From positions 1 through 64,000 of the forward strand of contig CAJQOX010000110.1 of the NCBI GenBank assembly GCA_905480075.1: a stretch of 64,000 bases of DNA, written 5' to 3'. The position numbers were made by a program, and so were the translations under genes. The stretch's first letter is position 1, and each line of letters begins with the position of its first letter. The DNA is from an uncultured Aureispira sp. (GTDB lineage Bacteria > Bacteroidota > Bacteroidia > Chitinophagales > Saprospiraceae). The notes under the pieces were generated by a model, which made no database searches, had not been told where the DNA came from, and saw only the letters and a program-made list of their open reading frames with translations. This document shows positions 1 through 64,000 of the stretch, in pieces.

Positions 1-16
1 TTGCCAAGATTAATAG

Positions 17-88
17 AGCCAACGAGCAGAATTGAACTGCCGACCCCCACCTTACCAAGGTGGTGCTCTACCCCTGAGCTACGTTGGC
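17..88 (-). tRNA. tRNA-Thr (anticodon GGT)
   Basis: Reverse complement GCCAACGTAGCTCAGGGGTAGAGCACCACCTTGGTAAGGTGGGGGTCGGCAGTTCAATTCTGCTCGTTGGC folds as a cloverleaf; anticodon loop TTGGTAA. Confidence 0.95.
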
Positions 89-162
89 GAAAACGCCAAA
101 AAAATAAAAAGCTCTCAGGAAATGAGAAAGGGCAAAAAAAACCCCTTCAGACAATTTCCTAG

Positions 163-235
163 AGCGGGAGACGAGACTCGAACCCGCGACCGTTAGCTTG
201 GAAGGCTAATGCTCTACCAACTGAGCTACTCCCGC
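163..235 (-). tRNA. tRNA-Gly (anticodon TCC)
   Basis: Reverse complement GCGGGAGTAGCTCAGTTGGTAGAGCATTAGCCTTCCAAGCTAACGGTCGCGGGTTCGAGTCTCGTCTCCCGC; loop CTTCCAA. Confidence 0.96.
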
Positions 236-303
236 TTATTGAGAAAGAAGAGAGTTCAACAAAAACATCAAACACCCTTCAGATTTACAAAAGCAAATAT
301 TAG

Positions 304-386
304 TGGGGGTGGTAGGACTCGAACCTACTCAGTCGTAGACACCAGATTTACAGTCTGGCCCGGCTCTCCAACTCCGGCGCACCCCC
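304..386 (-). tRNA. tRNA-Tyr (anticodon GTA)
   Basis: Class II tRNA with long variable arm; anticodon stem/loop CCAGA-CTGTAAA-TCTGG. Confidence 0.95.
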
Positions 387-429
387 TTTCAACAGCCTGA
401 GCTATTGTTTTTTTCCCATTATAAATTTG

Positions 430-503
430 AGCCGATAGAGGGACTCGAACCCACGACCTGCTGATTACAAATCAGCTGCTCTAGCCAGCTGAGCTATATC
501 GGC
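430..503 (-). tRNA. tRNA-Thr (anticodon TGT)
   Basis: Reverse complement GCCGATATAGCTCAGCTGGCTAGAGCAGCTGATTTGTAATCAGCAGGTCGTGGGTTCGAGTCCCTCTATCGGC; anticodon TGT. Confidence 0.95.
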
Positions 504-567
504 AAAAAAAAAGGTAATATATTTGCTTTTTTAAGAACTTACTAAGGAGTAATCCCCTAAGCGCTTG

Positions 568-597
568 CAAATATACAACCTTTTTTAAAATCTCAAA
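568..597 (-). promoter_or_regulatory. Bacteroidota sigma-A promoter for the tRNA array
   Basis: Minus strand TTTG-N18-TATATTTG (caaatata at 568-575, caaa at 594-597) directly upstream of the tRNA array. Confidence 0.7.
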
Positions 598-622
598 ACT
601 TTTTAAGAAAAAATGGAGATTT

Positions 623-934
623 TTATTTACTTTTCTTCAATTTATACTTAATTAGCTGTCTTCTCAGGGAGGAAGCGCCTAAATCCACAGATTCTTCAAA
701 GGATTTACTCGTTTCTTTGGCAACCAAAGTTGATCCGGGGACTTTTACTTTTATTTCTGCGACTTTATTCTGAACATGTCCGTCTTTTCTATGAGCGGTT
801 TTTTCAAGTTTAAGGCAAACATCAGCACTAACAATGTTATCAAAGAAAGTTTCTAGTTTAACCAACTTTCTGTCAACGAACTCCAATAATTTAGAATCAG
901 CATCAAAGTTGATGGCCTGCTTAGTGATTTCCAT
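623..934 (-). CDS. hpf: Ribosome hibernation-promoting factor (HPF/RaiA family)
   Basis: 103 aa; N-terminal 'ITKQAINFDADSKLLEFVDRKLVKLETFFDNIVSADVCLKLE' fits the HPF fold; hpf next to tRNA-Thr/Tyr/Gly/Thr is typical of Bacteroidota. Confidence 0.85.
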   Translation of the reverse strand: MEITKQAINFDADSKLLEFVDRKLVKLETFFDNIVSADVCLKLEKTAHRKDGHVQNKVAEIKVKVPGSTLVAKETSKSFEESVDLGASSLRRQLIKYKLKKSK

Positions 935-1406
935 AGGCTTATTTTTTTTATTTGTGATCTTATTAGGCTTTTAACCCCGTCTGTGTAAATTGCAAATTAA
1001 TCTCTATATAAACATTAAAAGTAGCAAACAACACAAGATGAGATAATAAGCATTAATGATTTATTAAATGACAGCATTAAAAATCAGAAGTGTGAAGAAC
1101 TGACAAAACGCTATAAATATTTAAAACTTGTATATATTACAACTCAAAAACAGAATGAGAAGTTCAGCCAAAACAAATAGGCGTGGAAATAAAAATAACT
1201 TTAATAGTCTTAAAATCCAAATTTTCGGCATTCTAATTCTTAAAACTTTTGAATTATTCATATCCTCAACACCTTTGGTACAGCAGAAGTAATTGATACA
1301 CATTATTATCCCTTTTCAATTCTTATAATGGTATTAAAACAAAAAAAAGATCAAAAATGACTATATTTGTTTAAAATACATTCCATACAAACACTATAGA
1401 GTCTCA

Positions 1407-1967
1407 ATGACAAAACATCCGATATATTTAATATTTTTTATTTTTTTCTGTAGTTCATGCAATTCTGATGAATTAAACAACCTTGAAAACATAATATTAA
1501 AAGATGAAGTGGGTATTGAGCGAGCAACAGGGGTAGAATTAATTTACAGTGATTCTGCATTTGTAAGGGTAATCATTAACGCCCCTGTGCTATTGCGATA
1601 TATAGACAAACAAAAGCCAAAAAATATATTTCCTGAAGGTGTCGATGCAGATTTTTTTAACGAAGATCAGATACAGACCAGTAAACTGAAAGCAAAATAC
1701 GCTGAACAGTTCATGAAAGAGCAAAAAGTCTTCTTAAGGGATAGTGTATGTATCTGGAACAATAAAAACGAGTTACTTGAGACCGAAGAGTTAATCTGGG
1801 ATCAGACATCAAAACAAATATCCTCCAGCAAATTTGTACGAATCACGACACCTACCCAGATAATAGAAGGGTATGGTTTCAAATCGAATCTGGATTTTTC
1901 TGTTTGGGAAATTTATGAAGTAAGCGGGCTTATAGAGTCTAAAAATCTGACGGACAGTCCATTTTAA
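1407..1967 (+). CDS. lptC: LPS export ABC transporter periplasmic protein LptC
   Basis: 186 aa lipoprotein; 'GVELIYSDSAFVRVIINAPVLLRY...FPEGVDADFFNEDQ...LKAKYAEQFMKEQKVFLRDSV' is LptC-like; followed by a CNNM/CorC protein as in many Bacteroidota. Confidence 0.8.
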   Translation: MTKHPIYLIFFIFFCSSCNSDELNNLENIILKDEVGIERATGVELIYSDSAFVRVIINAPVLLRYIDKQKPKNIFPEGVDADFFNEDQIQTSKLKAKYAEQFMKEQKVFLRDSVCIWNNKNELLETEELIWDQTSKQISSSKFVRITTPTQIIEGYGFKSNLDFSVWEIYEVSGLIESKNLTDSPF

Positions 1968-2105
1968 CAAAACAAGTATATTCTTACACAAAGAACAGCA
2001 CTAAAAAAAATCAAAATGCTTATTAAACTATAAATAATTTGTTACCTTATATATATAATAATAAAAAATTCACTTTGGAGTGCACAATAACATCAAAACA
2101 GGTAA

Positions 2106-3350
2106 ATGGCTACTGATTTTTTATTCCTTTTGATATTCCTTATGGCATCGGGTTTTTTTTCGGGCATAGAGATTGCATTTATATCAGCCGACAGGTTACG
2201 GGTAGAAGTAGAAAGGAAGAAAGGAAACAAAAGGGGCCTTATTCTTGCTAATTTTCTTAAAAACCCATCAGAGTTCCTGGGCACCACACTTGTAGGTAAT
2301 AATATAGTGCTGGTTATTCTGAGTTTATTAGCGGGTCATTTTCTCGAAAATTATTTTGGCATAGACAGCAATGAATTTCTGGGTACTATAGAAGCCACCC
2401 TGATAACCACGTTGGTCGTACTGGTTTTCGGTGAATTTTTGCCCAAGGTTTCATTTCAGATCAACCCTACCGGGATACTTTTTTTATTCACATTCCCATT
2501 ATATGCAATACAATGGCTTTTAACCCCCTTGGTCTGGATAATGATAAAATCTTCAAACACCCTTATTGAAAAGATCTTTCGCATACCCTCTGAATCCACA
2601 AAACAAGTCTTCACCCGTTTAGACCTTGACCACTTCATCAACAGCATCAACACATCGGAAGAGGATGACATTGACACCACTTTGTTTCAGAATGCACTAT
2701 ATATACACACACTTCAGGTAAGAGACTGTATGATTCCCCGCAATGAGATAGGCAGCATAGAGATAAACGAAAGCATAGACAAACTACGTGACACTTTTAT
2801 TAAAACCCGTCTTTCCAGATTATTGGTTTACAAAGAGAATATTGATTATATTGAAGGCTATGTACATCATCAGCGATTATTTGAAAACCCTACTTCCATA
2901 AGTGAAATATTATGGAAGATACCTATGGTACATGAGTTTACTCCTGTACAGGATGTTATGAATCAATTGATAAAAGAGAAACTGAACCTTGCCTGGGTTG
3001 TAGATGAACGGGGCGGAACAGCCGGGATCGTAGCATTGGAAGATATACTAGAAGAGATATTCGGAGAAATAGAGGATGAGCACGACATGGACGATTCAGA
3101 CGTCAGAATAAATGATCACGAATTTATTTTCTCCGGACGAAACGAGATAGACTTAATCAATGAGGAATATAATCTTGACATTCCGGAGAGCAGTGAATAC
3201 CACACATTATCAGGATTAATAGTTACGATCAAAGAGGAAATCCCAGAACAAGGAGACGTAATTTCCCTTAACAACTACAGGTTAATAGTATTAGAAGCCA
3301 GTAATACTAAAATCGAAAAAGTCAGGGTAGTCCGTTTACCCCGGAAGTAA
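2106..3350 (+). CDS. Hemolysin-family / CNNM-CBS-CorC_HlyC transporter
   Basis: N-terminal CNNM transmembrane domain, CBS region ('VRDCMIPRNEIGSIEI'), 'VVDERGGTAGIVALEDILEEIFGEIEDEHD', C-terminal CorC_HlyC domain. Confidence 0.93.
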   Translation: MATDFLFLLIFLMASGFFSGIEIAFISADRLRVEVERKKGNKRGLILANFLKNPSEFLGTTLVGNNIVLVILSLLAGHFLENYFGIDSNEFLGTIEATLITTLVVLVFGEFLPKVSFQINPTGILFLFTFPLYAIQWLLTPLVWIMIKSSNTLIEKIFRIPSESTKQVFTRLDLDHFINSINTSEEDDIDTTLFQNALYIHTLQVRDCMIPRNEIGSIEINESIDKLRDTFIKTRLSRLLVYKENIDYIEGYVHHQRLFENPTSISEILWKIPMVHEFTPVQDVMNQLIKEKLNLAWVVDERGGTAGIVALEDILEEIFGEIEDEHDMDDSDVRINDHEFIFSGRNEIDLINEEYNLDIPESSEYHTLSGLIVTIKEEIPEQGDVISLNNYRLIVLEASNTKIEKVRVVRLPRK

Positions 3351-3377
3351 AACAAAGCCAGGAAAAGACCACCAACA

Positions 3378-4004
3378 TTACTCGTTACCCGTCAAATCAT
3401 CATCGTAAGAAACCATTTTAGAGGCATTTTTATCTGACTCTTTGAAAGTCATTCCAAAGACAGCCCCCATGATCCCCCCTGCGATATGGGCGTATTCAGA
3501 AACCTGATTATCCTGCATACTGTGCAGAACTTCGGTGCCTACAAAGAAAAGGACTACAAGGATAAACGTAAGCGGAATAGTCCCTTTTCTTGCATCAGCA
3601 AAAGAGACAAGAACAATAAACATAAAGACGATACCGCTTGCCCCCAATAATCCTGAGCTAAACAAAACGATCTGAAAAAAAGCGGTCAGGAGCGCAGTAA
3701 TAACCATCATTATTAAAATATTCCTACTTCCGTATTTTTCTTCCATGATAGGAGCTATCAAAAGAAAAATAGACATATTACCCATAATGTGTCCCTGATT
3801 GGCATGCCCCATAGTGTAGGTAAAAATCCGTAGATAATCGAGTGGGTCTGACCAGTCAAAAGCCCCTTTGAGCATAAAAAAGTGCTCTGTCAAATAGCCA
3901 ATATCGGAAGACCCTGGAAAAACAAGGTCAATCAAAAACACAGTAATACAAATTAGAGAAAAGGTGAGAACAACCGGAGAATTATATCTGATTTTAAGTG
4001 CCAT
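3378..4004 (-). CDS. Rhomboid family intramembrane serine protease
   Basis: Polytopic; 'GASGIVFM' (GxSG) and 'YAHIAGGIMGAVFG' catalytic-His segment. Confidence 0.85.
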   Translation of the reverse strand: MALKIRYNSPVVLTFSLICITVFLIDLVFPGSSDIGYLTEHFFMLKGAFDWSDPLDYLRIFTYTMGHANQGHIMGNMSIFLLIAPIMEEKYGSRNILIMMVITALLTAFFQIVLFSSGLLGASGIVFMFIVLVSFADARKGTIPLTFILVVLFFVGTEVLHSMQDNQVSEYAHIAGGIMGAVFGMTFKESDKNASKMVSYDDDLTGNE

Positions 4005-4134
4005 ATGATTAAGGGTAAGTTGAATATAATTTTAATTAGTACCAGATCAATCTAATAACACAGGTTTACAAATAATAATTCCATGTCAGAGATAATTTAA
4101 GCCCCCCTGGTAAGAAGCCCATAAAAATGAAAAT

Positions 4135-5523
4135 TTATTCTTCAGGTTTTTCTTCAATTTCGATAGCAACATTATCATCCAAATCAGGAATATCATCATC
4201 AGGTTCATTAATACTTTGAGTCAATTTCTGAACCAGTTTAAATTCCTGAAGAAAAACAGCAGCAACTACTCTGAGAATTGTATAAATAGGTATAGCTATC
4301 ACCATCCCTGTAATACCACCTAACTTTGCCCCGACAATAACCACCAAAAATATTTCAAGCGGGTGGGCTTTAACACTATTAGAAAAAATATAAGGTTGCA
4401 AAACAAAACCGTCGAGAACCTGCATAGAGGCAAAAACGCAAACCACCTTAAACAACATAGGCATGGTGACAGAATAAAAGTCAACATCCAGGTTAGAACT
4501 GATGGTAACAAGCATTGCAAAAATTGCACCTATAATAGGTCCAATGTAAGGAATTACGTTAATAATAGCAGCAAAGAAAGCAATTAACACAGAATTCTGC
4601 ACTCCAAAAAAGGAAAGTGCCATAGAAACATAAAGAGAAATGAGTGTAATTTGCAGCAGTATCCCGCTAAAATAGCGAGTCAGCAATTGTTTTATTTTCA
4701 GGAGAGTGGTATCCGTTTTCGAACTTTGTTTATTGGGGATAGCAGATTTCAATGCCCTTCCGAACAATTTTTCGTCTTTAAGAAAAAAGAAGGCTATAAA
4801 AGTCACAGAGGAAAAGATTACCATAAAATTACCAAAGAAGGTTACTACATAGTAAACCGTTCTGGTAATAATTTGGGAAGGGCTTATATATTGAAACATT
4901 TTTTTACGTAATTGTTCGGAGGGAGTATCATCTGGTTTCACCAAAGCGGTGGTATCGTAATGTCCGAAATGAGTATAAGGGTCTTCATTATTCTCGAAGG
5001 AAATTTTGAGGTTGATATTCGTCTTTGTCACAGTATCACCTTTTGCGACAATAATGGAATCAATATCAATAGTGGTAGTTGTCACAACACTTTCCGGAAA
5101 ACTGTCAACAGATTCAAAAACATTAAAATTCAAGCTATCAACAGTATTTGTATCGGCCGTTGCATACCAGTCATTAAAGTGATTGATAGGCTCGTCTAGA
5201 CTTTGCATGACAGAGGCATAATCAACACCCGCTAAATTTCTTCCCTGTTGAACAATGACAGGAATAAACAAGTAAAGAAATAAACCAAAGACCCCATAGA
5301 ATAAAAAAAGAACAATGAGGGCTCTGAGGCTACCCGGCAGCTCCCATTTTTTATATCTGACACGTCCCAACAAGTTCATAAGAGGAGAACCAAGCAAAGA
5401 GATCACCCAGGCAAGCACTACCCAGGTAACAATATCACTAAACCAGGAAACAAGGAGCCAAATAACGCAGATAGTGATAAGTGCCCCTATATATCGTGAA
5501 TATTTTTTAAGAATAGATTGCAT
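4135..5523 (-). CDS. AI-2E family transporter (PerM/YdiK-like)
   Basis: TM pattern with 'NVIPYIGPIIGAIFAMLV' and 'QPYIFSNSVKAHPLEIFLVVIVGAKLGGITGMVIAIPIYTILRVV'. Confidence 0.9.
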   Translation of the reverse strand: MQSILKKYSRYIGALITICVIWLLVSWFSDIVTWVVLAWVISLLGSPLMNLLGRVRYKKWELPGSLRALIVLFLFYGVFGLFLYLFIPVIVQQGRNLAGVDYASVMQSLDEPINHFNDWYATADTNTVDSLNFNVFESVDSFPESVVTTTTIDIDSIIVAKGDTVTKTNINLKISFENNEDPYTHFGHYDTTALVKPDDTPSEQLRKKMFQYISPSQIITRTVYYVVTFFGNFMVIFSSVTFIAFFFLKDEKLFGRALKSAIPNKQSSKTDTTLLKIKQLLTRYFSGILLQITLISLYVSMALSFFGVQNSVLIAFFAAIINVIPYIGPIIGAIFAMLVTISSNLDVDFYSVTMPMLFKVVCVFASMQVLDGFVLQPYIFSNSVKAHPLEIFLVVIVGAKLGGITGMVIAIPIYTILRVVAAVFLQEFKLVQKLTQSINEPDDDIPDLDDNVAIEIEEKPEE

Positions 5524-5582
5524 TATGATTACCTGTTTAGAATGATTGTTTATTTATATAAATAAAAGTACTGTTTTGAAAT

Positions 5583-6572
5583 TCAAGAAGCAATCAATTG
5601 AGCAATAAAATGATTTTTTACAGATTCTATATTTAAATAATCTGCTTTTTTTTGAATTTTATCTATCTGTTTTAGTTGTTGTTCTACAAATTTTTGATGT
5701 CTTGCCGATGCAGGGTTAAATGATCTGTGTTGCATTGCTTTATGAATTTTAACGATACTATTCCTTAAAGCATCATCTTTACCATCAAAGCAATATTTTT
5801 TGAACAATTCCCAGATAAAGTCAATGGCAGGATTTCCGGGATGTATCATGTCATCGGCATAATACCTGTAATCCCTCAGGTCATCCATCATAATTTCGTA
5901 GGCCGGAAAATAATGGATATAGCCTGCGCGCTGAACCAATTCATGCACAGCAAGAATAAGCGTAGATTTACTGATTTGATTTTCGGCAAATCCATCTTTC
6001 AGGTGACGGATAGGACTGACACTGAGAACAATATTCAATTCGGGTAATTTTTCTTTAAGGTATTCGAGCAGCGGGCCTGCATAGTTGACAATTTCACTGA
6101 CAGACAATTTTCTTCTACGAAATCGATTGGCTGGTAATTTGTGGCAATTACTGACAATTTTTCCCGTTTTTCTAAGTTCGTAGACCCATGCGGTTCCGAA
6201 AGTGATTACCAAGACAGAAGTTTGGAGCAAGCGGGACCTTGTTTTAGCTAATTCAACATTTATTTTTTCAAGAACAACAGCAGGGTTAGCATCCGAGAAA
6301 GAGCTGTGGTGTTGAAAGCTGTTCCATAATCCGTTATTGAGGAACAGATCATGTAATTGAAATTCATAATTATTTAACATCAGTCCGAGACTATTACGGA
6401 TTGACAATGGGTTATATAATGTTCCGAAGGGGTTCGAGGAAACATTATAGAGGATATTTTGCATTTTCTGAGCAATGTTTTCTGCAAAACAAGAGCCTAT
6501 AGACAAAATATAATCCTGATAACTAATATCAAAAGAAGCCCTGTCAATCTCTATGTTTGTTTTGAAGTTCAT
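5583..6572 (-). CDS. GSCFA domain-containing protein
   Basis: 'YILSIGSCFAENIAQKM' signature; 'SVSPIRHLKDGFAENQISKSTLILAVHEL'. Confidence 0.92.
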   Translation of the reverse strand: MNFKTNIEIDRASFDISYQDYILSIGSCFAENIAQKMQNILYNVSSNPFGTLYNPLSIRNSLGLMLNNYEFQLHDLFLNNGLWNSFQHHSSFSDANPAVVLEKINVELAKTRSRLLQTSVLVITFGTAWVYELRKTGKIVSNCHKLPANRFRRRKLSVSEIVNYAGPLLEYLKEKLPELNIVLSVSPIRHLKDGFAENQISKSTLILAVHELVQRAGYIHYFPAYEIMMDDLRDYRYYADDMIHPGNPAIDFIWELFKKYCFDGKDDALRNSIVKIHKAMQHRSFNPASARHQKFVEQQLKQIDKIQKKADYLNIESVKNHFIAQLIAS

Positions 6573-6781
6573 TTAATATTGTCAAATTTTAATAACATAA
6601 GACCAACCAAACAAACAAATACAATGTTTATAAGGTTAAAATCAGTTAGCGTGTCAGGACTTAAATAATATGAGCCTTTTTTTTATCTTTGTGCTGCTTT
6701 ATAAAATGTTGTTGATTTGCAAAGCATAACAGAATATATAGAAAGATAAACAATCCATAGATTAATAACAGAAAAAAAAAC

Positions 6782-7744
6782 ATGAATTTTATAAAAAAAG
6801 TACAAATAACCTTGTTTATTCTTGTTTTGCTGACCGTTTATGATGCTCAGTCACAGAACCTGCTAAAGCCAAAATTCGGACTTCGTGCCGGCGCAAGCTT
6901 TTCCACTATCTTTGGCCCGGAGGAAAGCGGGGTAGAAGAGATACACAAAACTACAGTCAGGGTAGTAGCAGGGGGTACTGTCAAAATACCTTTTCACGAG
7001 CGTTTTGGCATCAATGCTGAGGTTGTTTTTGTTCAAAAGGGATCCTATTTTACTGCTTCGGCAGATAATTCTTTTTTGAAATTACCTGAATTTGCAACAG
7101 AACAGCCGCTTATTTACGGATACAACAAAACCGGCAACACATACACCAAAAAGCTGGACAAAAACTACAAACGCAGAACGGGAATGAACATTATTAACGG
7201 ATATATAGAAATCCCTCTAATGTTCTATTTTGAGGCTATTGATGATAAGTTACAATTTGACTTAGGTGCCAGTGTAGGATTTTTAATTTCTTCTCAGGCT
7301 TTGGGGACTATTAAATATGGTGATGCAGATATTTTAGATGCCACCAATCCGGACATCAGTCAGTTCATAGAGATGGACTTGGATTTCAAGTATATAAAAG
7401 ACGAAATCGGTGCTTTATATGACGGAACAGCAAAATCTGCTAAAATTGACGGGACCACCAGATATTATCCACGCGGGCCAAGTGCCTATTATCTTACAGA
7501 CGAGACATCAAAGAATGACCTGCATGTATATAATATTTTTGATGTTGGTTTACAAGCGGGCGTCTCCTATTTTTTCACCCCCGGATTACGGGTTGGGGCA
7601 AGAGTAAATTACAGTTTAATAGACATAACAACAAACAAGTACGATTACTCCATGAAAGATTTAAACAGTGACGGGTCCTATATAATCAGAGAGGACCATG
7701 ATGTAAATTTTGGGGTACAATTATTTGTTGGTCTTCAATTTTGA
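6782..7744 (+). CDS. Outer-membrane beta-barrel protein (PorT-like)
   Basis: Signal peptide, 'FGLRAGASFSTIFG' start of barrel, alternating strands, C-terminal aromatic 'FGVQLFVGLQF'. Confidence 0.8.
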   Translation: MNFIKKVQITLFILVLLTVYDAQSQNLLKPKFGLRAGASFSTIFGPEESGVEEIHKTTVRVVAGGTVKIPFHERFGINAEVVFVQKGSYFTASADNSFLKLPEFATEQPLIYGYNKTGNTYTKKLDKNYKRRTGMNIINGYIEIPLMFYFEAIDDKLQFDLGASVGFLISSQALGTIKYGDADILDATNPDISQFIEMDLDFKYIKDEIGALYDGTAKSAKIDGTTRYYPRGPSAYYLTDETSKNDLHVYNIFDVGLQAGVSYFFTPGLRVGARVNYSLIDITTNKYDYSMKDLNSDGSYIIREDHDVNFGVQLFVGLQF

Positions 7745-7779
7745 TATAAACTAAAGAAAATAGCAGGTTTTACAAACAC

Positions 7780-7815
7780 AAACCATCAGGAAAATGATTC
7801 CTGATGGTTTTTTTT
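7780..7815 (+). terminator. Rho-independent terminator
   Basis: AAACCATCAGGAA-aatga-TTCCTGATGGTTT followed by T-run, 36 nt after the barrel gene stop. Confidence 0.9.
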
Positions 7816-7921
7816 GAAAAGGCAAAGCAGAAAGAAGTTATTTTACACATTATTGCAAAAACGAATAAGAAAGCGTAGTTTTGTGTTACCAAATAATCAA
7901 TCATCAAAAACACCAAAAACA

Positions 7922-8563
7922 ATGTTAAAGAAACTAAGAAAAACACTAAGCGAAGAGTTTAAAAAACGTTACGAAAAAATGGAAGGGCGATACCTTGGCC
8001 TTGAAAATCGTATTTACACCACAATAGAAGGGAGGCTGGATAATCTTGAAAAAAAGTTTGACGAACTCAGTGACATACTTAAAGTTGAGTTAAAACACAG
8101 AAAAGACCAAAACAATGACAAATTAGAGCTCATGGATGATTTTGGGGAAGACAGTAAACTTTCAGAAAAAGCAGAAGAAGTAAAAGAAGCAATAGCCGAT
8201 AAAATCCAAGATGCCAAAAGCACTGTAAGCAAAAAAGTTGATTCGGTGGCTAAGAAAGCCAAGAAAGCTAAAAAGGCCGTCACAGGTAAGCTAAAAAAGG
8301 CTAAGAAAAATGGGAAGAAAGTAAAAAAAGAAGTGTCTTCGACTATAAACAAAGTCAAAATGGATACAAAAGACGACCTTACTAAAATAAAGGGACTGGG
8401 AGAAAAAATCTCTGATAAATTAAATGCAGAAGGGATAACAACTTTCAAAAAATTATCCGGGCTTTCAAAAAAAGAAGTAAAAGCCTTAGACGAAAAAATA
8501 AAAGGTTTCGCTGCACGGTATGAGCGCTATAACTGGAACAAACAGGCGGGGGATTTGAAATAA
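7922..8563 (+). CDS. Coiled-coil / Lys-Ala-rich (histone H1-like) protein with C-terminal helix-hairpin-helix domain
   Basis: ATG at 7922 preferred over TTG at 7814, which lies in the upstream terminator. Coiled coil, 'KKAKKAKKAVTGKLKKAKKNGKKVKKEV', then 'LTKIKGLGEKISDKLNAEGITTFKKLSGLSKKEV' HhH domain. Confidence 0.75.
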   Translation: MLKKLRKTLSEEFKKRYEKMEGRYLGLENRIYTTIEGRLDNLEKKFDELSDILKVELKHRKDQNNDKLELMDDFGEDSKLSEKAEEVKEAIADKIQDAKSTVSKKVDSVAKKAKKAKKAVTGKLKKAKKNGKKVKKEVSSTINKVKMDTKDDLTKIKGLGEKISDKLNAEGITTFKKLSGLSKKEVKALDEKIKGFAARYERYNWNKQAGDLK

Positions 8564-8582
8564 ATCTCTGTAAAAACCAAAC

Positions 8583-8628
8583 ACAAAGTCACTCTGAACC
8601 TGAATTCAGGGTGGCTTTGTTTTTTTTC
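8583..8628 (+). terminator. Terminator hairpin between convergent genes
   Basis: ACAAAGTCACTCTGAA-cctgaa-TTCAGGGTGGCTTTGT plus T-run; overlaps the 3' end of the convergent CHAT gene. Confidence 0.75.
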
Positions 8629-11600
8629 AGTAATTTAAGGAGGAAAAACAAAAAGCTTATTCCCGAAAGACACAACAAGGCATAATACCAAATGGAATAA
8701 GGGTCCTTTATTGGAGTGGGACTTCCAATAGAAATAAAGCTGCCCCAATAAGCAGGGTGGCCTGAAACAAGGTCAGTCCTGGACAAAAAAGCAAGTTTGG
8801 CCTTTTGCAGCGCAAGGGGTTTTGACATCCCTTTCGACAGATTGATATAAAACAATTCGATAAGTGCCGCACTTGTAAAATCATTCACTTTCCACAAGGT
8901 AGTCAACACACTGGGTGCCCCTGCATACATAAACGCCCTGGCCAGGCTTAAGACGCCTTCTCCCCTCTCTGACTTTCCTATACCGGTTTCGCAAGCACTC
9001 AAAACTACAAGGTCCGCATTAAGAGTCAGATTATGGATTTCGTAGGCGAACAAAGACGCATCTTCCGGATTTACACTATCGCCGGGCATAGAAAACAAAA
9101 GCTGAGACCTCATCGGATGCTGCATATTAACATTGCCATGCATTGCAAGATGAATAATACTGAAGTCAGCAGACTTTTTTATAAAAGCTACTTTCCCTGC
9201 ATCGTTGCCATAATAATATTCTCCTTCAAAAATTTTATTTATCGCATCCAATTCCATCTGAGTCCATGGCAAGCTATCTGTATTATTAACCATGTGATCA
9301 GAGGGGGCAAAGCCAAGACAAAACCCGTTATTATCCTGTTTGCTGTTAAGTTGATCTTTGATGAGCAGCGTGGAAGAATAATTATAATTTATCTGATATT
9401 TTTTCACCATAAAAGGTAAATCTTTATACAAAATCTTTTTTGTATCAGATTCCGGGGGGACAGCGCTTATCAGTACTTCAAAGGGAATATAATTCAACAT
9501 ACCATCAGGGACTATGTTCAGACGATTGACATCAGCAACATCTTGCATAAAAGGTGCTAAAAAGTGTTGGTAAAACTTGTGGGAAGAAGCCACAAAGGCT
9601 TTAAAGGCCCAATAGGGATGCGAACCTATCATCTCGTAATTAGTGAGAGATTTTCGTAAATCATACACAATACTTTCATAATTCGGGGGAATTGGAATTT
9701 GAAAAAACTCTTTTTTGTTTTTTGAGATTTTGAAAACATACACATAATTATCGCCGACAAAATACTCTAAAAGAAGTTCATTTTTACGCTCTAATAAAGA
9801 TTGAACGTCATCAACTGAACAAACTTTAGTTGCATATTTGAGGTTGTGATAGGCCGGATAATTATTTTCGAGCATTGAAATCAGCGTGTCATAAGACTGC
9901 CTGGTCTGAAAATAAATTTTATCAAATTTCTGATTATCCTTAGCTCCTTTATTTTTATAATTTGAGTAGTAGGCAAGATTTTGTCTGAGTTTTTCTTCCT
10001 TTAGAAGTAATTGAGCAGGTATATTAGCATTACCCCTTGCCAAATTGTTTTGTAAAGCCTGCAAAAGAACAAAACCTTTACTTTGTTCGGCAATATTAAA
10101 TGCTTTATCGAGGTATTTATAATTACGGGTTTTGCTAAACAAAAGAAACAAAGTAGCAACAGCACCTTCACAGACCGGCATAGACCTGCTTACCAGTTCT
10201 TTTCTTGAGACACCGGAAGTAAAGTTTTTACGAAGGGATTTAACAACATCAACAGCCTGCAAATAAGTTTCCAAAGCATATTTAAGATTTTTATCCTGTT
10301 TTTCCAATTGATATAATTCTCTGAGCAAGCCCCCCTTTTCCTTCAGTGCTTCAAGCCAAAGAATATTACGGGACAGGTCTTTAGTTGTGGGGTTGGTATA
10401 AACATCAATTATTTCAGAAGAAACCGAGTGACAAACTGCCCCCAAAGCAAGTTGAATGTACCGCAGGGCCAATTTGTATTCTTTTCCACGTTTATAGAAT
10501 TGAGCCAGTTTAAAATAACTGCTGTAAAGGTGTTGAGCCAAGGCCTTATTATTCTGTTCAGCGTTATTATAAGAAGCACCTAAGTCCGCATCGGTTGTTC
10601 TGAAAACCCTTTTATTATTTCGCAGAAAAGATTTGTCGGATTTTAAATCCAGTGATAATTTTAAATAATGAAATTCCTTTTGATTATCATTCTGAGTAGA
10701 ATAAAGCGCAGCGATCTTATCATAGGCATCCGCAATAAAATAATGTTTAGGCCCCAACTGTCTGCTCCAGACTTTAATAGCTTTGTGATAAAAAAAGAGG
10801 GAAGAATCAATTAATTGATAGTTCATATAATACGCTCCCAGTTCCATAAACACCATTCCTGTCTTAAAATGATTTTCGCTAAAAACTTTTATATGAATTT
10901 CACAAGATTTTACAAGATGCGCCAATTCGTGAGATTTTTTGTTCATATCCCTGTACACTAAAGCTATCCCGAGCAGTGTTTCAGCAACTTCAGCAGATTG
11001 TTCATGTCTGAGTTTTTTGAAAACAGACAAAGCATATTCATAGTAAGACAAAGCTTTAGACAGGTCGTCCGCCCTTCTGTAGCGATCAGCGAGCAGGAAA
11101 TAACTTTTGGCAACTTCCACATGTTCATCCCCGAGAACATTCAGTTGGATTTTCAGCGCTTTTTCGAGATATTTGAGTTCTTCATCGAACATATTTATGA
11201 CCCTGAAATAAATGGCCATATCGATATATGAAGAGGCGATTTTGGGATGGTTTGCATCAAATATTTTTGTTCTGACCACCAATGCTTTTTCTTGAAAGTC
11301 AAAGCCTTTGTAGTAGTCTTTTTCTATATCGTAATAATAATTCCCCAGGGCCTCATAGCTATTAGCCGTTTGGTAGTGGTTTTCGCCGAGAATTTTCAAT
11401 TGAAGGTTGAGGGCAAGATGCAGAAATTCCTTTTCTTTTTTGATCGGATTAAAGCCATGATTTCTATCAGTTTCTCCTTTAGAAAACCCACGATAACAGT
11501 TCGCGATATAATAATAAGACAAGGCTACTTTCTGATGTTTTTCCCCGAACAATTTTCTTCGGATAGACAGGGCCTTATTGTGATACTCCAACGCTTTGAA

Positions 11601-12056
11601 GTAATGAACGGTATTCGTGGTTCCTTTTTTTGTCTTGAGGATAGTGGAGACACTGCTGTAATAACGACCGAGGCCTTCAAAGGCATCCGCAATCAGGCTG
11701 CTGTCAATGACAAAATCAGGGTCAATACTTTTCGTTTCATCTAACTGTTGCAGCGCATGATCAAAGCCTTTACTTTTTGCTTCTTCGAACAAAGAGAGGT
11801 CGATATAAATATTTCCTATCCCATTATAACAAATGGCATAATACTCAGGCAGGTTATTATTTCTGTACAAACGGGCAGCGAACTGATAAGACTCTTTAGC
11901 CTTTTGGTATTTCATTTCTGCATAATACTTCTCCGCATCATTAATATGTTTATCTGCTCTGTTCAGGATTTTTTGCAGATCAGACTGAGCATTGCAAAAG
12001 CATGGAAGTAAAGCAATTGACAGAATAAAACAAATACTATTTAATACCTTATCCAT
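8589..12056 (-). CDS. TPR-repeat CHAT-domain protein (putative caspase-like peptidase)
   Basis: Signal peptide; many TPRs ('YHNKALSIRRKLFGEKHQKVALSYYYIA'); CHAT catalytic segments 'IIHLAMHGNVN' (His) and 'DLVVLSACETGIGK' (Cys), 'RGEGVLSLARAFMYAGAPSVLTTLWKVND'; C-terminal TM helix. Confidence 0.95.
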   Translation of the reverse strand: MDKVLNSICFILSIALLPCFCNAQSDLQKILNRADKHINDAEKYYAEMKYQKAKESYQFAARLYRNNNLPEYYAICYNGIGNIYIDLSLFEEAKSKGFDHALQQLDETKSIDPDFVIDSSLIADAFEGLGRYYSSVSTILKTKKGTTNTVHYFKALEYHNKALSIRRKLFGEKHQKVALSYYYIANCYRGFSKGETDRNHGFNPIKKEKEFLHLALNLQLKILGENHYQTANSYEALGNYYYDIEKDYYKGFDFQEKALVVRTKIFDANHPKIASSYIDMAIYFRVINMFDEELKYLEKALKIQLNVLGDEHVEVAKSYFLLADRYRRADDLSKALSYYEYALSVFKKLRHEQSAEVAETLLGIALVYRDMNKKSHELAHLVKSCEIHIKVFSENHFKTGMVFMELGAYYMNYQLIDSSLFFYHKAIKVWSRQLGPKHYFIADAYDKIAALYSTQNDNQKEFHYLKLSLDLKSDKSFLRNNKRVFRTTDADLGASYNNAEQNNKALAQHLYSSYFKLAQFYKRGKEYKLALRYIQLALGAVCHSVSSEIIDVYTNPTTKDLSRNILWLEALKEKGGLLRELYQLEKQDKNLKYALETYLQAVDVVKSLRKNFTSGVSRKELVSRSMPVCEGAVATLFLLFSKTRNYKYLDKAFNIAEQSKGFVLLQALQNNLARGNANIPAQLLLKEEKLRQNLAYYSNYKNKGAKDNQKFDKIYFQTRQSYDTLISMLENNYPAYHNLKYATKVCSVDDVQSLLERKNELLLEYFVGDNYVYVFKISKNKKEFFQIPIPPNYESIVYDLRKSLTNYEMIGSHPYWAFKAFVASSHKFYQHFLAPFMQDVADVNRLNIVPDGMLNYIPFEVLISAVPPESDTKKILYKDLPFMVKKYQINYNYSSTLLIKDQLNSKQDNNGFCLGFAPSDHMVNNTDSLPWTQMELDAINKIFEGEYYYGNDAGKVAFIKKSADFSIIHLAMHGNVNMQHPMRSQLLFSMPGDSVNPEDASLFAYEIHNLTLNADLVVLSACETGIGKSERGEGVLSLARAFMYAGAPSVLTTLWKVNDFTSAALIELFYINLSKGMSKPLALQKAKLAFLSRTDLVSGHPAYWGSFISIGSPTPIKDPYSIWYYALLCLSGISFLFFLLKLLKKNKATLNSGSE

Positions 12057-12441
12057 AAAGAGGGACGGTTAAGATAAGCCTTCTGATGTTATATCAGAGT
12101 CAAAAAAGTAGGCATGGGCAGTACTGAATAAAAAAGTACTGAAGTATAAATAATGAATTTAAGCAAAAGCAATTTAATCAAAGCATTTTAAAGAGAAAAA
12201 TAAGTTAAAAATAAATAAGTTTAGATTTAACAAAACAAACAGGCCGTACATCAGTAAACATAAACAATGAAAAAGAAATGTTTTTATAATGGAATTTTGA
12301 GATAAAGAGTTTTTATCCTTATTTTTAAGCCTTACATACTTTTTAAGAAATCAGTTCAAAACAAGGGCATCAAAAACACAAAGGATGAGCTGATTTTGAG
12401 CAGGCACATGCATTGACAAACTTTAAAACAACAAATTTGAA

Positions 12442-13218
12442 ATGGCAAGACCAACATTGAGACTGTACGATGGATTCAGTCATACTTCACCTCACCTGAA
12501 AGACGATGTAAAGGATTTACAAACCCTGTTGAAGGGCCTGGGATACAGAATCAAGCCTGATGGTGGATTCGGAGCCTATACAGAAAACATTGTCCGTTTA
12601 TTTCAGACTTCAAAAAAAATCACAGCAGATGGGGTCGTCGGGCCATTTTGTTGGTCCCTTTTGCTCAACAAGCCCAGTCCTAAAGATGTGGAAACAACTT
12701 TTCAAACCACCTATTCCAAGTGGGACAAAAATTTACTGAAGCAATTGGAGGAATTCAAAAAGTATGAAGAAACGGCTAAAAAGGTAGCTGCAAAATACGA
12801 GATACCGGTTTCAATTATTGCCGGCATTGGTTCCCGTGAGTCACATTGGGGGCTGGCACTTACGCCTGTTGGGCCTGGCGGCACAGGAGACGGCGGACAT
12901 GGCAGGGGCCTAATGCAGGTTGACGACCGTTGGCATATACCTTTCGTTGAATCCGGCAAATGGGCAAACGGAAGAGATAACATTATTTACGGTGCTGCTG
13001 TACTTAAAAACTGCATGAACTATTTTGTAAAAAAGGCAGAATGGGAAATGAGTTATAAATTAATAAAGGCGGGCGTTGCCGGATATAATTGCGGGCCAAG
13101 AAGGGCATGGGATGGATTCAGAATGGGGCATGGAGTAGATTATTATACTACCGGCAGAGATTATTCGTCCAATGTAATTGAAAGGGCGGGATGGTTTCAG
13201 CTACATGGATGGGAGTAA
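12442..13218 (+). CDS. Peptidoglycan-binding (PG_binding_1) + goose-type lysozyme-like/GH23 protein
   Basis: 'DDVKDLQTLLKGLGYRIKPDGGFGAYTENIVRLFQ' PG-binding; 'IAGIGSRESHWG...GHGRGLMQVDDRWH...VAGYNCGP' GEWL-type catalytic segments; no signal peptide apparent. Confidence 0.88.
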   Translation: MARPTLRLYDGFSHTSPHLKDDVKDLQTLLKGLGYRIKPDGGFGAYTENIVRLFQTSKKITADGVVGPFCWSLLLNKPSPKDVETTFQTTYSKWDKNLLKQLEEFKKYEETAKKVAAKYEIPVSIIAGIGSRESHWGLALTPVGPGGTGDGGHGRGLMQVDDRWHIPFVESGKWANGRDNIIYGAAVLKNCMNYFVKKAEWEMSYKLIKAGVAGYNCGPRRAWDGFRMGHGVDYYTTGRDYSSNVIERAGWFQLHGWE

Positions 13219-13303
13219 ACCTGGTCACAGAAAAAATGCCCTATTGAAAGTTTATACCTTCTGTCCTGCTAAACATAGTTTTTATAACAGACCTTGTTTT
13301 TCA

Positions 13304-13408
13304 GGGCGTCCGGGCGCTACGTTACAGAGCTCGCTATCGCTCGGCCCGCTGCTGTCAAAAAACAACAGCGGTCTGCTACTTCGTATCCCTCTTTCACATC
13401 GCTGACGC
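13304..13408 (-). repeat. Structured GC-rich intergenic repeat, copy 1
   Basis: Plus strand GGGCGTCCGGGCGCTACGTTAC...AGCTCGCTATCGCTCGGCCCGCTGCTG...CAACAGCGGTCTGC...CACATCGCTGACGC; inverted relative to copies 2 and 3. Confidence 0.9.
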
Positions 13409-13621
13409 AAAAATGATAAAAATGATGTAATTGATTCATTGATAAACGGGAGGTAATTTCAGTTCTGACAATAAGTTCATTCTTTCCTAAAATGTATACT
13501 TAAACCCTTCCTGCGTACTCCGAAACAACTAATTTATCGCTTTTCATTCAGGCATCTGAACATTTCCAATTAAAACATCCATATCAATCAAAATCAAATC
13601 CATCGGTCAATCCGACAATCC

Positions 13622-13733
13622 GCGTCAGCGATGTGCAGTAGTGTGGCCGCAGGCCGCAGACCACATCAGCAGTTTTTCACAGCTGATGTGGGCCGAGCGA
13701 GAGCGAGCTGCGAAACGTAGCGCCCGGACGCCC
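13622..13733 (+). repeat. Structured GC-rich intergenic repeat, copy 2
   Basis: GCGTCAGCGATGTGCAGTAGTGTGGCCGCAGGCCGCAGACCACATCAGCAGTTTTTCACAGCTGATGTGGGCCGAGCGAGAGCGAGCTGCGAAACGTAGCGCCCGGACGCCC. Confidence 0.93.
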
Positions 13734-13820
13734 TGCTTTAAGTAACAATTCCCGATTTTGAGGGGTTTTAACAGCGGGATTATTTCACAAGCAGAAATAA
13801 AAGGGACATTTGAAATTATA

Positions 13821-14981
13821 TCATACGATTTCAGGTTCTGCGTTTATAGATTCCCGGTCACTTCGTTTTTTGATTTTATACCATAGTACATTTGCAAACA
13901 ATGCACATAAAGAAACAGCAACAAAGGCAATCCACCAATCAGAAGACAGGAGTGCCTCTTTCAGAGTAAGCTGACCGAGACAAAAAATATTATACACGGG
14001 GATAATCGCTTCGGATAAACTGATTTTTTCTAATGGAAACAACCCGGCAATGGCAACAATATGAAGAATCACCGCTCCCCAAAAAGTAAAGGAATAAGCC
14101 TTCAAGGAAGTTTTAGCAAAGGAAGCCAAGCAGCCTAAAACCCCGATAATAAATAGCCATGTTGGCAACCAAAGCCAGAATACGGCACTGACTTTCTTCC
14201 ATTGCAATAATTGCTGAATACCAAAAACAAGACTTTTAATAATCCCTTGTGAACTGTTGTTTATTCCACTTTGAAAGCCAATAAACACCAAGACCATGGC
14301 CATTAATGAAGCTGCAAAAATAAATATCAGATTGTAGACAAAAGATGGGCTTTGCCCCCTTTCAACTCTCAGTATCAAACTGCGTAATAGCCAAACGACA
14401 AACATGACAAACAAAAAATTGATAATCCCTGCAGAAACCCCCTTCACCTGATTTAATATATCAGCGACCATATTAAACACGCTGAAAGAATTATTTTTAT
14501 TGATAGAAACCGGATTAAAAACACTTTCATCCAAACCGAGAGAATCAGCATTTTCAGCAATTATTTCATCTTCATATGTGTCTAACACATCGACTATCAT
14601 ATTCAGGGATTTGCTGTTTTTCATCGAATTATAATAACAATCAACTTGTCTGATAAAATTAGAATCTGAGCTAAAGTCTTTTGAAAAAACAAGACCTGCA
14701 TCTATGCTATCGCTAGCTAATTTCAGCGTAATTTCATTTTTGTCATTCAGAAAAACCACATTTGCCCTATCTTTGTACTTTTGTAACAATTCGGAAGGAA
14801 TGTGTTGCTGACCTACAATTGCAAGTTCAGGCATTTCCCCATCCCCTTCAAGAGCTTCATTAACAGCATTGGCAGACAGGATCATGAGGGCAGAAAAGAA
14901 AAGGTAGGGAAAAAGAAAAGCGAGTGCAAGTCGCAACCAAAATTGCAAATTCAGAAAAACTGTTTTTATTGATACCAGCAT
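13821..14981 (-). CDS. ABC-2 type / NatB-like membrane permease
   Basis: N-terminal TM, large extracytoplasmic domain, cluster of C-terminal TMs, as in ABC-2 permeases; no adjacent ATPase. Confidence 0.6.
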   Translation of the reverse strand: MLVSIKTVFLNLQFWLRLALAFLFPYLFFSALMILSANAVNEALEGDGEMPELAIVGQQHIPSELLQKYKDRANVVFLNDKNEITLKLASDSIDAGLVFSKDFSSDSNFIRQVDCYYNSMKNSKSLNMIVDVLDTYEDEIIAENADSLGLDESVFNPVSINKNNSFSVFNMVADILNQVKGVSAGIINFLFVMFVVWLLRSLILRVERGQSPSFVYNLIFIFAASLMAMVLVFIGFQSGINNSSQGIIKSLVFGIQQLLQWKKVSAVFWLWLPTWLFIIGVLGCLASFAKTSLKAYSFTFWGAVILHIVAIAGLFPLEKISLSEAIIPVYNIFCLGQLTLKEALLSSDWWIAFVAVSLCALFANVLWYKIKKRSDRESINAEPEIV

Positions 14982-15114
14982 AATAAAATATAATTAATAA
15001 AACATTAGTAGCACGATTTAAACAAATTTGGGATTCTTTTCATAATTTTGGGATGAAAATTTGAAATGAAATTCAAATTGACTACTAATTTTAGTTAATG
15101 TTGTTAAATAAAGA

Positions 15115-15555
15115 ATGCAGGAATTAAAGAAATATTATAATACAGTTGAAGCGGCGATCAGCAAGATTGGGTTAGATCCGCTCAGATTCAGAGGCGATCA
15201 GGATGGAGAATGGACGCTGCACCGTGGTGAATACACAATTTGGGTAGATGTATGGAAAGACCCTGCAGAAAATGTTGCCTACCTTCAGGTAGTTGCCCCT
15301 GTAATTGAAATCCCAGACGAGGCACAGACAGTATTATTCAGAGAATTGCTTCAAATAAATCTGGAACTTTGCGGGATTGCATTTTCTGTGAATGATAAAA
15401 GTGTCGTTTTGAAAGGAACCCGTGTTGCTGAAGGGCTCGACACAGAAGAAGCCTATGCAATGATCATGTTAATAAGCAAATACGTCAGTAATTTCTCCCC
15501 CTTATTGTTAAAAAAGTATTTTAACAACGGAAAACCGGGCACCCCCCCGGAATAA
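15115..15555 (+). CDS. YbjN / CesT-like chaperone-fold protein
   Basis: 'AISKIGLDPLRFRGDQDGEWTLHRGEYTIWVDVW...LQVVAPVIEIPDE...LFRELLQINLELCGIAFSV'. Confidence 0.65.
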   Translation: MQELKKYYNTVEAAISKIGLDPLRFRGDQDGEWTLHRGEYTIWVDVWKDPAENVAYLQVVAPVIEIPDEAQTVLFRELLQINLELCGIAFSVNDKSVVLKGTRVAEGLDTEEAYAMIMLISKYVSNFSPLLLKKYFNNGKPGTPPE

Positions 15556-15558
15556 AAG

Positions 15559-16041
15559 ATGAAAACATATATAAACACAGCTGTAGGACGTTTTGTTATT
15601 ACCGGGATGGGCAACAAAATAACATCGGTGAGAATAGAAAATGAATCTAAAAGGTTTGCGGGACAGCTCCCTTCTTATATGGCAGCTTGTGCTAATGAAC
15701 TCCGTTCGTATTTTCAGGATGGGCTTGAAACCTTTAAAACAGACTTTTCGTTGGAACAGGGAACTGAATTTCAGCAAAAGGTATGGAGAGAATTGCTTAA
15801 CATACCCTATGGAAAAACCACTACTTACCTGAAAATAGCAGAAAAAGTCGCTAACAAAAACGCTGTCAGGGCCGTAGGAAATAGTATTGGGCGGAACCCT
15901 TTTGCTATATTAGTCCCTTGTCACCGGGTTATAGGCACCGACGGCAGCCTTACCGGCTTTGCTTACGGAATAGAAACAAAGCGATGGCTATTGGAGTTGG
16001 AGAAGTCCAAACTATATGGTAAACAACATAAATTATTTTAG
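15559..16041 (+). CDS. ogt: Methylated-DNA--[protein]-cysteine S-methyltransferase
   Basis: 'FQQKVWRELLNIPYGKTTTYLKIAEKVANKNAVRAVGNSIGRNPFAILVPCHRVIG': PCHR active site. Confidence 0.95.
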   Translation: MKTYINTAVGRFVITGMGNKITSVRIENESKRFAGQLPSYMAACANELRSYFQDGLETFKTDFSLEQGTEFQQKVWRELLNIPYGKTTTYLKIAEKVANKNAVRAVGNSIGRNPFAILVPCHRVIGTDGSLTGFAYGIETKRWLLELEKSKLYGKQHKLF

Positions 16042-16102
16042 GTCCCTACAGATATCATCAAACCTATTTAAGGCTTTCTGATTTTCTGACAACAACAAAA
16101 GG

Positions 16103-16834
16103 ATGAACTATTTTTTTTCGATCCTGTTTTTTTTCTACTTTAACTTGTGCCTGTCACAAGTAGAACACAAATCCCTTCTTAAAGGAACAAAGGCTTATCA
16201 AAAAGGCAATTTTTCTGAATCGGAGCAAATTTTCAGGACGGTTGTTGAGAAAAACGCCCATTCTCTTAAAGGCAATTACAACCTGGGAAATGCCCTGTTC
16301 AAGAACAAAAAATACGAAGAAGCAGCATTGTACTTTCAACAGGCTGTCACCAATACAGAAAGCGGTTCAGAAAGATCAGCAGCCTATTATAATCTTGGCA
16401 ATTCATACCTTGAAACAGCAAAAAAAAACATTCAACAATCGGGAGGAGTTGCCCCCTCAGGCGGAGAAGATACTCAGAAACAGTTGACACAGGCAATTGA
16501 ATCGTATAAAAATTCTTTGCGAAACAACCCGACAGATTACGATGCAAAAAATAACCTTGCAACGGCCTACAGGCTTTTGCGGCAATTGCAGCAACAAAAG
16601 CAGGAAAACAAAAAGAATCAGAAAAAAAATAAGGAACAAAATCCACAGAAACCAAACAAGGAAAACAAGCCTATAGAAAACAGCAAAGAAGAAATGAATA
16701 CAGAACCTGAAGAATTAAAAAAAGATGAGGTAGACCGATTGATGGAAATAATAGAACAGGAGGACAAAAAAGTTCAGAAAAAACTGATGAAACGCAAACG
16801 ACCGGTAGCCCCCTCGACAGAAAACGATTGGTAA
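16103..16834 (+). CDS. batC: BatC-like TPR protein
   Basis: Signal peptide, TPRs ('LKGNYNLGNALFKNKKYEEAALYFQQA'), Lys/Gln-rich tail ending 'KRPVAPSTENDW'; followed by BatD and BatE. Confidence 0.85.
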   Translation: MNYFFSILFFFYFNLCLSQVEHKSLLKGTKAYQKGNFSESEQIFRTVVEKNAHSLKGNYNLGNALFKNKKYEEAALYFQQAVTNTESGSERSAAYYNLGNSYLETAKKNIQQSGGVAPSGGEDTQKQLTQAIESYKNSLRNNPTDYDAKNNLATAYRLLRQLQQQKQENKKNQKKNKEQNPQKPNKENKPIENSKEEMNTEPEELKKDEVDRLMEIIEQEDKKVQKKLMKRKRPVAPSTENDW

Positions 16835-16932
16835 CACCCTAGTTAAAACCTTGTTAATCATTAAAAAAAATAAACTTTTTTATTCAAATTACGTATATTA
16901 TAGCTCTTAATAATCCATAAATCATTTTTATT

Positions 16933-17565
16933 ATGAAAATTAAAGCGTTGATTTTGATATTGGGGTATTTTTATTCAGTTACTATAAATGCACAACAAGA
17001 CAAAGACATATCCGTATCGGTACAAATCAGCTTTGACACAATTGAACTTGAAGAGCAATTTGAGGTAAAATACACTTTTAAAAACAGCAAACAATTATCC
17101 CCTTTTAAAACACCTGACTTCAGGGATTTCAATTTAGTTGCCGGCCCGATTACGAATCAGACCACTTCAATTATAAACGGAGATATTTCACAGTCGGTCA
17201 CCTACACTTTCATACTTATTGGTAATCATTTGGGCACTTATAATATTCCATCCGCGAGTATAGAAACGGAAAGAGGGGCACTTATTACCGATGAACCCCT
17301 GCTTACGGTAGTTGACAAATTAAAAACCCCAAGAGAAAATAAACAATCAAATGTATACCAATCCCCTTTTCAGGACAATTCTTTTTTTAACGACCCCTTT
17401 TTTGACCGGGGAATAAATCCAGGGCAATCTATGGATGATTTGATGAAAGAATTTGACGAACTATTTAATTTAGAACCTCTTTTTGAGAATAAGGACCAAA
17501 CCAATCCTAGCCCCCCGAACCAATCCCCTTCAAAGAAAAAAAAGGAGAAGGTATACAAGATATAA
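16933..17565 (+). CDS. Short BatD-like protein (N-terminal BatD domain only)
   Basis: Signal peptide, 'VSVQISFDTIELEEQFEVKYTFKNSKQLSPFKTPDFRDFNLVAGPITNQTTSIINGDISQSVTYTFIL', then 'DPFFDRG...DELFN' low-complexity tail. Confidence 0.75.
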   Translation: MKIKALILILGYFYSVTINAQQDKDISVSVQISFDTIELEEQFEVKYTFKNSKQLSPFKTPDFRDFNLVAGPITNQTTSIINGDISQSVTYTFILIGNHLGTYNIPSASIETERGALITDEPLLTVVDKLKTPRENKQSNVYQSPFQDNSFFNDPFFDRGINPGQSMDDLMKEFDELFNLEPLFENKDQTNPSPPNQSPSKKKKEKVYKI

Positions 17566-17626
17566 TTTCCTACTGACAAGATTTACATTCTGAATTTCCG
17601 GTCTGCACTACACAATTCCAAAAGGC

Positions 17627-19366
17627 TTGAAGGCAATAAAATATAATTACACATTCCTGTTTTTCCTGTGGTGGTTTTCACCAGGCAGCAGCATTGCACA
17701 AGTATCCTTTGAGGCTGTGTGCAATGTCAGGGAAGTATTTACAGACGAACCCTTCGAGCTAACATTTGAACTAAGGAATTCAAAAATTAAGTTGTTTAGC
17801 CCTCCGCCCTTTAACGGCTTGCAGGCAAAAGGACCAAAGGAGGGAAAATCAATCTCCTATATAAACGGAAACAGCGCCACAATAGAATCGCGGACTTATT
17901 ACCTTAAGGCTGTCAAACCCGGCAGATATAAAATTGGTTCTGCAAAAATAATTACACAGAACGGGACAACGGTGCGCAGCAAGGCTATGGTTATAAAAGT
18001 TATTGCCAGGAACAACAATAATAATAATGTATTAGATGGCAATATTTTCTTGAGAACTGAATTGAGCACCAATAATGCAGTAGCAGGAGAACAAGTTACT
18101 GTTGATATTAACATCTACACACAAGTAGCAATAGAACAGGTAGAAATTTCAAAAGAACCCAACTTTGGAAATGTTTATTATTATTATCTGAGAAGCTTTA
18201 GTGGTGAGAGCAAAACAAAAACAATCAACGGCAAAAAATATACAACAAAAACTCTGAGGAGGATGGTAATATTCCCATCATCACCTGGAGTACTAAAAAT
18301 AGACCCTGCCTTTGTTAAGGTGGGGGTAGCACAAAACAAAGGGGGTGCTTTCAATCCTTACCGGATCATGACTTACACACTTAAAAGCCTGCCAGTTGAA
18401 CTAAATATAAAAGAACTGAAGGGGCTCGCAAAAAACTTTTCGGGTACTACAGGAAACTACAATTTGGAGGCCCGTGTAAAAAAAAATACGATCAGCTCGG
18501 ATAATGTCCTCCAACTAACCCTTACGATACAGGGGCAGGGTGATATAAAGCAGGTTTTATCTCCCAAAACAGGAGCTGACACAAAATACTTCGACATTTT
18601 CTCTCCGAATATTACTGAAGAGATTCAGGAAGGAAGTCAATTACTTGGTGGCACAAAAAAATTTGAATATATAATGAATCCCAAAGCACTGGGAGATTTT
18701 ATAATAAAACCGGAATTCACTTTTTATAATGCCAGATTAAAACGATTCGTAAAACTTGATACTATCATCAATATTCGGGTAATTAAAGGGGAGAACAACC
18801 TGCCTCTCAAAGAAAAAAAGACAGAAATAAAAGAATTTACAGAAGAGATCCCACAAGCTATAAATGAATATAAACCACCACAAACAGAAGCGAAATTCAG
18901 ACAAAAAAACAACTTCAGCTTTATGGGATCGAAGATATTCTGGGCCTTATCATTCTTGCCTTTTTTGTTTTCAGCGATTCTCTTCGGGTGGAAATACAGA
19001 GAAGAAGCACAAATTAACAACTCGGTGTCTGATCAGAAAAAAATCAATGCAGTTTCAGAAGCTAATAAAGGACTAAAAGTCACTCAAAATCACCTTGCCG
19101 AGGGATTACATGAAGCCTTTTACAAAGAATTATCTAAAACTTTATTAGATTATATTAGTATTAAGTACGACATACCCACTATAAAATTAACAAAAAATAA
19201 TGTCAGAGAACAACTTACCAAACAGCATATCGATAAAAATAAAATTGATCGTCTGATCCTTATATTGGAGACATGTGAAAGCGCATTATTTTCAGGATTG
19301 ACAAAGAGTGAGTCAATGGAAACTATTTTCCGGGAAAGTTCGGATTTCATTAACAGTGACAGCTAA
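17627..19366 (+). CDS. batD: BatD family protein
   Basis: Repeated Ig-like modules 'NIFLRTELSTNNAVAGEQVTVDINIYTQV', 'RMVIFPSSPGVLKI', C-terminal TM and cytoplasmic helical domain; TTG start. Confidence 0.9.
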   Translation: MKAIKYNYTFLFFLWWFSPGSSIAQVSFEAVCNVREVFTDEPFELTFELRNSKIKLFSPPPFNGLQAKGPKEGKSISYINGNSATIESRTYYLKAVKPGRYKIGSAKIITQNGTTVRSKAMVIKVIARNNNNNNVLDGNIFLRTELSTNNAVAGEQVTVDINIYTQVAIEQVEISKEPNFGNVYYYYLRSFSGESKTKTINGKKYTTKTLRRMVIFPSSPGVLKIDPAFVKVGVAQNKGGAFNPYRIMTYTLKSLPVELNIKELKGLAKNFSGTTGNYNLEARVKKNTISSDNVLQLTLTIQGQGDIKQVLSPKTGADTKYFDIFSPNITEEIQEGSQLLGGTKKFEYIMNPKALGDFIIKPEFTFYNARLKRFVKLDTIINIRVIKGENNLPLKEKKTEIKEFTEEIPQAINEYKPPQTEAKFRQKNNFSFMGSKIFWALSFLPFLFSAILFGWKYREEAQINNSVSDQKKINAVSEANKGLKVTQNHLAEGLHEAFYKELSKTLLDYISIKYDIPTIKLTKNNVREQLTKQHIDKNKIDRLILILETCESALFSGLTKSESMETIFRESSDFINSDS

Positions 19367-19401
19367 TTCAGACTTAGATCAACACAAATAAAATAAAATA
19401 A

Positions 19402-20154
19402 ATGCAACCTATTGCCGTCATAAAACTATTATTATTCTGCTTGCTTATTCAAACTTCACGGGCAACAGATAGCAATGATAATATTTTTGCTAAAGCACTT
19501 CAGGCACAAAAAGACAGCCACTACACCGAAGCAATTTATCTATACGAGAGTCTGAAGAATAAAAATCTCACTTCCTCTGCTTTGCATAATAATCTGGGAC
19601 TTTCTTATATAGGAAAGCAACAAACGGGAAAGGCCATATTAGAATTTGAAAGAGCCCTGAAATCATCGGCAAATAACAAGGATGCGCTTCACAATTTAGA
19701 GGTAGCCCAAAAAGCCGTTGAAGAACAATACACTATAGCAAAGCCATTATTTTTTGTAAGATGGTGGAACGGAATCTCAAAATCGATGACATCTCCCGGC
19801 TGGGCAATCCTTTTTCTGATACAAATAAGTATAGGGTCTGCCGCCCTTTGTTACTGGCGAATATCAAAAAAGCGGACGTTCCTGAAAGCCGGAATAATGC
19901 TACTTATTTTAAGCTTACTTCCTTTAATCTTTGGCTTTCAGCAAAAATCCTTCGAAAGCAGCAAGAACACAGCAATATTAATAGTTGGCCATGCTGGTTT
20001 GCGACAATCTCCTGACCTTGCCGAAAAAGAGTCAGAAATAATTCATGAAGGTTCAAAAGTAGAAATACTGAAGCAAGAAGGCCTTTGGGTACATATCAGA
20101 TTACAAAACAATCTGATTGGCTGGATTCCTGTGAAGATGCTTGAAAGAATTTGA
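19402..20154 (+). CDS. batE: BatE-like TPR + SH3-domain protein
   Basis: TPR 'SALHNNLGLSYIGKQQTGKAILEFERALK', two TMs, C-terminal bacterial SH3 'AGLRQSPDLAEKESEIIHEGSKVEILKQEGLWVHIRLQNNLIGWIP'. Confidence 0.88.
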   Translation: MQPIAVIKLLLFCLLIQTSRATDSNDNIFAKALQAQKDSHYTEAIYLYESLKNKNLTSSALHNNLGLSYIGKQQTGKAILEFERALKSSANNKDALHNLEVAQKAVEEQYTIAKPLFFVRWWNGISKSMTSPGWAILFLIQISIGSAALCYWRISKKRTFLKAGIMLLILSLLPLIFGFQQKSFESSKNTAILIVGHAGLRQSPDLAEKESEIIHEGSKVEILKQEGLWVHIRLQNNLIGWIPVKMLERI

Positions 20155-20236
20155 ACATCAATATTCCTCAAATTTATCTGCTAATTCTGACAATCATGAA
20201 ATCATGTTTGTATCTTTGTCCAAACCAATAAATCAG

Positions 20237-21511
20237 ATGACAAACCGAAGCAAAGTTCCGAAAATAAAACCCGTTCAGACCCTAAACCTACAGAAACCTG
20301 TACTTCATCATCTCGACAATAAAATCCCTGTATACGAAATTAACATGGGGAGTCAGCAGGTAATAAAGCTAGAATTAATATTCAAAGCCGGAAGGTGGTA
20401 TGAGAAAGAACAACTCATTGCCCGTGCATGTTCTCAATTGTTGAAATCCGGAAGTCAGAATCATAATGCCGAACAAATGGCCAACTTTTTTGAATATTAT
20501 GGCGCTTCACTAGGCATTTACGATGGTTTCAATACTACCAACATTCAACTATATTGCTTGTCTAGGCATCTGAGCACCTTACTTCCCATGTTACAGGAAT
20601 TGTTGTTTGAGCCTTTGTTTGACGAAAAGGAGTTACAGAAATTCATCAGAATTAACCGACAGAATTTAAAAGTTCAGTTACAAAAAAACGATGTGGTTGC
20701 TTATCGCTTGTTTACTGAAAAGTTATTTGGTAAAAGCCATCCTTACGGTTATAACTCCACAGAAGAAAGTTATAAAAAAATTGACCTTGAAAAAATAAAA
20801 AGGCACTTCTATGAGAATTACACATCTGACAACTGTACAATAATTATTGCAGGAAAAATACCTCAGGGGACTACAGAACTACTAAACCGGCACTTTGGTC
20901 ATTTACCCACAAAAAAGAAAAGCCCGGAATCTCCTATAAAATTTTCTGCTATTCAAACAGGAGGAAATCTACATCAGGTAATTTCAGGGAAAAGTTTACA
21001 GGCATCGATCCGAATCGGGCGAAAAACCTTTAACAGAGCGCACCCGGATTGTGATCAGTTTTATATGATGAACATGGTACTTGGAGGATATTTTGGTGCT
21101 CGGTTGATGCAAAACCTTCGTGAGCGTAATGGTTATACCTATGGTTGTTATTCCTCAATAGAAACACTACGACACAGTGGTTATTGGTATATACATACTG
21201 ATGTGGGAATAGATGTAAAAGAGGCTGCACTGAAGGAAATTTATAATGAAATCGCCCGGCTTCAGGAGACATTAATCAGCGAGGAAGAACTCAAGATGGT
21301 CAAAAATTATTCCCTTGGTATGCAACTTACTTCACTTGACGGGGTTTTTAATGTATCAAGTATTATCAAAAGCCTTGTTACTGCAGATTTGGACGAAAGT
21401 GTTTTTTACAGATTCACGGAAACTATAAAAAACATCAGCAGCAGAGAGATACAATTGATGGCACAAAAGTATTTAAAGAAAGAAGAATTAACAGAAGTTG
21501 TAGTTATTTAA
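20237..21511 (+). CDS. M16-family peptidase homologue lacking the HxxEH zinc motif
   Basis: Pitrilysin fold 'KAGRWYEKEQLIARACSQLLKSGSQNHNAEQMANFFEYYGASLGIYDGFNTTNIQLYCL', 'GYFGARLMQNLRERNGYTYGCYSSIE'. Start placed at ATG 20237, downstream of a TATCTTTG -7 box. Confidence 0.9.
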   Translation: MTNRSKVPKIKPVQTLNLQKPVLHHLDNKIPVYEINMGSQQVIKLELIFKAGRWYEKEQLIARACSQLLKSGSQNHNAEQMANFFEYYGASLGIYDGFNTTNIQLYCLSRHLSTLLPMLQELLFEPLFDEKELQKFIRINRQNLKVQLQKNDVVAYRLFTEKLFGKSHPYGYNSTEESYKKIDLEKIKRHFYENYTSDNCTIIIAGKIPQGTTELLNRHFGHLPTKKKSPESPIKFSAIQTGGNLHQVISGKSLQASIRIGRKTFNRAHPDCDQFYMMNMVLGGYFGARLMQNLRERNGYTYGCYSSIETLRHSGYWYIHTDVGIDVKEAALKEIYNEIARLQETLISEEELKMVKNYSLGMQLTSLDGVFNVSSIIKSLVTADLDESVFYRFTETIKNISSREIQLMAQKYLKKEELTEVVVI

Positions 21512-21623
21512 CGTTACCTATATATCAATACAATGTTATGGCTTATTTTTTGTACTTTTCAACTACCAAAGATTATAAACAATGCTTTATTGTATAGCAT
21601 ACTACAGAGCAGAATAAAACAAG

Positions 21624-23375
21624 ATGTATCTAAGACAGGTATTTATACTATTTCTATTTTCTTTTCAACAGATACAATCTCAGATACCCCCTGAGGTTTG
21701 TGCCCGTTTGTTATTAGGTTCAGGTCAGGATTCGATAACCTGGAATGCAAGTCCCTGTGCCGTTTTCGGTGGCTATGTAATTTTGGGTCAGGAGAATGGG
21801 TCCGGTCCATTTATTCCTTTAGATACCGTTTTCTCTCCTGACATTGCCAATCCGAACACAGGAGAAATCCTGTGGAATTATCAGGTAGGAATGATATGTA
21901 ACGGTGCATTGACAAACCTATCAACAGTAGTAAGCAACCAAAGACCTGTTACCCCCGATCTTAGTTCGGTGAGTATTATTAATAATGTACCTGTAGTCAA
22001 CTGGCAGGCAAGTCCAAGCCCAGAAGTCAGCGGATACCAACTATACAAAGAAAACCCCTACGGTTCCGGCAATTTTTTCCCCTACCCTACTTCAAACAGC
22101 TTACAAAACGGAACAAGCTTTAACGACATCAGTGCAGCTTCACTACTTGTGAGATATGCAATAGTTGCTGTCAGTCCTTGCAACAAAAGCCTTCTAGGTA
22201 TAGGAAATGCTATTGATGGCACCACCGGACCACATACCTCGATGGTTGTCAGTGGAGACATTGACACTTGTGCACAGGAGATAGCCCTTAACTGGAATTC
22301 TTATGAAAACTGGCAGGACGGAGTGTTGCGGTACGAAATACTACTAAGTACCAACGGAAGTGGCTTTACTCCTTATGATACAGTTTCAGGAAATTCCACT
22401 TCCTACACCTACACTAATGCTCAGGACAATGACCTCTTAATTTTCCAGATACGTGCAACAGAACAAAACAAAAACAATAATGCTGTATCCAATGCACTGA
22501 CATTTAATGTACGAGTAAACCGACCGATGGACTTTATTCATATAACCGGCATTTCCGTCAACACAAGTAATGAGATTGAACTAGATTGGGATTGGGATAC
22601 GAATGTTGATTTTTCCAGTGCAGAAATTAACAAAGGAGCCGATGCTGCAAATTTAACTTTTTTACAAAGCCTTTTGAATTCAGGTACAACAAGTAACAGT
22701 ATTACTGATATCAATTCAAACCCTGAGATACAGCCCTATTATTACCAAATTTCAAGTCAGGATGAATGCAACCTAAGGGCTTACAGCAACCTTGCAGAAA
22801 CCATACACTTAACTACTGAAGCACTTGATAATTTCGAAAATAAAATAAATTGGTCTGCCGGAAAGATAGAATACGGAACCATTCAATCCTATATGCTATA
22901 CAAAATAATAAATGGATCGCCACAACTTATAGCCACCTTGCAGCCGGGCACATTTTCTCATACAGACATTCTTGATGTAACGAATGAAGCAGAGGCCGAG
23001 AACTGTTATTTTATCCGTGCGAACATTCTGTTAAACTTTCCGGACGGGCAATCAGCATACTCATCAAGTCAATCAAACCAAAGCTGTATCCGACAAGCAT
23101 CGAAAATTCATATCCCGAATGCAGTTTCACCAAATGGAAAGAACAGATATTTCCGTCCGGTTATAGTTTTCAGTCAAAGCATAAGCGACTATACCATGTT
23201 GATTTATGATCGCTACGGGCAGCAGATTTTTGAATCCGGCAACCTTTACGATGCCTGGAACGGCACAATGAATGGAGCGCCAATTAAAACCGGAGTATAT
23301 ATTTATTCCATACGCTTCAGACAGCCGAATGGTGAATGGATGGAACGGCAGGGAACCGTAATGTTGATCCGTTAA
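21624..23375 (+). CDS. T9SS type B (CHU_C / gliding-motility-associated) sorting-domain protein with FnIII-like repeats
   Basis: C-terminus 'IPNAVSPNGKNRYFRPV...YTMLIYDRYGQQIFESGNLYDAWNGTMNGAPIKTGVYIYSIRFRQPNGE'. Confidence 0.93.
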   Translation: MYLRQVFILFLFSFQQIQSQIPPEVCARLLLGSGQDSITWNASPCAVFGGYVILGQENGSGPFIPLDTVFSPDIANPNTGEILWNYQVGMICNGALTNLSTVVSNQRPVTPDLSSVSIINNVPVVNWQASPSPEVSGYQLYKENPYGSGNFFPYPTSNSLQNGTSFNDISAASLLVRYAIVAVSPCNKSLLGIGNAIDGTTGPHTSMVVSGDIDTCAQEIALNWNSYENWQDGVLRYEILLSTNGSGFTPYDTVSGNSTSYTYTNAQDNDLLIFQIRATEQNKNNNAVSNALTFNVRVNRPMDFIHITGISVNTSNEIELDWDWDTNVDFSSAEINKGADAANLTFLQSLLNSGTTSNSITDINSNPEIQPYYYQISSQDECNLRAYSNLAETIHLTTEALDNFENKINWSAGKIEYGTIQSYMLYKIINGSPQLIATLQPGTFSHTDILDVTNEAEAENCYFIRANILLNFPDGQSAYSSSQSNQSCIRQASKIHIPNAVSPNGKNRYFRPVIVFSQSISDYTMLIYDRYGQQIFESGNLYDAWNGTMNGAPIKTGVYIYSIRFRQPNGEWMERQGTVMLIR

Positions 23376-23549
23376 ATAACCCTCCTTTTTTAAGTCCGGC
23401 ATTTTCTCCTGGCCGACAATTCCCTTTATTCATAAATTCAATTAATCATCCGTGTTATTTGCCTGAAGTAATTATAGTTTTTCCATAATACTTCGTACTT
23501 TGTCATCTCATTTTTTTCCAGACAGTACTGCTGTCAAAATTAATCAATA

Positions 23550-24323
23550 ATGAAAACAAAAGAAGACATTGTACAGAACTGGCTACCAAGATATACAGGG
23601 ACCCAACTTGAGGAATTCGGAAAATATATTCTTTTAGTCAACTTCAGTGGGTATGTGGTAAAATTCGCCGAGATGCACAAGGTAGAAATCAAAGGCTATG
23701 GGAAAGCAATGCAGACCGCGACAGCAGACGGAATAACAATAATAAATTTTGGTATGGGCAGCCCTAATGCAGCTACTATTATAGATTTATTAACTGCTAT
23801 TGAGCCTAAAGCCTGTCTTTTTCTGGGAAAATGCGGCGGATTACGAAGTGACAAAAACAAGGTAGGAGATTTGATTTTACCTATTGCAGCGGTCAGAGGA
23901 GAGGGGACTTCTGATGATTATTTCCCTTCTGAGGTACCTGCCTTACCATCCTTTGCCTTACAAAAAGCAATTTCTACAACAATCCGTGATTTTCGTCTTG
24001 ATTATTGGACCGGAACGGTATACACAACAAACAGAAGGGTATGGGAACATGATCAGCAATTTAAAGAATACCTGCGGGCGATCCGATGTCTTGCAATAGA
24101 TATGGAGACAGCGACTTTGTTTATTTCTGCTTTTCACAACAAATTATCCGCCGGAGCATTGCTTTTGGTTTCTGATATGCCGATGATCCCAGAGGGAGTA
24201 AAGACATCTGAGAGTGATTCAAAAGTATCCCAAAACTATGTTAACATGCACCTTGAAGTAGGGATAGCATCCCTGAAGCAGCTAATCAACAATGGATTAA
24301 CTGTCAAACACTTGCATTTCTAA
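23550..24323 (+). CDS. amn: AMP nucleosidase
   Basis: 'INFGMGSPNAATIIDLL...LFLGKCGGLR...LPIAAVRGEGTSDDYFP...AIDMETATLF...LLVSDMPMIPEGVKTSESD'. Confidence 0.93.
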   Translation: MKTKEDIVQNWLPRYTGTQLEEFGKYILLVNFSGYVVKFAEMHKVEIKGYGKAMQTATADGITIINFGMGSPNAATIIDLLTAIEPKACLFLGKCGGLRSDKNKVGDLILPIAAVRGEGTSDDYFPSEVPALPSFALQKAISTTIRDFRLDYWTGTVYTTNRRVWEHDQQFKEYLRAIRCLAIDMETATLFISAFHNKLSAGALLLVSDMPMIPEGVKTSESDSKVSQNYVNMHLEVGIASLKQLINNGLTVKHLHF

Positions 24324-24371
24324 AACCCATCTACACATTTATAAACCAGAAGAACGAAAAAGTACCTGAAA

Positions 24372-24818
24372 ATGAAATTCCATATAGAGATTACGGTAGA
24401 CATATCACTAAACAAATTAATAGAATTATTTGAAAACCCGGAGAACCTCAAAAAATGGCAGCCAAATCTTATTAGTTTTGAGCATTTAAGCGGTGACATT
24501 GGTCAGGAAGGTGCTACTTCCCGGATTCATTATAATATGGTCGTAAAAAAAATTGTTATGCAGGAGACCATCATTAAAAGAAACCTGCCTGAAGAATTTG
24601 TCATTTTGTATGAATCAGATGGAGTCAGCAATACAGTTACAAATAACTTTAAGGAAACAGGGGTCAATAAAACACGGTGGATCATGCAAAACAATTTCAA
24701 ATTCTCAGGAATCATGAAATATGCCGCTATGGCACTGAAGGGTGTTTTCCGAAAACAGACAGAAATGACTATGGAGCGATTCAAAAAATTTGCTGAGACT
24801 ATAAAAGAAGAGGTTTAA
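24372..24818 (+). CDS. SRPBCC (START-like) family protein
   Basis: 'VDISLNKLIELFENPENLKKWQPNLISFEHLSGDIGQEGATSRI' ligand-binding fold. Confidence 0.8.
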   Translation: MKFHIEITVDISLNKLIELFENPENLKKWQPNLISFEHLSGDIGQEGATSRIHYNMVVKKIVMQETIIKRNLPEEFVILYESDGVSNTVTNNFKETGVNKTRWIMQNNFKFSGIMKYAAMALKGVFRKQTEMTMERFKKFAETIKEEV

Positions 24819-24829
24819 GAGCAATTAAA

Positions 24830-26290
24830 ATGAACTTTCATCTCAGGAATAATAAAGGGGAATACAAGACAACAACAGTATTATCAATATTGTTAAGTAT
24901 TTTTTTTCTTTTAAAGATTATACATGTAAACATTCCTCTTTTTCATGATGAGTTAGGTGTTTACGGACGGGCCTTATTTCACATGCTGAATAACGGGCCA
25001 CAGCTATATCCGGGTGGAATTGACCACTATATTACCAGAGGTCATCCTTTATTTTTTGCTTTTTTTTTAAGTATATTGACCAAATTAGGAGGGGGTACCA
25101 TTATTGCTGCCAGGTGTGTAATCTTACTCACATCGATAAGTTTACTTTTGACAACCTATTTTCTGGGCAAAGAAATCTGTGGAAAAAAAACAGGAATATT
25201 GGCATCTGTCACCCTTGCATTCCAGCCAATTTTCTTTGCTCAGAGCACCTTAATATTACCTGAAATCCTTCTGAGTTTACTTGGCATGCTCTGTCTTTTG
25301 TTTTACCTGAAGAAAAAGTATTTATATTTTTTCTTTTTTGCTACCCTTATGGCACTAACAAAGGAAACCTCTGTTGTAATTTTTGCAGGCATAGCCATTC
25401 ATGAATGGTATAAAGATAAATTCAAAATAAGTCCCGGGCTAATTCTAAGAATAGTAAAATGGTCAGTACCCACCTTATTTTTCCTGGCATTTTTAATCGT
25501 TCAGAACTACCAATGCGGTTATTATTTATACCCTTATCATACCAACCTTGTATCTTTTTCAATTACAAGTATTTTATTGCGTTTGGCATTGAATATTATT
25601 GCCATTTTCCTTGACCAGGGAAGGTTTATGTTAACCTTTGCAATTATTATTGCATTAATGAGAATGACAAAGGAAGAGCGGGTTGAAATATTTCATAAAA
25701 TTTCTGTTCCTGCTGTAGTAATTATGATGATGCTATTATTTTCTTGTATTAATTACTTCATGCCCCGGTATTTTTTATTAGTCCTTCCATTAATGATGAT
25801 TGCTTTTTTTACTATAGTAGAATCACGGGGCTATACCCTAAAGCATTTAGCAGTTTATTTCTTGCTGACCCTTCCCTTTCAATGCAATTTTTTCGTTTTC
25901 CGAAATGATGACAATATGGGTTATTTAATTGTAGTAGAAAACATAAAAAAAAGCATAGCAGAATTAGACAGATTAACAGAAGGTAAAAAAGTTAGGGTTT
26001 TTGCTCAATTCCCCGAAATAAATGCATTGGATTTTCCTGAGAATGGCTACACCAACAATCCGAACTACCAATTAACAACGGTGTATAGTGACAGCGTAGA
26101 ATACATACTAAAAAGCGGGCAGGAATATATAATTCTGGACAGATATATCAATAAGGTAGATTATAATCTGGACCAATCAATTGATTCTATTGTACAGGAT
26201 GCCATGATCAACAATGATTCGAAAGTTGAGCTATTATATGACCGGAAGCTTTTTTTCAACAGACAAAGAATATTTAAAACAAACAACTAA
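24830..26290 (+). CDS. GT39/ArnT-like membrane glycosyltransferase
   Basis: Polytopic; 'HDELGVYGRALFHMLNNGPQLYPGGIDHYITRGHPLFFAFFLSIL', 'TKETSVVIFAGI'. Confidence 0.75.
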   Translation: MNFHLRNNKGEYKTTTVLSILLSIFFLLKIIHVNIPLFHDELGVYGRALFHMLNNGPQLYPGGIDHYITRGHPLFFAFFLSILTKLGGGTIIAARCVILLTSISLLLTTYFLGKEICGKKTGILASVTLAFQPIFFAQSTLILPEILLSLLGMLCLLFYLKKKYLYFFFFATLMALTKETSVVIFAGIAIHEWYKDKFKISPGLILRIVKWSVPTLFFLAFLIVQNYQCGYYLYPYHTNLVSFSITSILLRLALNIIAIFLDQGRFMLTFAIIIALMRMTKEERVEIFHKISVPAVVIMMMLLFSCINYFMPRYFLLVLPLMMIAFFTIVESRGYTLKHLAVYFLLTLPFQCNFFVFRNDDNMGYLIVVENIKKSIAELDRLTEGKKVRVFAQFPEINALDFPENGYTNNPNYQLTTVYSDSVEYILKSGQEYIILDRYINKVDYNLDQSIDSIVQDAMINNDSKVELLYDRKLFFNRQRIFKTNN

Positions 26291-26672
26291 CAGTTAACAA
26301 ACAGCCCTTTATAGTTCATGCTAAAAAGTATTCACTAAAACATTTTGGCAGATTGAAAATTGAATTTTGCGAAATGCAAAAACACTTCAGGGAGAGAAGA
26401 CATTACCTGCCGAGCTCCTTCAAAAAAGGCTGAAAGAAAGCAATCTTTGAGATTCATTTATGCCACTGATTTTACAGAAAAAAATCATCACATTATTAAT
26501 TTTGCATCATTTTCAACTCTCTATATAAAATTAATAGCGCTGAAATCAGTTTTTATGTTAAAAAAACTATTAATAGTTAATTTCAGCAGCATATTTGTCT
26601 GAGGTTTTTATAAATTTGTGCTGCATTAATCTAAGGCAAAGCCCTTAAGCACTTCATATATAAAAAAATCCT

Positions 26673-27278
26673 ATGATAGCATATCTTAAAGGCAAATTGA
26701 CACACAAAAGCCCAACTGATGTAATTGTTGAAACCAATGACGGCATAGGGTACATTGTACATATTACACTGGGCACATTCAATAAAATAAGAGCGCTTGA
26801 GGAAATAAAATTATTAACTCATTTTATTGTAAAGGAAGACAGTCAGACACTGTATGGCTTTGCTGAAGAAGACGAACGACATATTTTTATTCAATTAATA
26901 TCCGTTTCAGGAGTAGGCCCTGCCACCGCCCGTTTATTATTATCTACGCTATCTGCACAGGATGTAAGGAATGCTATCATTTCTGAAAACATCAATGTTC
27001 TGAAAAGCGCCAAAGGAATTGGCCCCAAGGCATCAAAAAGAATTGTTTTGGAATTAAAAGACAAACTGCTGAAGGATAGTGGTCAGGAAAGTGCGGTTAT
27101 TGCCAAAACTTTAACAGTTAATAACATAGTGCAAGAAGAAGCTTTATCCGCATTAATTGCGTTAGGTTTTAACAAGGTACAGGTTCAGAAAGCATTAAAC
27201 AGGATTTCAAAAACTTCAAAAGTCATAAATGATTCAAGTGAATTAATAAAACAAGCCTTAGGGCAATTGTCTTCCTGA
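26673..27278 (+). CDS. ruvA: Holliday junction branch migration protein RuvA
   Basis: 'MIAYLKGKLTHKSPTDVIVETNDGIGYIVHI...VSGVGPATARLLLSTL...KGIGPKASKRIVLELKDKL'. Confidence 0.97.
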   Translation: MIAYLKGKLTHKSPTDVIVETNDGIGYIVHITLGTFNKIRALEEIKLLTHFIVKEDSQTLYGFAEEDERHIFIQLISVSGVGPATARLLLSTLSAQDVRNAIISENINVLKSAKGIGPKASKRIVLELKDKLLKDSGQESAVIAKTLTVNNIVQEEALSALIALGFNKVQVQKALNRISKTSKVINDSSELIKQALGQLSS

Positions 27279-27611
27279 AAAAACCATGCTCCAAAGAAGA
27301 ACACAATATTATAAACAAAGGAAACACATCGCTTTACTTCATTTCATAAAAACAAAATTATAAGGTTCAAATTCTACGTTTTTTATACTAAACAAGGTCA
27401 AAAAATCTCATTTCAGTTGGATTTTCAGCTTAAAAGGCACATATCTTTTATAAGCATGAAATTCTTTAGTGGATTATCAAGAAAATCAATGAAAAAAAGA
27501 TATTTTTGAACTCCTTTTATTGATATCTGTTCTTTTTGGCTAAACCCCTGGAAAACGAACAAAAGCAAGACACTGCAGAACAGTCTCTTGTTGCTACAAT
27601 CAAGCGAATTT

Positions 27612-30600
27612 ATGAATTTTAAGATATTGAACTTTTCCTTATTTTTTTATAGCTTTTGTTATATTGCTGGATTAAGTGCAAATGACAACAGTTTTGATTA
27701 TCTGAAGGAAGATCTTTGGGAATCCCCTGTTTATACATTATTGGATACCTTACCTCCTATCACCGACAGGCAGGGAGATTTCATCACTGATGAAAACAAT
27801 AATCCCTTTGATCTTAATGACCCTAAAATTATAGAGAAAAAAGTAGAGTACGACCCCGAAAGTGGTTATTATATCATAACAGAAACTATTGACGGGTCCA
27901 ATTACAGGTCTCCGATGTACCTGAGTCCTGAAGAGTATTTCAAGTGGCGGGCAAAAGAAGAAGACAGTGCCTACATGAAAGAACTTTCAAAAATGAATAA
28001 GGTCGGAAAAGTGGGGGGAGACCCGATAGTGCCCTATCAGGACCGGATAAGCAAAGGCCTCGTAGAGCGTTTATTTTGTGGTTCTACTATTGATGTCCGC
28101 CCACAGGGGAATATTGGCCTTACCTTTGGCTTTGATTATCAAAAAATAGCAAATCCAATACTTACCGAACAACAACAACAACAAGGTGGTTTTGATTTTG
28201 ACATGAACATTCAACTGAGTGTAGTAGGGAAAATCGGTCAAAAACTTAAACTTTCCTTTAACTACAATACACAGGCTACCTTTGACTTTGACCGGCAGAT
28301 AAAGGTGGAATATCTTAGTGATACTGAATGTTCTGAAGACGACATTATCAAAAAGATAGAGGCCGGTAATGTTAGTTTTCCCCTGAGCACCTCACTTATT
28401 CAGGGGCGGCAGAATCTCTTTGGCTTTCGGACAGACCTGCAGTTTGGACGCCTTAAAATGTCACTAGTTGCCTCTCAGAGTCAGACAAAACGAAAAGAGA
28501 TACAAATTCAAGGTGGTTCACAGCTTCAGGATTTTGAAGTAACAGCAGACAACTATGATGAAAACCGGCACTTTTTCCTTTCGCATTACAACAGAGGAGC
28601 CTATGAACAGAACCTGGCGACACTACCACAGATAAATTCTTTGTTTAATATTACGAAAATTGAAGTTTGGGTTACAAACGACCGGAATGTTACAGAGGGT
28701 GTAAGGGATATTGTGGGCTACGCCGACCTTGGAGAACCTGAGACAGCAAATATGGTAAGCGGGAATGATTACACACCTGCTACAGCACCCGAACAAGGAG
28801 TTGACCTTTTGAACCGGAGACTTCCTGACAATGATGCAAACACGTTATATTCCAAATTACTTGATAGTGAAAACGGAGCACCACAATCTAATGCCCGTGG
28901 TCTTCAGACCTCTATCTCCGCTCTTCAGGGAGCAACCTTTAATATGAATGATGCGGAAGATTTTTCAAAAATAAGGGCAAGAAAGCTGGCACCTTCAGAA
29001 TTCACCTACGATCCTAAGCTGGGTTTTGTTTCTGTCAATGTTTCTATAAAACCAACCGATGTAGTTGCTGTAGCCTACCAATACACCTATAACGGGGAAC
29101 TTTATCAGGTGGGGGAGTTTGCACAGGATTTACCTCTTGATGCTGACACACTGAATGTGATGCACATGAAGCTGCTGAAAGGAGTTCGAACAAGAGTAGA
29201 CCTGCCTATATGGGACCTTATGATGAAAAACATTTATTCATTGGGCGCCTATCAGATCAATCAGGAAGATTTCATGTTGGATGTATTTTATCAGGACCCC
29301 GGAGGAGGGGAAAAGCGTTTTATTCCTGAAGGGCCGGTTAACGGGAAGCCTCTTATTACGATGCTGAATCTTGATAATCTGAACCGGGCATTAGACCCGA
29401 TTCCGGACGGTCAATTTGATTATGTACCCGGACTGACAATATTACCCAGGAACGGCAGGATAATATTCCCTGTTCTTGAGCCCTTTGGCAGCTCCCTGGA
29501 AAAAGAATTTTATACAGTACCCAACGACCCTGCAAGCATTCACCCCTTGTCGCAAAAATATTTATACAACCAATTGTATGACTCGACCATTACACGGGCC
29601 AGGGAATTCCCTGAATTTAACAGATACCTGATACGGGGTCGTTACAAATCCAGTGTATCATCAGAAATATCTTTAGGAGGTTTTAACATACCCAAGGGGT
29701 CTGTAGTAGTAACTGCCGGAGGAAGAACTTTAACAGAAGGCTCCGATTATACTATTGATTACAATCTGGGGAGAATCAAGATATTGAACGAATCCTATCT
29801 CAATTCAGGACAACCGGTCAGAGTTGCTTTTGAAGACAATTCGACCTTTGGTTTCAATCAACAAGGATTTTTCGGTGCCCGCTTTGACTATTTCATCAGT
29901 GAGAAAATCAATATCGGGGCTACCTTTTTACACCTGAACGAGCGCCCTTTTACACAAAAAGTAAATTATGGTGATGATCCGATATCAAACAGCATTTATG
30001 GCTTTGATGTACGCTATAGTGCTGAAGCCCCCTGGCTGACCCGATTAATAGACAAAATACCCCTAATCAGTACCAAGGCAATGTCGAACATATCCTTTAC
30101 GGCAGAATTTGCCCATCTGATACCGGGTGCACCCGATGTTATCAACCAGGGAAATGACAATGGCGGGGTGGTATACATTGATGATTTTGAAGGTTCTACA
30201 AGTAACTTCAATCTGTCTATACCAAGCCTCAACTGGATACTCGCATCGACCCCCCGAAGTGATGAGGTCAGTCCTTTGTTTCCTGAAGCGAGTTTATCGA
30301 ACGACCTTGAATACAACAAGAACAGGGCAAAAATATCCTGGTATAATCTTGAACCACAACTAGCCACAACGGCATCAAGCGCCAGTATTTACACCAGGGA
30401 GATACAGCAACAGGATGTTTTTCAGAATGTTCAATATACAGGACTGACCTATCAGGGATTACGTACCTTTGATCTAAATTACAACCCTACTCAAAGAGGG
30501 CCCTACAACTTCAGCACAGAAAACCTCGACATTGACGGAAAATTCACAGACCCTGAAGCGAGATGGGGTGGCGTAATGCGTAGTATACAGAACAGTGATT

Positions 30601-33600
30601 TCGAAGCCTCTAACATAGAATTCATAGAAGTATGGGTGATGAGTCCTTTCAAAGAAGGAAAAGGTGGTGATGGTGGAGATTTATACATAGATCTCGGAGA
30701 TGTTTCTGAAGATATCCTCAAGGATTCACGTCTGTTTTTTGAAAATGGTATACCGGATTCAAATGCAAATTCAAATGTTGACCAGACAGTATGGTCAAGA
30801 ATTCCCCGGACACAGGCAGTAACCCGTGCCTTTGATAATGACCCTTCAATCCGCAATCAGCAGGACATTGGACTCGATGGCTATGATGACGCCGGGGAAC
30901 AAATACAATTCAAGGGTTTTCTTGATACCATTGACGCAATGGTTACTGCGGGTCAGCTAAACGCATCTGTTGCGGCTGAATTGCGCAATGACCCCTCGGG
31001 AGATAACTTCCGCTACTACCGGGACGCCTACTATGACGATCCGAACAATATCCCTGCCGGAGTCAATTCTGTTCTTCACCGATACAGTAAATACAATAAC
31101 CCACAGGGTAATTCCACCAATGACCCTTCAACCACTTCGGGGGCAAATCAGGCAATCAGCACCTCCACCAATATACCGGACACGGAAGACCTGAACAAAG
31201 ACAATACATTAAACGAGCAAGAATCGTATTTTCAATATAAAATTCCAATCAGAAGGGACAACGGTGAAGAAATGGCTTTCACACAATACACCGTAGATTC
31301 TGTTCGGATGGATTATCAGGATGGCAATGGTCAGTCTGAATCTGTCTATTGGTATCAATTAAAAATACCTATAGACAAATTCACAAAACGGGTAGGTGGT
31401 ATTTCCGGCATTCGTGCTATACGTTTTATGCGCATGTATATGACAGGTTTCAATGAAGAGACTACGCTTAGAATGGCACGTCTTGATTTGATCAGGAACC
31501 AATGGAGAAGATATTTTCGCTCACTTGTTTTACCAGGTATGGTGATACCTCCGGAAGACCCGAGCAGTACTACATTTGATGTAAATGCGGTCAACATTGA
31601 AGAGAATGGTTCAAGAACCCCCTTCAATTATGTATTACCTCCGGGAGTTTCACGTGAACAGGTTATTGGTTCTGTTACAAATGCTCAGCAAAATGAACAA
31701 TCTCAATCTCTCAGAGTGTGTAACCTGGAAGATGGAGACGCAAGGGGGATATACAAAATCCTTAATCTTGACATGCGTGTCTACGAACGTATTAAGATGT
31801 ATGTTCATGCAGAAGATATCAGGGATGAATACCATAATGAAACAGGGGACATGACCTTGTTTATGCGAATTGGAAGTGATTTCGAGAACAACTACTATGA
31901 GTACGAAATCCCTTTAACAATGTCTGAAGAAGCCGGAGGAACCAATGAACCTTCCAATGTATGGCTTGAAGCAAATGAGTTTAACTTTCCTTTGTCCCTA
32001 TTGCGGGAAATAAAAACCGACAGAGAACTTAAAGGAGTTGCCGTTAGTGACTTGCACGAACTTCCAGATGGAGAAAACCGAGTTAAAATCAAAGGAAATC
32101 CTACTTTGGGACAGGTAAAAAATGTCATGATAGGTATACGCAACAAAAAAGACGATGGCCTTGCCCGCTGTGCAGAAGTTTGGGTAAATGAACTAAGACT
32201 TACCGGTTTTGACGAACGGGGTGGTTTTGCCGGATTGGCGAGGCTTGATGTACAATTGGCTGATTTAGGACAATTTACTGCATCGGGAAGTTTTCAATCT
32301 ATCGGCTTTGGCAATATTGATCAGAGTGTGGGAGAACGCAGCCGTGAACAAAACATTCAATATGATTTTTCAGGCTCTTTAAAACTTGATAAATTCTTTC
32401 CTAAAAAATGGAAATTAAACATTCCCTTTTATGCTCAGTATTCTCAGGAAATAAGCACACCGGAATACGACCCTTATCAATTGGATGTTCCTTTAGAGGA
32501 AAGGCTGTCTTCAATTGTTGATTTGAATGAACGAAAATCAATCCGGGAAGCCGCAAGAACTGTTCGTACCATTTCCAGTTTCAATTTTACCAATGTAAAA
32601 AAAGGCAGAACTTCAAAATTCATCCCCTTGCCTACCGACATTTCTAATTTCTCATTCACCTATGCACAATCGAGTAATCTTTTCCGTTCGCCAATAATTG
32701 AACGGGAGGAACGTACAGAACACAGAGGAGTAATAGATTATAAATATTCTCCCGGCACCAAATCAATTTATCCTTTCAAAAAAGCCATTAATAAAATAAA
32801 GAATAAAAAAGTTGTAAAATGGCTTGCGCTGATACGTGATATAAACATTAACCCACTACCAAACAGTATAGGGTTTCGAAACGAACTCAAAAGAAACTTC
32901 GGAGAGACTACCTATAAATTTACAGAAGGAGTAACAAGTACCTATTACGACAAGAAGTTTTCATGGGACAGGACCTATTCTTTACAATGGAATATTTTCA
33001 AAGCGCTTAAGTTCAACTATAACGCAACCAATTTCGGAGTCATTGATGAGCCCGAAGGAAGGGTTAACACGGAGGAAAAAAGAGACTCATTATGGTCGAA
33101 TGTAGCCCGATTTGGTCGTACCAAAAACTATCAGCACAACATCAGCCTAAGCTATACGCTGCCTTTGAAAAAAATTCCTATTTTGAATTGGATATCTGTC
33201 AAAGGACAGTATAATGCTACTTACAGCTGGACTGCAGCGACTTTGGGGATGGATTCTTTGGGCCATACAATACAAAACTCTCAGAAACGTCAGGTAACGG
33301 GAGATTTTCAGTTCAAAAAACTATATGACAAATGGAAGTATCTCAAGAAAATAAATACTCCCAAGCGACCGAATGCCAAAAAGCCTAAAAAGGTAAAGTT
33401 TCCGGACAAACCTAAATACCCACCTTTGAAGGAAATAAAAGATGAGGAAAAACGGGATGAAGAAAAAATAAAAAGAAAAGATGAATTAAAAAAGTGGCGG
33501 AATGATGTCAGGAAAATTCGTGAAAAGCGAATGCCCTCGGATGCGGAACGTGCTATAATCAGGCCTTTCCTTTTACTTCAACGTGCAAGAATCACCTATA

Positions 33601-35030
33601 ACGAAAACTTTACTACGGTATTGCCGGGTTTTGTGGGCGTTTCAAAATATATAGGACAGGATTACACCGGAACTAGTACGAATGCAGGTCCGAGACCGGG
33701 TTGGGGCTTTATTGCCGGTTTGCAACCGGACAATGCCTGGCTTGACAATGCATCGGAAAGCGGGTGGATAACCAATAATATTTATCAGAACAAGCAGGTT
33801 ATACAAACTCATACTCAAACCTACACGGCCAAAGTGACACTGGAACCCTACAAAGGCTTTAAGATAGATGTTGATTTGAATAAAACAATAACAGAAAATT
33901 ATTCAGAATTATTTAAGGTAGAAGATCAGTTCAGCAATGATCAGTTCTCTCATTTAAATGCAATGCAACGGGGGAATATAAAAATGACCTATTTACCATT
34001 GTCCACCTTCTTTGACAAACAGGGTACTAAAGGAATAAACTCCTCGGTAAACTTTGAGACCTTCGAAGCAAACCGTATTATCATTTCTCAACGCAAGGGA
34101 TTGGGCAACCATGACAATCAGGAAGAGAATGCAGGGTTTACAGAGGGCTACGGCCGATACCAACAAGACGTATTAATTCCTGCTTTTCTGGCTGCATACA
34201 CCGGGAGAAGTGCTGAATCTGTTGATCTTGGTGACATCAGAAATGCAGTTCCTATGCCGAACTGGAAACTGACCTATAACGGACTGGCAAAAATAAAAGG
34301 GCTGGATAAAATATTCTCCAGTTTTAGTCTGACACATGGATATAAATCTACATTATCGGTCAGCAGTTTTGTTACGGACCTTGATTATGCCTCTACATTA
34401 AATGTAAACGGTACAGATGGCAAAGATATTAACAGCCAGAATTATTACTCAAGTTTTGAAATCCCCAATTTAATAATTTCCGAATCCTTCAATCCCTTAA
34501 TAGGGTTGGACATGCGTTTTAAAAATGATCTTTCATTGCGTTTTCAATATAAGACAAGCAGAAACCTTGCTATGAGCTTTATTGACTACCAATTGAGTGA
34601 ACAAAACACTACGGATATTACTGTTGGGTTTGGCTGGAAATTTAAAAATTTCAAATTTAAAAACCTTGCCAAGTTATTTAAATCTAAAAAGAAGAAAAAC
34701 GACAAGGCTAAAACCAAAATGAAAATCGGAGAAATGGATTTCAATTTTGATTTTGGTAAAACTGTAGCTAAAGACGAATTAAATCTGAAATGTGATGTAT
34801 CTTTCAGGGATGACAAGACAGTAAATCACATATTGGATCAGGATCAATCTGTAGCAACGCGTGGTATGAAAACTATCCGGATATCCCCCTCTATTGAGTG
34901 GATTCCAAACAACCGTTTGACGTTCCGTTTGTTTTTTGATTATACACAAACTATTCCTGCGGTATCTACTTCTTTTCCGATTACCAGTGTAAAAGGAGGT
35001 CTTACGATTAGATTCTCTTTATCTCAATAA
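27612..35030 (+). CDS. sprA: T9SS outer-membrane translocon / gliding protein SprA
   Basis: ~2470 aa; 'DVRPQGNIGLTFGFDYQKIANPILTEQQQQQGGFDFDMNIQLSVVGKIG', 'GGVVYIDDFEGSTSNFNL'; downstream of ruvA as commonly seen. ATG 27612 preferred over TTG 27588. Confidence 0.97.
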   Translation: MNFKILNFSLFFYSFCYIAGLSANDNSFDYLKEDLWESPVYTLLDTLPPITDRQGDFITDENNNPFDLNDPKIIEKKVEYDPESGYYIITETIDGSNYRSPMYLSPEEYFKWRAKEEDSAYMKELSKMNKVGKVGGDPIVPYQDRISKGLVERLFCGSTIDVRPQGNIGLTFGFDYQKIANPILTEQQQQQGGFDFDMNIQLSVVGKIGQKLKLSFNYNTQATFDFDRQIKVEYLSDTECSEDDIIKKIEAGNVSFPLSTSLIQGRQNLFGFRTDLQFGRLKMSLVASQSQTKRKEIQIQGGSQLQDFEVTADNYDENRHFFLSHYNRGAYEQNLATLPQINSLFNITKIEVWVTNDRNVTEGVRDIVGYADLGEPETANMVSGNDYTPATAPEQGVDLLNRRLPDNDANTLYSKLLDSENGAPQSNARGLQTSISALQGATFNMNDAEDFSKIRARKLAPSEFTYDPKLGFVSVNVSIKPTDVVAVAYQYTYNGELYQVGEFAQDLPLDADTLNVMHMKLLKGVRTRVDLPIWDLMMKNIYSLGAYQINQEDFMLDVFYQDPGGGEKRFIPEGPVNGKPLITMLNLDNLNRALDPIPDGQFDYVPGLTILPRNGRIIFPVLEPFGSSLEKEFYTVPNDPASIHPLSQKYLYNQLYDSTITRAREFPEFNRYLIRGRYKSSVSSEISLGGFNIPKGSVVVTAGGRTLTEGSDYTIDYNLGRIKILNESYLNSGQPVRVAFEDNSTFGFNQQGFFGARFDYFISEKINIGATFLHLNERPFTQKVNYGDDPISNSIYGFDVRYSAEAPWLTRLIDKIPLISTKAMSNISFTAEFAHLIPGAPDVINQGNDNGGVVYIDDFEGSTSNFNLSIPSLNWILASTPRSDEVSPLFPEASLSNDLEYNKNRAKISWYNLEPQLATTASSASIYTREIQQQDVFQNVQYTGLTYQGLRTFDLNYNPTQRGPYNFSTENLDIDGKFTDPEARWGGVMRSIQNSDFEASNIEFIEVWVMSPFKEGKGGDGGDLYIDLGDVSEDILKDSRLFFENGIPDSNANSNVDQTVWSRIPRTQAVTRAFDNDPSIRNQQDIGLDGYDDAGEQIQFKGFLDTIDAMVTAGQLNASVAAELRNDPSGDNFRYYRDAYYDDPNNIPAGVNSVLHRYSKYNNPQGNSTNDPSTTSGANQAISTSTNIPDTEDLNKDNTLNEQESYFQYKIPIRRDNGEEMAFTQYTVDSVRMDYQDGNGQSESVYWYQLKIPIDKFTKRVGGISGIRAIRFMRMYMTGFNEETTLRMARLDLIRNQWRRYFRSLVLPGMVIPPEDPSSTTFDVNAVNIEENGSRTPFNYVLPPGVSREQVIGSVTNAQQNEQSQSLRVCNLEDGDARGIYKILNLDMRVYERIKMYVHAEDIRDEYHNETGDMTLFMRIGSDFENNYYEYEIPLTMSEEAGGTNEPSNVWLEANEFNFPLSLLREIKTDRELKGVAVSDLHELPDGENRVKIKGNPTLGQVKNVMIGIRNKKDDGLARCAEVWVNELRLTGFDERGGFAGLARLDVQLADLGQFTASGSFQSIGFGNIDQSVGERSREQNIQYDFSGSLKLDKFFPKKWKLNIPFYAQYSQEISTPEYDPYQLDVPLEERLSSIVDLNERKSIREAARTVRTISSFNFTNVKKGRTSKFIPLPTDISNFSFTYAQSSNLFRSPIIEREERTEHRGVIDYKYSPGTKSIYPFKKAINKIKNKKVVKWLALIRDININPLPNSIGFRNELKRNFGETTYKFTEGVTSTYYDKKFSWDRTYSLQWNIFKALKFNYNATNFGVIDEPEGRVNTEEKRDSLWSNVARFGRTKNYQHNISLSYTLPLKKIPILNWISVKGQYNATYSWTAATLGMDSLGHTIQNSQKRQVTGDFQFKKLYDKWKYLKKINTPKRPNAKKPKKVKFPDKPKYPPLKEIKDEEKRDEEKIKRKDELKKWRNDVRKIREKRMPSDAERAIIRPFLLLQRARITYNENFTTVLPGFVGVSKYIGQDYTGTSTNAGPRPGWGFIAGLQPDNAWLDNASESGWITNNIYQNKQVIQTHTQTYTAKVTLEPYKGFKIDVDLNKTITENYSELFKVEDQFSNDQFSHLNAMQRGNIKMTYLPLSTFFDKQGTKGINSSVNFETFEANRIIISQRKGLGNHDNQEENAGFTEGYGRYQQDVLIPAFLAAYTGRSAESVDLGDIRNAVPMPNWKLTYNGLAKIKGLDKIFSSFSLTHGYKSTLSVSSFVTDLDYASTLNVNGTDGKDINSQNYYSSFEIPNLIISESFNPLIGLDMRFKNDLSLRFQYKTSRNLAMSFIDYQLSEQNTTDITVGFGWKFKNFKFKNLAKLFKSKKKKNDKAKTKMKIGEMDFNFDFGKTVAKDELNLKCDVSFRDDKTVNHILDQDQSVATRGMKTIRISPSIEWIPNNRLTFRLFFDYTQTIPAVSTSFPITSVKGGLTIRFSLSQ

Positions 35031-35060
35031 AAACAACGGAGTCTGATAAAATAAATCGGC

Positions 35061-35095
35061 AAGAGCTTTTCCTTAAACAGAAAAGCTCTTTTTTT
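35061..35095 (+). terminator. Rho-independent terminator after sprA
   Basis: AAGAGCTTTT-ccttaaacag-AAAAGCTCTT + T-run. Confidence 0.9.
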
Positions 35096-35428
35096 ATCGG
35101 ATAATCATAAAAACAGGCACCTTATACAGATTTACTAATTCGAAAAGCCTAAAGAAACTTAATGATTCTTAACTGTTATATTTTTTTTATTTAAAAACGT
35201 TTATATTTTTTCAACGTTTTTTTAATGGACAATTAGTAAATTTTAAGGATTATATAATTAAAAAGATTTTAGGGAGATTGTAAACGCCCACACACACAAC
35301 AGAGGGCACGGCATGATCAAGATTCCTCAAGACACCCTGTTCAAAACATAGACGAATCCCCTGCATCAACTGCATCGAATCCATCTCATGAGAACAATCA
35401 GAATAATCAGAACAATCAGAACAATCAT

Positions 35429-35536
35429 CGTCAGTGATGTGCAGTAGTGTGGCCTACGGCCACAGACCACAGCAGCTGTTTTTACAGATGTTGTGGGCCG
35501 AGCGGAAGCGAGCTGCGTAACGTAGCGCCCGGACGC
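35429..35536 (+). repeat. Structured GC-rich intergenic repeat, copy 3
   Basis: CGTCAGTGATGTGCAGTAGTGTGGCCTACGGCCACAGACCACAGCAGCTGTTTTTACAGATGTTGTGGGCCGAGCGGAAGCGAGCTGCGTAACGTAGCGCCCGGACGC; closely matches copy 2. Confidence 0.93.
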
Positions 35537-35709
35537 AAAAAGCAAATAAAAAAATAAGTTCTCTGTCTGGACGGAGCAGAAAAAATAGTATATTTATCCT
35601 TTGATCCGGAATAAAAGAGCAAATAAATAATTCAAAAAAATAAGCAAAATTGCATTAGATTTCTGTAATTTTACTAAATACAATTAAACATAAGATAAAA
35701 CCATAAAAA

Positions 35710-36030
35710 ATGAGTGATAAAAATCAAAAACCGAACGAGATAAGCATCGAGTTGCCAGAAGAAATTGCGGAAGGTATTTATGCAAATTTAAGTATAATCT
35801 CACATTCGAATTCAGAGTTTGTACTCGACTTCATCCGAATGGTACCTAATGTCCCCAAGGCGAAGGTAAAATCAAGGGTTATTATGACCCCACAACAAAC
35901 AAAAAGGTTGATGATTGCAATAAGAGAGAACATAAAGCGCTACGAGGCTGCACATGGAATTATTAAGGAATCGGATATGAATCAAATGCCATTTCCAATG
36001 AATTTCAACAGCCCGAAAGGTCAGGCATAA
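35710..36030 (+). CDS. DUF3467 domain-containing protein
   Basis: 'GIYANLSIISHSNSEFVLDFIRMVPNVPKAKVKSRVIMTPQQTKRLMIAIRENIKRYEAAHG'. Confidence 0.93.
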   Translation: MSDKNQKPNEISIELPEEIAEGIYANLSIISHSNSEFVLDFIRMVPNVPKAKVKSRVIMTPQQTKRLMIAIRENIKRYEAAHGIIKESDMNQMPFPMNFNSPKGQA

Positions 36031-36056
36031 AAACAGAAGATTAATTAATATTTTCT

Positions 36057-36098
36057 AAAAGAGAGGTTGTCGGATTAATCCGGCAACCTCTCTTTTAT
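36057..36098. terminator. Bidirectional terminator between convergent DUF3467 and ion-channel genes
   Basis: AAAAGAGAGGTTGtCGGATTAATCCGgCAACCTCTCTTTT. Confidence 0.88.
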
Positions 36099-36131
36099 GA
36101 TACAACAATAAATTAAAAACGTCAGGAGCTA

Positions 36132-37220
36132 TCAGACTTTAGGTCTTACCGTTCTGATTCTTCTTGGCCTCGGAGGAGGCGTGTCATCTCCTCCATCGTC
36201 ATCTCCCCCATCGTCATCGTCATCACCCCCATCGTCATCTCCATCTCCTCCATCGTCATTGCCTCCATCGTCATTGTCATCACCTCCATCGTCATCTCCC
36301 CCATCGTCAATATCATCCGTAATAATATCATCATTTTTTTTATTAAACCGTTCTTCTTCTTCTCTTTTAGCATCCAAAACCAATTGAAAATTATTTACGA
36401 TGGCACCCACAACGAGGTTGACCAGCAGATAGGCTGCTATGACCATCCAGGACACATGAAATAAAGTTACTACCCAATTAGAAGTCTTGGGGACAGAATT
36501 CATTTTATCTTTTTCATTGGGATTTTGGGCAAAAGAGCCTTTTTTATCTTTTTGGGTGTGTTCATTCGATAGCAGGTTGTATCTTAAATCGGTCCAGTCC
36601 TCCCCTGTTAAAATCCGGAACAAAGAGAAGAAAGCCTCCCCGAGATCACCATAGGGATCGGGGTTACTTATAGTCAGTTCAAGATGTTCGGAGGTATTGT
36701 AGTCATGATTTTTAAAGAGGGTAACCCCCATAATTGCATAAATATACATAATGAGGAGAAAAAGCACTGCAATATACGAGAGGGATTTGATAGAACGCAA
36801 TAATACACCGATGAGGACGCGGAGTTCTTCAATTGCTCTGATTGAGCGGGTCAGCTGAACAATTCTCAAGACTCTGAGTGTGGCAAAGACTGAATTTTGT
36901 CTTGGGTCCATCTCAGGAAAAATGATTCCGGCTACTTCCGGAACAATACCAACGAGGAGAATAAAGACATCGAACCAATTCCATCTATCTGCAAAATATT
37001 CTTTAGTAGAATTTCTTCCATGCCATCGAAGCGCCACCTCAATAAAAAAGACAAAGAGGATACAGAGTTGAATTACCTGAATGGAGCTCGGCATTCCATC
37101 ATAAGTCTGAACACCAATCAAAAGTCCGTTGATAACAATAAGTCCCAAAATGGTCATATTGAACAGGGTACTGTTTATAATTTTCCTGGCCTGTTGTCTG
37201 GATTTTGATTCAACGTTCAT
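36132..37220 (-). CDS. Single-domain voltage-gated cation channel (Ion_trans / NaChBac-like) with Asp/Gly-repeat C-terminus
   Basis: 6-TM Ion_trans; S4 'LRVLRIVQLTRSIRAIEELRVL'; pore 'AFFSLFRILTGEDWTDLRYNLL'; S6 'AAYLLVNLVVGAIVNNFQLVLDAKREEEE'. Confidence 0.92.
   Translation of the reverse strand: MNVESKSRQQARKIINSTLFNMTILGLIVINGLLIGVQTYDGMPSSIQVIQLCILFVFFIEVALRWHGRNSTKEYFADRWNWFDVFILLVGIVPEVAGIIFPEMDPRQNSVFATLRVLRIVQLTRSIRAIEELRVLIGVLLRSIKSLSYIAVLFLLIMYIYAIMGVTLFKNHDYNTSEHLELTISNPDPYGDLGEAFFSLFRILTGEDWTDLRYNLLSNEHTQKDKKGSFAQNPNEKDKMNSVPKTSNWVVTLFHVSWMVIAAYLLVNLVVGAIVNNFQLVLDAKREEEERFNKKNDDIITDDIDDGGDDDGGDDNDDGGNDDGGDGDDDGGDDDDDGGDDDGGDDTPPPRPRRIRTVRPKV
36181..36310. repeat. Trinucleotide-phased tandem repeats encoding the poly-(D/G) tail
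   Basis: Repeated catcgtcatctcccc / catcgtcattgcctc units; coding strand GATGACGATGGAGG-type repeats. Confidence 0.9.
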
Positions 37221-37506
37221 AGAGTTATTAAAAATTTAGAGGAACGGGTATTATGTTTAAAGATTTAGATCTGTAAAATTAAAAATTTTGTTGGAAAATC
37301 AAGATACTATTATAGTTTTAAAATTGAAGAATTTCGGGCTTGTTTTTTAACTATCTGAATAATAAACAGGGTTAATTTTAGTCCTTTTGAGTAAGGAATG
37401 AGTATATAATATTGAATTCAGAAAATTTTTCATACCGTTTTTTTTAATTAGCATGAAATAAACTTTCATATAAATTCCAATAAAGATATCATCATTAATT
37501 AAAAAA

Positions 37507-38625
37507 TTAAAATTCATTCAACACCCGAACCACCTCAATTACTTCCTCCCAATCCATAACCGGACTGACCGGGATACTTAATACCTCATTATGAATTTTT
37601 TCTGTTACCGGCAAATTTAAGGAAGCAAAATCCTTATAGGCATCCTGTTTATGAGGCGGAATAGGGTAATGAACAATAGTCTGAATTAGGTTGTCGGCCA
37701 GATAGGCTTGAAGTTCTTTTCTGTTATTAGAGCGGACCACATAAAGGTGAAAAACATGGTTCATAGCAGAACTATCCCAAGATGGCAGTTGCAATTTCGG
37801 ATTTTTTATATTTTCAGAATAGTACAAAGCAATTTTTCGTCTGTATGCCGTATCTTTATCGAGGTATTTTAATTTAACAGAAAGGGCAGCAGCTTGTATT
37901 TCGTCGAGTCTGCTATTCATTCCAACCACCTTATTATGGTATTTTTTTTCAGAACCATAATTACCCAGCACTCTGACCATTTCAGCCAGTTCATCATCAT
38001 TAGTTGTGACAGCGCCACCATCACCCAAAGCCCCGAGGTTTTTTCCGGGGTAAAAAGAGAAACCTGAAGCATGTCCCCAGTTTCCTGATTTTTTACCATT
38101 TTGAGTGGCACCATGAGATTGTGCAGAATCTTCAAGAACCAACAAAGCATGTTCATCAGCAAATTCCATCAGTTTTTCCATATCTGCCAACTGACCATAC
38201 AGATGAACCGGCATCATTGCTTTTGTTTTCGGTGTAATATAATCTTTCAGCCCTTCTGTATCCAAAAGAAAAGTATTGGGGTCGGGTTCCACTAAAACAG
38301 GTATACATCCCACTTTACTTATAGCGATAACGGTAGCAATATAGGTATTGGCGGGGACAAGAATTTCATCCCCTTTATTCAATCTGCCTAATTCGACCCA
38401 GGCATTAAGCACTAAAATCAAAGCATCAAGGCCATTAGCGACACCGATACAGTGTTTTGTTCCACAATAATCAGCAAATTCTGATTCAAATTTTTTGACT
38501 TTATCCCCCAAAATATACCAACCGGAATTAAAGACATCATTAATTGAAGCTTTAATTTCATCTTGATACTGATTATTAATTTTCTGTAAATCGAGGAATT
38601 TTATCATAGAGTTAATTTTATTCAT
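37507..38625 (-). CDS. DegT/DnrJ/EryC1/StrS family sugar aminotransferase
   Basis: 'NPGW'-like '[37 protein letters not shown]', '[12 protein letters not shown]...[23 protein letters not shown]' PLP-Lys. Confidence 0.95.
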
Positions 38626-38638
38626 TTTGCAATAACTA

Positions 38639-39055
38639 TTATTTATTTTTCAGAAAATCACCTGATTTGAACTCATCATAATCTCTGATATAATCTGCTT
38701 CATCATATTTAAGAGAGGCCATACATAAAAGTACAGCATTATGGGAAAACTTCATTTCTCTCCAGTATCCTGGAGGAATATAGACCCCTTTACTAGGTTC
38801 GTCGAGGACAAAATTAAAAATTTCACCCTGAACATTTTCAAATTTAAAATTAATAACTCCGGAAACAGCAATAATAACTTGTTCCAGAGCAATATGTCCG
38901 TGGTTTCCTCTTTCTACGTGATTTGGAGTAAAGTAGGTCCAGTATACCCTCTTAACTTTGAATGGGATATTATCTTCAACTTCTGCAATACTTATATAAC
39001 CCAGGGTGGGAGTCCCTATTTGTTCAAAACTGACAAAGCAAGGTTCTTTTTTCAT
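38639..39055 (-). CDS. FdtA/QdtA (WxcM-like) cupin; putative dTDP-sugar 3,4-ketoisomerase
   Basis: '[37 protein letters not shown]...[40 protein letters not shown]'. Confidence 0.85.
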
Positions 39056-39188
39056 AGAGGATAAATTTTAGAGTAAAAAAGGCCAAGGGCATTAAAATTT
39101 GCAAATATCGATTAATATAAGACAGTCTGAATAAAATAAAAAAGTCTGAATAAAATATTTTCACAAAAAACACAGATTTGATTAAAGA

Positions 39189-39551
39189 TCATCTTAAATT
39201 AGAGAGCAATAACCCCATATAAACTGCCAGTACTCCCAATACAATACTCAAAATAATATATGATACTGTGGTAAAACCAAGGGCATTCTGCCCCAGCTCC
39301 AATGTCTCTTTTGAAAAAGTACTAAAAGTAGAAAACCCTCCACAGAACCCGGTGCCTATCAATAATTTAAGATGATCAGACATATTATTTTTAAACAAAT
39401 AACCAGTCAGAAACCCCAATATGAAACAGGCACAGATGTTTGCGGCCAAAGTTCCTGCGGGGAAGGCAGTATCAGACAAATACAAGCTAAAAGCATATCG
39501 GCAGAGACTACCAAGACCACCACCTGTAAACACAGCAAGTACATTAAGCAT
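39189..39551 (-). CDS. crcB: Fluoride efflux transporter CrcB/Fluc
   Basis: 'GGGLGSLCRYAFSL...FPAGTLAANICACFILGFLTGYL...GFCGGFSTFSTFSKETLEL'. Confidence 0.95.
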   Translation of the reverse strand: MLNVLAVFTGGGLGSLCRYAFSLYLSDTAFPAGTLAANICACFILGFLTGYLFKNNMSDHLKLLIGTGFCGGFSTFSTFSKETLELGQNALGFTTVSYIILSIVLGVLAVYMGLLLSNLR

Positions 39552-40611
39552 TTTTTAGTTTATTATTTTTTAGTTTTAGACCAAGTCTGACTATCCCTGT
39601 AAGCAAAGTAGCAAGAATTAACAACAAAAGGCCCAGTTCAAGTGTGCCTACCCATTGAAATTTAAATGAGAAAGCAATGAATACTATATTAACAATACCA
39701 AGTACCGAAGTAGCCATCAAATGTGGCATCCCTAGTTCGAGCAACAAATGATGAATATGTGTTTTATCGGGACTGAAAGGGGAACGTCCTTTAATAATTC
39801 TAAGTGTAAAAACCCTTAATGTGTCAAACAAAGGGATAATAAGCACGCCAATTGCTACAGAAGGAGCCGAAGCAATAGTCAGATCGTTTTTATAAACTAA
39901 ATTCTCCTGAATAAATGAAATTGCAAGAATAGAAGTAGTTAGCCCTATAAGTAATGACCCTGTATCGCCCATAAAAATTTCTGCGGCAAGATTATATCTC
40001 AAAAAAGCCAATAATGCCCCGGTAGTAGCTGCAGCCAAAATAGCGAGGTCCAACCTTCCAAAGCAAAAAAACCAATAACCAAAAGCAGTACAAACAATAC
40101 AGCCTATTGTGGCAGAGAGTGCATTGATTCCATCAATTAAATTAAAAGCATTAATAATTACTATAATAGCAAGCATAGTTAAAGGAATTCCGGCGACGTC
40201 AGGTATTTCTTTGACTCCCAAAATACCATGCAGGCTTGTAAGTTGAATTCCGGCAAAATAGACTAAGATAAAAGCAGCTAAAATCTGACCTGCAAACTTC
40301 TTTGAAGCGGTAAGTGGTATAATATCATCTTTAGCACCTATGAGAAAAATCACAATAAATGAACAAAGAATATATTGTAAATGAGAGGTCCCGTAATTAG
40401 ACTCTAAATTAAAGGGGATAAAAAAAGTAGTGGAAAAGATAAGCCCTGCAAAAATACCAAGGCCACCGAGAGTAGGCACAGAGGTTGAATGTGAACGACG
40501 TTCACCAGGTTCATCTAAAAGATTTTTCTCAAAAGCTACCTTTATGATAGATGGCGTAGCAAAATAAGTAATTAAAAAAGCAGTAAGAAAAGCAGGGATA
40601 ATATCGTACAT
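39544..40611 (-). CDS. MraY/WecA-family undecaprenyl-phosphate sugar-1-phosphate transferase
   Basis: 'DEPGERRSHSTSVPTLGGLGIFAGLI', 'NAFNLIDGINALSATIG', 'AEIFMGDTGSLLIG', 'KTHIHHLLLELG'. Confidence 0.93.
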   Translation of the reverse strand: MYDIIPAFLTAFLITYFATPSIIKVAFEKNLLDEPGERRSHSTSVPTLGGLGIFAGLIFSTTFFIPFNLESNYGTSHLQYILCSFIVIFLIGAKDDIIPLTASKKFAGQILAAFILVYFAGIQLTSLHGILGVKEIPDVAGIPLTMLAIIVIINAFNLIDGINALSATIGCIVCTAFGYWFFCFGRLDLAILAAATTGALLAFLRYNLAAEIFMGDTGSLLIGLTTSILAISFIQENLVYKNDLTIASAPSVAIGVLIIPLFDTLRVFTLRIIKGRSPFSPDKTHIHHLLLELGMPHLMATSVLGIVNIVFIAFSFKFQWVGTLELGLLLLILATLLTGIVRLGLKLKNNKLKNA

Positions 40612-40815
40612 ACTATAATCTGTCTATTATTACAGGCAAAAATTCAATTATTTGTTGTAAAAAAGATAAACAATTAATAAAAACAGAGAAAGACCATTTT
40701 TAATTAAAAGCCAAACAGCCACAATACAAGAAAGCCATTAAAACAGGAAAAACAAAGGAGATGCAAACCCAAAGGCCAATGCATCTCCTTAATTATATAT
40801 ATCAATCAAAAACAA

Positions 40816-42216
40816 TTAATTTGATCGGCTGACTTGAATTTCAGCACGTCTGTTCTGTTGTTTTCCATCTTCTGTCCCATTGGAAACGAGAGGATATTTT
40901 TCTCCATAGGCATTATATTTCAAACGTCTGTCACTCACCCCCTGTCCCATAATGTACTTCAGGACCGATTTAGCTCTTTTCTCAGAAAGTTTAAAATTGT
41001 AGCTATCAGCACCATCGCTATCAGCATAGCCACCAACCTGTAGTTCTAACTTTGTACATTTCTGCATAGCATCAACAACCCGGTTAAGTTGGCGCAAAGA
41101 ACTATTATCAGCACGGGAAGCATCATAATCAAAATAAATAGCTGCCGTAAGAGTAGAAAGATTTATTCTGTTACAGTCAGCAGTTTCCTCGGCAGACAAA
41201 GGCTGCGAGTTTCTTGAACTGTTCTTATAAATATCCTTATTATTTACATTGCCGGAGGTTGAACTATTGTTCGAATTATTATTATTGTTATTTGAAGGTT
41301 CAAAAGTAATTCCGCTACTATTATTCTCAGGACCGTTAAAGTCTCCGAATTGAATTCCGCCACCACTTTCGCCACCATTAATTTTTTTCATACTTAATAA
41401 ACCCTTCGGACCGAAAGCATAACCTTCTTCGTCAATACGAATTATACCTCCGTTGCCAGAATTTCGAATATACCCATCTCTGTCAATCAAGTATTTTTTT
41501 GTATCCGTTATAAAAGTTCCCTTCTGATCAACAATATCACCGGCAACGACATCAACGGATTTATCATTTCTGTCATAAAGTTTACCATCATAATTTTTAT
41601 AGTATCCTTTTTCAGCAATTCCATTACTTTTACCAGGGTGTCCGTTCAATTTTGCAATTGCGAGCATATCACCAATAGCGAGCGGGCATCCATTATGTTC
41701 TGCTACGCCAAACAAATCGGGGCAGGCATCCATTTCATCTTTAATACCATCGCCATCACCATCAGGGCAACCTTTAGCAGTAAACATACCTTTAGTATCA
41801 GGACATACATCGACATCATTTTTGACACCATCTCCATCAAGATCAGTTTCATCAGCGTCAGGGCATCCCAAAAGACCTTCACCATATGCATCGGGGCATT
41901 TATCTTCAGGGTCGATAACACCGTCATAATCTCTGTCGAGACATCCGCTGAGATTAGCATAGCCCTTATCGTCGGGGCAACTATCTTCGGAATCCTGAAT
42001 TCCATCAAGGTCAGCATCCGGACAACCGTTTGTACGGGCAGTACCAAAAATGTAGGGGCATTTATCCTCCGAATTGGCTACGCCGTCGTAATCGTCGTCG
42101 GGCTCCTTTACATCAGTACTCACGGTGTCCTCCTCGGATGTAGTTCCTTTGGTTGAACCACAAGCTACCAACAGAGAAAAACCAGCTAGATAAAATAAGA
42201 AAAAAAATATTTTCAT
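40816..42216 (-). CDS. OmpA-family lipoprotein with thrombospondin type-3 (calcium-binding) repeats
   Basis: Repeated 'DxDxDGVxDxxDxCPdxxG'; C-terminal OmpA 'IYFDYDASRADNSSLRQLNRVVDAM...VGGYADSDGADSYNFKLSEKRAKSVLKYI'. Confidence 0.95.
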   Translation of the reverse strand: MKIFFFLFYLAGFSLLVACGSTKGTTSEEDTVSTDVKEPDDDYDGVANSEDKCPYIFGTARTNGCPDADLDGIQDSEDSCPDDKGYANLSGCLDRDYDGVIDPEDKCPDAYGEGLLGCPDADETDLDGDGVKNDVDVCPDTKGMFTAKGCPDGDGDGIKDEMDACPDLFGVAEHNGCPLAIGDMLAIAKLNGHPGKSNGIAEKGYYKNYDGKLYDRNDKSVDVVAGDIVDQKGTFITDTKKYLIDRDGYIRNSGNGGIIRIDEEGYAFGPKGLLSMKKINGGESGGGIQFGDFNGPENNSSGITFEPSNNNNNNSNNSSTSGNVNNKDIYKNSSRNSQPLSAEETADCNRINLSTLTAAIYFDYDASRADNSSLRQLNRVVDAMQKCTKLELQVGGYADSDGADSYNFKLSEKRAKSVLKYIMGQGVSDRRLKYNAYGEKYPLVSNGTEDGKQQNRRAEIQVSRSN

Positions 42217-42427
42217 GACAAAAAATTGGATTGAATGCTCTTGCGAGAATAGATACTGGCAAAAAAAAAGTTTAAAAAGTCAATTATGTTATTGAACGAT
42301 AAAAAAGAAAAAGGGTTGTCTTTTTTTCTTTTTTAAAGAGTATACATAATAGGTGTACTTACAAAAGTACAATTTTTTCATAATTTATCAATATAAACTG
42401 AGAAAAATCAACTTTTCCTGCTTTTTT

Positions 42428-43987
42428 TTATAGTTGTTTTAACAAATTACGCATATCCACCCCTTCTGAGACAATTTTTTCTATCAATTCTACAGAAACA
42501 CGTTCCTGTTTCATGCTATCTCTTTCACGGATTGTCACTGTATTATCTTCTAAAGACTGCCCATCTATAGTAATACAAAAAGGAGTTCCCAATTCATCCT
42601 GACGGCGATATCTTTTACCTATAGATCCTTTTTCATCATACTGACAATTAAAAGAATATTTGATTGCATCAAATATTTCACTGGCTTTATTGGTCAATTC
42701 TTCATTTGACCTGACCAATGGCAAAACGGCACATTTAACGGGGGCAACCGAAGGGTGAATTTTCAAGACAATACGCTCATCCATGCCACCTTTTGCATCC
42801 GGCACCATTTCAGCATGATAAGCATCGCTCAACAAAGCGAGAAACATCCTGTCGCAACCAATGGAAGTTTCAACAACATAAGGAATATAGCTTTCTTTCA
42901 GTTCGGGATCGAAGTATTGAATTTTTTTACCGGAAAGTTCCTGATGCGCTTTAAGGTCAAAATCCGTTCTGGAGTGAATCCCTTCCAACTCCTTAAATCC
43001 AAAAGGAAATTTAAACTCAATATCCAAAGCTGCATCCGCATAATGAGCTAATGCTTCATGGTTATGATATTTCAACTTGTCGGCAGCAGTCCCCAATGCC
43101 AAATGCCATTTCATTCTTGCCTCCTTCCAAAACTCATAGAATTTCATTTGATCTCCGGGGCGAACAAAAAACTGCATTTCCATTTGTTCGAATTCTCTCA
43201 TTCTAAAAACAAACTGCCTGGCGACGATTTCATTTCGAAAGGCCTTACCGATCTGAGCGATACCGAAAGGTATTTTCTGTCTGGAAGTATTCAACACATT
43301 CAAAAAATTGACAAAAATCCCCTGAGCAGTTTCAGGGCGCAAATATAAAACATCTTCGCTAGTGGCACCTCCACCCTGAGTTGAAAACATCAGATTGAAC
43401 TGACGTACATCAGTCCAGTTTTTAGACCCGGAATGCGGGCAAACAATACCAAGATCAACTATCAACTGTTTCACATCATCAAGGTCTGCGGCATTCAATG
43501 CATTATTCATACGATTGAGAATGCTGTCGATCTTTTGTTGCCTCTCCAATGATCTTTTATCAGTAGCAAGAAACTGTTCTTTATCGAAACTATCTCCGAA
43601 TCTTTTTTTGCCTTTAGCTACATCCTTATCAATTTTTTTCTGGATTTTATTCTGAATATAATCCTCAATTAACTGATCGGCCCGATACCGTTTTTTTGAA
43701 TCTTTATTATCAATCAGAGGATCATTAAAAGCATCTGTATGACCGGAAGCTTTCCATACTTTAGGATCCATAAAAATAGCTGCATCCAATCCTACAATAT
43801 TTTCATTCATCTGCACCATTGCTTTCCACCAGTATTCTTTGATATTATTTTTCAACAGAATACCATAAGGACCGTAATCATACACGGCACTTAATCCACC
43901 ATAAATCTCACTTGACTGATAAATAAACCCGAGTTTTTTGCAATGAGAAACAATATCCTGAAGATCTGTAGCTTTTTCTTTTACCAT
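42428..43987 (-). CDS. glyS: Glycine--tRNA ligase (homodimeric type)
   Basis: 'SSEIYGGLSAVYDYGPYGILLKNNIKEYWW', 'LRPETAQGIFVNFLNV', 'IAQIGKAFRNEI', 'YIPYVVETSIGCDRMFLALL'. Confidence 0.96.
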   Translation of the reverse strand: MVKEKATDLQDIVSHCKKLGFIYQSSEIYGGLSAVYDYGPYGILLKNNIKEYWWKAMVQMNENIVGLDAAIFMDPKVWKASGHTDAFNDPLIDNKDSKKRYRADQLIEDYIQNKIQKKIDKDVAKGKKRFGDSFDKEQFLATDKRSLERQQKIDSILNRMNNALNAADLDDVKQLIVDLGIVCPHSGSKNWTDVRQFNLMFSTQGGGATSEDVLYLRPETAQGIFVNFLNVLNTSRQKIPFGIAQIGKAFRNEIVARQFVFRMREFEQMEMQFFVRPGDQMKFYEFWKEARMKWHLALGTAADKLKYHNHEALAHYADAALDIEFKFPFGFKELEGIHSRTDFDLKAHQELSGKKIQYFDPELKESYIPYVVETSIGCDRMFLALLSDAYHAEMVPDAKGGMDERIVLKIHPSVAPVKCAVLPLVRSNEELTNKASEIFDAIKYSFNCQYDEKGSIGKRYRRQDELGTPFCITIDGQSLEDNTVTIRERDSMKQERVSVELIEKIVSEGVDMRNLLKQL

Positions 43988-44052
43988 GATGCTGAATATA
44001 TATGTATTAGATAATGAATAATAAGGTGCAAAAGTAATGTTTTATAAAAAAT

Positions 44053-44096
44053 AAACGAAAGTGTGGGCCTGATTTATACTCACACTTTCGTTTTTC
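44053..44096. terminator. Bidirectional terminator hairpin
   Basis: AACGAAAGTGTG-ggcctgatttatact-CACACTTTCGTTTTT, between the SIMPL-like gene and glyS. Confidence 0.75.
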
Positions 44097-44156
44097 CTTT
44101 TCAGGATAACCCGACATCTTGCTTTTTGGTTCTTTAAACGATAAATATTATTTTGG

Positions 44157-45140
44157 CTATTTGACTTTAACAGGCACTTTATCTCCATCCGGAGTCAGCC
44201 AAAAATATTCTTTTGCAGGTTGTTCTGTATCTTTTAAAACAATTTGCACTTTCATATTGTACATAAACTGAATAGCAGGTTCAAGCACTTCAGGATTAAT
44301 TACAATATCGAAATCATCATAAGCCACCTTATCATAATACCTTGTTTTGGGTTTGTACATATCCAGGACTTTGCCTTTATCGGGAGTACCTCCCAGAGAA
44401 ACATTAGAAAAAGCATTATAAGATGAATACCTGTCGACCGGAAAGGTTACTTTTTTATTTTCTGCGACAAGCCGGTAGCCACTTTCCAGGTCTAGGCCTA
44501 ATTTTTCTTCGTACAACTCAATTTCCTTGACAAGATGAGACACCGCCTTTGTTCTCATATCAACATAAATTGCCTCCTGATTATCGACGGAATAATCCAC
44601 CTTTACAAGATCATATATTTCGTATTTAGCGGCAACAGACATAATTTTGACCATCATTTCAGGATCTTTATATTTAATATGGACATTTTGTTGCATTTCA
44701 AAACCCTTAGGAACTTCATTATGAGTTTTCGTAAATAATTTCTTTTCTTTTTCATATTCATAAATGGGGACAAAAGTAACCATATCAAGGTAAACATTAT
44801 CTTTTGGAATGCCAACGGTTTGCAACTCCTGAAAAAACCCGTTATACCTGTCTGTTAGTAATTTATTTGTTTCATCAACGGTTTTACCCATTTGAGTAAG
44901 ATTGAAAATCGCTACATAGGTATCCGCTTTTTGGTTGCTGAGCACATTTACATTTAATTCAACGATGCGTCCTTTTCTGAGCGTAGCAAGAGGAAGGATA
45001 TTCTGAGCTTGTGTATTATTATTATAAATGGCGTTATTTTCATTATAATTGACATTCCCTCTGTTGCGATTCCCACTTTCCTGTGCGTCAATAAGCGTAA
45101 CACTTAAGAACAAAAATATTACAGTTAGATTATGTTTCAT
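44157..45140 (-). CDS. SIMPL-domain (DUF541-like) secreted protein
   Basis: Signal peptide (start at 45140), 'GRIVELNVNVLSNQKADTYVAIFNLTQMGKTVDETNKLLTDRYNGFFQELQTVGI'. Confidence 0.6.
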   Translation of the reverse strand: MKHNLTVIFLFLSVTLIDAQESGNRNRGNVNYNENNAIYNNNTQAQNILPLATLRKGRIVELNVNVLSNQKADTYVAIFNLTQMGKTVDETNKLLTDRYNGFFQELQTVGIPKDNVYLDMVTFVPIYEYEKEKKLFTKTHNEVPKGFEMQQNVHIKYKDPEMMVKIMSVAAKYEIYDLVKVDYSVDNQEAIYVDMRTKAVSHLVKEIELYEEKLGLDLESGYRLVAENKKVTFPVDRYSSYNAFSNVSLGGTPDKGKVLDMYKPKTRYYDKVAYDDFDIVINPEVLEPAIQFMYNMKVQIVLKDTEQPAKEYFWLTPDGDKVPVKVK

Positions 45141-45429
45141 TTCTATTGATAAAAGTAAAATAATTGGTTTTACATTCAAAAGTAAGAAAATCGAATAAAT
45201 AAAAGAAGTCAACCGTTAAAATTGACAACCTATTATGATATAGTGAATGAGGATAAAAACAGAGGAAGGAAGGATAAAACATAAGAAACCCCCTGATAAA
45301 GTCTTTGAAAACCTGACAAAATCAATAAAAAAAAAGCCTTTGATACAATGAAGCAATCATTTTTTGATTTTCACTTAATAAAAAGCTATTTTTGTACTTT
45401 GAAAAAATTCACAAACAAACAACATTTTT

Positions 45430-46467
45430 ATGGTTATTGATGCATTCGACAAGGTCAGGGAATTACAAGCGATCATAGCAGCAGGTAAGATAGAGAACAA
45501 AGAGGAATTAGAGGCTTTTCGCATACAGTTCCTTGGAACAAAAAATATAATCAAGCCACTTTTCGGGGCGATCCGTGATATTCCAAATGAGCGCAAAAAA
45601 GAATATGGGCAACTGGTAAATGCTGTTAAACAATCAGCAGAACAGAAGTTTGAACAAATCAGCAAACAGCTGAATTCCAAAGCTGCCAATGAGGTTGAAC
45701 AAATTGACCTTACTGCTCCCGGAGAAACCATTGAACTTGGTTCGAGGCATCCTGTTTCTTTAGTTTTGAATCAGATGATTGAGATTTTTGACAGACTTGG
45801 ATTTACCATTGCTGAAGATAGCGAAATTGAGGATGACTGGCACAATTTCACTGCTCTAAACACTCCTGAAGATCACCCTGCAAGAGACATGCAGGATACT
45901 TATTATATCATGAACGACCCAAGCAGGTTGTTGCGTACTCATACTTCTTCTGTGCAATCGCATGTAATGATGACTCAAGAGCCCCCTATCAGGATCATTG
46001 CGCCGGGCCGTGTCTACAGAAATGAGACTATTTCTGCCCGTGCACATTGTCAGTTTCATCAGGTGGAAGGACTTTATATAGCAGAAAAGGTAAGCTTTGC
46101 TGATTTACGTCAGACTATTTACTATTTTGCCAAAGAAATGTTCGGATCTACAAAAATCAGAATGCGTCCTTCTTTCTTTCCTTTCACAGAACCTAGTGCT
46201 GAAGTGGATGTATGGTGGGGCTGTGAAACAGAGACAGATAAGCGTATAACTAAAGGCACGGGGTGGTTAGAAATATTAGGTTGCGGAATGGTAGACCCTG
46301 CCGTTTTAAAAAATTGTGGAATTGATTCTGAAAAATATTCGGGATTTGCTTTCGGAATGGGGGTTGAACGGATTGCAATGCTCAAATATCAGATTGATGA
46401 CATTCGATTGCTTTTTGAAAATGATGTTCGTTTCCTAAGACAATTCAAAAAAACTGCGATATTTTAG
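45430..46467 (+). CDS. pheS: Phenylalanine--tRNA ligase alpha subunit
   Basis: 'FLGTKNIIKPLFGAIRDIPNERKKEYGQLVN', 'HPARDMQDTYYI', 'FHQVEGLYI', 'FGMGVERIAMLKYQIDDIRLLFENDVRFL'. Confidence 0.97.
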   Translation: MVIDAFDKVRELQAIIAAGKIENKEELEAFRIQFLGTKNIIKPLFGAIRDIPNERKKEYGQLVNAVKQSAEQKFEQISKQLNSKAANEVEQIDLTAPGETIELGSRHPVSLVLNQMIEIFDRLGFTIAEDSEIEDDWHNFTALNTPEDHPARDMQDTYYIMNDPSRLLRTHTSSVQSHVMMTQEPPIRIIAPGRVYRNETISARAHCQFHQVEGLYIAEKVSFADLRQTIYYFAKEMFGSTKIRMRPSFFPFTEPSAEVDVWWGCETETDKRITKGTGWLEILGCGMVDPAVLKNCGIDSEKYSGFAFGMGVERIAMLKYQIDDIRLLFENDVRFLRQFKKTAIF

Positions 46468-46508
46468 CAAAGAGTAAAAATATATTTTTTCATTAAGGCC
46501 TTTTATAT

Positions 46509-46889
46509 ATGCGTTTTTTTATTTACCTGTTTTTACTGACATTAGTTGGATGTGCACCGGAACAACATGTTTCTCAAAGCAGCCCTGAAGAGGCTGCAAA
46601 AGGGATGTTTGAAGCATTAAGGGAGCAGGACTTTGAAAAAGCGAGTCTTTTCGGCACCTCAACCACTCAGATATCCCTCCGTGATTTTGCTACTAATTTA
46701 AACATGATCAGCGAAGAAGAAAAACGGACAATTTTATCTCCTTTTGATTTTGAAATATCAAAAGTTGAATGCTCTGAAAATCAAGGCTCTACAGTATGCA
46801 ATCTTTGTTGCAGCAATGATGGAGAGCTTAGCATTAACATGGTCAAACAGGACAACAAATGGTTTGTTCAAATGGAATTTACTTTATAA
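46509..46889 (+). CDS. Small lipoprotein (DUF4878-like) with C-x-x-C-C motif
   Basis: Lipobox 'LVGC', 'SPEEAAKGMFEALREQDFEKASLFGT', 'STVCNLCCSNDGEL...NKWFVQM'. Confidence 0.6.
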   Translation: MRFFIYLFLLTLVGCAPEQHVSQSSPEEAAKGMFEALREQDFEKASLFGTSTTQISLRDFATNLNMISEEEKRTILSPFDFEISKVECSENQGSTVCNLCCSNDGELSINMVKQDNKWFVQMEFTL

Positions 46890-46974
46890 AGACCTTACTT
46901 AAGAAGCATATTCCTTCTGTTTTTTTTAGAATAATTTTTTTAGTATTCCTGATAATAAATTAAAACACAACTTT

Positions 46975-47385
46975 ATGGACAAAATAAATTTCGCCGCACT
47001 TATTTTTGGAATATTAACCATTTTTAGTTGTACAGGCACAAACGTTGTCGGATCGCCGGATGAAACGATGAAAGGATTCATTGAAAAGATGAAAATTCAG
47101 GATTTTGCAGCTGCCAAGGAATACACAAACAACAATACCGATGCCACTATGGAGTTTCTTGATACAAGAATAAAGATTCTTAGAGAAATGGGGAAGGAAG
47201 AAGAGATAGCTTCTCTTTTCGGGGGCATCGACTTTAGCAAGGTGTCTTCATCCTGTATAACCACAGATAACAAATCGGTCTGTAAATGCTGTGAAAATGA
47301 CACTGAGAACTGCAAAGACATCAACCTGGTACAAGAAGGAGGCAAGTGGTTGATTAATATGCCCAAAGAGTCTACTGTTGAATAA
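46975..47385 (+). CDS. Small lipoprotein, paralogue of 46509..46889
   Basis: Lipobox 'FSC', 'SPDETMKGFIEKMKIQDFAAAKEYT', 'KSVCKCCENDTENCKDINLVQEGGKWLINM'. Confidence 0.6.
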   Translation: MDKINFAALIFGILTIFSCTGTNVVGSPDETMKGFIEKMKIQDFAAAKEYTNNNTDATMEFLDTRIKILREMGKEEEIASLFGGIDFSKVSSSCITTDNKSVCKCCENDTENCKDINLVQEGGKWLINMPKESTVE

Positions 47386-48124
47386 GAAAAAACACGCCTT
47401 CCACCCTTTATTCAACAGACTTTTTACCCTGCTTTTTTCTCTGATCACCATTTCATGCAATCCTGCTTCCCGGCAAAACCATCCTGTTTCAGAAACAGAC
47501 AGCAGTTTTGTTAACTTGACAAGACATCTGTTATTTGGTAGTGGAGAAAAAAATACATTCAAATCAGACACACTGAATGAAGCCGAAATCAGCCTCTTGA
47601 AGGACGGCGATATACTTCTTCGCAGAGGATATGGTACAATTAGTGATTTTATTGCAAGGTTTCTGTCAGAGAAATACCCTGTCACACACTGTGGCTTTAT
47701 AATAAGAAACACAAGGGATGGCACCTCAGTTCTTCATACTATTTCGAATGACAAAACCAATGGTATGATCATCGAATCAATTAAAGACTACAGCCTTCAA
47801 AGTCAGAAAGGAAGTCTGATAGCAGTACGGCCAAAAAAAGAATATTGCAAACCAGAGGAAGTAGTATCCCATGCCTTTCAATATCTTGAACAAAACATTG
47901 AGTTTGATATGGGTTTTGACGACAAAAACAGTAATACTTTATACTGTGCTGAAATGATGCGTAATATCTTCTTGGAAGTATATAAAAAAGATTTACTGCC
48001 CCGGCGGACAAAAAAGCAATCTATTGATGTTTTAAGTATGGACAATTTTATCGATTCAATCTACTTTGATATTATTATTAATCATTTTGATTCAACTACA
48101 GCAAAACAAGTGCAAATACATTAA
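47378..48124 (+). CDS. YiiX/YebB-like permuted papain/NlpC-P60 fold lipoprotein
   Basis: 'LLKDGDILLRRGYGTISDFIARFLSEKYPVTHCGFII' and 'NTLYCAEMMRNIF': permuted His/Cys arrangement; TTG start overlapping the upstream stop. Confidence 0.8.
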   Translation: MNKKKHAFHPLFNRLFTLLFSLITISCNPASRQNHPVSETDSSFVNLTRHLLFGSGEKNTFKSDTLNEAEISLLKDGDILLRRGYGTISDFIARFLSEKYPVTHCGFIIRNTRDGTSVLHTISNDKTNGMIIESIKDYSLQSQKGSLIAVRPKKEYCKPEEVVSHAFQYLEQNIEFDMGFDDKNSNTLYCAEMMRNIFLEVYKKDLLPRRTKKQSIDVLSMDNFIDSIYFDIIINHFDSTTAKQVQIH

Positions 48125-48145
48125 GAACAATACAGAACATTCTCT

Positions 48146-48907
48146 ATGAAAGTAACATTTTTAGGAACAGGAACATCACAGGGCATTCCCGTAATTGGTT
48201 GTAATTGCAAAGCCTGCCTGTCTGAAGACCCAAAAGATAACCGATTGCGGGTTTCTGTTCAAATAGAAATAAATGACAAAATAATAATTATAGATGTCGG
48301 GCCTGATTTCAGACAACAAATGCTTAAGGAGGGAACAAAAAGAATAGATGCAATACTCATCACCCACGAACACAGTGACCATGTTGCCGGCATTGATGAT
48401 ATCCGCCCTTATAATTTCATGTACGGAATGGAGATGCCATTTTACACTACTGCCAATGTTCAAAAAGTCCTTATTCAGAAGCACCCCTATATTTTTGAAG
48501 CAAAATATCCTGGAGTTCCAAGAATCAAGCTTCATACTATATCAAAAGCCAGAAAATTTAAAATAGCAGATATTTCAGTAATTCCTGTTGAAATTTTTCA
48601 TGGCAAGCTTGCAATACTTGGGTTCAGGATTGGAGACTTTGCTTACCTCACCGATTTCAAAACAATAGATGACAAAGAAGCTATAAAATTGAAAGGCACA
48701 AAAGTCCTTGTAGTCAGTGCACTTCAACACAAAAAACATCATTCCCACTCTTCACTACAGGAATCTGTTGATTTTGTGAATAAAATTGGTGCCCCCAAGG
48801 CATATTTCACCCATATCAGCCACAAAATGGGAAGTCACAAAGAGACAGAAAAGTTATTACCCAAACACATTCGAATAGCACATGACGGGCTAACTATAAA
48901 AATCTGA
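48146..48907 (+). CDS. MBL-fold metallohydrolase (PhnP-like)
   Basis: 'MKVTFLGTGTSQGIPVIGCNCKAC', 'ILITHEHSDHVAGIDDIRPYNF', 'LTDFKTI', 'YFTHISHKMG'. Confidence 0.95.
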   Translation: MKVTFLGTGTSQGIPVIGCNCKACLSEDPKDNRLRVSVQIEINDKIIIIDVGPDFRQQMLKEGTKRIDAILITHEHSDHVAGIDDIRPYNFMYGMEMPFYTTANVQKVLIQKHPYIFEAKYPGVPRIKLHTISKARKFKIADISVIPVEIFHGKLAILGFRIGDFAYLTDFKTIDDKEAIKLKGTKVLVVSALQHKKHHSHSSLQESVDFVNKIGAPKAYFTHISHKMGSHKETEKLLPKHIRIAHDGLTIKI

Positions 48908-48928
48908 AGCTACTAGTTAGTTCAATAA

Positions 48929-48960
48929 AAAAGACATCCTGAAAATTCAGAATGTCAATT
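48929..48960. terminator. Hairpin between convergent MBL and infB genes
   Basis: GACATcCTGAA-aa-TTCAGaATGTC. Confidence 0.6.
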
Positions 48961-48991
48961 TGTATTTATTTTTTGTATTCTCAAAAAAGAG

Positions 48992-51937
48992 TTACAACGT
49001 TTGTTTTACCTCTTTAACTTCATAAACTTCGAGGACATCTCCGGCTTTAATATCGTTATAATTTTTGATAGTAATACCACATTCGTGTCCTTGTTTGACT
49101 TCAGGCACTGAATCTTTGAATCTTTTAAGCGAAGATAATTCACCATGAACTCCTTCTTTTTTAGGAAATTGGACAATACCTCCACGAATAACCCTGATAT
49201 AACTATTTCTCAAAACTTTGCCTTCCTGCACCAAACAACCTGCAACCATCCCTACTTTAGAAATTTTAAATACCTCCTGAACGTCAACCATACCTAACAC
49301 TTCCTCAATCTGCTTGGGTTCAAGCATACCTTCGAGTGCTGATTTTATCTCATCGATAGCATCATAAATAATAGAGTATGATTTGACCTCCACTCCTTCT
49401 TTTTCAGCCAAACGTTTCGCCATCGGATTAGGACGAACCTGAAAACCGACAATAATTGCATCAGAGGCAGCAGCAAGATTCACGTCTGACTCCGTAACAG
49501 GCCCTACAGCTTTATAAATAATATTCGTTTGAATCTGATCGGTAGATAATTTTTGCAGAGAATCTGCAAGGGCTTCCACAGAACCATCAAAGTCCCCTTT
49601 AACAATCAGGTTAAGTTCTTTAAAGTTACCAATTTTTATTCTGTTGGTTATATCATCAAGAGTAACACGGCGTGTTGCTCTGATCTGCTGTTGTCTTACG
49701 AGGTTTGCCCGTTTGTTTGTAAGGTCTTTTGCCGCTTTTTCTGAAGATAAAACATTGACTGTTTCACCTGCCTGTGGTGCGCCCTGAAGTCCAAGAACTA
49801 ATACGGGAGTTGCAGGACCTGCAGATTTCACTCTTTTGCCCCTTTCATCAAACATAGCCTTAACCCTGCCATAATGAGGACCGGCAACCATAGCATCACC
49901 AATTTTCAAGGTACCGTTTCTAACAAGTATTTTTGTAACGTATCCACGTCCTTTTTCAAGAGAAGCTTCCAATACAGTCCCTGCAGCTCTCTTTTCAGGG
50001 TTTGCCATTAGTTCAAGCATTTCTGCTTCAAGCAATATTTTTTCCAGCAACAAATCAATATTAGTACCGTTTTTGGCAGAAATATCCTGACTTTGATAAG
50101 ATCCACCCCATTCTTCAATGAGTAAATCCATTGTTGCCAATTCCTGTTTAATTCTATCAGGGTTTGCACCTTCCTTATCAATCTTATTGATAGCAAAAAT
50201 AATAGGAACTTCAGCAGCCTTAGCATGACTGATAGCCTCCTTGGTCTGAGGCATTATATTATCGTCTGCAGAAATAATGATAACTGCAATATCTGTAACT
50301 TTTGCTCCCCTTGCCCTCATTGCTGTAAAAGCTTCGTGACCAGGAGTATCCAGAAAAGTAATAGTACCACTATCAGCAACAGAGACAACATAAGCACCAA
50401 TATGCTGAGTAATACCTCCTGCTTCACTATCCGCGACATTTGCTTTTCTTATACTATCCAACAGAGAAGTCTTACCATGATCGACATGCCCCATTACGGT
50501 GACAATTGGAGAACGTGATTCTATATCTTCAAGGTCATCCTCTTCAATCTGATAATCTTTTTCCATTTGATCTTCAGCAGAAACAAATTCCACTTCATAT
50601 CCAAATTCAATTCCCATCAATTCAATCAAATCTCTGTCAAGTCTTTGATTGATAGAAACCATTCTTTTTTCGCGCATACAAGCCATAATGATTTCAGTAG
50701 AACCAACATTCATCATACTTGCCAATTCAGAAACAGAAATAAATTCTGTAACCTGAATAGTAGGGGTTTCCTCTCCGCTATTCTCAATTTCCTTTAACCT
50801 TTCAGCTCTTTGTTCATCCCTTTCTTTACGTGAAGCACCAAATTTTTTCTTCCTTCCTCCTCCTCCACCAAGGAGGTTCATAGTTTGTTTCAACTTGGAG
50901 CCAACCTCTTTTTGGTCAACCGCTTTGCGTTTCCCTTTCTTTTTAACTTTTTTATTGGCGCCGGAACCTTGAGACTCTTTATTGGGAGTTTTAAATTGTT
51001 TTTTACTATCTACCTTAGCCCCGTCCTTTTTAGTTGTCTCGGATGATTTATTCTCATTTTTTGACGTTTTCTCTCCATTTGACTTCTTATTAACCCTAGT
51101 CCGTTTTCTTCTTTTCTTCTGTCCTTTATCTGAGTTTTCCCCGGTTTTTTTAGTATTACTATCCTCTTTTTTTCTGCCCTTTTTGTTTTTGCTTTTAGGA
51201 GAGGCAATATTTATTTTTCCGAGTATTTTCAATCCTTTTAACTGAGGTGCTTCCACTTCAATATCTAAATTCTGAGGAGCTTCTTTAATGGTGACATTTT
51301 CAGTTGAGTTATCTGTAAGTTCTTCCGCCTTTACTTCCTTCGACACTTCTTTCTCTTTTTTCACTTCTTTCACCTCTTTCACATCTTTCACCTCTTTCTT
51401 TTCTTTCACCTCTTTCACCTCTTCTGAGGTCACCTCTTTCGATACTTTTTCTTCTTCTTTTTCCTTCACTTTTTCAGAAGGAACATTTTTCTTTTTAGGC
51501 TTCTTCTTCAGATCATCCAAATCGATTTTCCCCAAAACTTTTGGGCCAGGCAATTTTGCATCTACCTTTTCTGCTGGTTTTTCCTCTTTTTCTTCTTTCT
51601 TATCCTCCGTAGTTTCAACTACAGAATCATCTTCTTTTTCTTTATTATTCGAAGTTTCATCAACATTAGTTGAATCCGATGATTTAGTATCATCTTCCAA
51701 ACCTTCAGTTTCAGGAGAGTTTTCTTTGTTTTTTCTAAAGCCAATAGTAATTTTATTGGCTTTTTCCTTTATTGCTACTGAGCTCTGAAAATTTTTGGAG
51801 AGCATATCAAACATCTCGTCTGAAATCTTTGCAGTGGGTTTGTTGCTCACAGAAAACCCATTCTCAACCAAAAAATTGACAATAGTTTTTGTTCCAACAT
51901 TAAGTTCTTTAGCTACTTTGACTAGACGTTTTGACAT
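48992..51937 (-). CDS. infB: Translation initiation factor IF-2
   Basis: 'SPIVTVMGHVDHGKTSLLDSIRKANVADSEAGGITQHIGAY', 'FLDTPGHEAFTAMRARGAKVTDIAVI'; long charged N-terminal extension. Confidence 0.98.
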   Translation of the reverse strand: MSKRLVKVAKELNVGTKTIVNFLVENGFSVSNKPTAKISDEMFDMLSKNFQSSVAIKEKANKITIGFRKNKENSPETEGLEDDTKSSDSTNVDETSNNKEKEDDSVVETTEDKKEEKEEKPAEKVDAKLPGPKVLGKIDLDDLKKKPKKKNVPSEKVKEKEEEKVSKEVTSEEVKEVKEKKEVKDVKEVKEVKKEKEVSKEVKAEELTDNSTENVTIKEAPQNLDIEVEAPQLKGLKILGKINIASPKSKNKKGRKKEDSNTKKTGENSDKGQKKRRKRTRVNKKSNGEKTSKNENKSSETTKKDGAKVDSKKQFKTPNKESQGSGANKKVKKKGKRKAVDQKEVGSKLKQTMNLLGGGGGRKKKFGASRKERDEQRAERLKEIENSGEETPTIQVTEFISVSELASMMNVGSTEIIMACMREKRMVSINQRLDRDLIELMGIEFGYEVEFVSAEDQMEKDYQIEEDDLEDIESRSPIVTVMGHVDHGKTSLLDSIRKANVADSEAGGITQHIGAYVVSVADSGTITFLDTPGHEAFTAMRARGAKVTDIAVIIISADDNIMPQTKEAISHAKAAEVPIIFAINKIDKEGANPDRIKQELATMDLLIEEWGGSYQSQDISAKNGTNIDLLLEKILLEAEMLELMANPEKRAAGTVLEASLEKGRGYVTKILVRNGTLKIGDAMVAGPHYGRVKAMFDERGKRVKSAGPATPVLVLGLQGAPQAGETVNVLSSEKAAKDLTNKRANLVRQQQIRATRRVTLDDITNRIKIGNFKELNLIVKGDFDGSVEALADSLQKLSTDQIQTNIIYKAVGPVTESDVNLAAASDAIIVGFQVRPNPMAKRLAEKEGVEVKSYSIIYDAIDEIKSALEGMLEPKQIEEVLGMVDVQEVFKISKVGMVAGCLVQEGKVLRNSYIRVIRGGIVQFPKKEGVHGELSSLKRFKDSVPEVKQGHECGITIKNYNDIKAGDVLEVYEVKEVKQTL

Positions 51938-52121
51938 CCTTAAATTTTACAGTTACTTTAAAAAACGCGCAAGTGTTTACAAAAACAATATTTTAGAAAA
52001 CACCAGCAATAAAAAATTATATATAAATTGATCCGAGAGGTAAAAAAATGATTTCCGACTGATCAATTAAAAACAAAAAAAACATTATCTTCTACAAATT
52101 CAACTTTTCACACAATAAACA

Positions 52122-53384
52122 TTATTCTTCTTCATTATTTCCTTCTTCTTCAAGTTCAGCATTAAGAATTTTGACAATATCAGCAATGGTTTCAGCCTCT
52201 AAATCCGTTCTTCTTTCCAGTTCTTCTATATTTAAATCGAGCACACTTCTAGCAGTATCACAGCCTATAGATTTCAATTCTTCAATAATCCACTCATCGA
52301 TCTCATCCTTAAATTCATTCAACTCAACATCAAAATCATTTTCTTCAAAACCTTCTCTGTAAACATCAATTGTAAAGCCGGTTAATTTACTTGCCAACTT
52401 GATATTTATTCCTTTTTTACCGATAGCCTTAGATATTTCTTCCGGTTTCAAAAATACCGCTGCTCTTTTTTTGTCGTTATCAAGATCAATAGAAGAGATT
52501 TTTGCCGGTGTTAATGAACGTTGAATCAAAAGTGATTCATTATTGGTAAAGTTAATAATATCAATATTTTCATTACGCAATTCACGAACAATACCATAAA
52601 TACGAGACCCTTTCATTCCTACGCAAGCTCCTACAGGATCTATGCGGTCGTCATAAGATTCAACTGCCACTTTTGCTCTTTCTCCGGGAACCCTTACAAT
52701 ACGCTTTACAGTAATTAATCCATCTTCAATTTCGGGTACTTCCTGTTCGAGTAACTTTTCGAGGAAAGCGTTATCCGTTCTGGACAAAATGATGACAGGG
52801 TTACTGTTTCTCATATCCACTTTACGTATAATAGCCTTGAGCGTATCTCCTTTTCTGAAGTAATCACCTCTGACCATTTCACTTTTGGGTAACAAAAGTT
52901 CCACACCGGTTTCATCATCCAAAACAACCAATTCTCTCTTTAAAATCTGATGAACCTCTCCACGAATCAAATCTCCGACACAATTTTCATACATTTTGAA
53001 AATCTTATCTTTTTCCAGCTCAAGAATTCTTGAAATCAAAGTTTGTCTTGCTGCCATAATTGCCCTCCGGCCAAAATCGATAATATGAACTCGCTGATAA
53101 CACTCTTCCCCGATTTCGTAATCATTTTCAATTTCCAGAGCATCAGTAATAGTAATTTGAAAACGATCATCCTCTACTTCTCCGTCAGGAACAATCTCCC
53201 GTTTCCTCCAGATCTCCAAATCTCCTTCATTTGCATTGACAATAATGTCAAAATTTTCATCTGTGCTGTATTTCTTACGGATTAAAGTACGAAAGACATC
53301 TTCCAAAACTCTTATCATAGTCGGAAAGTCAATACTTTTCATACTTTTAAATTCCTTAAAAGAATCTATTAAATTGATGCTCAT
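52122..53384 (-). CDS. nusA: Transcription termination/antitermination protein NusA
   Basis: 'IDPVGACVGMKGSRIYGIVRELRNENIDIINF', KH domains 'ISKAIGKKGINIKLASKLTG'. Confidence 0.97.
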   Translation of the reverse strand: MSINLIDSFKEFKSMKSIDFPTMIRVLEDVFRTLIRKKYSTDENFDIIVNANEGDLEIWRKREIVPDGEVEDDRFQITITDALEIENDYEIGEECYQRVHIIDFGRRAIMAARQTLISRILELEKDKIFKMYENCVGDLIRGEVHQILKRELVVLDDETGVELLLPKSEMVRGDYFRKGDTLKAIIRKVDMRNSNPVIILSRTDNAFLEKLLEQEVPEIEDGLITVKRIVRVPGERAKVAVESYDDRIDPVGACVGMKGSRIYGIVRELRNENIDIINFTNNESLLIQRSLTPAKISSIDLDNDKKRAAVFLKPEEISKAIGKKGINIKLASKLTGFTIDVYREGFEENDFDVELNEFKDEIDEWIIEELKSIGCDTARSVLDLNIEELERRTDLEAETIADIVKILNAELEEEGNNEEE

Positions 53385-53487
53385 GCTTTCATAGTATTTT
53401 ATATTTATCTGAATAATAAATTCGAAGAAGTAAACTTTTTGAAGTGGTTAACAAAGAACCACCTCTCATTCTTTTGCGAATTTATAC

Positions 53488-53976
53488 TTAAAAAGATATT
53501 GTAATTATTGTATTTTTAATATTATCAAATGCGACTTCTTTTTTTATACTGACAAGTCTCTTCTTTTTACGTCCTTCAATCCTGACTTTTTCTTCATATT
53601 CCACCACAATACTTTCTTCATTAACTTCAACAAGCACCCCTTTCAGGTGTTTGTGATCATCAACAAGCTCTACACTTACTTTCCGACCTATATTTTTAAG
53701 GTATTGCCTTCTTTTTTTCAGTGGCACCCCTATTCCGGCAGAAGAAACATCTATTGTATACTTTTCTCCTAACCACCCTTCACTTTCAATATGTTCTTCA
53801 AGAAACCGCGATACTTTAATGCAATGTTCATATTTTACACCGGTATCACTATCCAAAAATACCTGAATTGAATCCCCGGGCAATTGTTTAATTTCTATCA
53901 AAAACAAGTGATTGAATTCTTCCTCCCGAAACTTTTCTTCAAGAAGATCAGTTAATTTTTCTGTCAATAAAACCAT
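53488..53976 (-). CDS. rimP: Ribosome maturation factor RimP
   Basis: 'DVSSAGIGVPLKKRRQYLKNIGRKVSVEL'; upstream of nusA. Confidence 0.93.
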   Translation of the reverse strand: MVLLTEKLTDLLEEKFREEEFNHLFLIEIKQLPGDSIQVFLDSDTGVKYEHCIKVSRFLEEHIESEGWLGEKYTIDVSSAGIGVPLKKRRQYLKNIGRKVSVELVDDHKHLKGVLVEVNEESIVVEYEEKVRIEGRKKKRLVSIKKEVAFDNIKNTIITISF

Positions 53977-54022
53977 ACTTAATCTTTCTACCTGTTTTTA
54001 TCAAACTTCTTTTACTGTATTA

Positions 54023-54053
54023 AAAAGAGGGAACAGTCTCTGTTCCCTCTTTT
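54023..54053 (-). terminator. Leader hairpin / putative attenuator of rimP-nusA-infB
   Basis: Perfect 14-bp stem AAAAGAGGGAACAG-tct-CTGTTCCCTCTTTT; minus strand continues with a short U tract (CUCUUUUUAAU). Confidence 0.75.
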
Positions 54054-54075
54054 GTAATTGCGCTCATTCGAAGTG

Positions 54076-54105
54076 CAAATATACTAATATAAATATAGTT
54101 TCAAA
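54076..54105 (-). promoter_or_regulatory. Promoter of rimP-nusA-infB
   Basis: Minus strand TTTG-N18-TATATTTG (caaatata at 54076-54083, caaa at 54102-54105). Confidence 0.7.
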
Positions 54106-54229
54106 AAAGTTAGAGTAAGATATTGTGCATATTTTGCGTTTTTTTATTGATTCCGATGATTTTAACATCGATTTTACGTTCAAAAGTTCCTTTTTTTTAT
54201 ACTTTTCGAAAAAAATTAATAATTATTCC

Positions 54230-54700
54230 ATGAAAAAATACATTTCCACAGACGAAGCCTTGGTAAAACTTCAAAAATATTGTGCGTTTCAGGAACGCTG
54301 TCACAAAGAAGTACGCTCCAAATTACTGAATCTGAATATCTTCGGAGATGATTTGGAGTCTATCATTTCTACACTGATAGAAAGTGGCTTTTTAAACGAA
54401 ATGCGGTATGCAACAGCCTTCGTAAGAGGGAAATTCAAAATAAAAAAATGGGGGAAATTCAAAATCACAAGAGAATTAAAGAAAAATCAAATTTCTGAAT
54501 ATTGCATAAAAAAAGCACTGGAAAGTGAAATACCCTATGAAGACTACCTTGCAACCCTTGAAGATATTCTAAAAAAGAAAAACAAAACCTTAAGAGAAAA
54601 GAATTCATTTAAAAGAACTCAAAAACTGGCCAAATTTGCCGAAAGCAAGGGATTTGAATCTTTCCTTATTTGGGAAACCCTGAAAGATTTTAAAATTTAA
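54230..54700 (+). CDS. recX: Regulatory protein RecX
   Basis: 'ALVKLQKYCAFQERCHKEVRSKLLNLNIFGDDLESIISTLIESGFLNEMRYATAFVRGKFKIKKWGKFKITRELKKNQI'. ATG 54230 preferred over ORF start 54125. Confidence 0.9.
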   Translation: MKKYISTDEALVKLQKYCAFQERCHKEVRSKLLNLNIFGDDLESIISTLIESGFLNEMRYATAFVRGKFKIKKWGKFKITRELKKNQISEYCIKKALESEIPYEDYLATLEDILKKKNKTLREKNSFKRTQKLAKFAESKGFESFLIWETLKDFKI

Positions 54701-54701
54701 A

Positions 54702-55034
54702 TCATTCCACTTCCATATCTTCAAGAGGATCCCAAAAAACCTTTTTAAAGTTCTTTACTTTATTCTTCTCCACCTCAAGGCCTTCCGACTGAAGCAAATC
54801 CTGCATCCTCGTCCCTCCAAAAAACTGCCGGCCTGTCAACAACCCGTTCCTGTTGACCACCCTGTGCGCAGGCACATCCTCCGGAGATTGATTCATCGCC
54901 CAACCCACCATTCTTACACGACGGGATTGTTCAAGAGACCTTGCAATTGCACCGTAACTTGTAACACGGCCCACAGGTATCAGACGCGTGACAGCATAAA
55001 TATCAATAATGAATTGTTCTTTATTAAAAGTCAT
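54702..55034 (-). CDS. MGMT-family alkyltransferase-like protein (catalytic Cys replaced by Ala)
   Basis: 'IYAVTRLIPVGRVTSYGAIARSLEQSRRVRMVGWAMNQSPEDVPAHRVVNRNGLLTG': PAHR instead of PCHR. Confidence 0.92.
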   Translation of the reverse strand: MTFNKEQFIIDIYAVTRLIPVGRVTSYGAIARSLEQSRRVRMVGWAMNQSPEDVPAHRVVNRNGLLTGRQFFGGTRMQDLLQSEGLEVEKNKVKNFKKVFWDPLEDMEVE

Positions 55035-55050
55035 ATTGTTAATAACATCC

Positions 55051-55449
55051 CTACACTTGAATATTTTTCACTTCAGGAACTGCAGACAGCAACATATAAA
55101 CATTTACCCACATACCCAAAATAATATAAACTCCAAATACATAAAGGATCTCCTGCATAGAATGAACCTGAGAACTGACTGATATAAATATAGCGTAAAT
55201 CATGACAGAGGCTGACAAAAGAATCATCAATAAACCTGCTATACGGGAAACCCTAATCGTTTTGTAAGCGACAAAAAAGGCAAAAATCATACAAAAAACC
55301 ACCCAGGCAGCATAGGCTGATGCCGCCCATTCATAATTATCTCCGGGATAATACCCGGCTGCAAAATTTTTTTCGTTTTCGTTGAGATGAATTCCTGTAT
55401 AGAAAAGGGAAACTATCAACAAAATATTTAATGCAAATAATTTTTTCAT
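55051..55449 (-). CDS. Small membrane protein of unknown function
   Basis: Four predicted hydrophobic helices, 132 aa; compact spacing with flanking genes. Confidence 0.6.
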   Translation of the reverse strand: MKKLFALNILLIVSLFYTGIHLNENEKNFAAGYYPGDNYEWAASAYAAWVVFCMIFAFFVAYKTIRVSRIAGLLMILLSASVMIYAIFISVSSQVHSMQEILYVFGVYIILGMWVNVYMLLSAVPEVKNIQV

Positions 55450-55458
55450 TGAACAATA

Positions 55459-57036
55459 TTAAAACTCCGAAGTAAAATGAAATTCAATTTCAGGGTAATC
55501 ATTCTGAGAAGTCTGAAGCATCCATTTTGACTCCGCCAGATAAACGTTCCTACCTTCTTTATCCCTGGCCATATAATTAGTTTTCTTACGAATAAACTCA
55601 GCCAGCTTATCCTCATTTTCACTGGTAATCCAACAGGCTTTATACAGCTGAATAGGTGCATATTGACAGGAGGCAGAGTATTCATGTTTGAGGCGGTGTT
55701 GAAGTACTTCAAACTGCAACTGTCCCACAGTACCAATTATCTTCCTGTTATTTGAATTTTTAGTGAACAATTGTGCCACACCTTCATCCATAAGTTGCGT
55801 AATCCCTTTTGCCAGCTGTTTGGATTTCATAGGGTCTGCATTCTCAATATACTTGAACAATTCAGGAGAAAAACTAGGTATCCCTTTAAAATGTAAAATC
55901 TCTCCTTCAGTGAGCGTATCTCCTATTTTAAAATTACCAGAATCATACAATCCTACTATATCTCCGGGATAAGCATTATCTACCACTTCCTTTTTGGACG
56001 CCATAAAAGTAGTGGGATTGGAGAATTTTATCTTTTTTTCCTTTCGAATATGCAAATAATTCGTGTTTCGCTTAAAAATCCCGGAACAAACCCTCAAAAA
56101 AGCGATTCTATCTCTGTGACGAGGGTCCATATTTGCATGAATCTTAAAAACAAAGCCCGAGAACTTATCCTCATAAGGATTGATTTCTCGTTCTTCAGTA
56201 GAAAACTCAACTGGAGAAGGCGCTATTTCCACAAAACAATCCAACAACTCCTTTACTCCGAAATTATTAATTGCAGAACCAAAAAATACAGGAGATAGCT
56301 TCCCCCCGAGATACGCTTCCTGATCAAACTCAGGATAAACCTCCTCTATAGTTTCTACCTCTTCTCTTAAAATTTCAGCTGCATCTTCTCCGATATGCCT
56401 TTCAAGTTCAGGGTTCAGTATGTCATTAAACTCCAGAATGTTGCCATATTTCGTATTAGGAGAAAAGAGATTCAATTGCTTTTCGTACAAATTATACACT
56501 CCTTTGAACTCCTGCCCCATCCCTATAGGCCAACTCAAAGGGCAGGTAGTCAGCTTCAACTTCTCTTCAATCTCGTCCAACAAGTCAAAACCATCTTTTC
56601 CTTCTCTGTCCATCTTATTAATAAACACAATCACCGGGGTATCCCTCATCCTGCAAACTTCTACCAGTTTCTCTGTTTGTTCCTCCACTCCTTTTGCGAC
56701 ATCTATTACTACTATCACACTATCTACCGCTGTTAAAGTCCGGTAGGTATCTTCAGCAAAATCCTTGTGACCAGGCGTGTCCAGGATATTAATATTGAAG
56801 TCTTTATAATTAAAGCCCATGACAGAGGTAGCGACGGAAATTCCTCTTTGCTTTTCAATTTCCATAAAATCTGAAGTAGTAGATTTTTTAATCTTATTCG
56901 ACTTCACGGCACCCGCCACCTGTATTGCCCCACCAAATAATAACAACTTCTCAGTCAGTGTAGTTTTCCCTCCATCGGGATGCGCAATCACTGCAAAGGT
57001 TCTGCGTTTTTCAATTTCTTCTTTTAAGTTCGCCAT
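55459..57036 (-). CDS. prfC: Peptide chain release factor 3
   Basis: '[65 protein letters not shown]'. Confidence 0.97.
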
Positions 57037-57327
57037 AATTTTAAGTAATATCAATCAATACTTTTTGAAAGTCTGCAATGTACTGTTTTTGAAATAAAGT
57101 TGAAAAAAAGTTCTGATTTAAAAATTATTTTAAATAAATGGACAAATAAAATCGGATGAAAATTGTTGTATTTTTTTTGCAATCACTACAAAAGAAACAG
57201 AAGCTTTTGCGAGCTAACTCATGGTTTTTAAAGCAGCAGGTTCAAAAAGACGTCCCAATCTTACGCTAAAGGATTTTGCCCATTCAATTAATTAAACCAA
57301 TAAATTATTACTTTCTATTACGCACAA

Positions 57328-57358
57328 AAAGGATTTGTTCTGACGAACAAATCCTTTC
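57328..57358 (-). terminator. Terminator after rpsU
   Basis: AAAGGATTTGTTC-tgac-GAACAAATCCTTT; U-run on minus strand. Confidence 0.88.
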
Positions 57359-57413
57359 GGCCAACTTCCTTATAGAAAGATGAATATAATAAGAGAATCA
57401 AACAGGAAAAATC

Positions 57414-57608
57414 CTATCCTTCGATTTCTTTTTGCTTTACAGTAACGTATTTAGCTTTAAGCACCTCAACTCTACGTGAAACAGAAGGCTTGGTAAAATG
57501 CTTTCTTGCACGAAGTTGTTTCATCAGTTGCACTTTTTTGTGCTTGTTTTTGTATCTTCTTGAAGCTCTGTCGATGGATTCTCCATCTTTTACATTGATT
57601 ACTAACAT
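57414..57608 (-). CDS. rpsU: 30S ribosomal protein S21
   Basis: 'MLVINVKDGESIDRASRRYKNKHKKVQLMKQLRARKHFTKPSVSRRVEVLKAKY'. Confidence 0.96.
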   Translation of the reverse strand: MLVINVKDGESIDRASRRYKNKHKKVQLMKQLRARKHFTKPSVSRRVEVLKAKYVTVKQKEIEG

Positions 57609-57724
57609 GTTATTTTTTTATTATTTATATATTTTCAAAAAAGCAGGATTATAAAAATAAACAAAATATTTCAGAATATATAATTCTGCATTTATTTTAT
57701 GTACTGCTGCCAGAAATTTCAGTT

Positions 57725-57760
57725 AAAAAAGGGACTTATCACAAGGACAAATCCCTTTTT
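57725..57760 (-). terminator. Hairpin downstream of tRNA-Asn
   Basis: AAAAAAGGGAcTT...ATCCCTTTTT, immediately 3' of tRNA-Asn on the minus strand. Confidence 0.65.
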
Positions 57761-57761
57761 G

Positions 57762-57835
57762 CGCCCTCAACTGGACTCGAACCAGTGACCCTCTGATTAA
57801 CAGTCAGATGCTCTAACCAACTGAGCTATGAAGGC
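57762..57835 (-). tRNA. tRNA-Asn (anticodon GTT)
   Basis: Reverse complement GCCTTCATAGCTCAGTTGGTTAGAGCATCTGACTGTTAATCAGAGGGTCACTGGTTCGAGTCCAGTTGAGGGC; loop CTGTTAA. Confidence 0.95.
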
Positions 57836-57855
57836 GTTACTCTTATAGAGCGATG

Positions 57856-57886
57856 CAAATATACAGTGAGATTTTTTATTTCCAAA
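57856..57886 (-). promoter_or_regulatory. Promoter of tRNA-Asn
   Basis: Minus strand TTTG-N19-TATATTTG. Confidence 0.7.
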
Positions 57887-58139
57887 ACTTTCTGCTAAAA
57901 TTTTAATCTATTTTTTATTCATTTAAAAACCAATCGCCCCTAATCATCACAATATTAAGACTTTGAGTATTTTTTACATTCAGGCTACTTTTAAAAAAAA
58001 ATTAAAAATATTAATTAGAAATTATACTATGAATACTCAGAGTTTACTATTTTTGTGCTGATTTTGAAAACAAATTAAAAATCGGGGACTGTATTATTAC
58101 AGGATGTCCGCTGATTTAATAAAATTAAAATGATTAACT

Positions 58140-59066
58140 ATGAGTTTATTAGTCTTGGGGACAGTAGCCTTTGATACTATTGAAACACCCTTTGGAAAAG
58201 CAGAACGCATTATTGGTGGTGCAGGTACTTATGTAGCCTGGGCGTCCTCACATTTTTATAATGATATTAAACTAGTCTCTGTTGTTGGCGATGATTTCCC
58301 TTCAGAAGAATTGGAATCACTGGAGAACCGCGGAGTAAATCTGGACGGACTTGAAATCAAAAAAGGTGAAAAATCTTTCTTTTGGGCAGGTCGCTACCAC
58401 AACAATATGAACTCTAGAGATACTTTAGCAACAGAATTGAATGTTCTTGAAGACTATGCTCCTGTACTTCCCGATTCTGCCAAAAACGTAGATTATCTTA
58501 TGCTCGGAAATTTTGCCCCCGCTGTTCAGAAGAGCGTTTTAGACCAATTAACTACCCGCCCTAAACTGGTAGTTATGGATACTATGAATTTCTGGATGGA
58601 CATTGCTATGGACGAACTTAAAGCAGTCATTAAAGAAGTGGACGTCCTGACTATCAATGACGAAGAGGCTCGTCAGCTATCCGGCGAATATTCTCTTGTC
58701 AAAGCGGCACAGGTAATTCTTAAAATGGGGCCGACTCATTTAATCATCAAAAAAGGCGAACACGGTGCTTTATTATTTCATCAGGAGGGCATGTTCTATG
58801 TTCCTGCACTTCCGCTCGAAGAAGTATTCGATCCAACAGGTGCCGGAGATTCTTTCGCAGGTGGCTATGTAGGGTACCTTGCAAAAACAGATGATTTCTC
58901 TTTTGAGAACATGAAACGGGCTTTGGTATACGGTTCTGTTGTAGCTTCTTTCTGTGTGGAAAAATTCGGACCGAACAACCTGAAACTGATCAACGAAGAG
59001 GCAATTAAAACAAGAACCAATGAGTTTTTGAGACTAATGGATATCTCTATGCCTGTCACTTGTTGA
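58140..59066 (+). CDS. PfkB family sugar/nucleoside kinase
   Basis: 'RIIGGAGTYVAWASSHFYNDIKLVSVVGDDFP', 'DPTGAGDSFAGGYVGYLA'. Confidence 0.93.
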   Translation: MSLLVLGTVAFDTIETPFGKAERIIGGAGTYVAWASSHFYNDIKLVSVVGDDFPSEELESLENRGVNLDGLEIKKGEKSFFWAGRYHNNMNSRDTLATELNVLEDYAPVLPDSAKNVDYLMLGNFAPAVQKSVLDQLTTRPKLVVMDTMNFWMDIAMDELKAVIKEVDVLTINDEEARQLSGEYSLVKAAQVILKMGPTHLIIKKGEHGALLFHQEGMFYVPALPLEEVFDPTGAGDSFAGGYVGYLAKTDDFSFENMKRALVYGSVVASFCVEKFGPNNLKLINEEAIKTRTNEFLRLMDISMPVTC

Positions 59067-59088
59067 TAAATAAACAAAATAAATATAT

Positions 59089-59125
59089 AAGCCTCTTCAT
59101 TTTTCTGAAGGGGCTTTTTCTTTTT
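59089..59125 (+). terminator. Rho-independent terminator
   Basis: AAGCCTCTTCA-ttttt-cTGAAGGGGCTTTTTC. Confidence 0.9.
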
Positions 59126-59303
59126 TATTAATTTAAATTTATATATTGAATTTTGTATCATTTCAGATACTAAGCTCGTAAAATAAACAGTTAGTTAATA
59201 ATACAGTAGCAAATTTGACCCTTTTTCTGCTGTTCTCGGATTTTTACATTTTTGCGGAAATATTTACATACCACACATTCATTGACTCAATAACTACTAT
59301 CCA

Positions 59304-60155
59304 ATGAAAAGACTACTATTTGTTCTGACACTCCCCCCTGCCGTATTATTAATCATGGCCTTCAGCAACGTTTCCACTGCTGTGAAATTTGCTAAAACAG
59401 ATTGGGATGCCTCAAAAAACAAGGCACTTGAAGAAAAAAAATTATATTTCGTTGACTTCGACGCAAGTTACTGTGCTACCTGCCGAAACATGGACGAAAG
59501 CACTTACATGGATGAAGACCTGGCAAAATATATTGGCAAAAACGTAGTCGCTATGAGAGTGGACGTTCAGGATTTTGATGGTGTCCTATGGTCGCAACAA
59601 TATGAAGTTGAAGCCCTCCCTACTATGCTTATCTTTGACACTGAAGGCAAGCTTGTAAAACGATTGGTGGGCTACAAAAGCGCCTCAGACCTTCTCTCGG
59701 AATTCAAAGCTGTAAAAACTGTCTCTAAACCTGCTCCTATTGTTACTCCGCAACCGATTGCGGCAGATAAACCTATGACAAAACCTGTTAAAGTCGTTAA
59801 ACCCGATGTCAGTTCCTTTACAAATGGCGGCTTTAAATCTGCCGACCTTTCTGAAGTACAGCAACCTACCGGTTTGGGACTTTATGAAGTCACTGTCAAC
59901 AAACAACCATCGGATGGGTATGGGGTTCAGATTGGGGTTTTCACCTCCTACAAAACCGTTTTGGAACAAGCAGATAAATTTAACAGAAAGTACAGTAAAA
60001 AAACACTGATTCACATCGACACCCACAATGGTTCCACAGTCTATAAATTAATGCTTGGTGTTTTCAAAAGCAGAAGAGATGCTTCCTACTTCAGGAATGA
60101 CCTGCGCAAAGATAATACGGATGGCCTCATAAAGGACCTGAGAGTAATGGGATAA
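59304..60155 (+). CDS. Secreted thioredoxin-like domain + C-terminal SPOR domain protein
   Basis: Signal peptide; 'LYFVDFDASYCATCRNMDESTYMDEDLA' (CATC) Trx fold; 'GYGVQIGVFTSYKTVLEQADKF...STVYKLMLGVFKSRRDASYFRNDLRK' SPOR. Confidence 0.88.
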   Translation: MKRLLFVLTLPPAVLLIMAFSNVSTAVKFAKTDWDASKNKALEEKKLYFVDFDASYCATCRNMDESTYMDEDLAKYIGKNVVAMRVDVQDFDGVLWSQQYEVEALPTMLIFDTEGKLVKRLVGYKSASDLLSEFKAVKTVSKPAPIVTPQPIAADKPMTKPVKVVKPDVSSFTNGGFKSADLSEVQQPTGLGLYEVTVNKQPSDGYGVQIGVFTSYKTVLEQADKFNRKYSKKTLIHIDTHNGSTVYKLMLGVFKSRRDASYFRNDLRKDNTDGLIKDLRVMG

Positions 60156-60174
60156 TATTATTCTCCTCTTCATT

Positions 60175-60216
60175 AAAAGACCCCGGACACTTACAATAGT
60201 TTCCGGGGTCTTTTTT
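60175..60216 (+). terminator. Rho-independent terminator
   Basis: AAAAGACCCCGGA...TCCGGGGTCTTTTTT. Confidence 0.92.
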
Positions 60217-60284
60217 ATTATTATTGCTTTGGATACTCTACCTTTGGCGGACTATATATTTTATCTGTTAAATCCACCCTCTCT

Positions 60285-61517
60285 ATGCACACGCTGATTA
60301 GAAATATAAAAAAACTGCTGCTCGCTTCTGACAATTCTCCAAAAATCGTGAAGGGAGCAGATATGAAAAATTTGTCCGCTATTGACAATGCCTTCGTTTT
60401 GATTGAAAATGACAGAATTGTTGATTTCGGTCCTATGTCAGCGGCACCGGAAAGAGGGGCTGAAAAAACAATTTATGCCACAGATGCCTTTGTGCTTCCT
60501 GCCTGGTGCGACTCCCATACGCACCTGGTCTTTGCCGCTACAAGAGAAGGGGAATTTATTGATAAAATACAGGGAGTTTCCTACGAAGAGATTGCACGAA
60601 AAGGAGGTGGCATTCTCAATTCTGCCAGAAAACTGCAGGAGACTCCTGAAGAAATCTTGCTCGAATCTGCCTATAAACGCCTGCTTGAGGTACAAAGCTA
60701 TGGCACAGGGGCTATAGAGATCAAAAGTGGTTACGGGCTGACATTTGATGCGGAACTAAAAATGCTGCGGGTTATACGCAAACTGAAAGAGATGACCAAA
60801 ATGCCGGTTAAAGCTTCTTTCCTGGGTGCACATGCTCTGCCCGTGGAATACAAAGACAACCGTTCAGGATATATCGACCTGATCATCAACAAAATGCTGC
60901 CTGAAATTGCCGGCGAAGGACTGGCAGATTATATTGATGTGTTCTGTGAGAAAGTGGCTTTTTCTGTCGCAGAAACTGAACAACTGATGGAAGCGGGTGC
61001 CAAATTTGGCTTAAAACCGAAAATTCACACCAATCAGTTCAATTGCATGGGCGGCATTCAGGCTTGCGTGGCACATAATGCTATTTCTGTAGACCACCTT
61101 GAAGTAATCAATGAGGAAGAAATTGCCTGCCTGTTGAAATCCCCCACTATGGCTACCCTTCTGCCTTCTGCCCCATTCTTTCTGAATGACCACTACCCAC
61201 AGGCACGTAAAATGATCGATGCAGGAATGGCAGTTGCCTTGGCAACCGATTATAATCCGGGGTCTACCCCCTCAGGAAAAATACCCTTTGTGCTTTCTCT
61301 GGCTTGTATAAAAATGAAAATGTTGCCGGAAGAAGCAATCAATGCTGCTACTGTCAATGGAGCTTATGCTATGGAATTATCCGGCGAAGTGGGGAGTATC
61401 AGTAAAGGAAAACTGGCCAACATGATCATCACCAAACCCATGGACTCTGTGGCTTACATGCCTTATGCCTTCGGGACAGACTGGATTGACCAAGTAATGA
61501 TTGCCGGGGAAGTTTAG
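60285..61517 (+). CDS. hutI: Imidazolonepropionase
   Basis: 'LPAWCDSHTHLVFAATREGEFIDKIQGVSYEEIARKGGGILNSA', 'FLGAHALPVEYKDNRSGYIDLI', 'ATDYNPGSTPS'. Confidence 0.96.
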   Translation: MHTLIRNIKKLLLASDNSPKIVKGADMKNLSAIDNAFVLIENDRIVDFGPMSAAPERGAEKTIYATDAFVLPAWCDSHTHLVFAATREGEFIDKIQGVSYEEIARKGGGILNSARKLQETPEEILLESAYKRLLEVQSYGTGAIEIKSGYGLTFDAELKMLRVIRKLKEMTKMPVKASFLGAHALPVEYKDNRSGYIDLIINKMLPEIAGEGLADYIDVFCEKVAFSVAETEQLMEAGAKFGLKPKIHTNQFNCMGGIQACVAHNAISVDHLEVINEEEIACLLKSPTMATLLPSAPFFLNDHYPQARKMIDAGMAVALATDYNPGSTPSGKIPFVLSLACIKMKMLPEEAINAATVNGAYAMELSGEVGSISKGKLANMIITKPMDSVAYMPYAFGTDWIDQVMIAGEV

Positions 61518-61547
61518 GACAAACTCCCCTCCCCCAGGCAATAGCTT

Positions 61548-61982
61548 TTAATCTTCAACAGTAATACTGAGAATCTGATCTCCTTGTCTGATATCATCAA
61601 TAACATCCAAGCCCTCTACCACCTTACCAAAACAGGTGTGGTTTCTGTCAAGATGTGAAGTGTTATTTCTGCTGTGGCAAATGAAAAACTGAGAGCCACC
61701 GGTGTTTCTTCCTGCATGTGCCATCGAAAGTACCCCTTTGTCATGGTATTGATTTTCTCCCTCGAGTTCGCAATCTATAGAATAGCCCGGACCACCTGCT
61801 CCTGTACCATCAGGACATCCTCCCTGCACAACAAAATCAGGAATTACACGGTGAAAAGTTAATCCATCATAAAACCCATCTTTGATTAGCTTTACAAAAT
61901 TCGCTACTGTATTCGGTGCATCTTCTGTAAAAAACTCAACGGTCATTTCTCCTTTACTGCTGTTAATTATTGCTTTTTTCAT
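61548..61982 (-). CDS. Cyclophilin-type peptidyl-prolyl cis-trans isomerase
   Basis: '[57 protein letters not shown]', 'GSQFFICH'. Confidence 0.95.
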
Positions 61983-62159
61983 CTGTACTTAATTAATTTT
62001 ATTTTCAATAAATTCTAAAAATATTTTTATCCATTTACCTGAAACTTTTTACAAAAAAAAACAAAAATATCTCAAAATGGAAATGCAAAGATACAGAACT
62101 TAGCAAAAAAACAAGTCCCAAAAGACAATCAATTTAATACTTGGAAGGGTTGCCTGATT

Positions 62160-63008
62160 TTATTTCAATCTGACACCCAAATTTCCGCTATAACCGGGAT
62201 TTAATTGCATCGGCACTCCCTTATCTCTCATAAACTGAAGAGTACTTTGCTGATGCTCATTCAATTTGGCTTCCTCTCCGGCAAACTGTATGGCCCAAAT
62301 CTGATGTATATATTCATTGACGGCCGTTACTCTGTCATACTGCCCTTTTTCATAACGATTTTGTTCTGATATATCATAGCTGCCCTCTCTTATATCATCA
62401 TCCATATAAGTACGCAAAGGTCCGTCAGAAAAACTAAAATCCGGGTCTACACGGTTATAAGCCTCCGTTATTGTATGAAAAACTTCTTCCCACAAAGCAT
62501 TACAGTCTTCGGGACGCCACAAAGAGGTATCTAAGGTATCAACTTCCCACCCTTTACCATTATAATCTGCCACATAGGGCCAGCTGTCCGTATTCATGGT
62601 CATAACATAGAGTTTCTTATTGCGCTTTTTCACAGCTTTTATAACATCGTATACAAACTCTTGATATCCAGAAGCAAATAAAAATCGACTCTTCAGACCA
62701 TCAAGGACCGGCAACATTCCGTCATCCACCTTTCCGTCCTCATCCTGATCCAGAAAATTGCTGAACAAGCGAACAGAATGCTCAAACACCTCTTTACCTG
62801 TATTATCTCTTTTTGAATCTTCCGATTGAGGCTTTTCATCACTTGCAACAATATAGAAGCCATTGATTTTGTGTACATAAGGGTATGAACTTGTTAAAAA
62901 CTTTTCAAAATCATTAGATAACTCTTTATTATGTACTTTCGTCTTACAGGAAACCTGACTAAAAATAACAATCAAAAAAAACAAGCCTTTATACCATTTG
63001 GCAATCAT
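62160..63008 (-). CDS. Lipoprotein of unknown function (possible metalloprotein)
   Basis: Lipobox 'QVSCKT'; EF-hand-like 'DQDEDGKVDDG'; 'ALWEEVFHTITEAYNRV' (ExxxH-type helix). Confidence 0.6.
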   Translation of the reverse strand: MIAKWYKGLFFLIVIFSQVSCKTKVHNKELSNDFEKFLTSSYPYVHKINGFYIVASDEKPQSEDSKRDNTGKEVFEHSVRLFSNFLDQDEDGKVDDGMLPVLDGLKSRFLFASGYQEFVYDVIKAVKKRNKKLYVMTMNTDSWPYVADYNGKGWEVDTLDTSLWRPEDCNALWEEVFHTITEAYNRVDPDFSFSDGPLRTYMDDDIREGSYDISEQNRYEKGQYDRVTAVNEYIHQIWAIQFAGEEAKLNEHQQSTLQFMRDKGVPMQLNPGYSGNLGVRLK

Positions 63009-63061
63009 ATCGGTTATATATTTTACTTTATTATAATGTATTATGACAAATAATCTCCCAA

Positions 63062-63769
63062 CTACCCTATCCGTTCCCCCTTCTTCACAAAGATCTCAGA
63101 GCCCTCGGCCAGAAAAACAGAATCGGGTTGTTGATTCATAAAATCGAATTCCTTTCCATATATCTGTGTAAAATCACCATCCAACTGATAATTATTTACC
63201 TCATAAAAGTCCCATGTAGGATGGCCCACCTCATATTGTGATGTTTTTTTATCATTCAATTTGGTATAGCCCCAAAAATGCTCGGTAATGAATTCTACCT
63301 CTGAACCAGGCTCTATCTTATGTAGTTTGTCGGGTGCGTCTACTATTATCTTATGCCACCTGCCCATTTTTTTTACATGGTATTCCACATGCAGGTTCTC
63401 TGCCCTTTTTTCGATCAGATGATTCATAGGCAGGGTTTCATAATGCTCTCCATAAACAGTGTTGGCTACGAAGGATATCATAAATTTGGGGACAATTTCC
63501 TTAATAAAGACCACTCCCCTGCGCCACTCATCTCCATGTTTGTACCGCACATAGAAACGAAGATTCATTTCTTCAAAATTCCGATGAAAAGGTATAGGTA
63601 TACCAAGCACCTTGGTGTTCAGAAACATAAAACCCACCAAACTGACATGCAATTTTCCATTCCAGTAATCGAGTTCCGTTCCGTAGGGTACAAAGGGTTG
63701 GAGCAATTCCGGTTCGACCAAATAATTTAACATCACCAGTTTTCGCCACTCCGCAGTCAAAAAATTCAT
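63062..63769 (-). CDS. DUF2071 / YqjF family protein
   Basis: 'TAEWRKLVMLNYLVEPELLQPFVPYGTELDYWNGKLHVSLVGFMFLNTKVLGIPIPFHRNFEEMNLRFYVRY'. Confidence 0.9.
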   Translation of the reverse strand: MNFLTAEWRKLVMLNYLVEPELLQPFVPYGTELDYWNGKLHVSLVGFMFLNTKVLGIPIPFHRNFEEMNLRFYVRYKHGDEWRRGVVFIKEIVPKFMISFVANTVYGEHYETLPMNHLIEKRAENLHVEYHVKKMGRWHKIIVDAPDKLHKIEPGSEVEFITEHFWGYTKLNDKKTSQYEVGHPTWDFYEVNNYQLDGDFTQIYGKEFDFMNQQPDSVFLAEGSEIFVKKGERIG

Positions 63770-63930
63770 ACTTTTACATTAATATTTTTTTAAAGATATT
63801 TGAAACATCAAATAACAACTGTCTTCTTCTATGCAATCAGACTATTTTTTAATTTTTTATATATTTCATCTTCTCAAATTATATCTTTATTATTAATAAT
63901 AATCATTTTATTCAACTTTAGATACAAAAA

Positions 63931-64000
63931 ATGAAGAATTTAAAACCTATACTGTTTTGCCTCTTATTATTAACGGCCGAATTTATTTTTGCTCAATATG
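63931..64000 (+). CDS. 5' end of a secreted protein (truncated by window edge)
   Basis: ATG followed by signal peptide MKNLKPILFCLLLLTAEFIFAQ. Confidence 0.6.
   Translation, partial: MKNLKPILFCLLLLTAEFIFAQY

Follow-up and report, generated by a model that had tools for sequence, protein, structure and literature searches.

A high-copy family of branched, foldable intergenic repeats with a patchy distribution in the Saprospiraceae

A small non-coding element with a conserved branched fold occurs between genes in an uncultured Aureispira sp. and in a patchy set of other Saprospiraceae, in some of which its copy number is explosive. We propose, with about an even chance of being right, that these repeats form a family of non-autonomous REP-like elements that are moved and copy-corrected in trans, through their folded strand, by a putative enzyme. 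Dispersed copies exchange their inner parts, and in three densely populated genomes (Saprospira grandis str. Lewin, Phaeodactylibacter luteus and the Saprospira genome G727) the copies alternate in orientation along the chromosome.

Results

The window, the whole 64,000-nt stretch of Aureispira DNA analysed here, contains three copies. Two of these make up the inverted pair reported in the initial annotation, and both are indeed found there: copy 1 on the minus strand at 13304-13408 (105 nt; 102 bits to covariance model R1) and copy 2 on the plus strand at 13622-13733 (112 nt; 130 bits), with a spacer of 213 nt at 13409-13621 running from the 5' end of one to the 5' end of the other. The outer inverted arms (13302-13347 and 13690-13735, 46 nt) are 91% complementary and the inner arms (13395-13408 and 13622-13635, 14 nt) 100% complementary. 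The pair sits between the converging ORFs 12442-13218 (+) and 13821-14981 (-), such that the 3' end of copy 1 is directed at the ORF ending at 13218 and that of copy 2 at the ORF ending at 13821, each 86-88 nt from the nearer gene; the 5' ends face each other, an arrangement shared with the other close pairs. At both ends the spacer is AT-rich and bears a weak resemblance to the ends of the spacer in a second close pair of this genome, on contig C4.

The third copy, on the plus strand at 35428-35538, is marked by both end motifs, was absent from the initial annotation, and is likewise intergenic, with ORFs 27588-35030 and 35710-36030 on either side; the first of these ORFs encodes 2480 aa, presumably a very large cell-surface protein of the SprA type. 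Across the window CGTAGCGCCCGGACGCCC occurs three times at ≤3 mismatches where 0.00 are expected from 100 shuffles, and GCGTCAGCGATGTG three times where 0.03 are expected. Elsewhere in the window, four tRNA genes are clustered on the minus strand at its start (17-503), and another lies at 57762-57835.

DNA searches of the genome assembly (5.08 Mb in 408 contigs) returned 43 matches with copy 2 as query and 46 with copy 1, and covariance model R1, built from 37 own-genome copies, locates the element at 53 sites, 52 with E < 1e-6. The description of a repeated, GC-rich, intergenic element therefore holds at about 53 copies genome-wide, well beyond the copies first noted. The 37 copies have a mean pairwise identity of 83.5%, with nearest neighbours 86-96% identical, and the length of the element is roughly 90-130 nt. 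Three matches (L025, L033 and L040, on contigs C259, C11 and C13) carry a longer 5' domain inserted after GCGATGT, beginning TATGAACGAGCATAAAGGAGACTAAATGTCTCGTTTATG, and apparently form a subfamily, to which other long matches in this genome may belong. Sequences upstream of the copies abound in ATC/AATCATC and those downstream often run TAGTAGTAAGTCATAAGT; these look like low-complexity tails common to many copies.

The own-genome model has six helices, and RNAalifold, applied to the copies, reproduces the branched structure that was found by inspection. In copy 2, all on the plus strand, the terminal stem P1 (5' strand 13622-13626, partner 13727-13731) is compensated between copies. Inside it, stem P2 (GCGATGT, 13628-13634) has its partner at about 13715-13721; the changes seen across genomes favour register 8/105 for this stem, with 10/102 and 13/100 coupled. 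Stem P3 (13638-13641, partner 13708-13711) covaries strongly and encloses the variable hairpins Pa (13643-13657, helix 4 of the named structure) and Pb (13661-13691, helix 5, mostly missing from a subset of copies), together with a mini-hairpin, P6 (13694-13707), of the form C-GA-GC-GNRA-GC-GA-G, which is compensated between genomes.

Among the 37 own-genome copies, 97.0% of the cells of the named structure pair, against 89.3% after shuffling, with an average of one broken pair per copy, and 21 of the 34 base pairs have changed on both sides, against 8.4 in shuffles. None of 500 shuffles reaches any of the covariation measures, and sliding the partners abolishes the signal. The same is seen among 213 distinct copies from several genomes, where pair 13/100 is C-G in 104, U-A in 100, A-U in four and G-C in two; pair 17/96 is G-C in 184 and A-U in 26; pair 18/95 is G-C in 86, C-G in 58, U-A in 34 and U.G in 18; and pair 19/94 is G-C in 123 and A-U in 83. 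Positions 10 and 102 change together in this set, A being found with G, or C with A. It had been suggested from the window pair that the stems are kept through different bases and that the structure is under selection; the first is what both sets of copies display, and the statistically clear covariation supports the second. Covariation within a genome derives in part from block exchange between copies (see below), so our case for selection does not depend on it alone; stronger support comes from the conserved loops and from the occurrence of the same pairs in other genera, where the unpaired core is also conserved.

Wobble cells on the element strand are T.G or G.T in 76 cases and A.C or C.A in 2, which identifies the element strand as the folding strand. 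This excess is compatible with RNA and with single-stranded DNA alike; G.A and GNNA modules, too, are stable in either molecule. Folded singly as DNA, copy 2 has z = -2.3 and copy 1 z = -0.8, values that are weak evidence taken alone.

We found no match in Rfam at the gathering score across the window, and at E up to 5 the few matches at six loci were chance-like, so that a known RNA family was rejected for the window and the six loci; no description of the element was found in the open-access papers searched. A scan of genome contigs for a 3'-end pattern yielded a single true homologue, in P. luteus, besides two chance matches. The covariance model detects diverged copies in the family and the order, with at least 142 among the best 150 candidates in P. 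luteus. A core pattern matches in 26 of 199 Saprospiraceae genomes, while the reversed pattern matches in none; P. luteus has 723 matches, G612 349, G589 311, G633 (the Lewin strain) 294 and G727 267, and all other genomes have 30 or fewer. Among 396 genomes across the phylum, matches were confined to the window genome and one member of the Saprospiraceae. Conserved boundaries in related genomes, which the initial annotation had named as a test, are present. A second model recovered 257 copies from an 800-kb sample of the Lewin chromosome, or ~1,400 in total by extrapolation, and 57 copies in 395 kb of P. luteus, the latter being regions picked around strong matches, from which any extrapolation would be biased.

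Three Saprospira plasmids (NC_016936.1 from Lewin, NZ_CP116809.1 and NZ_CP110855.1) carry the element; plasmid matches in G633 fall at the same places as those in NC_016936.1, which identifies that genome as Lewin. These replicons, of 53-55 kb, encode purine, GMP and phenylacetate genes in one order and are like a small second chromosome. An origin of the element in phages was rejected, with no matches among 50,697 phage records.

None of the 22 copies on the annotated Lewin plasmid lies in a coding sequence; together they account for 26% of its intergenic DNA and 4.7% of its full length. Their 3' ends are close to genes (median 42 nt) compared with their 5' ends (174 nt; p = 1.4e-4), and no replication-strand bias was seen in Lewin, where GC skew is weak. 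Divergent gaps are avoided, with 1 of 53 copies in such gaps in P. luteus and 2 of 34 in the window genome, both from mechanical ORF calls. Single-element gaps of the pur and paa operons hold five sense and five antisense copies, an equality that makes it unlikely that the element acts as part of the mRNA of adjacent genes.

A relative without pattern matches, G597, carries purQ-purH-purC-purB-purD-purN-purF in the order found in Saprospira, with gaps of 12 nt (H-C), 32 nt (B-D) and -4 nt (D-N), at each of which Saprospira has an element. Such tight gaps indicate that elements either entered an operon already in place or were lost from G597, and copies look to have been inserted into the pur operon gaps, with the direction read from this one relative. 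Because gene order is the same in G597, we rejected the idea that purH and purD are mobile cassettes flanked by opposed elements. Protein identity between the two operons is about 55-65%; no clean recent insertion with a target duplication was seen, nor an empty site close enough to read.

Neighbouring copies tend to lie in opposite orientations. The pattern was first noticed on one plasmid, that of Lewin, where 22 of 22 neighbours are opposed, and was then tested on the chromosome and in other genomes, one of which lacks it. The two other plasmids give 16 of 20 (QB6) and 20 of 22 (WH), and the Lewin chromosome sample has 190 opposite and 26 same neighbours (p about 6e-32, the binomial values taking neighbouring pairs as independent), with greater search sensitivity lifting the opposite share from 83 to 88%. 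There are 35 opposite and 7 same neighbours in P. luteus and 44 and 9 in G727; alternation is not a universal rule, since G612 has 12:11, while the few pairs of G589 divide 3:2 and the window genome, sparse in copies and assembled in short contigs, supplies few neighbour pairs for such statistics.

Spacing depends on which ends face each other: in Lewin the median gap is 1.4 kb where 5' ends face, with 41 gaps below 1 kb, and 3.5 kb where 3' ends face, with a single gap below 1 kb. All close pairs in Saprospira are 5'-facing, and the window pair and the C4 pair are likewise inverted. We rejected insertion as near-identical twin pairs, since two neighbours resemble each other no more than two copies paired at random, and close pairs even less, and also a common spacer, which is shared in only 4 of 21 close Lewin pairs. 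Those four 5'-facing pairs (L164, L169, L180 and L209) share a spacer of ~256 bp at ~93% identity and are perhaps a larger compound unit.

Most element sites are common to the three Saprospira plasmids, and some have been emptied in one strain. At orthologous sites the element itself has a median identity of 84%, compared with 92-96% for the 300-nt flanks, and the differences are blockwise: the interior is substituted over the stretch P3 to P3', and in each stem the two strands have changed in concert. Between orthologous sites hairpin loops also occur inverted (AAA to TTT), which points to a change at the level of DNA. At several sites the inner part matches same-genome copies at 0.88-0.97, better than it matches the orthologous copies, so that inner parts have been exchanged between dispersed copies, and one site has similar flanks around a complete element of a different class. 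This second class in Saprospira, with a different P2 (AGGGATGG ... CACAGCCC), is found around 5326 in NC_016936.1 and at the NZ_CP116809.1 orthologue of 37204, and can hold a site that belongs to the first class in another strain.

Mobilisation by a RAYT (Y1_Tnp) protein, which the initial annotation had raised, is not supported by these genomes, and we reject it. The one Y1_Tnp gene of the window genome has no element copy in the 2.1 kb around it, G589 has no Y1_Tnp match alongside its 311 element matches, and copy number does not follow Y1_Tnp number among genomes; in dense genomes a few copies lie near Y1_Tnp genes, as expected from density.

Discussion

In the explanation that we favour, one strand of the element would fold into the branched structure, as single-stranded DNA or as RNA, and the fold would be the substrate of a putative trans-acting enzyme that copies or moves elements into intergenic gaps; resident copies would afterwards swap inner parts with other copies, helping the stems to stay matched. 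The age of most plasmid sites, common to three strains, counts against this explanation, as do the REP hallmarks of tag, size and RAYT that the element lacks.

REP, BIME and REPIN sequences with their RAYT (TnpA-REP) proteins, and GTAG- and CGTC-tagged repeats, are the known systems for comparison (PMC3733652, PMC3116915). The likeness to REP/BIME organisation that was noted at the outset stands as regards high copy number, intergenic position and frequent inverted pairing, to which palindromic sequence, lack of autonomy and avoidance of divergent gaps can be added. It fails in that a branched fold of 90-130 nt replaces a single stem-loop of 20-40 nt, with neither a fixed unpaired GTAG or CGTC tag nor a linked RAYT. 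REP units alternate within BIMEs (PMC2817692), whereas the alternation here spans the chromosome in some genomes. Repeats with a CGTC tag and no dedicated transposase have been reported also in Bacteroidetes (PMC3733652), and the own-genome copies similarly start with GCGTC and likewise come without an assigned mobiliser; unlike the tag, however, this GCGTC is paired in P1 and varies with its partner (GCATC, GTGCC, GGCCT, the last being the terminal sequence in other genomes), and being paired and compensated it is not a fixed unpaired tag. MITEs are also small, non-coding and dispersed, with short terminal complementarity, but here the 5-bp P1 changes between copies in place of a fixed terminal inverted repeat, the internal branched fold is conserved and no target duplication was seen in the one operon comparison, a distant one. 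The covariation-supported multibranch fold and GNRA-like loop recall the structured RNAs of Rfam, from which the element differs in matching no family and in its mixed orientation to neighbouring genes.

The features of the fold bear most directly on whether the element acts or moves as RNA, as a multicopy structured non-coding RNA (a regulatory RNA, a ribozyme or an RNA-mobile SINE-like element). Features typical of RNA are the GNRA-like loop, the tandem G.A pairs and the tolerance of G.U pairs, and the unpaired core is conserved across genera; we nonetheless think such an RNA unlikely, given the lack of an Rfam match, the hundreds of copies in both orientations, and the want of any sense-strand preference relative to neighbouring genes in operon gaps. 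The same non-canonical pairs imply a single strand, and so weigh against a functional duplex site that selection holds in place and that works in opposed pairs, perhaps as an operon boundary or by binding a protein of recombination, topology or the nucleoid. A site of this kind would account for the conservation of sites across three Saprospira strains, for 3' ends that adjoin genes, and for alternating neighbours whose 3'-facing gaps are typically about 3 to 3.5 kb long; its absence from most members of the family, its loss at some sites in one strain and the lack of alternation in G612 make it the more improbable of these two proposals. It would be more surprising still if the matched stems were kept mainly by mutation, through template switching at hairpins and gene conversion, with little selection on the fold: this might explain the inverted hairpin loops at orthologous sites and the exchange of blocks between copies, yet short and distant stems (P1, P3 and 13/100) covary too, and the unpaired CAGAC, the GA/GA pairs and the loop-closing G and A are conserved across genera.

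A separate and more tentative proposal, which we rate as rather doubtful, concerns the alternation: that folded single-strand elements act chromosome-wide in oriented pairs, being placed or retained with neighbours opposed and bracketing blocks of ~3 kb with their 3' ends inward, either by paired insertion or because the pair has a task of its own, for example in looping or in the processing of transcripts. To our knowledge, such an arrangement would be a kind of repeat architecture not previously described in bacteria.

On one housekeeping plasmid of Saprospira grandis the element takes up 26% of the intergenic DNA, and its copies in that genome are estimated at ~1,400, yet it is without an Rfam family. 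It provides a case in which covariation measures selection on a branched fold in a repeat, and its orthologous sites let exchange between dispersed copies be read, while an orientation rule that is obeyed by 22 of 22 neighbours on one plasmid calls for a mechanism.
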